Of a stretch of 64,000 bases of DNA, positions 1 to 64,000 are shown piece by piece. Positions within the stretch are counted from its first letter, which is position 1. Every line of letters starts with the position of its first letter. The translations under genes and the position numbers were made by a program. The stretch is from Nostoc sp. HK-01 (GTDB lineage: Bacteria; Cyanobacteriota; Cyanobacteriia; Cyanobacteriales; Nostocaceae), in the NCBI GenBank assembly GCA_003990705.1, contig AP018318.1:310001-374000 (forward strand). Direction: 5' to 3'. The notes under the pieces were generated by a model. It saw nothing but the letters and a program-made list of their open reading frames with translations, ran no database searches and was not told the origin of the DNA.

Positions 1-2122
1 TCACACTGTGAGGACATACCATCACACATTTACCACACTGTACGCAGACATCTGTGTCCCATACAGGAATTTCTTGGGTAATGTTGCGTTTTTCCCATTT
101 TGCTGTTCCAGTGGGATAAGTCCCATCTACAGGTAACGCACTCACAGGTAAATCATCGCCACATTTAGCAATCATTTTACCCAACACTTCTCGCACAAAA
201 TTTGGTGCCGTATCAGGTACAGGCTGGCGTAGTTCAATGTGACTATCTACACTTGTAGGAACTTTAACTTGATAGAGGTTCTCTAAGGTTTGGTCTACGG
301 CATTGAGGTTCATTTGCACGATTTCGTTGCCCTTTTTGCCGTAGGATTTGGTAATGGATTGCTTAATTTGAGCGATCGCTTCTTCTCCTGGTAGCACACC
401 AGACAAAGCAAAAAAGCATACTTGCATAACCGTATTTATTCTGCCACCCATCCCCGCTTCGCGGGCAACTTTATAAGCATTAATTACATAAAATTTGAGT
501 TGTTTCTCAATAATTTGTGTTTGGACTAATCTCGGTAATTTCTGCCAAACATCTTCTAGGCTATAAGGACTATTTAATAAGAAAGTACCACCAGGGATAA
601 TATGCGCCAACATATCAAACTGTTCTAAAAATCCCCATTGGTGACAAGCGACAAAGTTGGCTTGGCTAATTAAATAAGTAGAGTGAATAGGTTGAGAACC
701 GAAACGCAGATGCGAAACCGTCACCGAACCAGATTTTTTTGAGTCGTAGACAAAATAACCTTGGGCGTAATTATCAGTTTCCTCGCCAATAATTTTGATG
801 GAGTTTTTATTTGCACCCACAGTTCCATCGGAACCTAAGCCGTAAAAAATTGCGCGGACTATATTATCTGGTTCGATGTTAAATTCAAGGTCATAATCTA
901 AGCTGGTGTGAGTGACATCATCGTTAATGCCGATGGTGAAATGATTTTTGGGTTTAGTCTCGGCCAAATTATCAAATACAGCTTTTATCATCGCTGGTGT
1001 AAATTCTTTGGAAGATAAACCATATCTCCCCCCCACTACTTGAGGTAATTCCTCTCCTACCCCCCAAACTTCATACAAAGCTGTAACAACATCCAGATAA
1101 AGTGGTTCACCGGATGCGCCTGGTTCTTTAGTTCGGTCTAAAACGGCGATAGTGCGAGTAGTTGGGGGTAAAACATCAACAAATCTTTGACTATCAAAAG
1201 GACGATAAAGCCCCACTTTGACTACGCCGACTTTTTCACCACGGGCATTGAGATAATCTACGGTTTCTTGGACGGCTTCGCAACCAGAACCCATAATAAC
1301 GATGATTCTTTCGGCGGTGGAGTCGCCATAATATTCAAATAATTGGTATTGTCGCCTTGTCATTTGGGCGAACTCATCCATCACTTTTTGGGTGATTTCA
1401 GGACAACCATCATAGTAAGAATTAACTGTTTCCCTAGCTTGAAAATAAACATCAGGGTTTTGGGCTGTACCCCGTAACACTGGTTTATCGGGAGTCAGGG
1501 CGCGGGAACGATGGGCAAAAACTAATTCATTGGGGATGAACGTGCGTAAATCATCCTCATTTAATAGTTCTAATTTATTAACTTCGTGGGAAGTACGAAA
1601 ACCATCAAAGAAATGTAAAAAAGGGATGCGCGATTGTAAACTTGCTCTAGTAGAAATTAAAGCAAAATCATGGGCTTCTTGCACAGAGGCGGCGCATAAC
1701 ATAGCAAAACCAGTACCACGGGTTGCCATAACATCACTATGGTCGCCAAAAATTGAGAGACCTTGGGCGGCGAGCGATCGCGCGGCAATATGAAATACTG
1801 TAGGTGTGAGTTCTCCCGCAATTTTGTACATATTCGGGATCATCAACAATAATCCCTGGGATGCGGTGAATGTGGTTGTCAGAGAACCCGTTTGCAACGC
1901 CCCATGTACAGCACCAGCCACGCCGCCTTCACTCTGCATCTGCACTACCTTTGGTACAGTTCCCCAAATATTGGGCTTGCTTTCACTAGTCCAAGCATCC
2001 GCCCATTCAGCCATCGGCGACGAAGGTGTAATGGGATAAATTGCTATGACTTCATTTAGTCGATAGACAACTTGGGCGACAGCCTCATTACCATCTATGG
2101 TTGCAAAGGTTCTCTTGTTCAT
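1..2122 (-). CDS. nifJ: pyruvate:ferredoxin (flavodoxin) oxidoreductase, 3' end outside window
   Basis: NifJ oxidatively decarboxylates pyruvate to acetyl-CoA and CO2 and reduces ferredoxin or flavodoxin; in cyanobacteria it serves fermentation and can feed nitrogenase. I translated the minus strand from the ATG at 2120-2122 (MNKRTFATIDGNEAVA) and found an uninterrupted frame of about 707 residues to the window edge. The N-terminal pyruvate-binding domain motif IYPITPSSPMAEWAD is near residue 30. The last visible residues are CVQCGKCVMVCPHSV, the start of the ferredoxin-type [4Fe-4S] region. Family members are about 1190 residues, so roughly 480 residues, including the thiamine diphosphate domain, lie outside. 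No damage is visible. Whether it is the nif-associated or the housekeeping copy cannot be told here. Confidence 0.95.
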   Translation of the reverse strand, partial: MNKRTFATIDGNEAVAQVVYRLNEVIAIYPITPSSPMAEWADAWTSESKPNIWGTVPKVVQMQSEGGVAGAVHGALQTGSLTTTFTASQGLLLMIPNMYKIAGELTPTVFHIAARSLAAQGLSIFGDHSDVMATRGTGFAMLCAASVQEAHDFALISTRASLQSRIPFLHFFDGFRTSHEVNKLELLNEDDLRTFIPNELVFAHRSRALTPDKPVLRGTAQNPDVYFQARETVNSYYDGCPEITQKVMDEFAQMTRRQYQLFEYYGDSTAERIIVIMGSGCEAVQETVDYLNARGEKVGVVKVGLYRPFDSQRFVDVLPPTTRTIAVLDRTKEPGASGEPLYLDVVTALYEVWGVGEELPQVVGGRYGLSSKEFTPAMIKAVFDNLAETKPKNHFTIGINDDVTHTSLDYDLEFNIEPDNIVRAIFYGLGSDGTVGANKNSIKIIGEETDNYAQGYFVYDSKKSGSVTVSHLRFGSQPIHSTYLISQANFVACHQWGFLEQFDMLAHIIPGGTFLLNSPYSLEDVWQKLPRLVQTQIIEKQLKFYVINAYKVAREAGMGGRINTVMQVCFFALSGVLPGEEAIAQIKQSITKSYGKKGNEIVQMNLNAVDQTLENLYQVKVPTSVDSHIELRQPVPDTAPNFVREVLGKMIAKCGDDLPVSALPVDGTYPTGTAKWEKRNITQEIPVWDTDVCVQCGKCVMVCPHSV

Positions 2123-2756
2123 TGTTCTGCATTCCCCTGAGTTAAAAGAAAGTGCTGAGTAAAAATACTAGTTCCTAGAGCATCGATTCACTAATCAAAA
2201 ACCTAACCCCCAGCCCCCTTTCCTACTAGGAAAGGGAGTAGCTCAACACCCGTCTTCGATACAGAGAAGGTTATAGGGAGAGGTTCTTTCAGAATTACTG
2301 AATTGGTGTTCTAGTACATATCGGCGAAAATAAAACATTGATTCATTTCAAACTTCCGCCTTTTTGTACTAGCCTGTCTTTCTTCTAGACTTTGCTGTTT
2401 CTAACTTGAAGTTAGAACAGAAATTTGAGGAACTTGTGAGGACAATATACAAGGGATAGTATGTAGTGATTTCTGGCTTAATTTGCACATTTGAGAACCA
2501 CTATCGAGTCAGGCTTTAACCAATATCTTCAAAATATGCGTCTTGGATATGAGAATTCTTGCTTCGTCCTAACAATATTTAGTGTAATAGATTATACAAA
2601 AATATTATAGTTGCTTCTAAACATCCTATTTTTGAGATAGGCTCTCAATTCCTCGACTTTACATCAATTTGCTGATTTTAGCTGGGTGTGACAATTAAGC
2701 TGCTTCTTGGGCATACTAGCTTTACAGCGTTAAATTATACTGCGAGGTAAGTAGAA
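2123..2756. other. intergenic region between nifJ and a kinase relic
   Basis: About 630 bp without a convincing gene. It holds a Nostoc-type dispersed repeat at 2199-2287. The rest is AT-rich sequence that should contain the divergent promoters for nifJ (minus) and the plus-strand genes. I see no clear promoter boxes. Confidence 0.5.
2199..2287. repeat. dispersed repeat of the AACCCCCAGCCCCCTT type
   Basis: The core has a C-rich arm (CCCCCAGCCCCCTTTCC), the centre CTACTAGG and a G/A-rich arm (AAAGGGAG), so it can fold into a hairpin. A close relative sits inside a coding frame at 16069-16141, which shows that it is mobile or copied in this genome. Such repeats are common in Nostoc-type genomes. 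Confidence 0.7.
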
Positions 2757-2807
2757 ATGGTAGACAAAAATTCCACTCCCGTCATCCCTGGATATGAAAT
2801 TAGTTAG
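2757..2807 (+). pseudogene. 5' relic of a serine/threonine kinase gene (HstK-like), 16 codons
   Basis: The reading frame MVDKNSTPVIPGYEIS followed by TAG has a good ribosome site (GAGG about 10 bp upstream). The PGYEIS stretch resembles the very N-terminus of cyanobacterial hybrid Ser/Thr-kinase/histidine-kinase proteins, which open with a phrase like PGYxIxExLYxGSRTxVYR. Here the frame stops just where the kinase domain should begin, and nothing kinase-like follows in any frame before the diguanylate cyclase gene. I read it as what remains after a deletion. The match is from memory of the family and is only 16 residues long. A short leader peptide is the alternative. Confidence 0.45.
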
Positions 2808-2918
2808 AAGAATAGACATAAAGTCTTTTCTCAATTTTGGAAATAATTTAAGCATCGTTAACGTTATTTACTGTTCACATAGCAATACTATCCAGACACA
2901 ACTTGTAGAACACGGCTC

Positions 2919-3956
2919 ATGAAAGGTATAAATTCACTTTCTCTGACACAAAAATCTCCAGTCATTCTAGTAGCTGATGATGATCCAGTTATCCGAGTGA
3001 CATTGCGACGAATTATGGAAAATGAAGGCTATCAAGTGGTTGAAGTTTCTAATGGTAAGCAATGTTTAGATGCTTATGAAACTGTTAAGCCAGATATCAT
3101 TTTACTAGATGCTATCATGCCTGTGATGGATGGTTTTACATGTTGTCAACAGTTATTGCAAATTAACAGAAATAAGTTGAAATCAGCGCTTACAAAGTTT
3201 AATACTGATTTAGAAATACATGATATTTTAATTTCTAAATTTTGGAAACATACTCCAATATTAATGATTACAAATCTAGATGATGAGGATTCTATTAATC
3301 GTGCCTTTGATGTCGGTGTAATCAATTTTATTAGCAAGCCGATTCAACTAACAGTATTACGTCGACAGTTGCGACAATTACTTAAACAAGCCCAAGTTTA
3401 CAAACAACTAGAGGCGGCTAATCAGGCTTTACAGGAATTAGCAAACGTAGATAGTTTAACTGGTTTGGCTAATCGTCGTTGTTTTGATGACTACCTCAAT
3501 ACTCAGTGGATTAATTTAGCGCAACAAGAGTCTCCTTTATCTTTGATTCTCTGTGACATTGACTTTTTTAAATTTTATAACGATAAATATGGCCATCCTG
3601 TAGGAGATATTTGTTTACAGAAAGTAGGTAATGCGTTACACTCTACAGTTCAAAAATATCAAGATTTAGTAGCCCGTTATGGTGGAGAAGAATTCGCAGT
3701 TATTATGCCAAATACCCATGCGGCTGGGGCGGTTCATATTGCCCATTTAATACAATCTGAAGTCAGAGACTTACAAATTATTCATGACGGGTCTTTAATT
3801 AGTCAGTATGTTAGTTTAAGCTTAGGAGTCGCAACTGTTATTCCTACGTGGGAATCTTCGCCTCTAGATTTAATTGTGGATGCAGATAAGGCACTTTACC
3901 AAGCAAAAGAGGCAGGGCGCAATCGCATTGTTTCTAATATTAAAATGATGGTTTAA
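2919..3956 (+). CDS. response regulator with GGDEF output (diguanylate cyclase)
   Basis: 345 residues. An N-terminal receiver domain (about 14-155) carries the acidic pocket VADDDP, the phospho-acceptor Asp64 in ILLDAIMPVMDGF and the conserved Lys in FISKP. The GGDEF domain (about 175-340) has DSLTGLANRR, LCDIDFFKFYND and an intact GGEEF at 255-259, so it should make cyclic di-GMP from two GTP. The inhibitory I-site (RxxD before GGEEF) appears as KYQD, so product inhibition may be weak. Unusually, about 35 extra residues (roughly 82-112) lie between the receiver's alpha3 region and the strand HTPILMIT. The cognate kinase is not adjacent, although a kinase-gene relic lies just upstream. Confidence 0.93.
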   Translation: MKGINSLSLTQKSPVILVADDDPVIRVTLRRIMENEGYQVVEVSNGKQCLDAYETVKPDIILLDAIMPVMDGFTCCQQLLQINRNKLKSALTKFNTDLEIHDILISKFWKHTPILMITNLDDEDSINRAFDVGVINFISKPIQLTVLRRQLRQLLKQAQVYKQLEAANQALQELANVDSLTGLANRRCFDDYLNTQWINLAQQESPLSLILCDIDFFKFYNDKYGHPVGDICLQKVGNALHSTVQKYQDLVARYGGEEFAVIMPNTHAAGAVHIAHLIQSEVRDLQIIHDGSLISQYVSLSLGVATVIPTWESSPLDLIVDADKALYQAKEAGRNRIVSNIKMMV

Positions 3957-4073
3957 AATCTCAGTTATTATTCAGCTAATACAAAGCATTCACTCATTAC
4001 ATCTGTCACCTGTCACATATACCCTACGATATACTGCACAATAAATGTAGTTCGTTGTGGTGACTACCAACAA

Positions 4074-5468
4074 ATGCCAACTACACTTGCAGACGCGCAA
4101 AATTTAGTTTCTGACCTCATCTCCCGCTACTCATCCCGTGTAGATTATTTGATGATTCGCCTAGAGGAAGCAGAAGGGACTGATATCTTGTTGCGTGGCG
4201 ACAAGGTAGAAACCCTGAGTGAAGGTATTTCTATTGGTGGACATATTCGCGCTTGTTATAAAGGTGGTTGGGGTTTAAGCAGTTTTAACCAGCTTTCTAC
4301 TATTAAAGAACGGATTGAAGAAGCGATCGCAGCTGCTTTGATGGTGGGTGATGAAGAAACTTTACTAGCTCCTATTGATCCAGTGCAAGCCATCTGTCAA
4401 CTACCGCTAACAGGTACAGATCCGCGTAAAATTAGCCTATCGCAGAAAAAAGAATTGTGCGATCGCTACACTCAACTATTAAAAAGTGTTGACCCCCAAA
4501 TTACTACAACTTCTGTCCGTTATGGTGACAGCGCCCAAAGAATCATTATTGCCACCTCCGAAGGTACACTGATTGAGCAATCTTGGGTAGATATGGAAAT
4601 GCGCTTTGCAGCGACTGCAAGAAATGGCGAAACTGTCCAAACTGGAAGGGAAACTACTGGTTCTCGCAAAGCCTACGAAGATTTAGTTAATTTAGATAAA
4701 CAAGTCAAAAATGCTGCCCAAAGGGCGGTTGCGGCTTTATCTCTCCCATCAGTTAAAGGTAATACCTACACCGTAGTTATTGACCCAATCCTCACAGGTT
4801 TATTTGTTCATGAAGCTTTTGGCCATCTTTCTGAAGCAGATATGGCTTACGAAAATCCCGACTTACTAGAAGTAATGACCATCGGGCGGCGGTTTGGGCC
4901 AAAAGAACTGCAAATTTTTGATGGTGCAGCCCCAGAAGGACATCGCGGAAGTTATTTTTATGATGATGAAGGGACACCCGCTACTACCACCCAACTCATC
5001 CAAGATGGAATTTTAGTTGGTCGGTTACATTCTCGTGAAACCGCAGGTAAATTAGATGAAGCCCCCACTGGTAACGCCCGTTGTCTCAATTATCACTTTA
5101 GCCCCATTGTCCGCATGACCAATACCTGGATAGAACCGGGAAAAACCCCAGTTGCAGATTTATTTACAGGTATCAAAGAAGGCGTTTATGCTCGTAACTG
5201 GCTAGGCGGGATGACTAATGGCGAAATGTTTACCTTTAGCGCCGGGGAAGCATGGATGATTAGAAACGGTAAAATTGCTGAACCCGTTAAAGATGTGACA
5301 CTTTCGGGTAATGTTTTTCAAACCCTGGCTGATATTGAAGCAATTGGTGATGACTTCTACTGGGATGAGTCTGGTGGTTGCGGTAAAGGTGGACAAAATG
5401 GTTTACCTGTAGGTTGCGGTGGCCCCAGTCTGCGAATTAAAGATGTAGTTGTCGGTGGAGAAACCTAG
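4074..5468 (+). CDS. tldD: TldD/PmbA family metalloprotease, TldD-like
   Basis: 464 residues, normal for the family. TldD with its partner PmbA/TldE forms a cytoplasmic zinc protease known for processing modified peptides and antitoxin. The metal-binding motif HExxxH is present as HEAFGHLSEAD near residue 246, which marks the catalytic TldD-type subunit rather than the inactive PmbA type. C-terminal glycine-rich stretches (GGMTNGEMF, SGGCGKGGQNGLPVGCGGP) are typical. The ATG at 4074 gives the expected N-terminus. No pmbA gene is seen in this window. It is probably transcribed alone, and AT-rich short repeats follow the stop. Confidence 0.93.
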   Translation: MPTTLADAQNLVSDLISRYSSRVDYLMIRLEEAEGTDILLRGDKVETLSEGISIGGHIRACYKGGWGLSSFNQLSTIKERIEEAIAAALMVGDEETLLAPIDPVQAICQLPLTGTDPRKISLSQKKELCDRYTQLLKSVDPQITTTSVRYGDSAQRIIIATSEGTLIEQSWVDMEMRFAATARNGETVQTGRETTGSRKAYEDLVNLDKQVKNAAQRAVAALSLPSVKGNTYTVVIDPILTGLFVHEAFGHLSEADMAYENPDLLEVMTIGRRFGPKELQIFDGAAPEGHRGSYFYDDEGTPATTTQLIQDGILVGRLHSRETAGKLDEAPTGNARCLNYHFSPIVRMTNTWIEPGKTPVADLFTGIKEGVYARNWLGGMTNGEMFTFSAGEAWMIRNGKIAEPVKDVTLSGNVFQTLADIEAIGDDFYWDESGGCGKGGQNGLPVGCGGPSLRIKDVVVGGET

Positions 5469-5532
5469 GTAATTTGTAATTCGTAATTTGTAATTTGTAA
5501 TTAGCAACTACGAGTTATCAATTACGAATTAT
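5469..5532. repeat. short heptamer-like repeats (GTAATTT/CGTAATT)
   Basis: Several imperfect tandem copies of TAATTTG/TAATTCG follow the tldD stop, and an inverted partner (ATTACGAATTA) lies at the end of the stretch. Similar strings occur at 42404-42420 and 55938-55986. They resemble the short tandemly repeated sequences of heterocystous cyanobacteria. Confidence 0.6.
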
Positions 5533-5830
5533 CTATCACTTTTTTGAGTAAAGCCATCCACATATCTGGCGGATCGGCATAATAATCTATTTCTTCAACT
5601 TGATATCGAGTTAATTCAACACCACGCCGCAAAATAATATAATCACAAGGCTGAATGCCTTTGCCTACCCCTGTCATTTGTCCTTCTAGACCTTGATTTA
5701 TCGACTCAAATACGTAATCTCTGCCTTTAACAAATTGACTGTAGTCATGTGTTTTGTACTTTTGGGCAGGCTCATTTGTGGGAATAATTAATAGCGGCAA
5801 CCAATTAAAAAAATTGAAACTTAAATTCAT
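5522..5830 (-). CDS. hypothetical protein, 102 residues
   Basis: I do not recognise a named domain. The N-terminus is mildly hydrophobic (MNLSFNFFNWLPLLIIP), and the rest is a charged globular-looking sequence (DYIILRRGVELTRYQVEEIDYYADPPDMWMALLKKV). The overall style is that of small conserved cyanobacterial proteins. The frame ends inside the AT-rich repeats that follow tldD, so the two genes converge. The function is unknown; the main support is a clean frame and protein-like composition. Confidence 0.6.
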   Translation of the reverse strand: MNLSFNFFNWLPLLIIPTNEPAQKYKTHDYSQFVKGRDYVFESINQGLEGQMTGVGKGIQPCDYIILRRGVELTRYQVEEIDYYADPPDMWMALLKKVIDNS

Positions 5831-6256
5831 GGCTTTTTTGATACAAATTTAATATTTTGTCAAAGTTGTTTCTATAAAACAGAACAATAATATCATTTAC
5901 AGTTAATTAGTTATGCTTCGGGCATCTGTGCAAAAATCGTAAAACTCTCTTTACCCCTATACCCAACAATAATTTTATAGGCGATATTCAGAATTGATCC
6001 AAGTTTTTTATAGACCTAATTCTGAATTTTGATTGTTTAATTTTTATCTCAAGATTCTATCTGTGTTGCTGATGATGCCAAGCATATTATTCTTAAACTA
6101 TTGATTTTCTTGTTTTAAACTCCTAAACTACGCATTTACTACATAAAGTACAAGAGTATAAACAATAGTGTCCACAGTAAATTTACTAAAGTAATAATGT
6201 AGAATTATTAAGGGATAAGTCTTGTTTACCTGACTTTAAATTATTGATGAATATAA
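5831..6256. other. intergenic region with a 10-bp inverted repeat
   Basis: AT-rich and without a gene. A perfect inverted repeat, ATTCAGAATT / AATTCTGAAT, lies at 5986-5995 and 6018-6027 with a 22-base loop. There is no T tract, so it is not a clear terminator. Nothing else was recognised before the IS1 target site at 6257. Confidence 0.5.
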
Positions 6257-6264
6257 AAATTTCC

Positions 6265-7018
6265 GGCGTTGCTGAATAAAGGGATGAATTAATTTATATA
6301 GGTACAATTTGATACTTCAAATAATGAAGTAATAATTTAATTGAGTGTCTCAGCATTTGTTCTGATTTGGAATAGCATAAAGTTTTTCTGTGAAGGCGTG
6401 CAAGATAATGACGTAATCGGGTATTTTCATTTTCTACTCGCGTCATATATGTTTTACTCACAATTTGGTCTCCATCTGGTATAAAACTGGGGTAAACTTT
6501 CCAGCCATCGGTCACATAAAAATAGCTTTCCCACTGTTTCACAATTTCCCATAATGGCTCGAATGTTTCCGCACTATGGTCTCCTAAGACCCAGGCTAAA
6601 ATACCTTGAGTAAAGTGATTTACTGCTGTCCACAACCAGATTTTGTTTTTTTTGAACCTATGAATGTCTCTAATTCATCTAGTTCTCCAACTTCTGGTAC
6701 AGCATCTTCTTGGGGTACGTCTGGCAGCTTTTCTCCTCTTTGTTTTACCCAAGAGATTATAGTAGTATGATGTACACCTTTAACACGTTCAATCCCACGA
6801 AAACCCATCCCATTAAGATACATTTTTAAACATTCTTGTTTAAGTTCCTCTGAGTATCCTTTTGGCGGATCGTACACATCAATAAATTGGCGATCGCAGT
6901 TAGTACAGATGTGATTTTGTTTACCTCTCCGTTTTCCATTCTTTCTAATTTCCGTAGACTCACAGTATGGACATTGCACAGTAGATTACCTCAATTCATC
7001 CCTCTATTATGCAACGCC
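6265..7018 (-). mobile_element. IS1-family insertion sequence, 754 bp
   Basis: Terminal inverted repeats lie at 6265-6290 and 6993-7018; both outer ends read GGCGTTGC inward and share AGGGATGAATT. An 8-bp direct duplication AAATTTCC flanks the element exactly (6257-6264 and 7019-7026), in keeping with the 8-9 bp typical of IS1. The size is close to the classical 768 bp. Perfect target duplication and intact genes suggest a recent and possibly still active insertion. It landed in an intergenic space downstream of coaE and breaks no gene. Confidence 0.93.
6294..6979 (-). CDS. IS1-family transposase, two frames joined by frameshifting
   Basis: The upstream frame (6979 to 6620, 119 residues) is the InsA-like zinc-finger/HTH part, with MQCPYCESTEIRKNGKRRG, CTNCDRQF and a helix-turn-helix around GFRGIERVKGVHHTT. 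The downstream frame (ending 6294) is the DDE catalytic part, with TAVNHFTQGILAWVLGDHS, FYVTDGW and a C-terminal TRVENENTRLRHYLARLHR typical of IS1. The frames overlap at a run of eight A (minus strand) coding GSKK. A -1 slip there yields GSKKNKIWLWTAVNHF, the continuous InsAB' protein. This is the normal IS1 arrangement and not damage. Confidence 0.9.
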
Positions 7019-7073
7019 AAATTTCCAATTACATTGGAGTGTAATTTATATGAATTATTGTATACATTTATGC

Positions 7074-7670
7074 CTAAACAACTTTAGCCTTGTTTAAAGC
7101 AACATCTACCTGAAGTAGTAGTGATTCTAGGGTAGAAGAGTTATCTAAAACAACATCTGCAAGAGCTATTTTTGCTACCAAAGGCAATTGGCTGGTAATT
7201 CTTGCTTGTGCTTGTTCTGGATGAAGATGATTTCTCTGGATTAATCTTTGCAACTGTTCTGCTTCCGAACAACTTACTACCCAAATTTCTGTAACTAAAT
7301 GTGTCATCTGTGCTTCAAACAACAGTGGAATAACTAACACCAGAGTTTCCGTAGTAGATGTAGTAATTGCTTGCAGAAAACAGTTTTTGACATAAGGGTG
7401 AATCAACTCTTCAACCCATTGGCGTTCTTGTTGATTTTGAAAGATAATTTCCCCTAGTTGCTGACGGTTGAGATTACCATTAGGAAGTAATATTTGTTCA
7501 CCGTAACGTTGAGCGATCGCCTGTAAAATAGGTGAACCAATAGAAACTGCATCTCTAGCATAAATATCCGCATCAAAAATCGGCAGGTGATAAGCACTGG
7601 CTAAATAATTAGCAACGGTGGTTTTACCGGTAGCAATTCCTCCAGTTAAGCCGATGATGCGTTTGGTCAT
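7074..7670 (-). CDS. coaE: dephospho-CoA kinase
   Basis: 198 residues, the usual length. It catalyses the last step of coenzyme A synthesis, phosphorylating the 3' hydroxyl of dephospho-CoA with ATP in the cytoplasm. The P-loop GLTGGIATGKTT lies at residues 7-18. FDADIYARDAV supplies the conserved Asp-Ala-Asp region, and the lid/CoA-binding segment is around HPYVKN and VVIPLLFEAQM. The gene follows cobA-hemD by 56 bp on the same strand and may be cotranscribed with it. The IS1 insertion is just past its 3' end. Confidence 0.95.
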   Translation of the reverse strand: MTKRIIGLTGGIATGKTTVANYLASAYHLPIFDADIYARDAVSIGSPILQAIAQRYGEQILLPNGNLNRQQLGEIIFQNQQERQWVEELIHPYVKNCFLQAITTSTTETLVLVIPLLFEAQMTHLVTEIWVVSCSEAEQLQRLIQRNHLHPEQAQARITSQLPLVAKIALADVVLDNSSTLESLLLQVDVALNKAKVV

Positions 7671-7726
7671 TGGTCAATAGTTCAAAGTGCTGAGTAGTAG
7701 TATATTCTTCCCCTGGACTTCATACT

Positions 7727-9298
7727 TCACACTTCATACTTTTTCACCAAGGCTTGAGTTAGCCCATCTAAGGTATATTCTTCAGCCTCAACATCTACCC
7801 GTCCGAATAAAGTATGACAAGTTTTAGAAGTTTGGGGGCCAATGGAAGCAATGCAAACATCTTGTAAATTGACAACAGAGTGATTAGCAAATGTGTTGTC
7901 TATAATTTGACAGAAAAATTGTACAGTTTTAGAACTCGCAAAGGTAATAATATCTACTTGATGATTTTGTAAAGCTAATTTGGCTGATTCAGGGATACTA
8001 CTAGGACAGCAAGATTGATATGCTGCAACTTCAACAACTTCTGCGCCCTTGGCTGTTAATTCTTTGACTAAAATTTCTCGACCACCAGTTTCGACTCTGG
8101 GGAATAAAATCTTTTTACCTAACAAAGCTTCGGGAAAATGTTCTACTAAAGAATCTGCGACAAAGTTAGGGGGAATAAAATCTGGTTTTAGGGCTTGTTG
8201 TCTGAGACATTGGGCAGTTTTTTCCCCAACAACTGCAATTTTCACATTAGCCAAAGCGCGAGAATCTTGACCCAATGCTTTTAATCTGGCAAAAAAGTAT
8301 TCAATACCGTTGGTTGAAGTGAGAATTAACCAGTCGAAGTCAGATAAACTAGCGATCGCACAATCTAAATCTGTCCAACTAGAAGGCGGGCCGATTTCTA
8401 ATGTGGGCATTTCAATGACTTTAGCACCAACCGCCTGGAGGCGATCGCTAAATTCGCTCGACTGTCCCACAGAACGAGTAACTAAGATAGTTTTTCCAGC
8501 GAGGGGGAGGTGGTTGGACATAGTGGTGCGACTGGGAATAATTGCTGTAGTGGAATCCTCAGAATTTATTCTCTCAGATTGTAAGTACTGACGTAGACCA
8601 ACAACCTCACCAATGACAATTACCACTGGCGAGAGTGATAAACCTGCGGTTTTTTCTAAAATATTATTGAGTTGACCAGTCCAAATTTGTTGATTCGGCG
8701 TTCCCGCCCAACGGATAATGGCAATGGGAGTGAGAGGCGATCGCTTCCGCCGCAACAATTGATGTAAAATCTCTGGTAGATTTTGTCCCCCCATCAATAT
8801 GACTAGCGTCTCTAACCGTGACAGCGCCTCCCAGTCCAACGCATCTGGTTCATGGGCGGTAAACACAGCAAAACACCGACTCATCACCGGGTCTGTCAAA
8901 GGAATTCCCGCAAACAACGGCGCTGCTAAAGCCGAAGAAATTCCCGGTATCACTTCAAACTCACAACCAGCAGCTTTCAACGCTGCAATTTCAGCAGTAC
9001 AGCGGCCAAAAATAAACGGGTCGCCTGATTTTAACCTGACAACTTGTTGACCAGCTTGACAGTGCTGTACTAATAATTTGTTAATTTCCCCTTGGGGTGT
9101 ACTGGGTTTACCACCACGCTTACCCACATCTAACTTCAGACAATTCGCTGGTACACACTGCAATAATTGCTCATCTACCAAAGCATCGTAAACCAACACC
9201 TCAGCTACAGCCAAGAGATGATAAGCCTTGACTGTCAAGTACGCCACATCTCCCGGCCCTGCACCTACGAGGCAAACTTTGCCCTGTTGTTTAGTCAT
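7727..9298 (-). CDS. cobA-hemD: uroporphyrinogen-III C-methyltransferase / uroporphyrinogen-III synthase fusion
   Basis: 523 residues carry two enzymes. Residues about 1-245 are a SUMT-type methyltransferase: VCLVGAGPGDVAYLTVKA at the N-terminus, VVRLKSGDPFIFGR, and IPGISSALAAP. This part methylates uroporphyrinogen III to precorrin-2 for sirohaem and cobalamin. Residues about 270-515 are HemD: GKTILVTRSVGQSSEFSDRL, DWLILTSTNGIEYFF, and a late ASSKTVQFF. This part cyclises hydroxymethylbilane to uroporphyrinogen III. CobA-HemD fusions are known in several bacteria. The gene lies at a tetrapyrrole branch point supplying haem, chlorophyll, sirohaem and B12. Confidence 0.94.
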   Translation of the reverse strand: MTKQQGKVCLVGAGPGDVAYLTVKAYHLLAVAEVLVYDALVDEQLLQCVPANCLKLDVGKRGGKPSTPQGEINKLLVQHCQAGQQVVRLKSGDPFIFGRCTAEIAALKAAGCEFEVIPGISSALAAPLFAGIPLTDPVMSRCFAVFTAHEPDALDWEALSRLETLVILMGGQNLPEILHQLLRRKRSPLTPIAIIRWAGTPNQQIWTGQLNNILEKTAGLSLSPVVIVIGEVVGLRQYLQSERINSEDSTTAIIPSRTTMSNHLPLAGKTILVTRSVGQSSEFSDRLQAVGAKVIEMPTLEIGPPSSWTDLDCAIASLSDFDWLILTSTNGIEYFFARLKALGQDSRALANVKIAVVGEKTAQCLRQQALKPDFIPPNFVADSLVEHFPEALLGKKILFPRVETGGREILVKELTAKGAEVVEVAAYQSCCPSSIPESAKLALQNHQVDIITFASSKTVQFFCQIIDNTFANHSVVNLQDVCIASIGPQTSKTCHTLFGRVDVEAEEYTLDGLTQALVKKYEV

Positions 9299-9507
9299 GA
9301 TCTGAGATTAATGCGATCGGACAGAAAAATTTCATCACAGAAGGCAAGATGATTATCGATGAGTTAGCGATCATAGAATAATCTATATACAGATAAATTG
9401 CTTCGGCAAATACGAAATCCTTAACCCTCAAGAAATAACCTTACTATTTACAGAAGGTTTTGTTAAGGTATGCCCCTTCTAATTTAGTTTTTTAAGGAAG
9501 TGTTGAT

Positions 9508-10104
9508 ATGAGTATCCCACTTGTAGAACAGTCCGCAGAAGAAAAACTGATAACTCTCAAAGATGTTTCCTGGGAGCAATTCAAAGGAATTGAAGCCCAG
9601 CTATTGGATAACCACAATGTCCGATTGTCTTATTTATCAGGAATGTTAGAAATTATGTCTCCAATTGGTGAAGAACATGAATATGTGAAAAGAACTCTCG
9701 GTTATTTATTAGAAGCTTATATGAGAGAGTTGGGTATCCGTTTTTATGGTTGTGGTGGCTACACTTTAGAAGAGCCAGGCTATGCTTCAGGTACACCAGA
9801 TGAATCCTATAGCATTGGCACAAAAAAAGAAGTTCCAGACATAGTAATTGAAGTTATCATCACCAGTGGAACTATTAACAGAAAAGAGTTATATAAACCT
9901 AAAAAAGTACCAGAAGTTTGGTTTTGGAAATCTAATACTATCAAAATATTCCGCCTGAGCGAACAGGGTGAGTATGAAGAAGTCGAGCGTAGTGAGTTTT
10001 TTCCTAATTTAGATTCCAGTATATTGCTACAGTATATTGTCATACCTGACCAGTATGATGCTGTACAGCAATTTATTCAGGCTATTCGCAATCAACTAGT
10101 TTGA
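9508..10104 (+). CDS. Uma2 family protein (DUF820, PD-(D/E)XK-like)
   Basis: 198 residues. The pattern VRLSYLSGMLEIMSPIGEEHE, followed by LGIRFYGCGGYTLEE and PDIVIEVI, fits the Uma2/DUF820 family, which has a restriction-endonuclease-like fold and is hugely expanded in cyanobacteria. The catalytic-type residues in PDIVIEV and the trailing Lys region (KKVPEVWFWKSNTIKIF) are present. The cellular role of these proteins is not established. AAGGAAGTG just upstream gives a good ribosome site. The gene converges with another Uma2 gene of a different subgroup at 10152-10721. Confidence 0.88.
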   Translation: MSIPLVEQSAEEKLITLKDVSWEQFKGIEAQLLDNHNVRLSYLSGMLEIMSPIGEEHEYVKRTLGYLLEAYMRELGIRFYGCGGYTLEEPGYASGTPDESYSIGTKKEVPDIVIEVIITSGTINRKELYKPKKVPEVWFWKSNTIKIFRLSEQGEYEEVERSEFFPNLDSSILLQYIVIPDQYDAVQQFIQAIRNQLV

Positions 10105-10151
10105 AAACTGCAATTGTGATAGATAGCCTTTTATTATGCCCAACTTTCTCA

Positions 10152-10721
10152 CTACAAATTTACCTTTAACCAGCCAAAAATTTCACCTACTGTCAACTGT
10201 AACTCTTGGCAGAAATTTGGTACGGGTAAAAGGCTATCAAGTGCTTCAAAAGCTAAAGGTTGTTTTCCCGCAGGATAAGCAGCAATAAATCGCTCATCAG
10301 GGTCAATTAACCAACCCATTTGAGTGCCGTGATTGAGAGCGTGTAAGATTTTCTTTGTAACTTTCGTATGGCTTTGTTCTGGGGAAAGAATTTCGATCAT
10401 CCAATCGGGTGCGATGGTAAATGTATTAGCAATATCACCATTTTCATCAATAGGAAGTCTTGTCCAAGAAAATACAGCGACATCGGGAACTATAGAAATT
10501 CCGCCAAATGTACAGCGTAATTCTGGAAAAGCCCAACCCATTTTTTTGACTTTTACAACAGCATTAATTTTGGGACAGATTTCTCCTTGAATAGTGCTAT
10601 GTTTTCCTTGCGGCATGGGTTTTTGAATTACTTGACCGTCGATGTATTCTGAGCTTGGGTGAGTTTCTGATAGTGCAAGAAACTCTTCTAATGTCAATGT
10701 TTTCTTTGGTGTTTGTACCAT
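10152..10721 (-). CDS. Uma2 family protein (DUF820), second copy
   Basis: 189 residues. LTLEEFLALSETHPSSEYIDGQVIQKPMPQGKHS is cut here to its landmarks: the opening LTLEEFLAL, the motif EYIDGQVI, then ISIVPDVAVFSW and PDWMIEILSPEQS. This is the best known Uma2 subtype, with PD and ExxS features of the nuclease fold. Sequence similarity to the convergent neighbour is low, so this pair is not a recent duplication. The biological role is unknown. Confidence 0.88.
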   Translation of the reverse strand: MVQTPKKTLTLEEFLALSETHPSSEYIDGQVIQKPMPQGKHSTIQGEICPKINAVVKVKKMGWAFPELRCTFGGISIVPDVAVFSWTRLPIDENGDIANTFTIAPDWMIEILSPEQSHTKVTKKILHALNHGTQMGWLIDPDERFIAAYPAGKQPLAFEALDSLLPVPNFCQELQLTVGEIFGWLKVNL

Positions 10722-10751
10722 AGAGACTCAATTTAAAATGATTAATCAATC

Positions 10752-11216
10752 TCAGGTTGATTTGGCGTTGATTTTTGCCAATAACTGAGCAACTTTTTGG
10801 GCTTTTTCTGGTTGACGTTTTTGAAATAATGCTTGGGCTGTTTGCAGATTAGTTTTAGCTGCTTCTGGTTGATTTTGCTGAATTAAAACATTGGCTAGGC
10901 GCAAATAAGCTTCAGGGTTTTTGGGACTGCGACGAATGACTTCTTGGAATAATTCTGTGGCTTCGGCAATTTTATCTTGTTGATATAAAACATCACCTAA
11001 AAATAAGCGAACTACATCATTAGTAGAATTGATAGCAATAACTTTACGAAATTCTGCTTCTGCACCTACATAGTCTTTTTGCTGATAAAGATTAATACCT
11101 TTTTGAAAATAGTTGGATGTGATTAAGGTTTTCCAGGCAAAATAAATCAGCAAGAAAATACTAGCAATTACTACCAAGGTGGCAAGAATATCATTTACTG
11201 GAAGAGTGTCTAGCAT
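10752..11216 (-). CDS. membrane-anchored TPR protein
   Basis: 154 residues. One transmembrane segment lies near the N-terminus (ILATLVVIASIFLLIYFAW). Then come about three tetratricopeptide repeats (KGINLYQQKDYVGAEAEFRK; VRLFLGDVLYQQDKIAEATE; AYLRLANVLIQQNQPEAAK). TPR repeats are protein-protein interaction scaffolds. The gene starts only 4 bp after the hpt stop on the same strand, so the two are almost certainly cotranscribed. The link with tocopherol synthesis is by position only. Confidence 0.85.
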   Translation of the reverse strand: MLDTLPVNDILATLVVIASIFLLIYFAWKTLITSNYFQKGINLYQQKDYVGAEAEFRKVIAINSTNDVVRLFLGDVLYQQDKIAEATELFQEVIRRSPKNPEAYLRLANVLIQQNQPEAAKTNLQTAQALFQKRQPEKAQKVAQLLAKINAKST

Positions 11217-11220
11217 GATT

Positions 11221-12183
11221 TTAAGCTAACAAACAGGCGATGGGAAATATTAAATATTCTAAGAAAAAGAGTTTCCAAATGAATTGATAGAAACGCGCGA
11301 TCGCTTGTTTATCTTGTAAGTCTACGTTTAAACTGCGAAACCACATCACACACAGCAATATTAAATGGGTAATCACCAAAAATGCTGAGTTTACTGACTG
11401 GAGATGCAGTACCCCCGCCAACATCATACCTAAATAGCAGAGGGTGAGTACCCAAAGCGCCAAGTTAAATACAGAATGGGTTCCCAGTTGAATTGTAAAA
11501 GTAGATATGTTGTACAAGCGATCGCCCTCTATATCAGGGATATCTTTAAAAATTGCGATCGCAAAGGTAAACACTAAGATAAATATCGTCAGTATCCACA
11601 CCGCTGGCGGAATTAATTCTTTACTTTGCAACACCCAATTAAAATGCAAAAATAAGCCTAAATTCACAATTGTCCCCCGGACAGAAAAAATGCAGAGTGC
11701 TGCCCAAAATGGAAACTGTTTTAAGCGAATTGGTGGTAAAGAATAAGCTGTACCAATTGCCAAGCTTAAAGCTACCATTCCCAACAAAAATGGCCCATTT
11801 AACCAGGCAATTACTAGTGCTAAAATCCCCGTTGTTATGACAATAAATTGCCCTAATCGTCGAGAAAACTCTCCAGATGCTAGTGGTAAATGTGGCTTGT
11901 TAATCTTATCTATCTCCACATCTTCTAGCTGATTTAACCCAACAATGTAAACATTGCCACATAAACAAGCAATCCATGCACCTAAAACTGGCAATAGGGA
12001 ATTAGAAATGGGGAATAGAGAATCAACACGGTGACTAATGGCAAGGGCAATAAAATATAAACCCAATACACTGAGACTTGTGCCAATAATTGTGTGCGGA
12101 CGCGAAAACTTCCAAAAGGCATATAACCAATTGAATGGCAAAGGTTTGCGTGATAAATGGCTGTTTTGAGAACTCTGGCTCAT
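11221..12183 (-). CDS. hpt: homogentisate phytyltransferase (UbiA prenyltransferase)
   Basis: 320 residues with about nine hydrophobic membrane spans. It condenses homogentisate with phytyl diphosphate, the committed step of tocopherol (vitamin E) synthesis, as for the Synechocystis slr1736 and plant VTE2 products. The N-terminus FWKFSRPHTIIGTSLSVLG is characteristic. The first Asp-rich prenyl-diphosphate site is NQLEDVEIDKINKPHLPLAS, and the second is KDIPDIEGDRLYNISTF. A minus-strand operon with the TPR gene is likely. Homogentisate solanesyl or other UbiA transferases are less likely given the N-terminal motif. Confidence 0.92.
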   Translation of the reverse strand: MSQSSQNSHLSRKPLPFNWLYAFWKFSRPHTIIGTSLSVLGLYFIALAISHRVDSLFPISNSLLPVLGAWIACLCGNVYIVGLNQLEDVEIDKINKPHLPLASGEFSRRLGQFIVITTGILALVIAWLNGPFLLGMVALSLAIGTAYSLPPIRLKQFPFWAALCIFSVRGTIVNLGLFLHFNWVLQSKELIPPAVWILTIFILVFTFAIAIFKDIPDIEGDRLYNISTFTIQLGTHSVFNLALWVLTLCYLGMMLAGVLHLQSVNSAFLVITHLILLCVMWFRSLNVDLQDKQAIARFYQFIWKLFFLEYLIFPIACLLA

Positions 12184-12668
12184 GAGTAGCTTAGATTCAG
12201 TATTCCGGCTTACTGTTAATCATTGTTACAGAATTGGCTCATTAACAACAGCCAAAGGTTGAGATGCAATTGTCTTGGTGGACATCTTGAGGGAAGATAA
12301 ATGTACGCTATTAAAATTCATCACAGTCATTTTCTAATAAAATACTAATCTGTGTATTATTACTGTGGTCGATGGGAATTAGGGGTAGTAGTGATTCACT
12401 GGTTGGCTATTTATAGTTGTAAAGAATACACTGTCGTATCAGTAAATTTGGGTAATCAATCCAGCAACGCCAGTTAAGGTAAAGACTTGGTAAACTAGCT
12501 TTTAGACACAATGTATATTAGACACTAATAGATACTGGTTACGTCATCCATAATTGGCGGGATGAATTTTGTTTGAGTTTCTCCGGTGCAGAAAATTCGA
12601 TGTGCAGCATTGAATGAACAACTACCAATTAACCATTCCTCTAGTAAACGTAAATACTTCAAGGCTAT
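12184..12668. other. intergenic region between divergent hpt and GH10-like gene
   Basis: Both flanking genes point away, so their promoters must lie here. A possible -10-like TAATAAAAT occurs near 12337, but I cannot place a start site. No RNA gene, repeat or terminator was recognised. Confidence 0.4.
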
Positions 12669-13928
12669 ATGGCTAATCAATTCCATCACAAAAACAGGCG
12701 ATGGCGTGTGTGGGTAGGTGAAAAATCATTCAACCCGATGAAACTCTTGACTTTGAAAGGTTGGCGGCGCAGTTTGCAGCGACTGGTGCCAATTTTGATG
12801 TTAGTTTCTTTCATGGCAGTATTGTTAGTTGATGGGCTAAAACCGGCGATCGCTCAACTACCACGCCAAGAAATCCGCGGTGTGTGGATGACCAATAACG
12901 ATTTTAATGTTCTGCGCGATCGCACCAAAGTGCAGGAAGCAGTTAAACACCTACAACGCCTTAATTTCAACACTATCTATCCCGTGGTGTGGAACTCTGG
13001 TTATGCTCTGTATCCCAGCGCCACCGCCCAACGCGCAGGTATTCAACCTTTTATCACCCGTGGTTCAGATGGACAAGATATCCTCGCAGACCTAATTAAC
13101 CAAGCCCATCGTCAAGGGCTATTAGTCATACCTTGGTTTGAGTTTGGGTTCATGGCTCCGCCAACATCCGAGTTAGCCTTAAATCATCCAGAGTGGTTGA
13201 CCAAAAAGCGCAATGGTAGTGAAACTTCCATGAGTGCTGCGGGTGAAGTTGTCTGGCTAAATCCTTTCCATCCCCAAGTCCAACAATTCATTAGCAACTT
13301 GGTGCTAGAAGTTGTTACTCAATATGATGCTGATGGGATTCAGTTTGATGATCACATGAGTTTGCCCCATGAATTTGGTTATGACAAATACACCATCGCT
13401 TTATATACTCAAGAAACCAAAAACAATCCCCCTGCAAACCCTAATGACCCAGCTTGGGTAAAGTGGCGGGCAGATAAAATTACCGCTTTCATGGTACAAC
13501 TCAACCAAGCAGTGAAAGCCAGAAAACCCAATGCTATTTTCTCGGTTTCTCCAAATTATTATGACTTTGCTTACAAGTTTCACCTGCAAGATTGGCTGGC
13601 TTGGATCAGGCAAAATATTGTGGATGAACTAGTTGTGCAAGTTTATCGTCCTGATTTGCAAAGTTTTATCGCCAATATCGGCCGCAGCGAAATTCAAGAA
13701 GCACAACAAAAAATTCCTACAGGAATTGGGATTATGACAGGGTTGCGGAATAATCCCGTCCCCATGCAACAAATTAAATCCCAAGTCCGCGCAGCCCAAG
13801 AACGAGGTTTAGGTGTAGCCTTTTTCTATTATGAAAGCTTGTGGGATGTGGCTCCCGAAACAGTAGCTGAACGCCAAGATGGATTTAAGCGACTGTTTCC
13901 TTATCCTGTGGTTCGCGCCAAAATATAA
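12669..13928 (+). CDS. GH10-like glycosyl hydrolase (DUF187/GHL10), secreted
   Basis: 419 residues. A basic start is followed by a hydrophobic span (LVPILMLVSFMAVLLVDG) and an AIAQ-type cleavage region near residue 60, which indicates export. A closer start at residue 24 (MKLLTLKGWRRSL) would give a more compact signal peptide. The family hallmark EIRGVWMTNND opens the mature domain, followed by LNFNTIYPVVWNSGYALYPS, VIPWFEFGFM and ADGIQFDDHMSLP, which holds the probable acidic catalytic residue. Members act on envelope polysaccharides, possibly on denuded glycan strands of peptidoglycan. The exact substrate here is unknown. Confidence 0.9.
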   Translation: MANQFHHKNRRWRVWVGEKSFNPMKLLTLKGWRRSLQRLVPILMLVSFMAVLLVDGLKPAIAQLPRQEIRGVWMTNNDFNVLRDRTKVQEAVKHLQRLNFNTIYPVVWNSGYALYPSATAQRAGIQPFITRGSDGQDILADLINQAHRQGLLVIPWFEFGFMAPPTSELALNHPEWLTKKRNGSETSMSAAGEVVWLNPFHPQVQQFISNLVLEVVTQYDADGIQFDDHMSLPHEFGYDKYTIALYTQETKNNPPANPNDPAWVKWRADKITAFMVQLNQAVKARKPNAIFSVSPNYYDFAYKFHLQDWLAWIRQNIVDELVVQVYRPDLQSFIANIGRSEIQEAQQKIPTGIGIMTGLRNNPVPMQQIKSQVRAAQERGLGVAFFYYESLWDVAPETVAERQDGFKRLFPYPVVRAKI

Positions 13929-13961
13929 GAAATTTAAAATCTGCTGTAAGTTAAGAAAAAT

Positions 13962-14011
13962 AAGTGCGATCGCTCGATTGTAGCAGTTCACTACATCAAG
14001 CGATCGCACTT
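13962..14011 (+). terminator. HIP1-based hairpin after the GH10-like gene
   Basis: A 13-bp perfect stem, AAGTGCGATCGCT / AGCGATCGCACTT (13962-13974 and 13999-14011), with further GAT/ATC and GTAG/CTAC pairing inside. The two arms each contain a HIP1 octamer. It lies 34 bp after a stop codon. A short TTTACT follows, so termination is plausible but not canonical. Confidence 0.55.
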
Positions 14012-14260
14012 TACTATTGATGATTTGTTAATTCATAGTAGGGGACAGGTGACAGAGTTAAAAGTCTTTGATTATCTAATCTTTATCGCTTACCAATGTC
14101 CTAACTACCTTGGCTACAGCTATAAAACATACTCTCAATTTCCGTATTCCTCACAAGTTCCTCAAATTTTAGCCGTATAAAAAGTTTGACAGGAGATGTT
14201 ACCAACTCACGTATATTAACCACATCTTGATTACAGTTTGATTAACCCTGTCAATAGTAA

Positions 14261-14989
14261 ATGGAGACAGCTATGATCCGCCTACTTGTTGGTATTTTGG
14301 TATTTGTGATCAATACTATTTATCGCGATCGTCCTTATCCTCGCTTTTATGTTTTAGAAACCGTCGCGCGTGTACCTTACTTTTCTTACCTCTCGGTTTT
14401 GCATCTCTACGAAACTTTGGGATTATGGCGCAAAATTGATTGGCTCAAGGTTCATTTTGCCGAATCATGGAATGAATTACATCACCTCTTAATTATGGAA
14501 TCATTGGGTGGAGATGCTTTTTGGGGCGATCAACTGTTAGCAAAAACTACAGCATTAATCTACTACTGGATTATTGTTGTGTTGTATTTTATTACGCCGC
14601 GTTCTGCTTATCATTTCATGGAATTGGTAGAACAACACGCATACATCAGCTATCACAAATTCTTGACAGCAAACGAAGCTGAATTGAAATTGCAACCTGC
14701 GCCTGTAGTAGCGATCGGTTATTATCGTGATGGCGACTTATATATGTTTGATGCGTTTCAAACTTCTCATCACCTCAGTGAACGCCGCCCTAAAATTGAA
14801 AATCTTTATGATGTGTTTGTGGCAATTCGAGACGATGAAATGGAACACGTAAAGACGATGCAGGCTTGCCAAAACACTAATACTCAATTTTCATTTAGTA
14901 GTTCTCATACCTGGGAAATTCAACCTGTGGATTTAACTAACTCTGAGGTTAATTTTTCGAGTAACATACCTGAAAAAGCAGAAAATTGA
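14261..14989 (+). CDS. alternative oxidase, plastid terminal oxidase type
   Basis: 242 residues. A membrane-associated di-iron quinol oxidase that reduces oxygen to water without pumping protons. The di-iron motifs are visible: FAESWNELHHLLIMESLGG (ExxxxxExxH type), EQHAYISYHKF, and RDDEMEHVKTM (ExxH). LHLYETLGLWRK and the hydrophobic ALIYYWIIVVLYFI segment fit the plastoquinol oxidase (PTOX/IMMUTANS) branch. It probably relieves over-reduction of the plastoquinone pool. About 330 bp of upstream spacer suggests its own promoter. Only some cyanobacteria carry this gene. Confidence 0.93.
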   Translation: METAMIRLLVGILVFVINTIYRDRPYPRFYVLETVARVPYFSYLSVLHLYETLGLWRKIDWLKVHFAESWNELHHLLIMESLGGDAFWGDQLLAKTTALIYYWIIVVLYFITPRSAYHFMELVEQHAYISYHKFLTANEAELKLQPAPVVAIGYYRDGDLYMFDAFQTSHHLSERRPKIENLYDVFVAIRDDEMEHVKTMQACQNTNTQFSFSSSHTWEIQPVDLTNSEVNFSSNIPEKAEN

Positions 14990-15067
14990 TCCACCAAACT
15001 ATAATTAGGGCAATGTTACAAGAATCAATATTAAATTTGGGCAAGGGTAATAATCATGCCTAAATAA

Positions 15068-16765
15068 ATGATGTACTTTTCGCTAGTTTCCCCAATTGCC
15101 GATTTTATTGATTGTAATTTTGCCGTCAATAGTCTATCTCTATCTCCCAACTATTACTATCAAGGTTATTGTCCGCAAACGGGGGAACTTTTAAACTTAC
15201 CCCGTACTGCTTTGATAGAAGAAATTGCCCGTGGTTTAATGAAATACCTGGCTACGGATGAGCGTTTTGCCAGCGAGGGTAAAATGTATGGCGTTTTATT
15301 AGTTGAATTACCAACTGGTGAACAACAAGTCATCAAAGCATTCTCAGGGTTGTTAAATGCTCAAAGTGTTGTTGATGGCTGGGTTCCGCCAATTCCCGGA
15401 CGCGAAGCAGTGGCTTTAACAGAAGCCGAAACTTTAGCAAAATTAGACGCTATTAAACAAGAAATTATTACTTTACAACAATTACCAGAACGCCAGCATT
15501 ATGAAATATTATCTGGAGAATTTGAGCAGAAATTACAAGTAATGAGCGATCGCCATCGTGATTGCAGACATCAACGCCAAGCAAAACGCCAGCAGCTTTG
15601 CGAAACACTCACAGGCGAAGTTCTCACTTTAGCATTATCAAAACTTGACGCAGCCAGTCGTCGAGATGGAATTGAACGACGACAACTTAAACGTCAGCGA
15701 GATGCAGTTTTGCAACCCCTTCAGCAATTAATTGCAGCCGCAGACGCAAGGATAAGAGAATTAAAACAACAGCGTAAAGCATTATCTCGCCAACTCCAAG
15801 CCCAGATGCACGCGGCTTACTCTTTGATGAATTTTTTTGGGCAGTCTCTAACTTTACAACAATTACTGCCGGATGGTTTACCCACGGGTACAGGAGACTG
15901 TTGCGCCCCAAAACTTTTACATTACGCCGCTACCCATCACCTTATACCTTTAGCAATGGCTGAATTTTGGTGGGGTCAATCTTCAGGAGATAAAATTCAA
16001 GGTGAATTTTATGAAGCTTGTGTAGAACGTTGTCAGCCGTTGATGGGATTTTTGCTGTCGGGTATGAGACCTAACCCCCCAGCCCCCTTCCCTACTAGGG
16101 AAGGGGGCGTTGTCAGCCCCTCCCCTAGGAAGAGAGAGGTTTGGGAAGAGATCATTTATCAAGACGAATGGCTGATTGCGGTGAATAAACCTGCGGGATT
16201 GTTATCTGTTCCTGGCCGTTATCAAGACACCCAAGATAGTGTGCTGAGTCGTTTACGGAATTTATTAACTGATGGAATGAACCTTATACCTGTGCATCGC
16301 TTGGATCAAGAGACTTCTGGTATTTTGTTGATAGCACGCGATCGCCATATTCATCGTCACCTCAGTCAACAATTCCAACAGCGACAAGTACATAAAGTCT
16401 ATGAAGCAATCCTCGCAGGTGCAGTGACAAAACATCAAGGTGTAATTGAATTACCACTTTGGGGAAATCCGCAAAATCGTCCTTATCAACAAGTCGATTG
16501 GCAATATGGTAAACCCAGCGTGACTCAGTTTCAGGTAATCGCCAAGGAAGGCGAATACACCCGTGTCGAATTTATTCCCCTCACCGGACGCACCCATCAG
16601 TTGCGGGTTCATGCAGCGGTAGGATTAGGCGTGGTAATATTGGGCGATCGCCTTTATGGATGTACTGCTGAGGCTAGTCGTTTACATCTTCACGCCAGGG
16701 AACTGACTTTTTCCCATCCCCAACTAGAAAAAACTATTCGTTTACAAACAAACACGCCTTTTTAG
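15068..16765 (+). CDS. RluA-family pseudouridine synthase with long N-terminal region and in-frame repeat insertion
   Basis: 565 residues. The C-terminal part (about 360-560) is an RluA-type pseudouridine synthase: WLIAVNKPAGLLSVPG, the catalytic HRLDQETSGILLIARD with its Asp, and LTGRTHQLRVHAA. It would isomerise specific uridines in rRNA or tRNA. Residues about 130-250 are highly charged and likely coiled coil (KLDAASRRDGIERRQLKRQ). This N-terminal extension occurs in a known RluA subgroup of about 560 residues. Residues about 335-358 (NPPAPFPTREGGVVSPSP) are encoded by a dispersed DNA repeat that kept the frame open and lies at the domain linker. The protein is probably still functional. 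Confidence 0.9.
   Translation: MMYFSLVSPIADFIDCNFAVNSLSLSPNYYYQGYCPQTGELLNLPRTALIEEIARGLMKYLATDERFASEGKMYGVLLVELPTGEQQVIKAFSGLLNAQSVVDGWVPPIPGREAVALTEAETLAKLDAIKQEIITLQQLPERQHYEILSGEFEQKLQVMSDRHRDCRHQRQAKRQQLCETLTGEVLTLALSKLDAASRRDGIERRQLKRQRDAVLQPLQQLIAAADARIRELKQQRKALSRQLQAQMHAAYSLMNFFGQSLTLQQLLPDGLPTGTGDCCAPKLLHYAATHHLIPLAMAEFWWGQSSGDKIQGEFYEACVERCQPLMGFLLSGMRPNPPAPFPTREGGVVSPSPRKREVWEEIIYQDEWLIAVNKPAGLLSVPGRYQDTQDSVLSRLRNLLTDGMNLIPVHRLDQETSGILLIARDRHIHRHLSQQFQQRQVHKVYEAILAGAVTKHQGVIELPLWGNPQNRPYQQVDWQYGKPSVTQFQVIAKEGEYTRVEFIPLTGRTHQLRVHAAVGLGVVILGDRLYGCTAEASRLHLHARELTFSHPQLEKTIRLQTNTPF
16069..16141. repeat. dispersed repeat inserted in frame in the pseudouridine synthase gene
   Basis: It contains CCCCCAGCCCCCTTCCC, the centre TACTAGGG and AAGGGGG, the same core as the intergenic repeat at 2199-2287. 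It is a multiple of codons in effect, contains no stop in this frame and adds a Pro/Arg-rich linker. Confidence 0.8.
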
Positions 16766-16847
16766 ACAAGTGTCATCTATCATTAGTCGTTTGTTATTAA
16801 TCATTTTTCATTGGTAAGGTAATGACGAATTACCAATTGCGAGTGAT

Positions 16848-17900
16848 ATGAGATACAAACTCTTGGGCAAAAGTGGGTTGAGAGTTTCTGAACTCTGCTT
16901 GGGAACAATGACCTTTGGTGAAGATTGGGGTTGGGGTGCTTCTGCTGACGAAAGTCGCAAAATCTTTGATACTTTCACAGAAGCAGGCGGGAATTTTATT
17001 GACACCGCTAATGGTTACACTGATGGTAGTAGTGAAAAAATTGTCGGTGAATTAATTGCCAAAGACCGAGAACGCTTTGTAGTTGCAACTAAATATTCAT
17101 TTCCATTGCGAATGGGCGAAAAAACAGGTAATCCTAATGGTAGTGGCAACCATCGCAAGAATTTGGTGCAATCTTTAGAAGGTAGCCTCAAACGTCTGAA
17201 TACAGACTATATTGATTTATTTTGGTTACATGCTTGGGACTTCACAACTCCGATTGAGGAGGTAATGCGATCGCTTGATGATGTAGTCCGTCAAGGTAAA
17301 GTCCTTTACATCGGTATTTCTGATGCCCCTGCTTGGATTGTGGCACAAGCTAATACTATCGCCCAATATCAAGGCTGGACAAAGTTTATTGCTTTGCAAA
17401 TAGAGTATAACTTGATTCAACGGACACCAGAAAGAGATTTGCTCCCAATGGCCAAAGCCTTTGATTTAGCTATCACACCGTGGTCGCCGTTAGCTGGTGG
17501 GGTATTAACAGGTAAGTATAATCAGCCTGTGCAACCAGGAGAAGAACAAGGCAGACTGACAAACACAGGTATGGGAACAGTATCAGAACGTAGTTTAGCG
17601 ATCGCTGAGGTAGTGAGTCAAGTTGCGAGTGAAGTCGGTCGTTCACCTTCCCAAGTTGCATTAGCTTGGTTACGCGCCCAAAGTGGTGTAGTTATCCCCA
17701 TCGTTGGCGCACGCAAACTCAGTCAATTTCAAGATAACTTGGCTTGTTTAGATCTCAGCTTATCACCAGAACATCTGCAACGTCTGAATGAAGTCAGTCA
17801 AATTGAACTTGGTTTTCCTCATGACTTTTTGCAGAATGATATGATCCGCGATCGCCTTTTTGGTGGTACATTCTCTGCGATTGACAATCATCACCTGTGA
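16848..17900 (+). CDS. aldo/keto reductase
   Basis: 350 residues, a TIM-barrel NADPH-dependent oxidoreductase. The typical order is present: LCLGTMTFGEDWGWG, DTANGYTDGSSE with the catalytic Tyr, ATKYSF with the catalytic Lys, and WLHAWDFTTPIEE with the catalytic His. The C-terminal cofactor region VIPIVGARKLSQFQDNL is intact. The closest named relatives are the YajO/IolS-like reductases of unknown physiological substrate. It appears monocistronic. Confidence 0.92.
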   Translation: MRYKLLGKSGLRVSELCLGTMTFGEDWGWGASADESRKIFDTFTEAGGNFIDTANGYTDGSSEKIVGELIAKDRERFVVATKYSFPLRMGEKTGNPNGSGNHRKNLVQSLEGSLKRLNTDYIDLFWLHAWDFTTPIEEVMRSLDDVVRQGKVLYIGISDAPAWIVAQANTIAQYQGWTKFIALQIEYNLIQRTPERDLLPMAKAFDLAITPWSPLAGGVLTGKYNQPVQPGEEQGRLTNTGMGTVSERSLAIAEVVSQVASEVGRSPSQVALAWLRAQSGVVIPIVGARKLSQFQDNLACLDLSLSPEHLQRLNEVSQIELGFPHDFLQNDMIRDRLFGGTFSAIDNHHL

Positions 17901-18079
17901 ATCACCAAAAAACTGCTGAGTTAGGCATAAATACGCCTCTCAATACTACTGAGTCAGCATTATCAAGAATAATCAAGACAATAATTCATTTATGGCGAAA
18001 AACCATCTGTCTTCAGGAAGTTTTGTAAACTCAGCGACTTTTGTAGACTCATTGTGTCGATCAAAAAAAACGTGGAACC

Positions 18080-18640
18080 ATGAGCGACAATAAGCAGACA
18101 TCCCGCCTTTACCCTACTCGGATTGATATTCCAGCCGAAGCCCGTTCTCAAATCGTAGCCATTCTCAATCAAACATTAGCAGCTACTTTAGATTTGAAAA
18201 CCCAGGCGAAGCAAGCCCACTGGAACGTTAAAGGTACTGACTTTTATCAGTTGCATGAATTGTTTGATGAGATTGCTGGCGAATTAGAAGAATACGTTGA
18301 TATGGTTGCTGAACGTGTCACTGCTTTAGGTGGCTACGCTTTCGGAACCGCTAGACTCGCTGCTAGTAACTCCATCTTGCCAGAATATCCCCTCGATATA
18401 TTAGATGGCAAAAACCATGTAACAGCATTAGCAGACCGTTTTGCAGCTTATGGTAAACATATCCGAGAAGCGATCGCTAAAACCAACGACTTAGGTGATG
18501 CTGATACTGCTGACCTTTACACCGAAATTTCTCGCACCATTGACAAACGACTTTGGTTCTTAGAAGCTCATCTACAAGTAGCTGAAATCAAAGCTGAGAA
18601 TGGCTCAGTTGCTGCTAAAACACCCGCTACTGTGAGATAA
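18080..18640 (+). CDS. dps: Dps family ferritin-like DNA-protection protein
   Basis: 186 residues. Dps forms a 12-subunit cage that oxidises and stores iron with hydrogen peroxide and protects DNA. The ferroxidase site residues are visible: KQAHWNVKGTDFYQLHELFD and EIAGELEEYVDMVAERVTALGG. Typical length and order, with a short basic or polar N-terminal tail (MSDNKQTSRLYPTR). A strong hairpin follows 48 bp after the stop. Nostocales carry several Dps paralogues; which one this is cannot be assigned here. Confidence 0.93.
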   Translation: MSDNKQTSRLYPTRIDIPAEARSQIVAILNQTLAATLDLKTQAKQAHWNVKGTDFYQLHELFDEIAGELEEYVDMVAERVTALGGYAFGTARLAASNSILPEYPLDILDGKNHVTALADRFAAYGKHIREAIAKTNDLGDADTADLYTEISRTIDKRLWFLEAHLQVAEIKAENGSVAAKTPATVR

Positions 18641-18688
18641 ATACTTTTCCCATCTCCCATAGCAGTTATAAATGGTTTGTGAACTACA

Positions 18689-18721
18689 AGATACCCGACT
18701 TCTCAAAGAAGTCGGGTATCT
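18689..18721 (+). terminator. strong hairpin downstream of dps
   Basis: Perfect 14-bp stem AGATACCCGACTTC / GAAGTCGGGTATCT with loop TCAAA. It has no T tract, and similar ACCCGACTTC hairpins are common Nostoc dispersed repeats, so it may be either a terminator or a repeat copy. Confidence 0.6.
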
Positions 18722-18991
18722 AAGCTTTAGACTTTAGTATCTTTTTAGTAAGTACGCCACTTTTTAGTGCGTACTTTTCATTTTATAGGTAGATATTCTA
18801 ATATTTAAATAAGTCGCAAGCAAGCTAGATAAATAAAAGTTCCTTCTTTAGTTAGTATTTGATTGACAATTAAAATCTAGCGCATCAACTTGATAATTAT
18901 GTAATTTATGCCCTGCGATCGCTATCATATTGCTGCACAAAAAAATATTAGTTATTAACATTCCCAAAACCAAATTAACTGAGGTGAATTT

Positions 18992-19708
18992 ATGTCTCAA
19001 AATACAATTAACTATCTAATTCATGATAGAAATAATCGCGGTCGTAGCCAAATTGGTTGGCTCGATAGCTACCATACATTTTCCTTCAGTCATTTTTACG
19101 ATCCCAATCGGATGGGGTTCCGTTCTTTAAGAGTGATTAACGACGATCGCGTCGCGCCTGGTGCGGGTTTTCCTACCCACGGCCACCGAGATATGGAAAT
19201 TCTCACTTATGTGCTATCTGGTGCAGTCGAGCATAAAGATAGTTTAGGTACAGGTTCAGTCATTCGTCCTGGTGATGCTCAAATTATGAGTGCAGGTACA
19301 GGTATCATGCACAGTGAGTTTAACCCCTCACCCACTGAACCACTGCACCTACTGCAAATCTGGATTTTACCTGATGAACAAGGCTTGGCTCCCAGATATG
19401 AACAAAAAACATTTCCCCTAGAAGAAAAGCAAGGAAAATTACGCTTAATCGCTGCTAAAGATGGCCGCGATGGTGCGGTAACAATTCATCAAGATGTTGA
19501 TTTATACGTCTCTGTTTTGGAAAGTGGTGATGTTGTGAATTATCACCTCAAACGCGATCGCTATGCTTGGTTACAAATAGCTCAAGGTGTAGCAACATTG
19601 AACGGTGAAGAACTGAGAGCCGGTGATGGCGTACAAATAAGCGGAGCAGAACAACTGGAAATTAGCAGCGATGTTGGTGCGGAAATTCTCCTGTTTGATT
19701 TAGGTTAA
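18992..19708 (+). CDS. pirin family protein (YhhW-like)
   Basis: 238 residues, bicupin fold. The metal ligands of the N-terminal cupin are visible: [20 protein letters not shown] gives two His, and MHSEFNP gives His and Glu. Family members such as E. coli YhhW show quercetin 2,3-dioxygenase activity in vitro, but the in vivo role is unclear. GAGGTGAATTTATG gives a good ribosome site. A second, more distant pirin lies in the opposite orientation immediately downstream. Confidence 0.92.
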
Positions 19709-19742
19709 TAGAACTTACGCACAAAGTTTATCTGTTAAGAAT

Positions 19743-19787
19743 GGGTTTGAGGGTATAAGAGTTTTGAACACCCATACCCTTAAACCC
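19743..19787. terminator. bidirectional hairpin between two convergent pirin genes
   Basis: GGGTTTGAGGGTAT and ATACCCTTAAACCC form a 14-position stem with one mismatch. It sits between two convergent stop codons, so it can serve both genes. A GAACTTACGCA fragment at 19710-19720 matches one end of the MITE-like elements at 43758 and 59519. Confidence 0.6.
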
Positions 19788-19805
19788 CTATCTTTACTTG
19801 AAAGA

Positions 19806-20690
19806 CTACAAGGGATTAGCCTCTGTCACCACTTCAGGTAGGGGAATAAACTCTGTTTCATCTAGCACATTAGCAAAGCGCTTGTCGCGCCACTCGGCTT
19901 TTGCTTGTTCTATGCGCTCTGGTCGGCTAGAGACAAAATTCCACCATTTATAACGTTGACCCAAAGGCTCACCACCAATCACAATACATCGAGCCGCGGC
20001 AGTAGCAGAAACATTGACCTTAGAACCTGGCTCTAGAATTGCCAGGCGATAAGGTTCTATTCGTTCATCATTAATACTCAATCCCTCAGTAACACTGTAT
20101 ACTGCCCTTTCAGAATAACCATTGGGAACAGTAAAGTGAGCATTGGCAGACAGCATCACATCTAAATAGAGGATAGGAGAAAAAACCTTCACAGGCGAGA
20201 TATGACCGAATACGTCTCCAGCAATGAGTTTGATGACAGCACCATTTTCTTCCCACGTAGGAATAATGTCAGCAGTATAGTGTATGAACCAAGGATCAAT
20301 TTCTTCGTACTCAACAGGTAAAGCAATCCAGGTTTGAATCCCATGAATAGTAACTTCATTATGACGGTCAAAGTCAGGCGATCGCTCTGAATGAGCAATT
20401 CCTTTTCCCGCCGTCATCCAATTCACTGCACCCGGTTGAATTTCTTGCACAGTACCTAAACTATCACGGTGCATGATTGCACCATCAAATAAGTAAGTTA
20501 GGGTTGCGAGATTAATATGAGGATGTGGTCTTACATCAATACCTTTGTTAGCAGGTAAAACAGAAGGGCCAAGATGATCAAAAAAAATAAACGGCCCGAC
20601 CATTTGGCGTTGAGGATATGGCAAACTACGGCGGGCGATAAACCCACCCAAATCTTTAACTTCAGGTTCAATCAGTTGAACTATCGCCAT
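19806..20690 (-). CDS. pirin family protein, longer type
   Basis: 294 residues. The cupin metal site is seen in RPHPHINLATLTYLFDGAIM (two His) and AHSERSPDF (His, Glu). The C-terminal cupin is complete, ending in the usual GGEPLGQRYKWWNFVSS region. This is the PirA/Pirin subgroup, distinct from its 238-residue neighbour, so the pair is not a tandem duplication of one gene. The enzymatic role is unproven, and stress induction is known for cyanobacterial pirins. Confidence 0.92.
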   Translation of the reverse strand: MAIVQLIEPEVKDLGGFIARRSLPYPQRQMVGPFIFFDHLGPSVLPANKGIDVRPHPHINLATLTYLFDGAIMHRDSLGTVQEIQPGAVNWMTAGKGIAHSERSPDFDRHNEVTIHGIQTWIALPVEYEEIDPWFIHYTADIIPTWEENGAVIKLIAGDVFGHISPVKVFSPILYLDVMLSANAHFTVPNGYSERAVYSVTEGLSINDERIEPYRLAILEPGSKVNVSATAAARCIVIGGEPLGQRYKWWNFVSSRPERIEQAKAEWRDKRFANVLDETEFIPLPEVVTEANPL

Positions 20691-21120
20691 AGGTAATGGG
20701 GGGTAATTGGTAAATGCTGCAATTATTATAAGTAGATTTGCTTGGCAAAAAGCTACCCTTTATCTAGCAACTTAGGTTAATCAAAAGAGCAGAAGCGTTG
20801 TTCAGACTAGGAATTGCAGGTAAGGTTAAACAAAATATTTCCGCTAGATTCGTCATGAAAAAATTGCGATCGCACTTATATCTGCGATTAAGCAACCAAA
20901 TTGATGCTATCTAGCGATTATTTTTCAGTATATTTACAGACTGCTATTGCTGCCATTCTGAGGCATAACTTACTCTCTGTGTTACTTCCTCAGCAATTGT
21001 ACTAGATTAACAATCGTCTTTTAAAAATCAAAAAAATAATCTGGTAATTATACTATGTTTTTCTCAGTATATAGTTGTAATTTTATAGGGGTAACAGATG
21101 GATGAAAGGAAATTGAATTT
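20691..21120. other. intergenic region upstream of the Mo-nitrogenase-like gene
   Basis: AT-rich, with one HIP1-related site near 20867. It must hold the promoter of the minus-strand pirin and that of the plus-strand small gene. No convincing boxes or structures were seen. Confidence 0.4.
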
Positions 21121-21408
21121 ATGGACTTCTCCAATAAACCTCAAGTCAATAACAGTTTATTAAACCAGCTACGGAATCAGCTTGATGTTTTAGAAATACG
21201 GGACGATAAACTTGCCAGATTATTATGTAAAATCATTCCCGCTCATTGCCCCTTTGAGAGAAATATATCAATTTTAGGACGGACACTTTTTCGCATTCCA
21301 CCTTTGTGCAAGTTAAATCCTCTTTATGAACAAGTAGTTGGTCTGCGCTTTAAGTGTTTGATATATCTAGCCGATGAATGTGGTGAAGATGTGACAAAAT
21401 ACTGTTAG
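21121..21408 (+). CDS. Mo-dependent nitrogenase C-terminal-like small protein
   Basis: 95 residues. The sequence matches the small cyanobacterial proteins annotated as Mo-dependent nitrogenase family (Mo-nitro C-terminal domain). Landmarks are LARLLCKIIPAHCPFERNI, LFRIPPLCKLNPLYEQ and the C-terminal LADECGEDV. Four Cys are present. Despite the name, such stand-alone proteins are not nitrogenase subunits and their function is unknown. The upstream ATG context is weak. The assignment is from remembered family pattern. Confidence 0.75.
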   Translation: MDFSNKPQVNNSLLNQLRNQLDVLEIRDDKLARLLCKIIPAHCPFERNISILGRTLFRIPPLCKLNPLYEQVVGLRFKCLIYLADECGEDVTKYC

Positions 21409-21538
21409 ATCAAGAAGGCGATGAAACCGATGGCAATTATTCCCTCTGCACAATCAACAAAAGAGGATTTAAATCAACCTTAATTTTGCTAAAAAAATGT
21501 CAGATGTCAAGTAGGGGATTGTATAAGTTTGCAGTGAA

Positions 21539-22105
21539 ATGATGAATTGGAATCAATATGATTATTTATTAGTACTCGATTTAGAAGCCACTTGTTGCGA
21601 TCAAGGAACTATCAAACGGTATGAGATGGAAATCATCGAAATTGGAGCCGTTATGGTTAAGGCACAAGATTTAACAATCATTGATGAGTTTCAAACGTTT
21701 ATCAAGCCGGTTCGTTATCCAATACTCACAGATTTCTGCAAATCATTGACATCGATTACGCAGACACAAGTTGATCAGGCTCCAGGATATTCCGAAGCGA
21801 TCGCAATACTGCAAAAATGGTTGTCTCATTATCCCAATGCTGTGTTCGGTTCCTGGGGAGACTATGATCGTAACCAGTTTAAACAAGACAGCAAGTTTCA
21901 CAATCTTCCCTTTCCCATTGCCTATCCTCATATAAATCTCAAACAGCAGTTTAGTGAAAGTCAAAGCTTATCTAAGCGATACGGTATGGCAGAAGCGTTG
22001 CAACTCGTAAATATAGAACTACAAGGAAGACATCATCGTGGCATTGATGATGCGAGAAATATTGCTAAACTTTTGCCTTGGATTTTGAACAGACAAAAGT
22101 TGTAG
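21539..22105 (+). CDS. DEDDh 3'-5' exonuclease, ERI-1-like
   Basis: 188 residues. The DEDDh acidic residues are seen in order: LVLDLEATCCDQG (Asp, Glu), FGSWGDYDRNQF (Asp) and HHRGIDDARNIAKLLP (His, Asp). The placement of ATC after LDLE and of the WGDYD motif is that of the ERI-1/3'hExo/KapD branch, which trims structured RNA ends, rather than the DnaQ proofreading branch. It is likely cytoplasmic. A terminator lies about 140 bp downstream. Confidence 0.88.
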   Translation: MMNWNQYDYLLVLDLEATCCDQGTIKRYEMEIIEIGAVMVKAQDLTIIDEFQTFIKPVRYPILTDFCKSLTSITQTQVDQAPGYSEAIAILQKWLSHYPNAVFGSWGDYDRNQFKQDSKFHNLPFPIAYPHINLKQQFSESQSLSKRYGMAEALQLVNIELQGRHHRGIDDARNIAKLLPWILNRQKL

Positions 22106-22242
22106 TCACTTTACCGTTTTGATGATGAGTTGTCCTCAATGAAGAGTGCTAAGTGCTGAAAAGAATAAAAATATATCTTTAGATAGATGCTGATTTTTCT
22201 TTAGCAGATAGCCTAATTAAAAAAAACTGAGCAGTTATCAAA

Positions 22243-22276
22243 AACAGCTTGTATGCAGAGTAACAGGCTGTTTTTT
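22243..22276 (+). terminator. Rho-independent-like terminator
   Basis: AACAGC and GCTGTT arms with extra TTGT/ACAG pairing, followed directly by six T. Placed about 140 bp after the exonuclease stop. Confidence 0.6.
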
Positions 22277-23042
22277 GGCTTTGTTTAATTAATTTTTAAG
22301 CAAATATATTTCCTCATTAAACTAAATGACTCCATCATCAATAATTAATGATTTGGTTAAGAAAAAAGTAGTTTTTATTTGCGATCAGTCAGCTAATACT
22401 TAGGTAGCTTAATACCAAAATCCTGTTACTCACCAAGTGAAGCATATAATTAGAATAGTGAATTTAAATTTTTAATGAAGAATAATATTTACTCAATCAA
22501 TACAGTTTAGTTAAGTGTCATTAAAGTTGTCAGGAACTATATTTTTTGATTAAATATTTGGCTAATGCTCGTAAAGCAGTAGTTATAAAGATTTTTGGTT
22601 TTATATTTGGTATTTTAGGTCAAAAACCCTTATTTTTAGATAGGTATAGCTATTTGCAATCATATTATTTATCCTAATTTATATTGGATATTATTATCAG
22701 CATTATATTGATCAATAAATTATTGCTGATATTACTGTTATGCCTAATATGGGCTACTTAATACCTGAAGTTTAGAGACTAATTTGTTAGTACTACCTCT
22801 CTCAAACTAAAGTTATCTCCCAATAAAAATTTATCCAAAATTCATATACTAAATAGTATTTGTACTCATCATTTTTGAGTACGGAAATGGGCTATGAATT
22901 CAGCTTTACCAAAAATATAGAGGTAATTCTATAAGCTAAGTAGAGAGATTTGGAAGACTTACAAACTTAAATCACTGCATTTTTATTGAAATTAAGGTAA
23001 CAAATTCCCAAAATCTTTCTGCCGGAAAAATTCTGGTAACTA
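22277..23042. other. long AT-rich intergenic region before the GGDEF/EAL gene
   Basis: About 770 bp with no plausible coding frame on either strand. No strong hairpins. It may contain a long 5' leader for the following gene, but nothing specific can be supported. Confidence 0.4.
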
Positions 23043-24788
23043 ATGTGCCATCTATCTACTCTAAGGCCAGCATCTATGAAGCTAAATCACAACCTTTATC
23101 TGTACTCATCTCTAGCTAAATTGAGCTTGCTCAAGAAAAGTTATACAGCCAAAATCATGTCGGTGGCTTTTTTAGGTACTCATGTACCTTTGCTGACTTT
23201 ACTATTTTGTTTTGTTACATCTAATTCTTATTCTTGGGAGATGACAATACGAGTATTGCTAATTGCCTTATTAGCAACACTCATCGGTACAGCCGCTACA
23301 CTTTATGCACTGCATTATCTTTTAGCTCCAGTTATTGTAACTTCGGCTGCATTGCAAGATTATTTTCATACTAAAAAGTTACCAGAACTCCCTACAGAAT
23401 ATGCAGATGAAGCAGGTACATTAATGGCAGATACCTCACAAACTCTGCATAAATTAGATGAGTTGATTCATCAGATTAGTAATTATGACAATTTAACTGG
23501 ATTACCAAATCGGGATTTATTTAGCGATCGCCTTTATCAGAACGTCTCACAATTGCAGAATCAGCAGCAGATGGTAGCTGTGCTGTTGCTAGGCATTGAT
23601 GATTTTACAGGTATCAGTCATGGGCTGGAGCATGAAAAAGCGAATTTGCTTTTAAGAGCAGTTGCCCAACGTTTAACCAATTGTATAGGTCAAACAGATA
23701 TCCTCGCCCATTTGAGCCAAGATGAATTTGCGATCGCTCACACCGAGATGCTTTCCTTTGAGAGCGTCATCAAACTCTCTCAGTTACTCCTGAGTACAAT
23801 TTCCAAACCTTTCTTTATCGAAGGGCAACAGATTCATATTACCGCCAGTATTGGCATCACAATTAATCATCTAGGCGATCGTAATTATGTCGATCAACTA
23901 CTGCAACAGGCTCATATTGCACTATACCAAGCAAAACAACAAGGCCGCAGTCAACATCGCTTCTATTCCCCAGAAATTAACGCTCGCTTGCAAGAAAGAT
24001 TAACCATAGAAAACGAGTTACGCGGGGCATTAGAACGTGGAGAAATGGTAGTTTATTACCAACCCCTCATTGATTTACGCAGTAGACAAATAACGGCAGT
24101 AGAAGCACTAGTCCGTTGGCAGCATCCTACACGAGGCTTAATTTCTCCAGCCAAGTTTATCCCCATTGCTGAAGACAATGGTTTAATCATCTCCATTGGG
24201 GAATGGGTATTACGTACTGCTTGCGAGCAAAATCGTACTTGGCAATTAGCTGGAATGGCACCAATTCGGATGTCAGTTAACCTCTCAGCCCGACAATTTG
24301 AAAAACCAGACTTAGTTGAGATTGTCAAACAAATCCTACAGGAAACAGAATTGTCCGCATCATACTTAGAATTAGAAGTAACTGAAAGCTTCTTGATGGG
24401 TGATGTGCAGCGCTCTATCACCACCCTCAAGCAATTACGGGAACTAGGTTTATGGTTAGCCCTAGATGACTTCGGCACTGGTTATTCTTCCTTGAACTAC
24501 TTAAATCGCTTCCCTGTAAATATGCTCAAAATAGACCAATCATTTGTCCAAAATGTCACATCTAATTCTGATAGCGCCGCCGTCACAGATGCCATTATTG
24601 CCTTAGCAAAAAGCCTCCAGTTGAAAATTACCGCCGAAGGGGTAGAAACGCAAGAACAACTGGAGTATTTAGAACAGCGTGGATGTCATGAAGGTCAAGG
24701 ATATTATTTTGGTATCCCAGCACCTGCTGAGAAAATTACTGAACTACTCAAGCTTAATTCTCAGCAGCTAGAACATCTAGTTGCATAA
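23043..24788 (+). CDS. membrane GGDEF/EAL protein, probable c-di-GMP phosphodiesterase
   Basis: 581 residues. Two transmembrane segments lie near the N-terminus (about 38-60 and 70-100; LLTLLFCFVTSN and VLLIALLATLIGTAATLYAL). The GGDEF domain (about 145-310) keeps NLTGLPNRDLF, but the signature itself is LSQDEF near residue 224, so cyclase activity is unlikely; it may bind GTP and regulate. The EAL domain (about 325-575) is complete: VEALVRWQHP, VNLSARQF, EVTESFLM, LDDFGTGYSSL, KIDQSFV and AEGVET. The true start may be Met12 (MKLNHNLYLY), because upstream residues look atypical. Role: hydrolysis of cyclic di-GMP to pGpG. Confidence 0.93.
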   Translation: MCHLSTLRPASMKLNHNLYLYSSLAKLSLLKKSYTAKIMSVAFLGTHVPLLTLLFCFVTSNSYSWEMTIRVLLIALLATLIGTAATLYALHYLLAPVIVTSAALQDYFHTKKLPELPTEYADEAGTLMADTSQTLHKLDELIHQISNYDNLTGLPNRDLFSDRLYQNVSQLQNQQQMVAVLLLGIDDFTGISHGLEHEKANLLLRAVAQRLTNCIGQTDILAHLSQDEFAIAHTEMLSFESVIKLSQLLLSTISKPFFIEGQQIHITASIGITINHLGDRNYVDQLLQQAHIALYQAKQQGRSQHRFYSPEINARLQERLTIENELRGALERGEMVVYYQPLIDLRSRQITAVEALVRWQHPTRGLISPAKFIPIAEDNGLIISIGEWVLRTACEQNRTWQLAGMAPIRMSVNLSARQFEKPDLVEIVKQILQETELSASYLELEVTESFLMGDVQRSITTLKQLRELGLWLALDDFGTGYSSLNYLNRFPVNMLKIDQSFVQNVTSNSDSAAVTDAIIALAKSLQLKITAEGVETQEQLEYLEQRGCHEGQGYYFGIPAPAEKITELLKLNSQQLEHLVA

Positions 24789-24932
24789 AACTCATACCAG
24801 TTGAAATTTTGGATTGATGATTGCTGTCTGCGGCTAGGTTCTATCAATCCATTTTTTCTATACTCCTCGCAGAATAATCAGCCTAAAACTCATACCCTGC
24901 ATCCGGTTAAGCCGTTTAATGCCCAATTTATT

Positions 24933-25586
24933 ATGCACACTCTACAGGATTTGACCACCGTAAATCCTGGTGTTAAAAATGATGAATTATTTTCGGTGCA
25001 TTTTGCCATTATGACGAAGGTTCAAAGATTAGCACACAAGATGTTGCAGTGCCAGGAAGAATCGGTCAGGTTTGCCGTGACACTCGTACCTACTGATAAC
25101 TCCCGTTTAGAAAAACTGGCGCAATTGATGGGTTACACTAAAAGCGCCTTTTGTAGTGAACTTATTGCGGCTGCTTTAGATGATATGGAGGAGGTAATAG
25201 ATACTCCTGACTCTCACATTGATAAATTTCTCCCTTCGGCTGAGGAATATGCTGAAGCTTTGACTGCGATTGAAGCCAGCCTGACAGTAGGACACCGAGC
25301 TATGTTAGTAGCTCATTACCATTTTCCTAATCGGACTACGACAACCACTGAATTAGCTAAAGCAGCTAGTTATGACCATTACGGTGCTGTTAACCTGCAA
25401 TATGCAAGGCTTGGCTATTTGCTGGCAAAATACTTAAATTGCTCTTTGCCAACTCATGCTGATGGTTCGCCATTTCCAACGGCACTCTTGGTTGAGTGGA
25501 GTTTTGAGGATATCTGGTACTGTACGTTGCATCCACAAGTAGCAGAAGCATTAGAAATGGTGGGATTAGTAAGTTGGCAAAGATAA
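24933..25586 (+). CDS. hypothetical protein, possible DNA-associated accessory domain
   Basis: 217 residues from the ATG at 24933. The frame extends upstream to a TTG at 24801, but that part looks non-coding. The middle (SRLEKLAQLMGYTKSAFCSE) resembles a small helix-turn-helix. The C-terminal half (HRAMLVAHYHFPNRTTTTTE and YDHYGAVNLQYARLGYLLAK) resembles a domain that I remember alongside HNH-type nucleases in other bacteria. No catalytic HNH motif is present here. The function is unknown. It is the gene toward which the minus-strand sRNA array would be transcribed. Confidence 0.6.
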   Translation: MHTLQDLTTVNPGVKNDELFSVHFAIMTKVQRLAHKMLQCQEESVRFAVTLVPTDNSRLEKLAQLMGYTKSAFCSELIAAALDDMEEVIDTPDSHIDKFLPSAEEYAEALTAIEASLTVGHRAMLVAHYHFPNRTTTTTELAKAASYDHYGAVNLQYARLGYLLAKYLNCSLPTHADGSPFPTALLVEWSFEDIWYCTLHPQVAEALEMVGLVSWQR

Positions 25587-25718
25587 GCCTGTTTGAGTTG
25601 TGAAAATTTTGGATGTTCTCTATCATTTGTTCTTGGTTATTAATTACAAATGATTGAGGAGTGCTTTCATATCTGCACCTTGGAAATCACACTCGCGGCC
25701 ATGATGTTTGCAATCAAT

Positions 25719-25777
25719 AAAAAAATCCCCCAGTGGTGGCAGCCGCCGGGGGAATTAGTTATCAGGGTGCATCTACC
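25719..25777 (-). ncRNA. nsiR1: NsiR1-like sRNA, unit 9 (last), altered hairpin
   Basis: The upper hairpin is replaced by a GC-rich one (GTGGTGGCAGCCGCC on the plus strand) while the closing TCCCCC/GGGGGA stem and seven-T tract are kept. Different bases forming the same fold argue that RNA structure is selected. TCCGGT box at 25808-25813. Confidence 0.7.
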
Positions 25778-25842
25778 AATTAATTGTTCTGTGTGCGATC
25801 GCCCTCAACCGGATAAAATTTTCCGATTCTGGCAATGGAGGC

Positions 25843-25903
25843 AAAAAAAATCCCCAGTCGGTGTAAACCAGCTAGGGGAATTAGTTATCAGGGTGCATCT
25901 ACC
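25843..25903 (-). ncRNA. nsiR1: NsiR1-like sRNA, unit 8
   Basis: As the consensus, but the run after the T tract side is four C rather than five on the plus strand, shortening the hairpin foot by one base. Confidence 0.7.
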
Positions 25904-25968
25904 AATTAATTGTTCTGTGTGCGATCGCCCTCAACCGGATAAAATTTTCTCATTCTGGCAATGGAGCC

Positions 25969-26030
25969 AAAAAAAATCCCCCAGTCGGTGTAAACCAGCT
26001 AGGGGAATTAGTTATCAGGGTGCATCTACC
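25969..26030 (-). ncRNA. nsiR1: NsiR1-like sRNA, unit 7
   Basis: Canonical hairpin and eight-T tract. One base change in the spacer (CTATGTGCG on the plus strand); TCCGGT box present. Confidence 0.7.
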
Positions 26031-26095
26031 AATTAATTGTTCTATGTGCGATCGCCCTCAACCGGATAAAATTTTCTCATTCTGGCAATGAAGGC

Positions 26096-26157
26096 AAAAA
26101 AAATCCCCCAGTCGGTGTAAACCAGCTAGGGGAATTAGTTATCAGGGTGCATCTACC
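26096..26157 (-). ncRNA. nsiR1: NsiR1-like sRNA, unit 6
   Basis: Canonical hairpin and eight-T tract, consensus spacer with HIP1 and TCCGGT box. Confidence 0.7.
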
Positions 26158-26221
26158 AATTAATTGTTCTGTGTGCGATCGCCCTCAACCGGATAAAATT
26201 TTCCGATTCTGGCAATGGAGC

Positions 26222-26283
26222 AAAAAAAATCCCCCAGTCGGTGTAAACCAGCTAGGGGAATTAGTTATCAGGGTGCATCTACC
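26222..26283 (-). ncRNA. nsiR1: NsiR1-like sRNA, unit 5
   Basis: Canonical hairpin and eight-T tract. The HIP1 site in the spacer is altered to GCGATCGT; TCCGGT box present. Confidence 0.7.
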
Positions 26284-26347
26284 AATTAATTGTTCTGTGT
26301 GCGATCGTCCTTAACCGGATAAAATTTTCCGATTCTGGCAATGGAGC

Positions 26348-26409
26348 AAAAAAAATCCCCCAGTCGGTGTAAACCAGCTAGGGGAATTAGTTATCAGGGT
26401 GCATCTACC
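26348..26409 (-). ncRNA. nsiR1: NsiR1-like sRNA, unit 4
   Basis: Canonical hairpin and eight-T tract. Spacer variant TTTATGCGATCG (plus strand) shared with unit 2; TCCGGT box present. Confidence 0.7.
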
Positions 26410-26473
26410 AATTAATTGTTCTTTATGCGATCGCCCTTAACCGGATAAAATTTTCCTATTCTGGCAATGAAGC

Positions 26474-26535
26474 AAAAAAAATCCCCCAGTCGGTGTAAAC
26501 CAGCTAGGGGAATTAGTTATCAGGGTGCATCTACC
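26474..26535 (-). ncRNA. nsiR1: NsiR1-like sRNA, unit 3
   Basis: Canonical hairpin and eight-T tract. The upstream spacer holds an intact HIP1 octamer and the TCCGGT box. Confidence 0.7.
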
Positions 26536-26600
26536 AATTAATTGTTCTGTGTGCGATCGCCCTCAACCGGATAAAATTTTCTCATTCTGGCAATGGAGCC

Positions 26601-26662
26601 AAAAAAAATCCCCCAGTCGGTGTAAACCAGCTAGGGGAATTAGTTATCAGGGTGCATCTACC
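26601..26662 (-). ncRNA. nsiR1: NsiR1-like sRNA, unit 2
   Basis: Canonical hairpin and eight-T tract on the minus strand. TCCGGT box at 26693-26698, centred about 34 bp before the inferred start. The HIP1 site between box and start is altered (GCGATCGT on the plus strand). Confidence 0.7.
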
Positions 26663-26729
26663 AATTAATTGTTCTTTATGCGATCGTCCTTAACCGGATA
26701 AAATACTCAAAATAATGGCTGTTCCACAT

Positions 26730-26789
26730 AAAAAATCCCCCAGCCGATGTTAAACAGCTAGGGGAGTTGAAGATCAAGGTGCATCTACC
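26730..26789 (-). ncRNA. nsiR1: NsiR1-like sRNA, unit 1 in transcription order (diverged)
   Basis: First unit on the minus strand. The hairpin loop region differs from the other copies but the closing stem TCCCC/GGGGGA and T tract remain. It is the only unit with a perfect TCCGGA box (26820-26825). The upstream sequence is also unique, with no HIP1 site. Start inferred from the shared GGTAGATGCACC. Confidence 0.65.
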
Positions 26790-26819
26790 AATCAAGTTTT
26801 CTCGGCAGATGCTAATCAA

Positions 26820-26825
26820 TCCGGA
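26820..26825 (-). promoter_or_regulatory. DIF+-like motif TCCGGA before the first sRNA unit
   Basis: A perfect TCCGGA, centred about 34 bp upstream of the inferred start at 26789. The other eight units carry TCCGGT at the same spacing. The DIF+ motif is known from heterocyst-specific promoters of Nostoc PCC 7120. I see no convincing -10 hexamer. Confidence 0.6.
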
Positions 26826-26830
26826 TAAAG

Positions 26831-27314
26831 TAATAACGCTTGGTTCATAAATATGATTAGCTTGATACTTGATCAAGCTGTGATGTAATTTATCTGGTAT
26901 TCTGTACGTCCTTGCAATGTGATTAACTTAAGTTTTTTGTCTTTGCCTACGTGGAGACAATGCCTTGAGGCAGCTTTTTCAATTCCTATAAATTTTGAGT
27001 TTATGCAATTACCTATATTTTCAAATACTGGTATTAGTATAAAATTTATATTTATATAAAAAATTATTTTTTATTCGGTTATTACTACTAATTTTAAAAA
27101 TATTTATACATGAAAAAATATACTTAATTGTCATTGCAAATACATAAACCAAAATCAATTTCATGCAATTTCCACACAATATATAAGTAGTTAGATAGAA
27201 TTAGATATAAGGTGCTGATTAGATAAAAATGCTCATAAAATTTTGCCTTTTACCTTGTGATTAAAAATTATTGAAGCGATTAAGTATCCTCGAAGTTGAA
27301 ACTGGGTAAACGCG
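26831..27314. other. AT-rich region between the sRNA array and the NACHT gene
   Basis: About 480 bp, very AT-rich from 27000 on (AATTTTAAAAATATTTATAC and similar). It should contain the plus-strand promoter of the NACHT gene. The array is transcribed away from it. No gene or hairpin was recognised. Confidence 0.45.
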
Positions 27315-30300
27315 ATGATAATAATAGATTGGCTGGCTGTTTGGGGCGTAACTCAAGCTGTCGGGTTTACTTTTAAACCGATTTTTGAGGAATTAGCAAA
27401 AGACGTAGTAAAAGACTGGGCTAAGGATTTATTAAAATGTATACCAAAGAACATTTCGCAGCAACTAAAAAAGGAAGATATTGAAATTGCTGCTGGTAAA
27501 GCATTAAAAGAATTTTTAGAATTAATGCAGCAGGAATTAGAAGATGCAGACATAGAAGAGATAGAACTCAAACAATATACGAAAATATTAAAGAATTTCA
27601 TTAGCAATCCATTTATCAGAGAAACTCTCGGTTATCCTTTCCAATCAGACTGTCAATTTTTAGATTATCAGGCACTTTCTCGTACTTGGTATGAAATGAA
27701 TTTACCGAATTTACCCCAAAAGTTTGATTGGGAAAGACTCACCAAAAGATATGTAAAAAAAGTAAAAGCAATTATTCGAGAATCAGATAAGTTACGCTCT
27801 CTATTAGATAGTCAAACTTTAGAGGAACTAAGTAAAAATCTGCAAAAAATAGCTGGAGTTCCCACAGATTTTGATTTACATAGATATCAAGAAGGACTTT
27901 ATGAGCGTTACGGCAATCTCAAGTTAGATAGTTTAGATACCACTGGGTATGCTTATAATGAATTGAAGTTATGGCGGATGTTTATTGCCCAGAATGTCCG
28001 GGAAGTTCACCAAGTTTTACCCCAAGTACATGAATTACCCAAAGAACATTTCAAAAAGCTCAGAGATGCTAATCAAATAGAAGCAGAAATTTTATTAGAA
28101 GAGTTAGAAGGCTACCGCAGAGTTTATTTTGAACAACCAATAGTTTCGGTTCTAGATATTATCAATAATCCAGTTTATAAATATATAGTTATTTTAGGTG
28201 ATCCAGGTTCAGGAAAATCAACGTTATTGCAATTTTTAGCACTAAATTGGGCAGAAACACCATTAAATAACATAATTTCTCAACCTATCCCTTTGTTAAT
28301 TGAGTTACGCACTTATATTAGAAGAAGAGAAAATAATGAGTGCAGTAATTTTTTAGAGTTTTTTCATAAATGTAGTGGCATAGTTCATCATCTCAATCAA
28401 AATCAACTACACGAACATTTAAAAACTGGCAATGCTTTAGTGATGTTTGATGGTTTAGATGAAGTTTTTGAATTAGGCAAAAGAGAAGATGTCATTACAG
28501 ACATTCATCGCTTTACTAATGTCTATCCTCATGTGCGGGTAATTGTCACTTCTCGCGTGATTGGCTATAAACCCCAACGCTTGCGAGATGCAGAATTTCG
28601 CCATTTTATGCTGCAAGATTTAGAAGCAGAACAGATTCAAGATTTTATCATTCGCTGGCATGAGTTAACGTTTCATGATGAAGAAGATAAGTTACGCAAA
28701 CGTGAGCGTTTACACAGAGCAATTGATACTTCAAAATCTATCGCAGAATTGGCAGGAAATCCGCTGTTATTAACGATGATGGCAATTCTCAATCGCAACC
28801 AAGAATTACCACGAGATAGAGCCACACTTTATGAACAAGCATCACGGGTGCTGCTACATCAATGGGATGTAGAACGCGCTTTGGTAGAAGATTCCCGCCT
28901 CGATCCAAAAACTATTGATTATAAAGATAAACAAGCAATGTTGCGTCAAGTTGCATATCACATGCAAACTAGTGCTAAAGGTTTGACTGGTAATTTAATT
29001 AGTGTTAATGATTTAGAAAAAATTTTGATTCGGTATTTAAAAAATATTGAATTTGAATACCCGACTAAAGTGGCGAGAGTGATGATTAATCAATTAAGGA
29101 CTCGCAATTTTATGTTATGTTTTTTAGGCGCAGATTATTATGCTTTTGTGCATCGTACTTTTTTAGAATATTTTTGTGCTTGGGAGTTTGTTTGGCAATT
29201 TAAAGAAACACAAACACTTTCTATTAAAGAATTAAATAATGAAGTTTTTGAAAAGCATTGGCGTTATGAAACTTGGCATGAAGTTTTGCGCCTGATTACG
29301 GGGATGATTGAGCCGCGGTTTGTTTGTGAAATTCTGGAATATTTAATGGCACAAAATGGGGAAGCAGAAAAGTTTATCAATCTTTTTTTAGCTGCTAAGT
29401 GCCTGGCAGAAGTGCGAAATCGGTTGTTAGTAACAACAACGGCGAATAAATTATTGCATCGGCTGAAAGAGTTAACTAAATATGACCTAGGTTATTATTA
29501 TCAACCTTATCGAGATGAAGAAGAAACTAAATTAGTTCAAGAAATTCGGACTAAAGCTGTAACATCTGTAGCAACGACTTGGAAAGATGATGCTGATACT
29601 TTAGTTTGGTTGAAACAACTGGCTAATGCTGATGAACATGAAGATGTGCGACGGACATCAGTGCAAGAATTGGCGAGAAGCTTTCGAGATCATGTTGATA
29701 CTTTGGTATGGCTAAAACAACGGGCGATCGCAGATAATGATTGGACGGTACGCCAAGTAGCATTGCAAGAATTAGCGAGAAATTTCAAAGATGATCTAGA
29801 AATTCTCCCTATGCTGCAACAACGCGCCACAACAGATGAGAATGAATATGTGCGCCAAGCCGCTGTGCAAGAATTAGCCAGAGGTTTTAAAGACAAACCC
29901 GATATTTTACACTGGCTGAAACAGCGTGTGACTGCGGATAATTCTGGGACAGTGCGACAAGTTGCAGTGCAAGAATTAGCGCGAAGCTTTAAAGATGACT
30001 TAGAAACTCTTGTTTGGCTAAAACAACGCACCACTGATAATGACTGGACTGTGCGCCAAGTTGCAGTGCAAGAATTAGCCAGGGGTTTTAAAGATGATCT
30101 TGATACTCTTTTTATCCTTAAACAATGCGCTATTACAGATGAGAACGAATATGTGCGCCAAGCTGCTGTGCAAGAATTAGCCAGGGTTTTCAAAGACGAT
30201 GCTGATACTTTCTTCATTCTGCAACAATGCGCCATATCTGATAAATATTCGGGTGTACGACAAACCGCAGTTGAGGAATTGGCGAGGGGTTTCAAAGAAG

Positions 30301-31031
30301 AACCAGAAATTTTGCCTTGGCTAAAACAACGTACTACGGCTGATAATGATCAGTATGTGCGTCGCGCTGCTATGCAAGAATTAGCTAGGGGATTTAAAGA
30401 TGATCCTGATACTCTCTTGATTTTGCAACAACGAGCGATCGCTGATCAATATTCTGATGTGCGCCGCGCCGCCGTGCAAGAATTAGCGAGGGGATTCAAA
30501 AATTACCCCGATACTTTGCTGATTTTAAAACAACGCGCCACAACAGATGATAATGAATATGTTCGCCGCACAGCATTGCAAGAACTCGCTAAGAATTTCA
30601 CAAATGACCTTGATATTCTTCCCATCCTGAAAAAACACGCGACATCAGATAAATATGCAGATGTGCGCCAAGCCGCTGTGCAAGAATTAGCCAGAAGATT
30701 CAAAAATGATCCTGAAACTCTCGTCATTCTCAAAAAACGCGCCACTGTAGATAAATCATCTAATGTGCGACAAGTGGCTGTGCAAGAGTTAGCCAGAGGT
30801 TTTAAAGACCAACTTGATTTGTTTGAAGTGTTTTACACCTGTGCTATTAATGACCCTTTTACACGGGAATATAGTTTTCAAGATAACCCCCGCCAAGTTG
30901 CACTAGAAGCAATTACCGAACAATATCCCCACTATCCACAAACATTACCATTGTTGCGCGATCGCGCCGCCAATGACCCAGATGAGCAAGTGCGCGACTT
31001 GGCTAAAAAAAAGTTAGCAGAATTAGGCTAA
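27315..31031 (+). CDS. NACHT NTPase with C-terminal HEAT-type repeats, candidate defence protein
   Basis: 1238 residues. The N-terminal region (about 1-270) is helical, starts hydrophobically (IIIDWLAVWGVTQAVGFTF) and matches no domain I can name. The NACHT domain (about 285-620) has Walker A ILGDPGSGKSTLLQF near 293, Walker B ALVMFDGLDEVFE near 376, the sensor VIVTSRVIGY and a helical arm with GNPLLLTMMAILNR. From about residue 760 there are 12 clear repeats of 34-36 residues built on VRQAAVQELARGFKDD, plus two degenerate ones at the end. Bacterial NACHT proteins (bNACHT, Avs-related STAND NTPases) include antiphage sensors in which such repeats detect the trigger. Here that role is inferred. 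No effector domain or partner gene is evident. Confidence 0.9.
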   Translation: MIIIDWLAVWGVTQAVGFTFKPIFEELAKDVVKDWAKDLLKCIPKNISQQLKKEDIEIAAGKALKEFLELMQQELEDADIEEIELKQYTKILKNFISNPFIRETLGYPFQSDCQFLDYQALSRTWYEMNLPNLPQKFDWERLTKRYVKKVKAIIRESDKLRSLLDSQTLEELSKNLQKIAGVPTDFDLHRYQEGLYERYGNLKLDSLDTTGYAYNELKLWRMFIAQNVREVHQVLPQVHELPKEHFKKLRDANQIEAEILLEELEGYRRVYFEQPIVSVLDIINNPVYKYIVILGDPGSGKSTLLQFLALNWAETPLNNIISQPIPLLIELRTYIRRRENNECSNFLEFFHKCSGIVHHLNQNQLHEHLKTGNALVMFDGLDEVFELGKREDVITDIHRFTNVYPHVRVIVTSRVIGYKPQRLRDAEFRHFMLQDLEAEQIQDFIIRWHELTFHDEEDKLRKRERLHRAIDTSKSIAELAGNPLLLTMMAILNRNQELPRDRATLYEQASRVLLHQWDVERALVEDSRLDPKTIDYKDKQAMLRQVAYHMQTSAKGLTGNLISVNDLEKILIRYLKNIEFEYPTKVARVMINQLRTRNFMLCFLGADYYAFVHRTFLEYFCAWEFVWQFKETQTLSIKELNNEVFEKHWRYETWHEVLRLITGMIEPRFVCEILEYLMAQNGEAEKFINLFLAAKCLAEVRNRLLVTTTANKLLHRLKELTKYDLGYYYQPYRDEEETKLVQEIRTKAVTSVATTWKDDADTLVWLKQLANADEHEDVRRTSVQELARSFRDHVDTLVWLKQRAIADNDWTVRQVALQELARNFKDDLEILPMLQQRATTDENEYVRQAAVQELARGFKDKPDILHWLKQRVTADNSGTVRQVAVQELARSFKDDLETLVWLKQRTTDNDWTVRQVAVQELARGFKDDLDTLFILKQCAITDENEYVRQAAVQELARVFKDDADTFFILQQCAISDKYSGVRQTAVEELARGFKEEPEILPWLKQRTTADNDQYVRRAAMQELARGFKDDPDTLLILQQRAIADQYSDVRRAAVQELARGFKNYPDTLLILKQRATTDDNEYVRRTALQELAKNFTNDLDILPILKKHATSDKYADVRQAAVQELARRFKNDPETLVILKKRATVDKSSNVRQVAVQELARGFKDQLDLFEVFYTCAINDPFTREYSFQDNPRQVALEAITEQYPHYPQTLPLLRDRAANDPDEQVRDLAKKKLAELG

Positions 31032-31246
31032 AAATTTTGGTGATCAGCTGTTGCAAATTTAACTTGCATAACATACTCAATTTTCTTGTATGCAGCTCAC
31101 CTTACTTTGCTCTGTTTACATTTGTTTGGAGACAACCTCTTATAATATATTATGAAAGCAAATTACAGCGGTTTTCATCCTATTGAAGTACATCCTTCTC
31201 GTCTCTGTTACCTATCTATTTGTAGTCATAACTTATTAGCAAAAGA

Positions 31247-31498
31247 ATGAACCTATCAAATTTTGAACCCCAAATAATTGATCGAATTATTGAAATGGCC
31301 TGGGAAGATAGAACCCCATTTGAGGCAATTGAGGCACAGTTTGGACTGCAAGAAAAACAGGTAATTGCCTTAATGCGTCAGCAAATGAAACCATCCAGTT
31401 TTCGGATGTGGCGAGAAAGAGTTACTAAACGCAAAACTAAACATTTAAATAAACGAGAATTTGTTGCTGGCAGATTTAAATCACAAAATCAAAAATAA
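31247..31498 (+). CDS. TIGR03643 family small protein
   Basis: 83 residues. The pattern IIEMAWEDRTPFEAIEAQFG, then KQVIALMRQQMKPSSFRMW and a basic tail (RVTKRKTKHLNKRE) is that of the small TIGR03643 family. It is predicted to be all-helical, with an HTH-like first half and a strongly basic C-terminus that suggests nucleic-acid contact. The function is not known. The start context (AAAAGAATG) is acceptable. Confidence 0.85.
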   Translation: MNLSNFEPQIIDRIIEMAWEDRTPFEAIEAQFGLQEKQVIALMRQQMKPSSFRMWRERVTKRKTKHLNKREFVAGRFKSQNQK

Positions 31499-31601
31499 TG
31501 AATCGAACAGTCTGATAGAACTCCTATTGCAAACAAATCTGTTCTCTTTTTCCTGTTCCCTAGCTTCACGAATAAGTTTGTAAATTAAATAAAATTGCTA
31601 T

Positions 31602-31709
31602 ATGAATCACGAGATTATCATTTTTTTGCTGAGTGCTGGGTTGCTCATTATATATTTAATTTTCTCAGCCTTGACCGAGATGGGGACAAAGTTACCTGGG
31701 AAGAAGTGA
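31602..31709 (+). CDS. possible 35-residue single-span membrane peptide
   Basis: Frame MNHEIIIFLLSAGLLIIYLI followed by a short polar tail ending PGKK. It has the look of a one-helix membrane miniprotein, but no ribosome site is obvious. A second frame over the same DNA reads as an EF-hand-like fragment (LDRDGDKVTWEEVSDRL, 31664-31732), so one of the two readings, or both, is accidental. Low confidence. Confidence 0.25.
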   Translation: MNHEIIIFLLSAGLLIIYLIFSALTEMGTKLPGKK

Positions 31710-31748
31710 GCGATCGCCTAGTTTTCCAATAAACTAGAAGCAAAACTC

Positions 31749-31973
31749 CTATTCAATTACGTCCTCAACCTTAAAAATTTGTCCTGCTACCGTTACTTGG
31801 TCGCTGGAGACTAACTTTCGTCCGCGACGGGTTTCAACTGTACCATTGACTTTAACATCACCATTAATAATCATCAGTTTGGCTTGTCCTCCAGTTCCGG
31901 CAATACCTAACAACTTTAAAAACTGGTCGAGTTTAATCATTTTGCCGCTTGTTGAATGTAATTCATACTGCAC
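31749..31973 (-). CDS. S4-domain RNA-binding protein (YbcJ-like)
   Basis: 74 residues, essentially one S4 domain: KLDQFLKLLGIAGTGGQAKL, then INGDVKVNGTVETRRGRKL and VTVAGQIF. This is the small ribosome-associated YbcJ/YaaA-type RNA-binding family. The C-terminal strand is complete. The gene is alone on its strand, and the N-terminal MQYELHSTSGKM may include a few non-native residues if the later Met is used. Confidence 0.88.
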   Translation of the reverse strand: MQYELHSTSGKMIKLDQFLKLLGIAGTGGQAKLMIINGDVKVNGTVETRRGRKLVSSDQVTVAGQIFKVEDVIE

Positions 31974-32100
31974 ATCAACTTTATTTTAGGGATAATCGCC
32001 TCACTGCTACCAAAAAAATTATGCAAAAAGCCAACAAGACCGTTCATCTCGGTTTATGTGCCGATGAAGTCAAGGCTTTTTTCAGCCAATATTTATTAAG

Positions 32101-32487
32101 ATGATAGAAAATAATTTAGGTAAAACTATGAAAGAAAATAGTATCATCATCGGTTTTCATGCTCATGTTTACTATGATCTAGAAACTCGTGATGTTGCGG
32201 CTCAAATCCGCGAAGGATTAGGTACAAGATTTGAAGTGCAACTGGGACGTTGGCATGATCAGCCAATTGGGCCACATCCTAAATCAATGTATCAAGTTGC
32301 CTTTGCACCAAACCAATTTCCGCAAGTCGTACCTTGGTTAATGCTGAACCGTGAAGGATTAGATATTCTCGTCCATCCTGAGACTGGTGATGATGTCACA
32401 GACCATACAGCACACGCTTTATGGCTAGGAAATAAGCTGGAATTGAATATCCAAGTTCTACAGCGAATTAGACCTAACGCCTCTTAA
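32101..32487 (+). CDS. DOPA 4,5-dioxygenase family protein
   Basis: 128 residues from 32101; a start at 32128 (MKENSIIIGFHAH) fits the family better. The motif IIIGFHAHVYYD, then LGRWHDQPIGPHP and ILVHPETGDDVTDHT give the conserved His set of the DOPA dioxygenase-like fold. Plant and fungal relatives cleave the DOPA ring during betalain or muscaflavin formation. The substrate of bacterial members is largely untested. It is followed 83 bp later by a phosphatase gene on the same strand. Confidence 0.88.
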   Translation: MIENNLGKTMKENSIIIGFHAHVYYDLETRDVAAQIREGLGTRFEVQLGRWHDQPIGPHPKSMYQVAFAPNQFPQVVPWLMLNREGLDILVHPETGDDVTDHTAHALWLGNKLELNIQVLQRIRPNAS

Positions 32488-32570
32488 AAACCTCCGCATA
32501 CCTTTGCCTGGAAAACAGCAAGAATTTGCTGCAAACGAGATGAGGTAACGGGAATTAGATACCAGAATAT

Positions 32571-33116
32571 ATGACTAAAAATATATACAGATTTGCTGCG
32601 GCTTGGGAGCATGAGCCAATTGTATTTGGAGCTTCCAGACCAGGGTACTCCCATCAAAAAGTATATAATTGGATTGAGTTTATGAAACAGCAAAATATCC
32701 AACGAGTTTGCTGTCTTCTGAGCGAAGAACAATTAGCTTTCTATCCTCATCTTTTAGGCATATATCAACAAGAATTTGGTAGTCAAAAAGTTTGTTGGAC
32801 ACCTATTGAAGATTTCCATTTTGCTAATTTAGAAACACTCACACAAAAAATACTTCCTTTTTTATTAGCAGCAGACAAAGAAAGTGAGAAAGTAGTTGTA
32901 CACTGCTCTGGTGGGATTGGCCGCACTGGTCATGTACTAGCTGCATGGTTAGTGAGTATGCGGGGATTCTCTAATCAAGATGCGATCGCCGCCGTGAGAA
33001 GAACAGGTAGAAATCCTTATGAAGCTGCGATCGCTGCTGCGTTAACTCTGAGAAATCCCTTCAAAGTTGTAAAGGAACTGAATATCCTCTTAGATAATTG
33101 TCGTCTAGCATTCTAG
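32571..33116 (+). CDS. protein tyrosine/dual-specificity phosphatase
   Basis: 181 residues. The Cx5R active-site loop is VVHCSGGIGRTGHVLAAW near residue 116, with the Cys nucleophile and Arg. A general-acid Asp is likely in PIEDFHFANL. The fold and length fit the cyclin-dependent kinase inhibitor-3/atypical dual-specificity group found in cyanobacteria. It would remove phosphate from protein Tyr or Ser/Thr. The substrate is unknown. Confidence 0.88.
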   Translation: MTKNIYRFAAAWEHEPIVFGASRPGYSHQKVYNWIEFMKQQNIQRVCCLLSEEQLAFYPHLLGIYQQEFGSQKVCWTPIEDFHFANLETLTQKILPFLLAADKESEKVVVHCSGGIGRTGHVLAAWLVSMRGFSNQDAIAAVRRTGRNPYEAAIAAALTLRNPFKVVKELNILLDNCRLAF

Positions 33117-33158
33117 TTTGTTTCACCTAAAACACTATGAATGCTTTGATCAACTAAA

Positions 33159-33824
33159 TTAACGCTTGCGTGCTAACGTTAGTCCATCGGCAACTGGAAT
33201 CAAACTTAGATCTATGCGATCGTCTTGAGATAACTTGCTGTTAAACTCACGAATAGCTGTGGTAGATGAGTCCTGTAGTTCTAATTGAGTCACTCTTCCA
33301 GACCACAGCACATTATCAATCGCAATTAAACCACCAGGACGCACTAACTTTAACGCAAATTCGTAATAAATATAGTAGTTTTCCTTATCTGCATCGATAA
33401 AGGCCAAGTCAAAAGTTTCCGCTTGATTTTGTGCTAAAAGATACTCTAAAGTTTCCGTCGCTGGAGCAATTCGCAAGTCAATTTTATCTGCCACACCTGC
33501 TTTCTCCCAATAGCGCCGAGCCACAGATGTAAACTCTTCGCTAACATCACAAGCAATAATTTTACCATCAGGCGGTAATGCCAAAGCAACACTCAAAGAA
33601 CTATAGCCAGTAAAAACTCCCACTTCCAAAGTTTTCTTTGCACCAATTAACTTGACCAACAGTGCTAAAAACTGTCCTTGTTCCGGTGCAACCTGCATAT
33701 TTGCACGGGGATGGTGAGCAGTCTCTTGTCGTAGCTGCAAAAGTACTTCTGGTTCCCGTAGAGATACAGACAAGAGATATTCGTACAAATTTTGTGTCAG
33801 GTTCAGTGTTTTACTATTAGACAT
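33159..33824 (-). CDS. class I SAM-dependent O-methyltransferase (CCoAOMT-like)
   Basis: 221 residues. SAM motif I is LEVGVFTGYSSLSVALALP, the acidic ribose-binding motif is IACDVSEE, and the metal-site region is DLAFIDADKENYYIYYEFAL followed by IAIDNVLWSGRV. These are the marks of the cation-dependent caffeoyl-CoA-type O-methyltransferases, which methylate catechols. The physiological substrate is unknown. The adjacent DOPA dioxygenase-like gene also belongs to a catechol-acting family, but it is on the other strand. Confidence 0.92.
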   Translation of the reverse strand: MSNSKTLNLTQNLYEYLLSVSLREPEVLLQLRQETAHHPRANMQVAPEQGQFLALLVKLIGAKKTLEVGVFTGYSSLSVALALPPDGKIIACDVSEEFTSVARRYWEKAGVADKIDLRIAPATETLEYLLAQNQAETFDLAFIDADKENYYIYYEFALKLVRPGGLIAIDNVLWSGRVTQLELQDSSTTAIREFNSKLSQDDRIDLSLIPVADGLTLARKR

Positions 33825-34016
33825 AATTTCTTGGAGCTTGCGTTTACTGCTTATTTGTGTGAATATTCTATCAAAATAACGGTAAATTGCTCGACTTGTC
33901 GTAGTATTTAGTATGTTTATAGTCTAAATGTTACATATATTGCTCAAATACTTGAGCAATTACGCATGAAAACGAAAAATCATTACTTTGTCACCTGTTT
34001 CCTGCTATAAAATAAT

Positions 34017-34526
34017 ATGCAATTAATTGAAAATTTTGCCACCAATCGCCTGTTAGCTGAACGGCTACAATTTCAACATTTAAATGAATTAAATTGGATG
34101 CACCAAAATCAACAAGTGATGGCAACTTTAGGTGGTGTGCGTTCTGATGAAGCAACCCGTTTGTTTATTTTCAATAACTTGCATCATTGGCAGCGTTATG
34201 GGTTTGGTTTATGGGTATTTCGAGATAAAGTTAATCATCAATTCGTTGGTCGTGCTGGTCTTCGCCATACTGATGTAGAAGGTAATAATGAAGTTGAATT
34301 AGCTTATGCTCTTATGGCTAAATTCTGGGGTCAAGGATTAGCGACTGAAATGGGAGAAAAAATATTGCAGGTAGGTTTTGAAATCCTGAAGTTGCGGGAA
34401 GTAGTTTGTTTTACTCTTACGACTAATAAATCTTCACAGAGGGTGATGGAAAAGTTGGGTTTTAAGCACGAGCGTGAGCTTATTTATGCTAATTTACCTC
34501 ATTTGTTTTATCGATTAAAGGTTTAA
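34017..34526 (+). CDS. GNAT family N-acetyltransferase (RimJ-like)
   Basis: 169 residues. The N-terminal TNRLLAERLQ strand is followed by FVGRAGLRH, ELAYALMAKFWGQGLATEMG (acetyl-CoA pyrophosphate loop region, variant of QxxGxA) and SQRVMEKLGFKHERE, the typical RimJ/RimL C-terminal motif. It transfers acetyl from acetyl-CoA to an amine; the acceptor is unknown. The base composition is like the neighbours. Confidence 0.9.
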   Translation: MQLIENFATNRLLAERLQFQHLNELNWMHQNQQVMATLGGVRSDEATRLFIFNNLHHWQRYGFGLWVFRDKVNHQFVGRAGLRHTDVEGNNEVELAYALMAKFWGQGLATEMGEKILQVGFEILKLREVVCFTLTTNKSSQRVMEKLGFKHERELIYANLPHLFYRLKV

Positions 34527-34618
34527 TTATAAAATTAATATTTTTATGGATATTTATATTTTTTCTAAATGTAAAAAATCTGATAATATCTAATTTAGAA
34601 TTTCCGCAATTAAGTTAA

Positions 34619-35389
34619 ATGTCTTTTATTCAAAATTTTAAAAATGCCAATGCTATGATTATCGGAGCCAGCCAAGGCATTGGTTTCGGTTTTGTTAAAC
34701 AACTACTTCAAGATACCAGAATCAACAAAATCTACGCAACATATCGTCAGCAACAAACAGCAGCAGAGTTATTAGCTTTAACATCTGAATATGCTGATAA
34801 ACTAACTTGTATAGAAATGGATATTACTGATGAGTTACAGATTGTTGAAGCTGTAAGAAATATCAGCACACAAATCAATAAACTGCACTTAGTCATTAAC
34901 TGCGTAGGACTGTTACATGAAGATGATTTCCAACCCGAAAAAAGCTTAAGACAAATTAACCCAGAAAATTTACTACGCTATTTTCAAATTAACAGTATTG
35001 GTGCAGTATTACTAGCTAAACATTTATTACCTTTATTTCGCCATAAAGAACCCAGCGTGTTTGCCAGTATCTCTGCTAAAGTGGGCAGTATTGGCGACAA
35101 CCAACTGGGAGGATGGTATGGTTATCGTGCTTCTAAAGCGGCGCTGAATATGTTGATGCGAACAGCCGCAATTGAGTATGGTAGAAGTTGTCCTCAGACT
35201 TTGGTTGTAACTTTACATCCCGGAACAACTGATACTCGTCTTTCTCGTCCATTTCAGCGCAGTGTACCACCAGAAAAATTATTTTCAGTAGAACGTACTG
35301 TATCCCAATTATTAACTGTAATTGAACAACTGGAAGCAGACGATAGTGGGCAATTTTTTTCCTGGGATGGAAGCAAATTACCTTGGTAA
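34619..35389 (+). CDS. short-chain dehydrogenase/reductase (CsgA-like)
   Basis: 256 residues. The cofactor motif is MIIGASQGIGFGFVKQLL, with NCVGLLHED as the NxxG-like strand, Ser in FASISAKVGSIG, and the catalytic YxxxK in GGWYGYRASKAALNM. The long substrate tail VVTLHPGTTDTRLSRPF fits the CsgA/C-factor-like SDR group. Substrate unknown. The gene is 92 bp downstream of the acetyltransferase gene on the same strand. Confidence 0.92.
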   Translation: MSFIQNFKNANAMIIGASQGIGFGFVKQLLQDTRINKIYATYRQQQTAAELLALTSEYADKLTCIEMDITDELQIVEAVRNISTQINKLHLVINCVGLLHEDDFQPEKSLRQINPENLLRYFQINSIGAVLLAKHLLPLFRHKEPSVFASISAKVGSIGDNQLGGWYGYRASKAALNMLMRTAAIEYGRSCPQTLVVTLHPGTTDTRLSRPFQRSVPPEKLFSVERTVSQLLTVIEQLEADDSGQFFSWDGSKLPW

Positions 35390-35406
35390 CTAAATCTCAA
35401 ATAAGT

Positions 35407-35697
35407 TTACAAGTCAGGAAACATTTTATCTCCAAAAATACCAGGGTCGCGTAAAACGCACGAAAAAGTAAATTGACCAGTAAAATGATTAAAATATGGG
35501 CGACATTCTCCATCTTCAGTACTGATATTTTGATCGTGTAATTTTTCGCCAACATAATAGCGGATTCTAGCACGGCCTCTGCGAATCAGACTTTTAGTAA
35601 GTCTTTTATCAGGTTCATCTTTGGTATTAAGACCACCGCATATACTAGCTGCTACTTGTGGAGTTAGTTCAGTGAACAATTGTTGATGAGATGGCAT
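35407..35697 (-). CDS. small protein with double-glycine-type leader
   Basis: 96 residues. The N-terminus MPSHQQLFTELTPQVAASIC ending in GG matches the leader style of cyanobacterial bacteriocin-like precursors (ELTxxQAAxxxGG). The remaining 74 residues are basic at first (KRLTKSLIRRGRARIRYY) and end neutral, with two Cys in the core and one next to the GG. No peptidase-transporter or modification gene is nearby, so export and maturation would need distant genes. The family is common in Nostocales and its function is mostly unknown. It could equally be a non-secreted orphan with a fortuitous motif. Confidence 0.65.
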   Translation of the reverse strand: MPSHQQLFTELTPQVAASICGGLNTKDEPDKRLTKSLIRRGRARIRYYVGEKLHDQNISTEDGECRPYFNHFTGQFTFSCVLRDPGIFGDKMFPDL

Positions 35698-36226
35698 AAT
35701 TATGAGCCTTAGATACGTATGTCATTGATGAGGATTCTAGATAAGTGCGATCGCAATATACGTATATAATTTTGCTAAATTAAATATGTCTTAAATACTC
35801 AACAGAGTAAACAAAACTTTATACTATCATTTTATTTAATTATACAAAATTTCAGTCCTAACTATTCGCAGAAAATATATTTTTTTTAGACATTATTCCT
35901 GAATCTATTTAATTGATAAAACTCGCTAAAACTATTCAATATAACTTTTCAGCACGATATTTAATTCATTCTCTGGTTCAATAGAATTCATTACTTAGTT
36001 GCCTTAAAATTCTCAGCAAGATATGGGCTGTGTAGACATTTGTAAAACTCATAATCTGTTTAATTACTAAAGACGCAGGTATTAATTGGGTAATGCTTGG
36101 CTCATTTGAGTAAATATCTAAATATAAACTTATATTTTTCTGGCTGTCAGTTCGTAACTAACTCTTTAGTACTTTTCCCAATATTTCACTTGTCTTACTA
36201 ATTCCAACTATGTATTGGGTTTGCTC
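35698..36226. other. AT-rich intergenic region
   Basis: About 530 bp between divergent genes. Very AT-rich, with one HIP1-related site near 35748. Both promoters must lie here but none can be defined. No RNA gene or repeat was recognised. Confidence 0.4.
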
Positions 36227-38971
36227 ATGTTGAAGCAATTACTTAGTGTCCAGCAATATTATAATATATTGCTGTTTGTACTATTATTTTTTACTAATTT
36301 AATTATGGATAAAGCAGAAGCAAAAACTACTCGATTTCCAGAATTAATTAATTCTAATAAATTAGACAATCAATTTCCAATCTTATTGCCTAATAAAAAT
36401 ATCTCAAAGGAGAATGTATATAATTCAAGATATATATATATATCACAAACTTTAGCCTCAGAGCCAGTTAGAGTTTTTCCTAACTTTAATGATACAAATA
36501 TCCCAAAAATATTTAATCCATTTCTAGCACCAGATGCTGATTCTCATGAGCCTGATGTAAGCAAACCAAATCCTATTTTAAATAAAAAAAAATTACAAAT
36601 ATTTATATTGAATGCTCTGACTAATAGCGCCAGCAAATATCCTTGGATAATTGAACCCAGAGATAATTTAACTTTTGCTGCATCTTCATTTAATCCCTTT
36701 CAAAGTACGAATTATATTGATTTTTCCATAAAACTTTCAGCAGAAGATCCCATCGTTGAGCGATTTAACTTTGCCCACTTTCCTCAAGAAGACCAATTCT
36801 ACTGGGTACTACCGGGGAATCGAATTGTAGTAGAAACTCAGGGATGGCAAAGTGGGATTTTGTATCAAGGAGAAACCACAGACTTTGAACGTATACAGGT
36901 TGTGCGATTAACTCAAAGACTCTGGGGAATGCAAGCCGTTTCCTCCCTTCCTCAAGGTTTTCAAGAACTAGTAGGAGGAACTGATATAAGCCAATTTTCT
37001 ATTCAATCAATTGCAGCCGAGTTAGTCAATCCACAGGGTATTCCTGCACCTCCTGTTCAGATTAATAATCCGAGTACAGCAAATAGTTCAAATATAACTG
37101 CGCTCATTCCTAATATTTCTAGATTGAATGCCAATAACCCACCTTTAATTTTACAATCTTTCCCTACTAATAACTTACAACCATTATTAGGAGATGTAAG
37201 CCTCCGTAGAAGAACGGTCATCCCTAGAGATAATTTAAAACAAGCTGGATTTACTTGGGGAAATCCTTTAACTGGTGAAAAAACGCGATTTCAAGCTCCA
37301 ACTACATCTATCCCAGGAATTAAATTAGGGAATCAAAAACAATTTGATAATTCTGATTTGTTTAACATTTTGCTAAATCCTGATATTAGTGATAAACAAC
37401 GTAATTTTTCTTACCTGAATTCATTATTTTGGGTTACTTTGGGTCAACGACAAACTATACTCAGAACTAGAGATAAAACCGAAAATCAGAACTGGCAGAG
37501 ATTTTATTTCAGTCGTCCGCATAATCGGACTTTATTGCAGTACGATTCTTTAGTCAACAAAGCAACATATACTAATATTTATAGTAACCCTGGTGCTTCT
37601 TTATCTTTCTCTGCTGATCAAATAGATATAGATCAGATACAAACTGCTAATGCTTCTTTAGGAATGCTTGCAGGAGTACTTTTTGAGTTAATACATCTTC
37701 CCGAATTAGAAGAAAGTTTGCAAGAAGCTCAAAAGAGATTTTCTCGGCAAGAAAATTTTGCAACTATCAACTCAAAAGCGACACCAGAACAGAGAAGAAA
37801 AATTAATCAAATCCTCAATAGAACACTTTTTTTAGGTAATCGAACAAGTAGTTTAGAGCAAGTTTCTGGAACTTTCACGTTGCCGAGTACGATTACTCCA
37901 AATAGTTCTAGTATTTTACAAATTCGCACTGGTAATTATCGTCGAGCAGTTCAATTTATAGATGGAAAACGTACTTGGAAAGAAGGTGAGACTTATCTTT
38001 CTAAGATAGATGTTTCAAATCGAAGTTTTGGCCGTTTGTCATCTGTTAATGTGCCTATTCCTAGAAAACAAACATCTGTTTTTCCAAATAATCGCTCATC
38101 AGCTTTACAAGTAACTTTGATTGGCCCTGATGGTCAAGATTTTGTGCAGAATTTTAATTCATCTGATACTACAAGCGTTCCGGTAAATATCCGTTCCTTT
38201 GATTTAGCTTTTGATAATATCGAGTTAAGTCAAAATGGGCGGTTGATTACTTACTTGCAAACTTTTAATGGATATTTATCTTTACCTACTTTAGAAGGTT
38301 TATGGGCTGGTTCTACTGGCAATTGGAATTATAGTATTAATTCGGGCATTTGGTATAACTTGAATGCAAATAATGGATTTAATATTGTAAATAATCTTGG
38401 CAACTCAGAGCCTACATTTGGAGTTTATACTAATGGCTTATTAAACTATATTAATACTCATATAAAATTGAATGCTGCTGGGGAAACTCAAGCTATTACT
38501 AGCCATATTCCAGCTTTACGATTTCATTGGAATAGCGGAGCTAACTATCAAAACCCTGCTTATATAAATTTGAGTTACTCCTTTATTCGTCAAGATAAAT
38601 ATAGGAATAACTATTCATTGGCTACTGGTATTGTATTTTATGACGAAACCCGTCGTTTGAGACAAGCCGGATTTTTTCAAGGTGCATTGGAACTTGGCAC
38701 AGGTTTGGAGTTGAAAACTAGTATAGAAATAAGTGAAAATTTTTTCTACACTCTAGAAGGTACTCAAAAAGTAAACTCTAATTGGTATTTTGGAGCTTAT
38801 CTGCAAAATTTTCGAGATATTAGCCGTGGTATTAGAAGTAGAATTAATGATTTTGCTTATGGATTATTAATTAAGCGTGAGATTCCTAGTAATGGTATGT
38901 TTTGGGAGTCTCGTTTAGGAATGAGTGGGAGTACATTTGAAGCTCGTTTTGAGGGGGGTTTTCGGTTTTAA
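36227..38971 (+). CDS. large exported outer-membrane-like protein, unknown family
   Basis: 914 residues from the ATG at 36227; a TTG four codons earlier is less likely. A signal peptide is clear (YYNILLFVLLFFTNLIM, cleavage near KAEA-K about residue 33-36). The body is rich in Asn, Ser and aromatic residues, without coiled coil or cofactor motifs. The last 250 residues alternate polar and hydrophobic strands (NYSINSGIWYNL, SLATGIVFY, SNWYFGAYLQNF) and end in Phe (EARFEGGFRF), the style of an outer-membrane beta barrel. No SLH, TonB-box or POTRA motif was seen. DNA is much more AT-rich than most neighbours. I do not recognise the family. Confidence 0.75.
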   Translation: MLKQLLSVQQYYNILLFVLLFFTNLIMDKAEAKTTRFPELINSNKLDNQFPILLPNKNISKENVYNSRYIYISQTLASEPVRVFPNFNDTNIPKIFNPFLAPDADSHEPDVSKPNPILNKKKLQIFILNALTNSASKYPWIIEPRDNLTFAASSFNPFQSTNYIDFSIKLSAEDPIVERFNFAHFPQEDQFYWVLPGNRIVVETQGWQSGILYQGETTDFERIQVVRLTQRLWGMQAVSSLPQGFQELVGGTDISQFSIQSIAAELVNPQGIPAPPVQINNPSTANSSNITALIPNISRLNANNPPLILQSFPTNNLQPLLGDVSLRRRTVIPRDNLKQAGFTWGNPLTGEKTRFQAPTTSIPGIKLGNQKQFDNSDLFNILLNPDISDKQRNFSYLNSLFWVTLGQRQTILRTRDKTENQNWQRFYFSRPHNRTLLQYDSLVNKATYTNIYSNPGASLSFSADQIDIDQIQTANASLGMLAGVLFELIHLPELEESLQEAQKRFSRQENFATINSKATPEQRRKINQILNRTLFLGNRTSSLEQVSGTFTLPSTITPNSSSILQIRTGNYRRAVQFIDGKRTWKEGETYLSKIDVSNRSFGRLSSVNVPIPRKQTSVFPNNRSSALQVTLIGPDGQDFVQNFNSSDTTSVPVNIRSFDLAFDNIELSQNGRLITYLQTFNGYLSLPTLEGLWAGSTGNWNYSINSGIWYNLNANNGFNIVNNLGNSEPTFGVYTNGLLNYINTHIKLNAAGETQAITSHIPALRFHWNSGANYQNPAYINLSYSFIRQDKYRNNYSLATGIVFYDETRRLRQAGFFQGALELGTGLELKTSIEISENFFYTLEGTQKVNSNWYFGAYLQNFRDISRGIRSRINDFAYGLLIKREIPSNGMFWESRLGMSGSTFEARFEGGFRF

Positions 38972-39831
38972 AGCTGATTACTAATATTTCACATCTTCCA
39001 CTTAGCGAATAAAGTCGCACGCCAGTTGCCTCTCCTAATCGGAGACGCTGCGCGTAGCTTGCTTCCTCGTAGGGGTACAAGTCAGCAAAGCCGACGACAG
39101 TCGCCTCAAGTCAGGAAACCCTCTCGACAGTTCTTCCTGGGGGAAATCCCCTACAGCCCTTTGGGCATCCTACGGCGGGCGTTAGCCTCTCTCTTTGGGA
39201 GAAGATCGGACTGTCTCCCCAACGCACGCTTTCTGGATTTAAATCTTGAGGCAGACTTTGGTTAATATGTGTGATACTCCCCCTCAAGTGTTCTCTTTGT
39301 CAATACTCTGCTACCTGAATTTTTACCTTTCATATTTGTCAAACTTAGTAAGTAAATAAGCCAACCAATTACCGAATTACTTGCTTTTTTCTCTATATTT
39401 CCTTAGTGTTCTTCTCTGTGACAAGCTGCGAGAATGAGGTTTGCATTTCCTTATCTATATTCTTCACGACTCATTTAGATTACTATAGTTGAGTCTGCTT
39501 TTCTGATCAATTCTCAATAAACTTTCTTTAGGAAGAGTAGGCAACTTTATCTAGTTGTTTCGCTTGATAGATTAACTTGAAATTAAAAAGGATAATTATT
39601 AGAGAAATAATTTTAAAACTTACATATTCCACTTAACTATTAAAATTGCAGCAACAGAACTTAATTTTCTCTTAGCCAGACTTAGTTTTTATAGTCTAGC
39701 CGAAGCTATGGGCGGGAAATGCCCAACTTTTGCGCTCAAAGCTTTCCCGTAGTGTAGCAACTGGCTTGAGGTTTCTAGTCATTCAGGCTTGTTACAAGAT
39801 TTGATAAAACCCAATTCAACTATTTAGATTT
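38972..39831. repeat. intergenic region rich in dispersed palindromic repeats
   Basis: No gene. 39015-39265 is a patchwork of Nostoc-type palindromic repeats (GAGACGCTGCGCGTAGC, GGGGGAAATCCCC, GTTAGCCTCTCTCTTTGGGA), GC-rich against AT-rich surroundings. 39690-39780 is a second cluster (GGGCGGGAAATGCCC and GCTTTCCCGTAGTG). The open frame over 39026-39265 is made only of repeats. The promoter of hflX should lie at the end of this stretch. Confidence 0.7.
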
Positions 39832-41514
39832 ATGCAAAATATCTACGGCAATATTCAAGGCATCAAATCGAGTCACCTCAAAAAATTACAACAGCTTTAC
39901 GAAGACAGGCAACCAGCAGACAGATTTATCACACTAGAATTCGCTCAAACTTTAGCAGCAATTAGTGCCACAATCCAACATCCTATTTGTTGTTATATTA
40001 ATCGGCGTGGACAAATTCTCCGAGTTTCTGTGGGGACTCCAAATCAAACTCAAATCCCAGCGGAAGAATTACCTCGGCGTAGTGCCGAACGTTTGATAGG
40101 AATTCGTTGCATTGCTACTCAGTTTAAATCAGCAACTCCTGATGAAACAGCATTAATTACAATGGCACGCCAACGTTTAGATGCTCTAGTGACTTTAAGT
40201 ATAGTTAATAACCAAGCCGAAGAAGCTTTTTTAGCTTATTTAGTTCCTGATTTACAACCACCTTGGATAGTTTCTCCACCCCTCAGTTTAGATGATTTAA
40301 CCGAACAAGACTTTAGCGATTTAGTTGCAGAATGGGAGAAAGATATTTCCGATGCAGGCGGAATAGTTTTACCCCAAGAAGTTTTTTCTGAGCAAGATAG
40401 AGTGTTGCTTATTGGAGTTCAAACAGATAATGTTTCTGCCCAAAGATTTGAAGATGGGCTAGTAGAGTTAACACGTTTAGTAGACAGTGCCAAAGGAATT
40501 GTCTTAGACACAATGCGACAAAAACGCTCTCAGCCGCATCCGCAAACAGTTGTTGGTAAAGGGAAAGTAGAAGAAATCAAACTTTTGGCGCAAAAGTTAG
40601 GCGCAAATTTAATTGTTTTTGATCGAGATATTTCTCCATCTCAAGCCCGTAATTTAGAAAATGAAATTGGGATGCGAGTTGTTGATCGCACAGAAGTAAT
40701 TTTAGATATTTTTGCTCAACGCGCTCGTACTCAAGAAGGTAAATTACAAGTAGAACTAGCGCAACTCGAATATATGTTGCCTCGGTTACGTGGACGGGGA
40801 CAGGAAATGTCGAGATTAGGTGCAGGAATTGGTACACGAGGGCCTGGTGAAACTAAACTAGAAACTGAACGGCGGACAATTCAACGCCAAATTTCTCAAT
40901 TACAGCAAGAAGTAAACCAATTACAAGCACATCGCGCTCGCATCAGACAACAGCGACAACAGCAAGAAATTCCAGTTGTGGCATTAGTGGGATATACCAA
41001 TGCAGGTAAATCAACTTTACTCAATGTGTTAACCAACGCTGAAGTTTACACCGCAGATCAATTATTTGCTACCCTCGACCCAACCACACGCAAAGTAGTA
41101 ATTACACAACCAGAAACTCAAGAACGCAGAACAATTTTACTCACAGATACTGTAGGATTTATTCACGAATTGCCCCCGTCACTTGTAGACGCATTTCGCG
41201 CCACATTAGAAGAAGTAACTGAGGCTGATGCTTTACTGCATCTTGTAGATTTATCTCACCCAGCTTGGGAAAGTCACATTGCGAGTGTGCAAGAAATCCT
41301 AGAAGAAATATCTGCAATTCCCGACAAAAGTTTAATTGCATTTAATAAGATTGACCGAGTAAGTAGTGAAACCTTGGTAGAAGCTCAACAAAAATATCCG
41401 CAAGCTGTATTTATTTCGGCGACTGAGCGATTAAGTTTAGAAACTTTAAAACAGCATTTACTGCAACTAATAGAAGTAGCTATTGAGATTGCAGCCCCAC
41501 AAAATTCATACTAA
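39832..41514 (+). CDS. hflX: GTPase HflX
   Basis: 560 residues, the long cyanobacterial form with about 170 extra N-terminal residues. HflX is a ribosome-binding GTPase that splits stalled 70S ribosomes under stress. The HflX N-domain includes RSQPHPQTVVGKGKVEEI and FDRDISPSQARNLE. The glycine-rich linker is GAGIGTRGPGETKLETERR. The G domain has G1 GYTNAGKSTLLN, G3 DTVGFIHELPPSLVDAF and G4 FNKID. The isoaspartyl peptidase gene starts 14 bp after its stop, so the two are cotranscribed. Confidence 0.95.
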   Translation: MQNIYGNIQGIKSSHLKKLQQLYEDRQPADRFITLEFAQTLAAISATIQHPICCYINRRGQILRVSVGTPNQTQIPAEELPRRSAERLIGIRCIATQFKSATPDETALITMARQRLDALVTLSIVNNQAEEAFLAYLVPDLQPPWIVSPPLSLDDLTEQDFSDLVAEWEKDISDAGGIVLPQEVFSEQDRVLLIGVQTDNVSAQRFEDGLVELTRLVDSAKGIVLDTMRQKRSQPHPQTVVGKGKVEEIKLLAQKLGANLIVFDRDISPSQARNLENEIGMRVVDRTEVILDIFAQRARTQEGKLQVELAQLEYMLPRLRGRGQEMSRLGAGIGTRGPGETKLETERRTIQRQISQLQQEVNQLQAHRARIRQQRQQQEIPVVALVGYTNAGKSTLLNVLTNAEVYTADQLFATLDPTTRKVVITQPETQERRTILLTDTVGFIHELPPSLVDAFRATLEEVTEADALLHLVDLSHPAWESHIASVQEILEEISAIPDKSLIAFNKIDRVSSETLVEAQQKYPQAVFISATERLSLETLKQHLLQLIEVAIEIAAPQNSY

Positions 41515-41528
41515 TTACAAGGAATTTT

Positions 41529-42401
41529 ATGATACCAACTATTATTGTTCATGGTGGAGCAAAAACCATTACGGAAGACAAAGTTGCAGCCAACCATACA
41601 GGCTGTACAGCATTAGCGGAAGCTGGTTGGGCAGTGCTACTCGGTAGTGGTAGTGCCTCAGAAGCAGTGGAAGCAGCTATTCGGGTTCTTGAAGCTGACC
41701 AAACATTTAACGCTGGTCTTGGCGCGACTCTCAACAGTGACGGAGAAGTAGAGTTAGACGCAGCAATCATGGAAGGCTCTTTATGTTGGGGAGCCGTTGC
41801 AGCCGTTCAGGGCGTGCGTCATCCTATTTCCGTAGCTAGAAAAATTATGGATGACAAACCTAGGATCTTAGTTGCGCGGGGTGCAGAACGCTTCGCCGCA
41901 AATTGTCAGGCCGAAATGTGTAATAAAGATGACTTAGTAGCTCAGGAACAGTTGCAACAGTGGCAGGAAGATCAGAAAGTAATTGACCGTCCAAACACTG
42001 TCGGCTGTGTAGTTTTAGATGCCAGCGGCATTTTAGCGGCTGGTACTTCAACAGGTGGGACGACCAAGCAACAGAGTGGCCGCGTTGGTGACACTGCACT
42101 GGTTGGCTGTGGTGTGTACGCCGATAATAAACTCGGCGCTTGCTCCACAACAGGTGATGGTGAGTCGATTATTCCAGTGGTTTTGGCAAAAACTGCGATC
42201 GATTTTTTGGTAGGAGACAGACACCCAGACGAAGCCGCACAAATGGCAATTGACACTTTAATATCTAAAGTCAAAGGTGAAGCTGGCTGCATTCTGATAG
42301 ACAATCAAGGACGAGTAGGCTGGGCGTATAATTCTCAAGATATGGCAGTTGCTTATATGACCACAGAAATGGATAAAGCTGCTTTTTTCACCAAGAAATA
42401 A
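41529..42401 (+). CDS. isoaspartyl peptidase / L-asparaginase (plant type)
   Basis: 290 residues. An N-terminal-nucleophile hydrolase that cleaves itself before Thr157 in PNTVGCVVLD and then removes isoaspartyl residues from peptides or hydrolyses L-Asn. FNAGLGATLNSDGEVELDA and GTSTGGTTKQQSGRVGDT are the family signatures. It is a little shorter than the usual 310-330 residues, with the linker before Thr157 reduced. AAGGAATTTTATG supplies a ribosome site. It is in an operon with hflX. It may help recycle cyanophycin-derived or damaged peptides. Confidence 0.92.
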   Translation: MIPTIIVHGGAKTITEDKVAANHTGCTALAEAGWAVLLGSGSASEAVEAAIRVLEADQTFNAGLGATLNSDGEVELDAAIMEGSLCWGAVAAVQGVRHPISVARKIMDDKPRILVARGAERFAANCQAEMCNKDDLVAQEQLQQWQEDQKVIDRPNTVGCVVLDASGILAAGTSTGGTTKQQSGRVGDTALVGCGVYADNKLGACSTTGDGESIIPVVLAKTAIDFLVGDRHPDEAAQMAIDTLISKVKGEAGCILIDNQGRVGWAYNSQDMAVAYMTTEMDKAAFFTKK

Positions 42402-42455
42402 TTTCAATAATTCGTAATTTGTCTTGACTTCCTACTCCGCATTTTTAAATTAGAT

Positions 42456-43730
42456 ATGAACTCAAAATCCAAATTTAAATACTTCCAAGGGAGTTCTCTT
42501 TCTGATCTGTTTGCTGAAGATATCACAGATGCGAGTTATGCGTTTATTTTGAATTATCCTGCAACTGCTAATTGGGCGGCATTCCCTAACACGAAAAAAT
42601 ATTTTATTCAAGATGGCAGTAGTCAAATAACCAAAACTTCTTTTGACAAAATTGCTCAAAAAGAGCCTTGGAAAAATTTGGCTGTTTTAGGCAATGCTAT
42701 TCCCGGAATTGTGATTAGTCCGCCACCAAAGTTGTTAATTGATTACTGGGAGGAGCATTTTGGCTTTAATCATTCCAATATGGAGTTGATAGATTGCTCA
42801 ACTTATTTAGATGATCTTAGTCAGAGCGATCGCTTTCATCAACTAATCACTCTATTTCCCTTTGATCATCTCAAACCTGAAAAACACGCTGTTAATCCCG
42901 ATACCCACTATCACTTGCTCAACAAAGCTACCTTAGCCGAACTGGGTGTACCATATCCCAAATACGTAACTTACCACCTTCAGCAAGTTAATCTTGCAGA
43001 TATTCCCTTACCCGAACAATTTCCTTATCTCATTAAAACATCTCACGGACTGTCTGGAGAAGGTACTTATATTATCAACAACACCAGGGAGCTAAATTAC
43101 TGCTTTGAAGAACTGAGGAAATACATCGATATTAAGTTGCTAGATACGATTATTGTTTCCGAGTTTATTAAAAATGTTGTCCAGAATTACTGTGTCCAGT
43201 TTTATATTAATAAATCGGGAGAAATCAAGCTTATTGGGACTACAAGTCAACTTGTTACCGCAGAGGGCAACTATTTAGGCGGTATGATTAATTACCGTGA
43301 AATAGACATGAATAAATTCTCGGAGATGATTGCCGCTATTGGTAAGTATGCTCATCAACACGAATATTTTGGCGTTATTGGCTTTGATGTTTTAGAAGAT
43401 AAAGAAGGCCAGATGTATGTGATTGATGTCAATTTTCGTGTTAACGGTTCAACTCCGCTGTGCTTGCAACGCCACACCTTACTAGCACTGGGCAAAGAGG
43501 TAGCTAAATATTCTAGTAGCTACCGCATCTTTGGTTCATTAGAATCAATTTTTCTAACTTTAAAGCCAGAATTAGAGCGCAAAGATTTGATTATATTATC
43601 TGCTCTAGAGAGAAAAGAATCTGGTGCAATTTATACTGATATATACGGGGTTATTACAGGAGAAACACTCGCACAAATGCAGCATATTGAGGATAACTTA
43701 CAAAGTAAAGGATTACAAAGCCTTAGTTAA
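42456..43730 (+). CDS. ATP-grasp ligase of unknown substrate
   Basis: 424 residues. The N-terminal half (1-140) shows no known motif (GSSLSDLFAEDITDASYAF). An ATP-grasp fold follows (about 145-370): PYLIKTSHGLSGEGTYII is the ATP-clamping Lys and glycine loop, IIVSEFIKNVVQNYCVQFY the central strands, and FGVIGFDVLEDKEGQ then VIDVNFRVNGSTP the metal-binding Asp/Asn set. Such enzymes join a carboxylate to an amine or thiol through an acyl phosphate. No peptide or natural-product partner genes are adjacent. It follows the isoaspartyl peptidase by 54 bp and may share its transcript. Confidence 0.82.
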   Translation: MNSKSKFKYFQGSSLSDLFAEDITDASYAFILNYPATANWAAFPNTKKYFIQDGSSQITKTSFDKIAQKEPWKNLAVLGNAIPGIVISPPPKLLIDYWEEHFGFNHSNMELIDCSTYLDDLSQSDRFHQLITLFPFDHLKPEKHAVNPDTHYHLLNKATLAELGVPYPKYVTYHLQQVNLADIPLPEQFPYLIKTSHGLSGEGTYIINNTRELNYCFEELRKYIDIKLLDTIIVSEFIKNVVQNYCVQFYINKSGEIKLIGTTSQLVTAEGNYLGGMINYREIDMNKFSEMIAAIGKYAHQHEYFGVIGFDVLEDKEGQMYVIDVNFRVNGSTPLCLQRHTLLALGKEVAKYSSSYRIFGSLESIFLTLKPELERKDLIILSALERKESGAIYTDIYGVITGETLAQMQHIEDNLQSKGLQSLS

Positions 43731-43757
43731 ATATGATTTCCAAATCGATGCTTCATA

Positions 43758-43868
43758 AGACTTACGCACTCGTCAGAAAAATCAGCCTTTGTGATTACTT
43801 CGCTTCTGGGCGAGACGCTAACGCGAACGCTCGTAATGACGTAAAAACGTAGTCTTTGCGTAAGTTCT
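43758..43868. repeat. MITE-like element with ACTTACGCA ends, copy A
   Basis: Inverted ends AGACTTACGCA / TGCGTAAGTTCT about 111 bp apart and no coding content. Inside, GGGCGAGACGCTAACGCGAACGC looks like a small dispersed repeat inserted into it. Related to the copy at 59519-59646. Confidence 0.7.
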
Positions 43869-43998
43869 GTTCAATTATACTGAAACTTGAAATAGCAGAT
43901 TATCCCGGCGGAAAACTTTTTGTCAGAAAACTCGCTTCATACAGAAAGAATAATGGTGTGTTAGTGCAGTCAGTTTAAGGAAATATCTATAAAATAAT

Positions 43999-44025
43999 AA
44001 TTCCCGAATTCTTAATTCGGGAATT
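43999..44025 (-). terminator. terminator of the 79-residue protein gene
   Basis: A perfect 12-bp stem AATTCCCGAATT / AATTCGGGAATT with loop CTT, 22 bp after the minus-strand stop. Read on the minus strand it is followed by ATTATTTTAT, a weak T tract. Confidence 0.65.
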
Positions 44026-44046
44026 GTCAAAGATGGAAGAATTTGA

Positions 44047-44286
44047 TTAACGAGACTCTGTTCCTTGATTGGGAAGACCAGGAACTGTAACATTACCACC
44101 AGCCGCTTCAGGTTCAGCACCCTGACGAGTTTCTGTACCTGATTCTTGACCAGTCATCCGATATCTTTCATCTAAAGGAGTATCACCTTTATCTGTAGTT
44201 GGAACAGTGGTTTGAGTTCCAGGATTATCTTCTGGCTCATATTTATTCTCGTCTTGTCGATTGTCTGGGGGGGTGTTTGATGTCAT
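44047..44286 (-). CDS. small disordered hydrophilic protein
   Basis: 79 residues, almost without hydrophobic residues and rich in Gly, Thr, Glu, Asp, Pro and Asn (NTPPDNRQDENKYEPEDNPG). It is predicted to be fully disordered. Similar small acidic proteins are frequent in Nostocales and some are stress- or desiccation-linked, but I cannot name this one. It has its own terminator just downstream and a short upstream spacer, which support it being a real gene. Confidence 0.65.
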   Translation of the reverse strand: MTSNTPPDNRQDENKYEPEDNPGTQTTVPTTDKGDTPLDERYRMTGQESGTETRQGAEPEAAGGNVTVPGLPNQGTESR

Positions 44287-44464
44287 AATATTTATACTTT
44301 TTAATCAGGTTATTTTTTAATTTTAGTTTTTATTTTCTACTAGTCAGACTATCCGTAGATAGAACTATTCTTATAACTAATTGGGGAAAAATACGCTGTG
44401 TATTAACTCAATTGATTAATTATTTTGGGTGAGTATATTATTTGCGAATCAGGCTTTGCCTATT

Positions 44465-44869
44465 TTATTTCTGCGAGTCTCCAGAGGAGATATTATGCGA
44501 TCGCACTCCTACACTATCATTGGGAGTTGAAGGCCATCTCACCGTCAAAATAGTACAGTCAGACTTAGCCACCCAGCAGTGTGGCACACCCGCGCACCAA
44601 AGCACATAATCACCCTCACGCGCTAAACTAATTTCTCTATTCTCAAACTGAAGACAAAATACTCCATGAATCAAAATAGAAAGAGTCGCAGCTTGATTAT
44701 TTACAGCCCACTCAGTTCTACTCTCTCCGGCTTTATGCACACCCCACTTGATTTCTAGTGCGGTAGTTGAGCGTAAATCATCATCTGGGGTGATAAAGTG
44801 TCCCATAAACCAACCCCAACGATTTGCACCTTCACTCTCAGCATTGCCAAAAATAACTTTAGGCTGCAT
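44465..44869 (-). CDS. cupin-fold small protein downstream of galK
   Basis: 134 residues. It is predicted to be a single cupin-like beta barrel: [47 protein letters not shown], then TILTVRWPS. The metal-binding His set is incomplete, so it may bind ligand without catalysis. Homologues in cyanobacteria often carry the unhelpful label signal peptidase I, but no Ser/Lys dyad or membrane anchor is present. Its start overlaps the end of galK by 11 bp, so it is translationally coupled. A role linked to galactose is inferred from that. Confidence 0.7.
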
Positions 44870-45938
44870 TACTCACCTCAAAGTTAGGAACTAAAATTTT
44901 TCCTGTGTAACCTGCATCTTTGTATTGTTCAAGTACTTGAGTGGCGGCTTTTTCTGCACCTAATGCAACCAAAGCCACACAAGCCCCACCAAAACCAGCC
45001 CCTGTCAGTCTTGCACCAAATACGCCTGGGGTTTTTTGTAACATTTCCACCAATATATCCAAGGCTGGAACAGAAACTTCATAATCATCGCGCAAACTAG
45101 TATGGGATGCGTTCATCAACTTGCCAAAACGCTCAGGTTTTACTCCCTGCAAAACTTCTAAGACACGATTATTTTCTGTCACCACATGACGAGCGCGACG
45201 GTTTAATGGTTCTGGTAGGCTTTCTGTCACCTGAGCATCTGTGATATCTCGTAATGCCTTGACTCCCAATAAATGTGCCGCCTCTTCACACTCTGCACGG
45301 CGTTGGTTGTATCCGCTACTTGCCAAGGTGCGGGGTACACCGCTATCTATCACTAAAATCGTTGTTCTGCTGGGTAAAGGAAGTATATGACGTTCTAGAG
45401 TGCGGGTATCTAAAAACAAAATATGTTGAGTGTCCGCAAGACTAGAAGCCATTTGATCCATAATGCCGCATTGTACTCCTGCATAGTGAATTTCTGCTTG
45501 TTGGGCAAGTTGGGCAATTTCCACATCATCTATAGGGAGATGTAAAAGTTGGCGAATTGCTCGGAGTGTTGCGACTTCTAATGCTGCACTGCTAGATAAA
45601 CCAGAACCGATAGGAACTGATGATTGAACATACACATTCAGCGACGGAATCGTGTATCCTGCTTGTTTCAAAATTTCAATACAACCAAAAATATAACCGG
45701 CAAATCCAGAAGGACTATGATGAATATCTAAAATACTGACATGTTCTTGAAGATTGGCGGAATAAAAATGGTGTTGTCCATCATCACTGAAACTTAACTG
45801 TACCGTTGTGTGTTGAGGAATCGCTGTTGGCAGCACAAAACCATCGTTGTAATCGGTATGTTCGCCCAGTAAATTCACCCTTCCCGGTGCATTAGCTTGA
45901 GTTACTGATAATGTGCCGAATATTTGGAGAAAATCCAT
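44859..45938 (-). CDS. galK: galactokinase
   Basis: 359 residues. It phosphorylates alpha-D-galactose to galactose 1-phosphate with ATP, the entry to the Leloir pathway. The GHMP-kinase signature is [19 protein letters not shown] near residue 18, the ATP-binding motif is [17 protein letters not shown] near 109, and motif 3 is [17 protein letters not shown] near 310. All are intact. It lies downstream of galT and a disrupted M24 peptidase gene on the same strand. If they once formed one operon, the IS at 47363-49005 now separates galK from the upstream promoter. Confidence 0.94.
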
Positions 45939-46350
45939 AAGTATTTTTTAATAGAAAATTAATTAAATATTGCACATCTGTCTAGAGGTTTAACTTTTTA
46001 GAAAAACCTAAGTAGATGATATCTGCGAATGTTTATGAGGTTATATTCTAACTCTGTTTTATTGCTCATAACATTGTATAACTTGATAAAATTTCCTAGA
46101 AAAGCTTCCAAGTATTAACAATTACAGACTAACTTCATATTAGATAACTCTTTGAGCAGAACCAACGTTGAAACTAAGGTAATTCTTCAGGCTGATGTAT
46201 TGATAAGTTAATTTTTAGAAAAATAGCAGCAACAAAGCCAACAATATGGCAAAAAAAGTCTATGCAATTTTTAACAAATCACACGGAAACAAAAGAAAAT
46301 CAATCTAATTACATTAATCCTGACAATTCCGGCGATAACCGCTAACTCAG
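45939..46350. other. spacer upstream of galK
   Basis: About 410 bp, AT-rich. No gene, hairpin or repeat was recognised. A galK promoter could lie here, which would free galK from the disrupted upstream operon. Confidence 0.4.
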
Positions 46351-46479
46351 GTGCAGAAGGATAGTGTAATCACTAAACAAGATTTGCCAAATAAGCGATT
46401 ACGTTATGGCTTAACTCTGGTAATCTTGAGTGCTTTCTTATTTGTCACTGCCATTTACTACGGAATTATTAACCCCTAA
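46351..46479 (+). CDS. probable small membrane protein, 42 residues
   Basis: GTG start at 46351 followed by a clean frame: a basic N-terminus (QKDSVITKQDLPNKRLRYG), then one hydrophobic helix (LTLVILSAFLFVTAIYYG) and the end IINP. The in-frame stop at 46336-46338 limits the start to this GTG or a near neighbour. Positive-inside charge and a single span are typical of real cyanobacterial miniproteins. No ribosome site is obvious and the gene is antisense in orientation to the gal operon. Function unknown. Confidence 0.45.
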   Translation: MQKDSVITKQDLPNKRLRYGLTLVILSAFLFVTAIYYGIINP

Positions 46480-47297
46480 TCTCGCTTTCCTGAACAGAGT
46501 AAATGTTATTTCTGATATGGGACACATCATCATTGTGTCCCTTTGATTTTTCTACATTTCCAAAGGTACTGCACGCAATCTTCCATCCACCTCAACACTA
46601 GGAAAGTTAGAGTCAAAAGTCAGGTTTTCTAGCTTTTTATCCTTGAGGATGACAAAAGTATCTTCAACCTTCGCTCCTGATAAACTAGGATTCCAAGCGA
46701 TCGCCATATTTTCTGTTAAAAAGTCGTTTGTTAGTGGATTGGCGACAATCTCTCTGGCTAAATAGCCTGTAGTTCCTCCTTGGTGATGTTCGTAGATAGC
46801 ATTGGGGAAACCATGCTGTTCATAGGCTTGGGCTAGTGCAGAATAAACTGTGTCAAGAGTTATTCCCGGCTGAGATGTAGATAGGGCGATGGCTTCTATT
46901 TCTCGCACATGACGATGTAATTCAGCTTCATTTTTTGAAAGGCTACCAAAACAAACAAAGCGCGTGAGGTTGGCATATAAACCATATCCTCTAGCGCAAA
47001 ATACTAACATTGCCTGCCTTCCAAGTTTTTCTCCGGTTGGGGTAGCATGACGATACAAAGGTAAACGTCTGTCTCCAGCTACCAGTGTCAGCGCTGGATG
47101 TAAACCTCTAGCCCACAATGCTTCTGCACCTGCACCCGCTAATTGATATTCTGTCCAGGTAGGACGAGCAGCTTTGAGTACTTCTGTCATCGCTGCGCTG
47201 GCTTTTTGTCCGACTTGGCGATATCGTTCTAACTCAGTGGGCATTAATACTCGTTTATAAGCTTGGAGAGAGGGTGGAATTGGTTGTTCTTGGGAAG

Positions 47298-47332
47298 TAG
47301 GGCGTACGCGCTTCGCGTTGTCGCAGACATCG
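47298..47332. repeat. small dispersed repeat inside the M24 peptidase frame
   Basis: TAGGGCGTACGCGCTTCGCG and its GTTGTCGCAGACATCG continuation are a well-known Nostoc-type repeat. On the minus strand it encodes DVCDNAKRVRPT without a stop, in the linker before the C-terminal peptidase domain. Confidence 0.65.
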
Positions 47333-47362
47333 CTGATAATTTCCCCTCCAGCAGTCGCATCC

Positions 47363-49005
47363 TAGGGTGTTGATTTTGTTGGAGAAACCCTCAAAATTTA
47401 TCATGCAATTTCTGTGTCGCCAGTTGAGACAGAAAACAAAATTCTTCTTTTCGAGAGCATGGATTGACCAAAAACTTGAGCCGCCCAGTCTTCAACATCT
47501 AAAAAACGGACTGTTTCTAATGCTTCTTTCACAAGAGTAGTTGTTAAATTCATAGTTGATAAACAAATACTCAAAAACATTTGACCTATTTGTTTAAAAG
47601 GAGAACGAGAAGAAAATTGCTTGTATTTTCCAAATAGCGATTCCAAGACATCCGTTGTAGCTAATAATGTTTGTCCTGGTTGAATAAAAGAAAGTTCCTG
47701 TGTTAAATAGCTCAGAATTTTTTGTGCAAACTCTTCTGAATAATTCACAAGCGTTGTTAAGTGTTGTTGTATTATGCTGAAAGTTTCTTGATTTAGCCCA
47801 CACAATTTAATTTGAGTTTCTACAAAGCGTGTTATTTGAACCATTTGCTTCCAATTTATTAGTGAGTCTTGGTAAGCAGCCAACCATGTAAATTTCTCTT
47901 TCAATTTACTATATAAAATATCTGGTTCTGTATTTGGTACTAAATCTCTTAAAATATCTAATGGTGAATTTAGCAGATATAAAGCCCAATTTACGAGTTT
48001 TTCTAAGTTAAAGTAACGGCATTGTGAGCGTTGAGAGGGCGGAGATAAGAAAGATAGTTCAGTTTGTTGCAGTTGTTTTCGACATTGACTACATTGCTGT
48101 ATAAAAGACTGGTATTTATCCGACCTATGTAATTCATGCTTGAGTAATAAAGCCATTGCATGAGTTACATCATAGGTATAAATTACATCAGGATGATTTT
48201 GTTGATATAGTTTAATTCCTTTTTGAATATCACTTCCGTGGTCAGCAATTATTTGTCGAGGACAACCACATTTGAGGCTAACTTCCGTCAATTTCTCTTG
48301 GATGAGTTCACCTCTGGTTGAATGCATAATTTCTAATGCCAGAATTTGAACATCCTGATGCTGTAATCCTCTTCTTAGCGGCAAGATTTCTTCTTCTAGC
48401 TTTTGTTGTGAAACTCCTAAAATTACCAGTCCTTTTTCAGTTCCTAATTCTACAGTTAAATCAACAATAAAAATCCAGTCATCTCTTATTTCTTTCTTTC
48501 TGGTTAGTTCAAAAAAACCAATTCTCCCTAACCATTTCCTAATACTACTAAAGCTGGGAGTCTCCTGTGTAAACAATTCTTTGTACAAATCAAAGGTCTT
48601 CTCGACTCCTCTATAACTATTGCCACACTCTATAACCTGTTGCACTGAAATCTGAATAGTTTCGACTGAATAATGATGCCCCTTGGCGACTAATTCTTCT
48701 TTTGAGTCAATCTCTTTTTTTTTCCTGGACTGTTTCTATGTTTGCTTTTTGTAGTTTTTCTTCAGCAATTTTGGCTCGATTCTTCCAATAATCTCTTGAT
48801 GCGGATAAATCTCTCACTTTTATTTCTAATGCTCTCAGTTTTTTTTGCTTTTCCAAGGCTCTCTGTTTCCAATTGTCTCGACCCTTGTGAAATAGCCTTG
48901 CCAACCGACTACTTGGGCTTTTAAACTCTTGCATTGACTTTGAGTTCGTTACATAGTTCTTGCATGAGAAGCTACCATCATCAAGCTCTCAAAGTCAACA
49001 CCCTA
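47363..49005 (-). mobile_element. insertion sequence, 1643 bp, 9-bp target duplication
   Basis: Terminal inverted repeats begin TAGGGTGTTGA at both ends (47363 inward and 49005 inward). The direct duplication GTCGCATCC lies at 47354-47362 and 49006-49014. Two overlapping-type frames encode the transposase. I cannot assign the IS family with confidence. The perfect duplication indicates a recent event. Confidence 0.9.
47401..48934 (-). CDS. IS transposase, two frames joined at an A9 run
   Basis: The first frame (48934 to 48707, 75 residues) is a basic coiled-coil leader, FHKGRDNWKQRALEKQKKLR, ending in QEKKRD. The second (ending 47401) is the main DDE-type body with IFIVDLTVELGTEKGLVILG, IADHGSDIQKGIKLY and a C-terminal TDVLESLFGKYK region. 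Between them the minus strand has nine A. A one-base slip gives QEKKEIDSKEELVAKG, continuous with the second frame and about 510 residues long. Programmed frameshifting is a common IS control. A single-base mutation is the alternative. This leader plus body type is frequent in cyanobacteria. Confidence 0.78.
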
Positions 49006-49481
49006 GTCGCATCCTTGACAAAACTCTCACGCGCCGCAGCATCAGCCCAAGGGTGAATATGCAGTTTAAAATTACTCGGTAATTCTTCATCTTTTAAACG
49101 CTGCGCTTCAATTTCATCCGTCAATATCCACGCATCTTGGCCTGTAACTAACACTTCTGCTACACCAGTTTCAGCAGTCAACAGTACGGTATGAGAAGCC
49201 CCACCAGTCGCCCAAGCAAACCAATCTGTACCACGTATACGCAAACCCTCGACCTCAGTTACCGTAAGAGTTTGCCTGATTAACTCTAGCTTTCTAGATA
49301 CTTCCTCGTTCATAAAAAATAAAAATAAATGAACACAGATGACTAATTATCAAAATCATCTACGTCCATCTGCGTCTGTCTGAGGTGTTGAAACCCAATC
49401 TTCATCAGCCAATAGTCGCTGTGGTTGAGGTTGGTAGTCAAAATCGTACATTAGCGATCGCAACTACCACAACCTGTAACT

Positions 49482-50582
49482 TTATACCGAAACTGGCATT
49501 TCCAGATTTACAGCCACCGCTTGCAACTCCTTCGCCTTCTCCTCTGGTAAAGCATCATTAGCAAACATCCCGGCGGCGAGTTCTGTTCCCGCCAAATACT
49601 TCAGCCTTTCACTGGTGCGATATGGTGGGTAAAACTGGGCGTGTAAGTGGGCTTCAGGATGGGCTAATCCGTCAGTTGGCGCACCAAACCAAGCCATTAA
49701 ATAAGGAAATGGGCGATTCCACAAACCGTCATATTTGAGAGTGACGGTTTTTAATGCTTTGGCAAGTCCCCAACGTTGTGCTGGATTAAGTTCCATAAAA
49801 CTGCTAACTGGCTGTTTAGGCGCAATCCAAACTTCGTAAGGGTAACGAGCGCACACGGGGACGAAGGCGATCGCATCTTCATCTTGATAAATAATTCGTT
49901 GGTTGTCGGCAATTTCCTGCTGAATTAAATCTTGCAGTAAACCCCGTCTATGTTCTTGATAATACTCCTGCTGCATTGCCAACATCCGCGCTGGCACAGG
50001 GGGGACGAAAGGATATGCGTAAATCTGTCCATGTGGATGATGTAAAGTTACACCAACTTCTACACCTTTGTTTTCAAAGGGCAACACATATTGAATCTGC
50101 GGATTTGCCCCTAGTTCGCGGGTGCGATCGCCCCACACTTGCAACAGCAAATCCAGGTGCGCCAATTCTAGGAAACTGAGGGAAGCACTGGCATTTTGAG
50201 TAAAAACAACTACCTCACAAGCTCCATTGGCGGGTAACGTTTCCACAATGGTTTCCGGTGGATTGTTGGCTGTGAGGATCATGGAGGGAAAGCGGTTATC
50301 GAACACTGCCACGTCATACTTACCTTGGGGAAGTTCTGTGGGAAACTTCGGGTTGGTGGTAGGTGCCAGGGGGTTATATTCTGGGGGCGGCATGAAAGTC
50401 CGGCCTTGACGGTGACTAGCGTAGGCTACCCATTCGCCTCGTAAGGGATGCCAGCGTAGATGGGGATTTGCTTGTACTGGCTCATGACTGGGGCTAGTAG
50501 CTTCTAACTGACTAGTAATTGGGTAACGACTATATAAGGTGAGTTTGCGTCCGTCGGGCTTTAACAGCTTGTGGGAGTACAT
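49482..50582 (-). CDS. galT: galactose-1-phosphate uridylyltransferase
   Basis: 366 residues. It exchanges UMP between UDP-glucose and galactose 1-phosphate, giving UDP-galactose. The active-site HPHGQIYAYPF carries the His-Pro-His triad. Other landmarks are RWHPLRGEWVAYASHRQGR near the N-terminus and AHPEAHLHAQFYPP near the C-terminus. It appears complete. The start codon overlaps the end of the glycosidase gene by 22 bp, the mark of translational coupling, so loss of translation through the broken upstream gene may lower GalT expression. Confidence 0.94.
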   Translation of the reverse strand: MYSHKLLKPDGRKLTLYSRYPITSQLEATSPSHEPVQANPHLRWHPLRGEWVAYASHRQGRTFMPPPEYNPLAPTTNPKFPTELPQGKYDVAVFDNRFPSMILTANNPPETIVETLPANGACEVVVFTQNASASLSFLELAHLDLLLQVWGDRTRELGANPQIQYVLPFENKGVEVGVTLHHPHGQIYAYPFVPPVPARMLAMQQEYYQEHRRGLLQDLIQQEIADNQRIIYQDEDAIAFVPVCARYPYEVWIAPKQPVSSFMELNPAQRWGLAKALKTVTLKYDGLWNRPFPYLMAWFGAPTDGLAHPEAHLHAQFYPPYRTSERLKYLAGTELAAGMFANDALPEEKAKELQAVAVNLEMPVSV

Positions 50583-52556
50583 AATCCTTGTCCTGAGAGG
50601 GTGGCAGCGCGGATTGCTTCGATAGGGAATTTCGGTGTGCGATCGCCGTACAATAAACCGTTAGCTTCTTGGAAGGTATCTGTGAATTGTGTGTAACAGA
50701 AACCGCTAAATAGTTCAATGTCATTGACTGTTTCCAGCAAGGCAGCATATTTCATTTCTAGTTCGGAGATACTTGAGCAGTTTTCGTATCCCCAAGCTTG
50801 ATCAGCGTGAGGTTGATCCAGCGGCGCGTATGCAATCCCAGCAAACTCGGTTAACATGACTGGTTGTCCTTGATGGGGATAGTTATCGAGGGTGAGGATG
50901 CGCCCGCCTGGACGGCTACGCTCAAATAGATCCGATATCTTAATATCAGGGCGATAACGATGGGCTAATCGCTCAGGCTTCCTGTCATAATCATGGATAG
51001 CGAGAATATCTGTATCTGTACTTTCCCAACCATCGTTACCAATTACTGGGCGTGTCGGATCGAGAGTCTTGGTCAAATAATACATTGCCAATACATAGTT
51101 ACGATGAGCCGCCGTCTCTACTAAATTTGGCACTCCCTAGGATTCATTAAACGGCACCCACGCCACAATACAAGGATGGCTGACATCTCGCTTAATGATT
51201 TCTGTCCACTCACGGGTCATGCGTTCCACAGCTTTTGGCGTAAAGCGGTAAGCGCTGGGCATCTCTTCCCATACTAACAAGCCTAAAACGTCTGCCCAAT
51301 AAAAAAAGCGGGGGTCTTCAATTTTTTGGTGTTTGCGGACTCCGTTAAAACCCATAGCTTTGACGAGTTCTACATCACGCCGCAATGCTTCGTCATTGGG
51401 TGGAGTCATTAAAGTATCCGGCCAATAACCTTGGTCGAGAACTAGACGTAGATAGTAGGGGCGACCATTGAGCATAAAGCGATCGCGCTGAATGCTCACA
51501 GTCCGCATTGCTGTATAAGATTGCACTTCATCTAAAAGAATATCTTGATCCCATAGCTGAATTTGGGCATCTATCAGCGTCGGCTTTTCGGGACTCCACA
51601 GTAATTCATTGCGACAGTCGTCAATACCCGGATCTCCCAAAACAATGCGACGGACAATTTCCCCATTAAATACTTCATAAGTATCGCTGGCTAACACCAA
51701 ACCGCCAGCGCTCAGTTTTACTTTAATTTGTACACCCGAAGTCGGTAAATTTCCCGCTAATCCAACTTCAAACCCAATTTCCCACCGTTCGCAGTCGGGA
51801 ATCCAACGCAGATTACCAATATAAGTCTCACCTACCCTCTCCAGCCAGACTGTCTGCCAAATACCACTTGTGCGCGGATACCAAATACTATGGGGTTGCA
51901 ATTGCCAATCTTGTTTTCCACGAGGTTTGGCGAGGTCGTGCGGATCATCTTGCGCCCATACTGTTACCTTGGTTGTACCGCTGTCATTTAAGGCATGGGT
52001 AATATCAAGAGTGAAAGAAGTATGTCCGCCTTCATGCTCGGCTACATATTGATTGTTTACCCACACACGAGCGCGATAATCTACGGCACCAAAATGTAAT
52101 AGTAACCTGCCGTCACCAGTTGGTGTGGCAAATTCTCTTTCATACCAGCAATTTGGATGAAAACCGCGATCGCCAATACCACTTTTGGTAGATTCGGGAG
52201 CAAAGGGAACTTCTATATGATTAGACCACTCGCTAAAATCGCTTGGTTGCACAACTGTATAACCAAATTCTTTTGCGCTGTTGTGACAAATAACGGCTGG
52301 GTATAACAAACGCTCTGGACGATGCCACCATCCTGGTGTATTAAGTAATGGATGATGCGGTTCATTGCCTGTAGCTAAATCACGAACTAATTTAGCGATC
52401 GCAGTTGGTCTAGGCTGGGGAGAACGTAAATCAAATACGCCTGGTTCGTAATAGTCTGCGGAACGAGTTACTAAGCTATTCCAGTCGTAACTACCTAAAA
52501 GCGCCCAAGCTATAATAGCACGAATATCTACACCTTCAGCTTGTAATTTCTGTATA

Positions 52557-53651
52557 AGAACTCTTGCATAAATATTTTCTGGTATGATGAAGGGTTATTT
52601 TTCTTTACGTTAGAAAAGTAAAAATAGCCACAATTTATAGAGTTTTTAATACTAGCTATTGCTGGGAAATTTTTACTTAAAAAGTTGATATTACAAACTA
52701 ATTCAGCAATTATCTATTTGCTGAATTAAGAGGATTAATTCTGATTTATTTAAGCTTTTAAATCTAATTCATGATTGTAGATTCCGGCAATCAAATTAGA
52801 CCTTAAACCAAATCTGCGATGACGATTACGATATTGGTTAGATAAAATATTGAAAATCTTTAGACGACGATTAACGTGTTCGACAACGATTCTTAATCGA
52901 TTCAGTTCTCGGTTATATTCCTTCTGTTCTTTAGCTAACTTTTTTCCTTTTGGTTTCTTAATCAGTGTTTCACTTAATTTATGAATTTTGGCAATCCCTT
53001 GATACCCTTTATCCGCTATTACTTTTAGTAATTCACCGAACCTTACACCACTGGTTTTAAATAGTCGAAAATCATGAATTCTTCACTTACCATGACCTAT
53101 ACAGATGATTTGACTGTTTTTTTGGTGAATAACTAATTGGGTTTTTAAAGTATGTTCTCCGGTTTTACCACTGAAAAATTTCTTTTGACCTCTTTTTGGT
53201 CTTTCAATTGGGCTTTCAGTCACATCCATCACAACTAAATCTTCTTGTGATGGCATCTTTAATAGTTCTTTCTTTCCTGGTAGACTAAACTTTCTTGAAC
53301 TAATTAGAATGTTTTCAATTTTATATACTGTTCGACATACTGCGGATTATGAAAGTCCCCAATCTAATCCAATATGATAATAAGTGCGGTATTCTCTCCA
53401 ATATTGAATAACCATTAAAATTTGGTCTTCAATAATTAATTTAGGACGACGACCAGATTTCTTTTTCTTTTTTTCATCAGCTTTAACTACATCAACCATA
53501 AAATCAAAGGTTTTACGGCTTACTCCAGTCATGCGCTTAAATTTTCTCGCAGTAAGCTGTTTAGCTTTCTCTATTTTCACTGCTCTTCAAATTCTTAATC
53601 GAAAATTTCCAAGCCTTTTATCATACCACAAAACACTTTTGCAAGAGTTCC
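52557..53651 (-). mobile_element. IS5-like insertion sequence, 1095 bp, degenerate transposase
   Basis: Long imperfect terminal inverted repeats of about 40 bp begin RGAACTCTTGCA at both ends (52557 inward and 53651 inward). The 3-bp duplication ATA lies at 52554-52556 and 53652-53654. Short TSD and element size fit the IS5 superfamily. The ends are exact because removal restores the glycosidase frame. Confidence 0.85.
52750..53580 (-). pseudogene. IS5-superfamily transposase with two in-frame stops
   Basis: One frame of 277 codons runs from 53580 to 52750. It starts RKFKRMTGVSRKTFDFMVDV, contains GRRPKLIIEDQILMVIQYW, then a stop after GLDWGLS, then LVVMDVTESPIERPKRGQKK (catalytic Asp region), a second stop (TGA) after IICIGHGK, then ADKGYQGIAKIHKL and RIVVEHVNRRLKIF with the late Glu. 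Both stops are single-base changes of sense codons and no frameshift is needed. The element cannot transpose by itself unless the stops are read through. Confidence 0.85.
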
Positions 53652-54704
53652 ATAGCATTCCAAGCTTCGTATAACCAACGTAATTGTTCCTCACGGGTAC
53701 AGCTAAGGTGAATTTCCGTCACAGCCATTGGTAAGTTGTAACGTTCCCAAACTTCTTGCAGTAATGTGTACACACCTGCAACACTATCGGTACAAACTCG
53801 CACCGCCTCAACATCAGCATATTTGTCCCACCCATTACCACCATGCGTCCAAGTTGGATAATTTTCTAGATGCTCATCTAAAAAGCGATCGCTTGTAAGG
53901 TAATGATTAATGCCAATAATATCTGCTGGACAGTAAATATTTTGACAAACTTCTTTCAGTTCCGTCTCACTTATACCACAATAAAGTAAGTAACCCCACA
54001 TAGAATGAGTTGGGGTAATGCGACCACATAATAAATCAAAGCTTAACCAACGCCGTTCATTTTCAAATTCTGCTTGATAAGCTAGTTTTGCTGTAGTGTA
54101 AGTTTTACCTAAGTCTTCCGTTTGTACAAGTTGAGCATGAGGATTAATTTCTCGAATTGCTTGCATTGAAAATGCGATCGCTCGACACTCCACTAATAAA
54201 GCACGGGCAAAAGTTACATTATCCCGTCCGTGAGGATACCAGTGACCATACATCCCACTAAATCTTGCTGTTGTTAGTGGTTCGTTAATGGGAGTGTAAT
54301 ATCTGATCCAAGGATATCGCTTGGCAACTGCACGGGCAAACTCAGCTAATTTTTGCGGAAATTCTGGATCTATTAAACTGGTATCACGGGGGCCGCTACC
54401 ATGATGGACTAATCCGACAATTGGCTCAATCCCAAGTTCTTTTAACTTTGTCAATCTCTCATCTGTCCAAGACCAATCAGCATTTTTTAATCCATTCGGT
54501 GCAACTCTTTCCCATAGCACCGGGTAACGGATTTTCTTGATACCAAGTTGAGCAAATAACTCTAAATCATTTAAGCGTGTGGTATGACCATTGCGTTCTA
54601 ACTGGTCAAAATATTCATCACCCACACGATTGACAGTACACTCCACACCAGCCCAAATTTCTACGGGATATTTGGGATTGACAGCAAAAATCATAATATT
54701 AATA

Positions 54705-55783
54705 CTAAGTTGCGTTCAGAGGTAGTATTCTGAGATGAGGAAAAAAAGTTAAAGAACGCAGGCGATCGCTATCAGAACAAAGGTCGATTAAACCCTGGCA
54801 TAGTACGTCCTCAACGTGGTCTAAAGTAGGAAAGACTTGATTATAAAAGTGTTTTTCTCGAATGTCTTCCCAGATGTGTTCAACCGGCATTAATTCTGGG
54901 CTATGAGCAGGTTGAAAAATTAAACGAATATTTTCAGGAACATTTAAAGCATTAGAACGATGCCAAGATGCTTTATCTAACTGTAAAATTACAAAATAAT
55001 CAGCAAATTCTTGGGAAATTTGTGATAAAAATAAATTCATCATTTTAGTATTAGCATAAGGCAAAGTTAAGCAAGTCATTTTGCCTAATTCGGGTGCAAC
55101 TGCGGCGTAAGCATAAATATACTGCCTGACTTGTTGTTTTGGCACAGTTGGGCGTATACCTTGGGGACACCAACAAGCCCTAACTTCTCCAATCCGACCA
55201 AACCTGCCTTCATCTCCTGCCATTAATACTACAGGTCTAGTATCAGATGGGTCTCTTGTTTGATTAATTTTTTCTACTAGTTGAGGAAAGTTTTTTTAAA
55301 TTCATCAACAGAATTTGGGTCTTTTTTGGGATGAGTTGGTCTTGGGATAATTTTGCGCCACTGATGCCGTTCTAATAGGCGATAAATTGTAGTTTTATGC
55401 ACAGTAAAACCACATTTCTTTTCATACGCAAGTTTTATTTGCATTGCTGTTGCCACTTGACCACTGCGTGCCTTTTCTTTAAAAGAATCTATCAGTTCTT
55501 TTTCTTGCTCCCAGCTTAGATAGCAATTATGTCTACCGCCTTTCCCTGACGCTGATAATCCAGCTTCTCCCTTGCGGTTGTATTGTTGAATTACTTTTCT
55601 GACAAACCCTTTTGATACCCCTACGTGTACAGCTATCTCGGCTGCTGTTCTTGGATCTGCGCTCGCATTGTATATCACTAGCCATTTTTGCCTTTCCCAA
55701 TGCGATTGCGCCAACTTTACTCTTTGTTTTACCGTCTCTAAATCTAGATGGGGTACTGCTTGCGTTACTTGAGCCATATGCAC
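54705..55783 (-). CDS. IS630-family transposase, frameshifted pair
   Basis: The first frame (55783 to 55277, 168 residues) has the HTH repeats (YNASADPRTAAEIAVHVGVS and KTTIYRLLERHQW). The second frame ends at 54705 and has the DDE domain: AGDEGRFGRIGEVRACW, VILQLDKASWHRS and PAHSPELMPVEHIWEDIR. They meet at a run of seven A on the minus strand after DEFKK. A -1 slip gives KKNFPQLVEKINQTRD, continuous with the second frame. Such A-run frameshifts are normal for many IS630 elements, so the transposase is likely functional. Confidence 0.85.
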
Positions 55784-55849
55784 CCGTCAGACTCTGCCTT
55801 TGTTCTCGTCATCTCTTTTTTTAGACTACTACATCTGACTGCAACTTGG
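54705..55849 (-). mobile_element. IS630-family insertion sequence, 1145 bp
   Basis: Inverted ends CTAAGTTGC / CCAAGTTGC with further TCAGA and GTAGTA matches inside, each bounded by TA (54703-54704 and 55850-55851), the TA target duplication of IS630/Tc1 elements. The transposase occupies nearly the whole element. It lies 10 bp upstream of the glycosidase start codon, so it probably cut the operon off from its promoter. Confidence 0.85.
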
Positions 55850-55867
55850 TATAAGTTGAATTATATT

Positions 55868-55984
55868 TATGCAAAAGACTCAGCGCTACTCCGCGCTGAC
55901 TCAGCGATACTCTGCGTTAAAAAACTTCCCATTCAACTCGTAATTCGTAATTAGAAACTCTAACTACAAATTACTAATTACGAA
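55868..55984. repeat. short dispersed repeats downstream of the mutase gene
   Basis: Contains ACTCAGCGCTACTCCGCGCT and near copies of CTCAGCGATACTCTGCG, then AATTCGTAATTAG/CTAATTACGAATT inverted strings like those after tldD. No coding content. Confidence 0.5.
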
Positions 55985-58462
55985 TTAAGCCTTAACACCG
56001 ATTTGTTTGTACACAGACAAAGCCTGCGCCACACATTGATCCATGTTGTAATACTTATAAGTTGCCAAACGCCCAACAAAATATATTCCAGATATAGCAT
56101 CGGCTAATGCTTTATATTGCTTGTAAATTTCCTGATTTTCCGGGCGTGGTACAGGATAATATGGGTCGCCCTCAGCTTTAGGAAATTCGTAAACAATGCT
56201 AGTTTTAGAATGTTCTTGCCCAGTCAAGTATTTAAACTCAGTCACACGAGTATAAAGGTGTTCATTGGGGTAGTTAATTACTGGTGCAGACTGAAATACT
56301 TGTGTATTGTGTGTCTCGTGTTTAAAATCAAGTGAGCGATAAGGTAATTTACCATAGCGGTAATCAAAATACTCATCAACTGGCCCGGTGTAAACCATCT
56401 CTGTGCAAGGTATTGCCTTCTCAATTTCTCGATAATCAGTATTCAGCATTACCTTGATGTTCGGGTGGTTTAACATATTCTCAAACATCCGGGTAAAGCC
56501 GTGGAGTGGCATTGCTTGATAAGTATCGGTAAAATAGCGATCGTCTCGATTGGTACGAGTAGGAATTCTGGCAATCACAGATTTATCAAGTTCTGAAGGA
56601 TCAAGTCCCCATTGCTTCTTGGTGTAACCCCAGAAAAATTTTTCATACAAAACTCGACCAACTTGGCTAACTACCACATCCTCTGAAGTTTGAATGTATT
56701 CTTTCGGTTCTGCAAGGGATTTAAAGAACTCTTGCGCCTCAAAAGAATTGAGTTTCATACCGTAGAGTTTGTTAATCGTATCTAGATTAATGGGGATGGG
56801 AACCAGTTGTCCATCTACACTAGCTAACACACGGTGTTCGTAAGCACGCCATTGAGTGAAGCGCGAAAGGTATTCAAAAACTTCGCGGGAGTTGGTGTGA
56901 AAGATGTGCGGCCCGTATTTGTGGATGAGAACACCATCTTCATTATAATGATCGTAAGCATTACCGCCGATATGGTTGCGTTTATCTACAACCAATACCT
57001 TTTTACCAGACTGAGTTGCTAAACGTTCTGCAATGACGCTACCAGAAAATCCTGCACCAACAATCAAATAATCAAAGACAAAATCTCTGGTGATAATATT
57101 CGGTGCTTGTTTACCTGCAACTGTACCATGAAAATTATTTTTATCATCTTTGCTTTGAGTTGCGATCGCTGAATCTATCAACTTCACCATCGAAGCCAAA
57201 GTCCGATCCCAAGATATTTTTTCCAAAAACGTATCAACTCGATTCAACCACCCTGATTCTGCATTATCTTCTTGCATTGCTTGTTCAGCGGCGGCGACAA
57301 ATTCATCAACTGTATCTGCAATTCGCACCAACTTCAATTCGCCATAAGGACGCACAACATCTCGAATCGAAGTAGAAACCACAGGTTTAGCTGCGGCTAA
57401 ATACTCTGGGGTTTTAGTCGGACTAATAAAGCGTGTTGATTCATTACGCGCAAATGGCAACATCGCCAAGTCCCATCCTGCCAAGTATGCAGGCAGTTCT
57501 TGATAATTTTTACTACCGAGATAATGAATATTTTCCTGCTGCGGCAAAGTTGCGGGATCAATTTTCACAATTGGCCCAATCATTACCAAATGCCAATCAG
57601 GACGCGCCTCAGCCATTCCGCGTAATAGTTCAATGTCCATCCGTTCATCAATTACGCCATAAAAACCCAACCGGGGATGAGGAATGTTTGCTTGATCTGC
57701 GGGTTCATCAATATTTCTGGCTTGGGCAAAGTGCGTTATGTCTACACTACTGGGAAAAGCATAAACATTAGGGTGTTGGTTAACTTTACTTTCGTAAAGG
57801 CTTTGCCCACCTGTAAATACTAAGTTTGCCCGACGGAATAATTCTGCTTCGTAGTTTTTTAATTTCGGTGATGCGCCTTTAAAAGCAGATAATTCATCCA
57901 TACAATCATAAACAATCGCTTGGGGTTGCAAATGATTGGTGAAAGCGATCGCCATTGGTGTGTAATACCAACAAATATAATTTTTGATGTTTTGTTCAGC
58001 GAACAATCCATCAATTAACACTTGTAAATCTGCATTAATTCCTGCTTCACTTAGATTGTCTGGTAGATGTGGTACAACAACCACTACTCCACTCTCATCT
58101 TGACTAATATCCAGCCGCCCCAAAGCATCCTGACTAAAAATCGGCTCTTCAACAAAATATACTCGTCTACCTTGAGCAAACCGACTCAAAAGGTGTTGGG
58201 GTCTTTGATAAACAAAATTCCAACGCAAATGCGATAGGCAAACAATATCAGGTGTATCAGTGAAAACTTGAACTTTTTGATATTCTTTCTTGCCAGAAGT
58301 AAAATCAGGCGATGATACGCCAGAAGCCTGTCTTTTAAATAATTCTGATAACTTCGTTTCACCCAATTCTGGTGATTTCATTTGGTTGAATCCGTTAGCA
58401 TTGATGTTGGATTTACTTTGTGTCATATTTTCAATAACTGGATATATGTTTGGAATCGCCAT
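55985..58462 (-). CDS. glf: glycosyltransferase-UDP-galactopyranose mutase fusion
   Basis: 825 residues; a start at residue 13 (MTQSKSN) is possible. Residues about 65-440 resemble a GT-B glycosyltransferase (VCLSHLRWNFVYQRPQHLLS, HPRLGFYGVIDERMDIELL, FISPTKTPEYLAAAKPVVS). Residues about 462-825 are a UDP-galactopyranose mutase: FAD motif YLIVGAGFSGSVIAERLA, DKRNHIGGNAYDHY, HKYGPHIFHTNSREVFEYLS, and the C-terminal GRLATYKYYNMDQCVAQAL. The mutase makes UDP-galactofuranose from UDP-galactopyranose, and the N-terminal half may transfer a sugar into a surface glycan. It heads the minus-strand galactose locus. Confidence 0.9.
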   Translation of the reverse strand: MAIPNIYPVIENMTQSKSNINANGFNQMKSPELGETKLSELFKRQASGVSSPDFTSGKKEYQKVQVFTDTPDIVCLSHLRWNFVYQRPQHLLSRFAQGRRVYFVEEPIFSQDALGRLDISQDESGVVVVVPHLPDNLSEAGINADLQVLIDGLFAEQNIKNYICWYYTPMAIAFTNHLQPQAIVYDCMDELSAFKGASPKLKNYEAELFRRANLVFTGGQSLYESKVNQHPNVYAFPSSVDITHFAQARNIDEPADQANIPHPRLGFYGVIDERMDIELLRGMAEARPDWHLVMIGPIVKIDPATLPQQENIHYLGSKNYQELPAYLAGWDLAMLPFARNESTRFISPTKTPEYLAAAKPVVSTSIRDVVRPYGELKLVRIADTVDEFVAAAEQAMQEDNAESGWLNRVDTFLEKISWDRTLASMVKLIDSAIATQSKDDKNNFHGTVAGKQAPNIITRDFVFDYLIVGAGFSGSVIAERLATQSGKKVLVVDKRNHIGGNAYDHYNEDGVLIHKYGPHIFHTNSREVFEYLSRFTQWRAYEHRVLASVDGQLVPIPINLDTINKLYGMKLNSFEAQEFFKSLAEPKEYIQTSEDVVVSQVGRVLYEKFFWGYTKKQWGLDPSELDKSVIARIPTRTNRDDRYFTDTYQAMPLHGFTRMFENMLNHPNIKVMLNTDYREIEKAIPCTEMVYTGPVDEYFDYRYGKLPYRSLDFKHETHNTQVFQSAPVINYPNEHLYTRVTEFKYLTGQEHSKTSIVYEFPKAEGDPYYPVPRPENQEIYKQYKALADAISGIYFVGRLATYKYYNMDQCVAQALSVYKQIGVKA

Positions 58463-58898
58463 AAAAAATGGATGACAAGAGTCTCAAATAAAAACATCAG
58501 CATGTAACCATTTGCTTGCTACACTCTTGCCTGGAAATATTAACTAAATAACTAATGCCAGAATTTGTGGATGTTACGCGTCACATTACGCCAATAAGTA
58601 ATAACAGTAAGGGATATTTTTTATTTTTACTTCCATCTCTAGATACAAAGTTATAAATATATCTAAAGCATCAGAATATTTTATCTGATTAAAATAAATT
58701 AAATATTTATTATTGAGCAATGCAAATATCCTAGAGAATTAATTTCAGGTAATTGAAATTTTATCTATGATAATTACTTTTAGTGTTTTAGCTAACAATA
58801 AATGTTTAACTAAATGCCTTTCTTGCGAGGGATGTGACTGTTAGTAATTGCTATTAATGTGCTGATTAATAGGCTAATTAATTAGCAGTGGTTGATTC
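58463..58898. other. AT-rich region between divergent glf fusion and ndhI
   Basis: About 435 bp holding both promoters. Very AT-rich around 58610-58740. No hairpin, repeat or RNA gene was recognised. Confidence 0.4.
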
Positions 58899-59498
58899 AT
58901 GTTTAATTTTCTTAAACAAGTTGGTAATTACGCCAAAGAAAGTGTTTTAGCCGGAATCCATATAGGACAAGGGCTTTCAGTTACTTTTGACCACATGCGC
59001 CGCCGTCCAATTACGGTACAATATCCTTATCAAAAGCTGATACCATCAGAAAGATTTCGCGGGCGAATTCACTTTGAATTTGATAAATGTATTGCTTGTG
59101 AAGTTTGCGTTCGCGTCTGCCCAATTAACCTTCCAGTAGTAGATTGGGAATTTAATCAAGAATTCAAGAAAAAAGAACTAAAACACTACAGTATTGACTT
59201 TGGAGTTTGTATTTTCTGCGGCAACTGTGTAGAATTTTGCCCAACAAACTGTCTATCATTTACTGAAGAATATGAACTTTCTGTTTATGACCGCCATCAG
59301 TTGAATATGGACAATGTGGCGATGGGCAGATTACCTTACAAAGTGACTGAGGACGCAATGGTAACACCTCTCAGGGAATTAGTATACTTACCAAAAGGAG
59401 TATTAAATCCTCACGGAGTGCCTGATGATGCTCATCGAGCAGGTCTATTACCATCTGAGATTTTAGAGCAAGCTGGAGAAAATATTCATCAACCGTAA
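58899..59498 (+). CDS. ndhI: NAD(P)H-quinone oxidoreductase subunit I
   Basis: 199 residues. NdhI is the thylakoid NDH-1 subunit that carries two [4Fe-4S] clusters and passes electrons from ferredoxin toward plastoquinone. Both motifs are intact: [12 protein letters not shown] near residue 65 and [12 protein letters not shown] near 104. The amphipathic N-terminus ([20 protein letters not shown]) fits the family. In many cyanobacteria ndhI sits in ndhAIGE; here no other ndh gene is adjacent, so this could be a second copy or a separated gene. Confidence 0.94.
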
Positions 59499-59518
59499 GA
59501 ATTTTCCTCGATATAAAT

Positions 59519-59646
59519 AGGACTTACGCAACGCTGATAATGTCATTGCGACCGGAACGAAATGTAGGGAAGCAATCCCAGCGTTAGGGGAGATTACTTC
59601 CCTATCGGTCGTAATGACGGAGTTACGTTATTTTTGCGTAAGTCCT
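59519..59646. repeat. MITE-like element with GGACTTACGCA ends, copy B
   Basis: Perfect 13-bp inverted ends AGGACTTACGCAA / TTGCGTAAGTCCT, 128 bp overall, with further internal inverted segments (GGGAAGCAATCCC type and CATTGCGACCG / CGGTCGTAATG). It has no coding content and sits between ndhI and the DUF4142 gene. Related to copy A at 43758 and the fragment at 19710. Confidence 0.8.
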
Positions 59647-59774
59647 GATAAATGTTGGTCTTGGTTATTCAATTTTGCTCACTTCTGACTTCTGATGAGC
59701 GAACTAATTAATGAAGTGCAGAAGAATTTTAATTTCCATCAAATTAATCATTAAATACAAAGGAAATTCCGAAA

Positions 59775-60452
59775 ATGAATCAATTGTATGGGAAATTTAT
59801 CAAAAAATTGATGAGTTTTATGATTATTTTTGGCGTTAGTATATCTATTGTGGGTTTTTCCGCTACAGCTTTCTCGGCTAGTCATCAAATCCCCGCAGTG
59901 TTTCCGCAGACAATCTCATCAACCAGCACCACAAGAAAAATTACCCAAACCCCAACAGACAAAAATCCAGGAGTAAGCAGCCCACAGTCGAGACTGAGTG
60001 AACTTGATAGATTGTATGTTACAGAAGCGGCGCAGGGAGGAATGACAGAAATACAAATAGCAAAATTAGCATTGCAGAGATCGAAAAACAATGAGGTGAG
60101 ACAATATGCCCAACAGATGATTCAAGAGCATACACCTGTTAACCAACAACTGATGCAATTGGCTAATCAAAAACGGATTACTACCCCAACTACTTTAAGC
60201 CCAAAATATCAGGCTGCGATCGCCAGACTCTCACAATTTTCTGGCGGAGATTTTGACCAAGCATATAAAGAAGAAGCTGGGATTAACTTACATACAGAAT
60301 ATTTTGTTGTGCAACGACGTGAGTCACAACTTGGACAAGACTCAGATTTACAGGCATTTGCTACTAAAAATATACCCATTACCCTGAGACACTTACAAAT
60401 GGGGCAACGCTTGTTAACTCAAGCCACTCCCCGATCCAGCAAGGGTAATTAA
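59775..60452 (+). CDS. DUF4142 domain protein, exported
   Basis: 225 residues. The signal peptide is clear (FMIIFGVSISIVGFSATAFS, cleavage near SAS-H about residue 36). A low-complexity Thr/Ser/Pro linker (40-75) follows. The helical DUF4142 ferritin-like bundle starts at LDRLYVTEAAQGGMTEIQIA and continues with NNEVRQYAQQMIQEHTPVNQ and FDQAYKEEAGINLHTEYFVV. The family is periplasmic and stress-related, with unknown biochemistry. AAGGAAATTCC before the ATG is a good ribosome site. Confidence 0.92.
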   Translation: MNQLYGKFIKKLMSFMIIFGVSISIVGFSATAFSASHQIPAVFPQTISSTSTTRKITQTPTDKNPGVSSPQSRLSELDRLYVTEAAQGGMTEIQIAKLALQRSKNNEVRQYAQQMIQEHTPVNQQLMQLANQKRITTPTTLSPKYQAAIARLSQFSGGDFDQAYKEEAGINLHTEYFVVQRRESQLGQDSDLQAFATKNIPITLRHLQMGQRLLTQATPRSSKGN

Positions 60453-60489
60453 TTTCCCTAATTGAAACTAGAACTGAAGTTAAATTCAG

Positions 60490-61674
60490 TCACAATATAC
60501 CAACTTTATCTGTTTTTTCCCAAGGTAAATCTAGATCCATCCTTCCTACATGGCCATAAACTGCAAGTTGGCGATAAAAACCGCCTGGATGAATTGTCGG
60601 TAAATGTCTTAAATTAAATTGTTTAATAATTCCTGCCAAGCGAAAATCAAAATGCTTTTCTAATAAATTAGTAATTTCTTCGTCAGAGATTTTCCCTGTG
60701 CCAAAAGTTTCTACTTGAACACTTACAGGACGAGACAAACCAATGGAATAACTGAGTTGCACTTCACATTCATCAGCTAGTTTGGCAGCAACGACATTTT
60801 TAGCTGCATAACGGGCAATATAAGCGCCTATCCTATCTATTCTAATTGGGTCTTTGCCACTCAAAGCTGAACCACTATGTTTAGAATATTCGCCGTAGGT
60901 ATCTATCGCATTTTTTCGGCCAGTTAAGCCAGAATGGACTGCTGGCCCGCCTTTAATAAATGCGCCATCGGGATTAATAAATATTCTAGTTTTGGCATCG
61001 GGTCGAATTTCTTCATTCTCAAAAACAGGATTAATTACTATTTCTTTAATATCATCTTGTAATTGTTGGTAATCAGGTTTACCTGCTTTATTTTGACTGG
61101 CAATTACAGTAATACTATGTATTCTATCAGGACGGCGATCGCGATATTCTACTCCGACTTGAGTTTTACCATCAGGTGTTAGATAGGGTAAGATATTTTT
61201 GTGTCTAACTTCACTTAATTGTCTGGCTAATTTATGGGCTAACCAAATTGGCAGAGGCATTAGGGTATAAGTTTGATTACAAGCAAAACCAAAGACTGTT
61301 ACTTGATTTGTCACGGTAATTTTTTCTATCTCTTCATCAGATAAATTATGCTCATCAAATAAGTGAGTTTGGCTGGCTGGCAATTCTCGCAAGCTGGTCA
61401 AAATACTACAAGTTTTGCTATTAAATTCTTTTTGTTCGTAACCAATTTGTTCAATTACTTGTCTGGCAATATTGGTAAAGTCTACATTGGCATTTGGTTC
61501 AAATCGGGCAGCAATAAATAATATGCCTGTGGAAGCAGCACATTCGGTAATGACTCTGGCGTAGGGGTCTTGTTGTAAGAATCGGTCTACTATGGCATCA
61601 CTGATTTGATCACACAATTTATCAGGATGTCCTTCGGTGACTGATTCTGATGTGAACATGAAGTCTTTTTTCAT
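60490..61674 (-). CDS. metK: divergent S-adenosylmethionine synthetase paralogue
   Basis: 394 residues, with the three-domain MetK layout. MetK makes S-adenosylmethionine from ATP and methionine. Kept features: SESVTEGHPDKLCDQISDA with the catalytic HPDK, CNQTYTLMPLPIWLAHKLA, SGKDPIRIDR, RYAAKNVVAA and PWEKTDK. Lost or altered: the GAGDQG signature is replaced by a TNQVTVFG region, and GGPxGDxGLTGRK reads GGPAVHSGLTGRK, replacing the Asp that contacts substrate in E. coli. It is clearly a second, divergent type. The normal copy presumably lies elsewhere. It may be a slower enzyme or use another substrate. Confidence 0.88.
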   Translation of the reverse strand: MKKDFMFTSESVTEGHPDKLCDQISDAIVDRFLQQDPYARVITECAASTGILFIAARFEPNANVDFTNIARQVIEQIGYEQKEFNSKTCSILTSLRELPASQTHLFDEHNLSDEEIEKITVTNQVTVFGFACNQTYTLMPLPIWLAHKLARQLSEVRHKNILPYLTPDGKTQVGVEYRDRRPDRIHSITVIASQNKAGKPDYQQLQDDIKEIVINPVFENEEIRPDAKTRIFINPDGAFIKGGPAVHSGLTGRKNAIDTYGEYSKHSGSALSGKDPIRIDRIGAYIARYAAKNVVAAKLADECEVQLSYSIGLSRPVSVQVETFGTGKISDEEITNLLEKHFDFRLAGIIKQFNLRHLPTIHPGGFYRQLAVYGHVGRMDLDLPWEKTDKVGIL

Positions 61675-61703
61675 AATATTTGGTGTATTGGCGCAACATT
61701 TTT

Positions 61704-61900
61704 TTAACGAACCGCAAAGGACACAAAGTTCGCAAAGAAAGAGGAAAATCAGAGGAATAGCATTGCTTTATCTCAGAAGGCAAATTTGATGGATTACTAG
61801 CCTCAAGTATGAATACTAAGATTACTTAATCTTCTTGCTTTGTGTCCTTTGCGTCCTACCCTGCGGGAAGCCGCTGACGCGTCTATGTGGTTCGTTTTTT
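61704..61900. repeat. dispersed inverted repeat with a nested small repeat
   Basis: Left arm AACGAACCGCAAAGGACACA near 61706-61728. The right arm CTTTGTGTCCTTTGCG (61838-61853) is split from GGTTCGTT (61889-61896) by CTACCCTGCGGGAAGCCGC and four more bases, with GCGTC directly repeated on both sides (61851-61855, 61879-61883). This is a 23-bp small dispersed repeat that has jumped into the larger repeat and duplicated 5 bp. Confidence 0.7.
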
Positions 61901-61921
61901 CCAGTTAACAAAACTCTAGAG

Positions 61922-64000
61922 TTACAGATTATTATCTGGCATAAGTAATGGTGGAACACCATTGATATTTGGCTGAATATTCTTTGTTGATTCGCTTAAC
62001 AATAAAGGCCACAAAGCACTACCAATAATGACAGCAGTATCCACAAAGTTAATTGGGGTAATCTTTAAGAGATTTCTTAAAGGTGGCAGGGCGATCGCTA
62101 AAATTTGAATAGCAAAGGAACCAAAAATGGCAGCATTTAAATAGCTATTACGTGGGAGTTTTTCTTTGCTAAATAGGCTGTGATGTTCGGAACGACAGCT
62201 AATTGTATGCAGCAATTGGCTTGAGGTCAGGGTGAAAAAGGCAATTGTACTAGCTTGGGGGCTAAAACCATATCTGCGGAGGGCGTAGGCGTAAGCGAGT
62301 AAGGTACTAACAGATAATCCGGCGGACTCAAAGACGATTCGACCAAAGTCGGATTTTTTAATGATTGGTTCGTCGGGGTTGCGTGGTGGTTGACTCAAAA
62401 CTTCTGGTTCTGGGGCTTCCATCGCTAAGGATAAACCAGGGAAGATGTCGGTAACTAAGTTTAGCCACAGGAGTTGAATTGCATTTAAGGGTTCGCCAAT
62501 ACCTGCTGCGGTGGCGGTGGTCATCACCATGATTTCGCTGAGGTTGGTGGCGAGGAGGAAATGTACAGATTTGCGGATGTTGTTGTATATTGTCCTTCCG
62601 CGACTAACGGCGACAATCATGGTTTCGAGTCGGTCGTCTTCCAGGACGATATCTGCAACTTCTCTGGCGACATCTGTACCGCCTTTCCCCATAGCCACAC
62701 CAACTTGGGCGGCTTTTAAGGCGGGTGCATCGTTAATACCATCTCCGGTCATAGCGACGACTTTCCCGGCGGCTTGCAAGGCTTGGACTATTTGCAGTTT
62801 ATTGCTGGGACTGATGCGGGCGAAGACATCTACTTTGTCGCTGAGGGCGGTTAAGGCTGCGGGGGTGAGATTATTGAGGTTGCTGGAGTCGAGAATTTCT
62901 AATTGTTGTTCTTGACTTAATTCTAATTCTTTGGCGATCGCGTAAGCTGTGGGGCTTTGGTCGCCGGTAATCATCACGGTGGCGATACCGGCTTGATGAA
63001 AGTCGCTAATAAGTTGTTTTGCACCTTTGCGGATGGGGTCGGCCATACCGACTAAACCCAACCAAATCAAGTCTAATTCATGATTATTATTGCTTTGAAA
63101 CTCGTTAATGTGGTTGTAGGCTACACCTAATACTCGTAATGCTTTCCCTGCCATGCGATCATTTTCTATAGCGATCGCTCTTTTATCTGCTGGGGTTAAT
63201 TCTACTATTTCCCCATGTTTTACCCATGTTTGGCAAAGTTCCACCACTTCGGCGGGGCTACCTTTAACGGCGACAAACTTTTTCTCATCATGAGTTTGAT
63301 GAATTGTACTCATCAAGTTACGATTTTCTGACCGCAGGTTGGTTTGCACTAGAGGATACTTTTGTTTGAGGTCGATGATATCTACTCCAGAACTAATGGC
63401 CATGTAAATCAGGGCGTTTTCGGTGGCTGAACCGATAACTTCATACTTACCATTTCCCTCGCGGCTGACTTGGCTTTCGTTGCAGAGAACTGAGACATGA
63501 ATTAGTTTTAATAGTTCATCGTTGTGATAGGGATTAATTTTTTGTTCCCCTGTGATAAATTTTCCGTCTGCAACTTTGATGTTGTGGGTGTTGCTTTGAA
63601 TTTCCACGACTGACATTTTATTTTCTGTCAGTGTCCCGGTTTTATCCATACAAATTGTCTGGACTGAACCCAAGGCTTCAACTGCACTCAAACTCCGCAC
63701 TAGAACGCGGTTGCGGCGCATATCGCGGATACCCAGGGCGAGGGTGGTAGTAGCGACGGTGGGTAAGCCTTCGGGAACCGCAGCCACGGCGAGGGAAATG
63801 GATGATTTCAACATCTGTACTAAGCCGTATCCTCGCCACACACCCAAACCGAAGACTAAACCACAAATACCCATACTGATTAATACCAACTGGCTGCCTA
63901 CTTGGTCTAGTTGTTTGGCGAGGGGTGTTTCCATTGCGGTGGCTTCGCCCACAAGTTGCTGGATATTGCCCATTTCGGTAGATTGACCTGTGGCGACCAC
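61922..64000 (-). CDS. P-type cation (Ca2+-type, PacL/PMA-like) ATPase, 5' part outside window
   Basis: 692 visible residues, complete at the C-terminus; about 220 N-terminal residues lie beyond 64000. It uses ATP to export a cation across the membrane, probably Ca2+, or Na+/Mn2+. The phosphorylation site is ICMDKTGTLTENKMSV, with the hinge MTGDGINDAPALKAAQVGVA, the TGES-like region at the very start (VATGQSTEMGNIQQLV), the M4 PEGLP motif (AVPEGLPTVATTTLALG) and the M5/M6 NLVTDIFP motif. The C-terminal six helices are present. The P2A subfamily is favoured by PEGLP and NLVTD. No damage is seen. Confidence 0.93.
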   Translation of the reverse strand: MVATGQSTEMGNIQQLVGEATAMETPLAKQLDQVGSQLVLISMGICGLVFGLGVWRGYGLVQMLKSSISLAVAAVPEGLPTVATTTLALGIRDMRRNRVLVRSLSAVEALGSVQTICMDKTGTLTENKMSVVEIQSNTHNIKVADGKFITGEQKINPYHNDELLKLIHVSVLCNESQVSREGNGKYEVIGSATENALIYMAISSGVDIIDLKQKYPLVQTNLRSENRNLMSTIHQTHDEKKFVAVKGSPAEVVELCQTWVKHGEIVELTPADKRAIAIENDRMAGKALRVLGVAYNHINEFQSNNNHELDLIWLGLVGMADPIRKGAKQLISDFHQAGIATVMITGDQSPTAYAIAKELELSQEQQLEILDSSNLNNLTPAALTALSDKVDVFARISPSNKLQIVQALQAAGKVVAMTGDGINDAPALKAAQVGVAMGKGGTDVAREVADIVLEDDRLETMIVAVSRGRTIYNNIRKSVHFLLATNLSEIMVMTTATAAGIGEPLNAIQLLWLNLVTDIFPGLSLAMEAPEPEVLSQPPRNPDEPIIKKSDFGRIVFESAGLSVSTLLAYAYALRRYGFSPQASTIAFFTLTSSQLLHTISCRSEHHSLFSKEKLPRNSYLNAAIFGSFAIQILAIALPPLRNLLKITPINFVDTAVIIGSALWPLLLSESTKNIQPNINGVPPLLMPDNNL

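Follow-up and report, generated by a model that had tools for sequence, protein, structure and literature searches.

The window analysed here, a 64,000-nt stretch of the Nostoc sp. HK-01 genome, carries an array of nine direct repeats on the minus strand, at positions 25719-26790 and with a period of 126-127 bp (TRF score 1753-1766). The initial annotation had described these repeats, and both its count and its coordinates were right. All nine units score above the gathering threshold of 39 of the Rfam covariance model for NsiR1 (RF02399), so chance matches are not a concern for this array. NsiR1 is a known small-RNA gene of filamentous cyanobacteria with a part in committing cells to nitrogen fixation. 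We numbered the units W1 to W9 in the order of transcription and list them with their flanking genes in Table 1.

Table 1. Features of the NsiR1 array and its flanks (positions in the window; the fourth column gives the first G of GGTAGATGCACC in each unit)
Feature	Position	Strand	First G	Evidence
Conserved hypothetical gene, left flank	24801..25586	+		no Pfam match
NsiR1 unit W9, class 2 5' end, different hairpin	25719..25778	-	25777	RF02399 63.6 bits; fold
TCCGGT box of W9	25808..25813	-
NsiR1 unit W8, class 2, terminator stem one G shorter	25843..25904	-	25903	RF02399 70.8 bits; fold
TCCGGT box of W8	25934..25939	-
NsiR1 unit W7, class 2	25970..26031	-	26030	RF02399 73.4 bits
TCCGGT box of W7	26061..26066	-
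NsiR1 unit W6, class 2	26097..26158	-	26157	RF02399 73.4 bits
TCCGGT box of W6	26188..26193	-
NsiR1 unit W5, class 2	26223..26284	-	26283	RF02399 73.4 bits
TCCGGT box of W5	26314..26319	-
NsiR1 unit W4, class 2	26349..26410	-	26409	RF02399 73.4 bits
TCCGGT box of W4	26440..26445	-
NsiR1 unit W3, class 2	26475..26536	-	26535	RF02399 73.4 bits
TCCGGT box of W3	26566..26571	-
NsiR1 unit W2, class 2	26602..26663	-	26662	RF02399 73.4 bits
TCCGGT box of W2	26693..26698	-
NsiR1 unit W1, class 1 (NsiR1.1 type, 5' end GGTAGATGCACCTTGATCTTCAAC), first transcribed	26729..26790	-	26789	RF02399 63.3 bits
TCCGGA box of W1	26820..26825	-
NACHT gene (NNH2 + NACHT + HEAT repeats), right flank	27315..31031	+		Pfam domains

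Each of the nine units is preceded by a TCCGG box, centred 33 nt 5' of the first G of GGTAGATGCACC and not ~34 as originally claimed. The box reads TCCGGA before W1 and TCCGGT, one base off the consensus, before the other eight units. According to PMC6133370, the DIF1 consensus TCCGGA lies at -35, and one mismatch was tolerated when 58 such promoters were gathered. The covariance scores and the fixed distance of the boxes thus bear out the view that these are NsiR1 genes with DIF-type boxes. A terminator hairpin is predicted for all four distinct RNA sequences in the array (z-scores -1.45, -1.76, -2.43, and -4.19), and a run of T's follows the hairpin in each unit. With ends read off the sequence and the folds, each unit is predicted to yield a ~60-nt RNA with an intrinsic terminator. 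It had been noted that the end units alter the hairpin bases and keep the fold; the hairpins agree with this, but W1 also differs in the 5' half of the RNA (CCTTGATCTTCAAC in place of CCCTGATAACTAAT). A forward open frame of 128 codons (25650-26036) crosses the repeats; because 126 is a multiple of 3, it is probably a mechanical product of the repeat period and not a gene.

We then searched the eight contigs (7.5 Mb) of the genome for further NsiR1 copies. A degenerate second array (array 2; C1:41826-42663) lies 293 kb from the window array; two of its units are good (72.7 bits) and several others have decayed. A single copy of 51 nt (C1:2106238-2106288, L010:7239-7289; 49.4 bits) with a TCCGGA box sits between a tetrapyrrole methylase gene and lgt, and a weaker one (C1:1053037-1053093; 34.9 bits) falls under the RF02399 cut-off. 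Both single copies retain TCCGGA and most of the 5' end, and their terminators are different. With two arrays and dispersed single copies in the genome, the initial designation of the window array as the NsiR1 locus of the strain does not hold. A weak pair at C1:1903071 and 1903425 (25.6 and 26.4 bits) was excluded as NsiR1, having no TCCGG box within 60 nt upstream; its hairpins, 354 bp apart (L012:7072-7127 and 7426-7479), are NsiR1-like. All 11 genomes of the genus have NsiR1 matches above the cut-off; at E<=0.01 the number per genome ranges from 10 to 18, and in every genome one of the matches is 51 nt long and scores 49.4-50.3 bits. In G023 and G078, a copy of this 51-nt type is the sole NsiR1 match at E<=1e-4; neither genome has a HetF match at E<=1e-100.

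The initial annotation held that hetF is not beside the array and asked where in the genome it lies. We located hetF through the gene that adjoins the arrays in two genomes of the genus, G003 and G004, and matched it in the HK-01 genome, where its product scores 1396 bits against a cut-off of 1200 for NF045509 (NCBIfam; CellDiv_HetF). Choosing hetF by its CHAT domain alone was dropped, as the genome has 53 CHAT matches (C1:1274158 among those inspected). The gene is indeed not beside the array: it lies at C1:3190945 onwards, 2.85 Mb away. No NsiR1 match at E<=1 was found in the 19.9 kb around it (L216, L078), and the cis-antisense arrangement, in which the array is divergent from hetF and NsiR1.1 overlaps the hetF 5' UTR, is absent from this genome.

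The unusual setting is not specific to the strain. In nine of the 11 genus genomes, the hetF start ATG-GAA-TTT replaces GTG-ACC-CAG-GAA-TTT; the sequence is kept from GAATTTCAC onward, with an ATG before it and a different leader. These nine genomes form one group in a single-gene hetF tree of 14 rows (support 97/97), so the altered start and leader likely arose in one event. An array lies directly upstream of hetF in the other two, G003 and G004, and 6 kb upstream of it in G007; in the other eight genomes, the listed copies are 0.59-2.85 Mb from hetF (G000, G001, and G002) or on other contigs.

To place this in the family, we examined 118 genomes, all with NsiR1 and 115 of them with HetF at E<=1e-100. 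NsiR1 lies within about 4 kb upstream of hetF in 105/115 (35 by the first search plus 70 of 75 searched again). For the latter, upstream pieces, some shortened by contig ends, were scanned with our own model R1 (22 sequences, four from the window and five from elsewhere in its genome), and the 10 loci without a listed R1 row were searched once more, with matches in five. Half of the 10 exceptions belong to the window's genus (G000, G002, G006, G008, and G010). The R1 scan of the upstream pieces found no NsiR1 upstream of hetF in G076, G102, and G064; G076 and G064 carry arrays elsewhere in the genome, and G102 is less certain, its pieces stopping at contig ends. The last two exceptions, G015 and G101, offer <400 nt of upstream DNA to inspect.

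A second count, over named genomes, relied on a seed pattern and not on the covariance model, and covered less than 5 kb where a contig ends: an NsiR1 seed lies <=5 kb upstream in 75 of the 80 hetF loci, mostly about 195 nt before the start. Among them are Nostoc sp. FACHB-110 and FACHB-152 (L302 and L301), which belong to the same genus as the window strain and have the array directly upstream of hetF, with 191 and 193 nt between the nearest seed and the hetF start. The five loci without an upstream seed are exactly the five in which hetF starts with ATG-GAA-TTT, as in the window strain: Nostoc sp. CHAB 5844, TH1S01, FACHB-280, and LEGE 06077, and N. spongiaeforme FACHB-130. LEGE 06077 (G007) is unlike the window strain in that its array, beside a leuS-like gene, is the one found 6 kb upstream of hetF. 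Twelve repeats upstream of hetF are also described for Nodularia spumigena in PMC3610870. On these counts, the linkage of array and hetF is very probably ancestral; it was lost in the window's clade and apparently, on separate occasions, in two other genera (G076/G102 and G064).

Gene order offers a clue to where the ancestral array stood. G003 has PII-...-S8 peptidase-trx-array-hetF and the outgroup G055 has trx-array-hetF, and the window genome reads PII-...-S8 peptidase-trx-array 2-moaA-rpsD-...-hetR, an order shared by G002 and, as far as seen, by G009. Here moaA and hetR (L009:12744-13643) are profile-confirmed; the labels trx, PII, S8 peptidase, rpsD, leuS, ferredoxin, and catalase-like are our reading of the sequences, and the 107-aa gene labelled trx has no Pfam match. 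Because the neighbours of array 2 match those of the hetF-linked arrays in G003 and G055, gene order indicates that the ancestral site is that of array 2 and not that of the window array.

Units of G003 correspond to units of both arrays of the window genome. Of the seven pieces that make up array 2, six can be matched, in order, to units 15, 14, 13, 12, 11, and 11 of G003; the seventh is a fragment with no good match among the G003 units. W1 is 0.90 identical to G003 unit 1, the hetF-proximal one, and seven of the units W2-W9 are nearest to G003 unit 2, the lead over units 1, 3, or 4 often being small. The simplest reading of these matches, distal for array 2 and proximal for the window, suggests that the ancestral array broke internally and that its hetF-proximal part became the window array. 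No moaA was found downstream of hetF in the 14-17 kb examined in G003 and G004; its place beside array 2 is thus a point against our best explanation. G007, with its array only 6 kb from hetF, is another, and makes any order of the rearrangements tentative; it falls inside the nine-genome group, and this short distance may be a later return. Two of the arrays in G006 are at contig ends.

What could an array without hetF act upon? In PCC 7120, as set out in PMC9045159, hetF is preceded by 12 NsiR1 copies, of which NsiR1.1 runs antisense to the hetF 5' UTR and inhibits hetF translation. The hetP-like gene alr3234 acts as a brake on commitment; NsiR1.4 binds to its start region, and cells commit earlier when NsiR1.4 is overexpressed. 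PMC8406250 places the hetF transcription start within nsiR1.2 and describes promoter fusions little changed by an altered nsiR1.1 -10 box.

We compared NsiR1 with the start regions of HetP-family genes, which we divided by eye, from score order and start sequence, into 21 alr3234-like (L225-L245) and nine HetP-like starts (L246-L254). The 21 genes like C1:1709976-1710359 share UCAGGGUU...AUGAACUACC or parts of it, complementary to both ends of the conserved NsiR1 5' end GGUAGAUGCACCCUGAUAAC. CAGGG occurs in 15/21 and CTACC in 13/21 of these starts, each in 0/9 of the HetP-like ones; TCAGGG is missing from 8/21, and two of the 21 (L231 and L238) have stops in the matched frame. Mean pairing with the NsiR1 5' end is -17.0 kcal/mol for the alr3234-like starts, a value reached by 0/300 shuffled RNAs, and -9.1 kcal/mol for the HetP-like starts. 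Repeating this with the window's own NsiR1 letters gave -16.7 kcal/mol, again with 0/300 shuffles reaching it; the shuffles preserve base composition alone. W1 pairs less well with the alr3234-like starts (-14.1 versus -16.7 kcal/mol on average), which agrees with the preference for NsiR1.4 that has been published for alr3234.

Within the window's own genome, the start of the candidate at C1:1709976 pairs at -16.4 kcal/mol, and 6/116 other gene starts do equally well or better (26/116 when W1 is the partner); these 116 are ORFs of at least 150 codons in the fetched stretches of the genome, not in the whole of it. Because six background starts pair as well, support for the predicted target comes from cross-species conservation and not from the own genome. 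The orthology of the candidates with alr3234 is putative, following from family and start-site motif, and they mostly read Met-Asn-Tyr, versus the Tyr right after Met reported for alr3234 in PMC9045159. The hetP-like gene L086 was ruled out as a target: its start pairs with W2 at -7.9 kcal/mol, and 96/116 other starts are as good.

Other accounts of the displaced array have to be weighed against this one. Its flanks vary among relatives: by eye, a protein start resembling the product of the left-flank gene is found beside the array in G001, G002, G005, G007, G008, G009, and G010, and on its right the window-type array is flanked by the NACHT gene in six genomes (own, G001, G002, G005, G009, and G010), whereas G007 has a leuS-like and G008 a catalase-like gene there, so the site stayed mobile. 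The HEAT repeats of the NACHT protein are visible as tandem repeats in the DNA. Since the NACHT gene is divergent from W1 and adjoins it in those six genomes, W1 might have turned into a cis-antisense or regulatory element of this neighbour. We regard this as very unlikely: W1 lies 525 bp from the NACHT start and is kept in G007 and G008, where no NACHT gene stands beside the array. By eye, the six-genome alignment is conserved directly upstream of NACHT and not in the middle of the interval, so the NACHT promoter is probably outside the array. We give still less credence to the view that the array is a decaying, functionless relic, made superfluous by array 2 and the single copies. It is true that hetF is gone from it and that copy number differs among relatives (3 to 11 seed matches at window-type sites in the genomes seen); against this, the RNAs of six of the nine units are identical (73.4 bits), all nine boxes are retained, and decay is seen in array 2 and not here.

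A stronger alternative, although one we doubt somewhat more than we believe it, is that the relocated hetF is still regulated, now in trans, through pairing of the NsiR1 seed UAGAUGC with GCAUCUA in its new leader. In all nine relocated leaders, GGGCATCTATTG or GAGCATCTATTG is present some 60 nt ahead of the start, and in 70/88 other leaders (last 115 nt) GCATCTA stands in a best-conserved block (GGATGCATCTAA), outside the overlap. The two leader types, compared through one leader each (G003 versus own), align no better than chance, 401/500 shuffles scoring as well, so GCATCTA is not simply inherited sequence, and partial regulation of hetF by NsiR1.4 is reported in PMC9045159. Yet shuffled NsiR1 RNAs pair as well in 33/300 (class 2) and 23/300 trials (class 1), 19/116 and 10/116 other leaders of the own genome pair as well or better, 18/88 other leaders are without GCATCTA, and the nine relocated leaders, being related, amount to a single event. 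The shuffled-7-mer control (102/111 leaders, with the relocated ones among them and several genomes entered twice; the set of 88 excludes the relocated ones) is weak for the same reason of relatedness. The 88-leader consensus also contains an inverted repeat, TTGAAAC...GTTTCAA, before the hetF start.

The proposed displacement of the array also bears on what the NsiR1.1-type unit does. Among 588 distinct units collected by their seed, 393 are class 2 (CCCTGATAACT), 75 are class 1 (CCTTGATCT), and 120 are neither; the way this set was collected makes conservation of the seed and of the class-defining bases inevitable. The TCAAC that follows the class 1-defining bases took no part in the collection and is conserved too, and the terminators vary. 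Conservation of the 5' end, strong across the family, would not be expected from a cis-antisense role alone, because complementarity to the partner is guaranteed for such an RNA whatever its sequence. Where array and hetF are linked, this DNA is also used by the hetF mRNA or promoter, a constraint that is gone in the unlinked clade. W1 is found in the eight of the nine clade genomes seen (G006 being the other), with GGTAGATGCACCTTGATCTTCAAC identical in seven of them and one change in G007; this retention of the 5' end after hetF left points to a function of class 1 in trans. We suggest, tentatively and at a little short of even odds, that class 1 (GGUAGAUGCACCUUGAUCUUCAAC) is a separately conserved trans RNA with targets of its own, not mainly a cis-antisense RNA of hetF, and that the 51-nt copy is a third trans branch. 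Possible class 1 targets are the hetF leader, via GCAUCUA, and a short HetP-family gene at C1:2970243-2970515 (L255; Asl1930-like by length). The L255 start, the best lead among class 1 targets, pairs with W1 at -18.5 kcal/mol (1/116 starts as good) and with the 51-nt single-copy RNA at -21.6 kcal/mol (0/116). Across 24 relatives of L255 (24 of 30 fetched loci were used), the observed pairing was reached by 0/200 shuffles of the single-copy RNA, 2/200 of W1, and 1/200 of W2. GUGCAU or AUGCAUC is often found at the start codon in these relatives. A near-perfect own-genome target of the W1-specific 16-mer was dropped as a candidate: besides the unit itself there are three hits with 1-2 mismatches, all in open frames, and the reversed control gives more hits (5+5 versus 1+3).

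Overall, we favour, with a probability of roughly 0.8, the explanation that the window holds a displaced, hetF-proximal NsiR1 array that acts in trans on a HetP-family gene. In the ancestor of the nine-genome clade, the array-hetF locus would have broken inside the array and at the hetF start; hetF would have gained a new leader elsewhere, and the proximal units would have been re-amplified at the present site. From the nine tandem genes, all of which have a DIF-type box and an intrinsic terminator of their own, ~60-nt RNAs would then be made when HetR, by homology, switches the units on in cells becoming heterocysts. Their conserved 5' end would pair with the translation start of the commitment gene, for which the putative alr3234 orthologue at C1:1709976-1710359 is the candidate; its repression would ease commitment to differentiation, the many copies providing dose. 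The NsiR1.1-hetF overlap known from PCC 7120 is missing here. The identity of the units, their boxes and hairpins, the second array, the relocation of hetF with its new leader, and the cross-species pairing signal are the parts that the sequence shows; expression, HetR dependence, target repression, the internal break, and the order of the rearrangements are those we infer.

The window array resembles that of PCC 7120 in its ~60-nt RNAs, its tandem arrangement with a TCCGG-type box near -35 of every unit, its identical central and diverged outer units, and its distinct end unit (NsiR1.1 there, W1 here). It differs in having nine units instead of 12, no adjacent hetF, and eight TCCGGT boxes, and in the second array and dispersed single copies elsewhere in the genome. 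The NsiR1 family is known, and the split, hetF-unlinked arrangement appears to be new: a survey of paper listings and selected passages showed no report of a split or unlinked array, which is not proof of absence.

The published model assigns NsiR1 two modes, cis-antisense action of NsiR1.1 on hetF and trans repression of alr3234 by NsiR1.4. Throughout most of the family, these modes are hard to separate genetically because the array and hetF share DNA. The window's clade separates them naturally, so that the need of the overlap for silencing hetF in heterocysts becomes directly testable. A further suggestion from this locus is that rearrangements can break within a tandem sRNA array whose RNAs nonetheless remain conserved.
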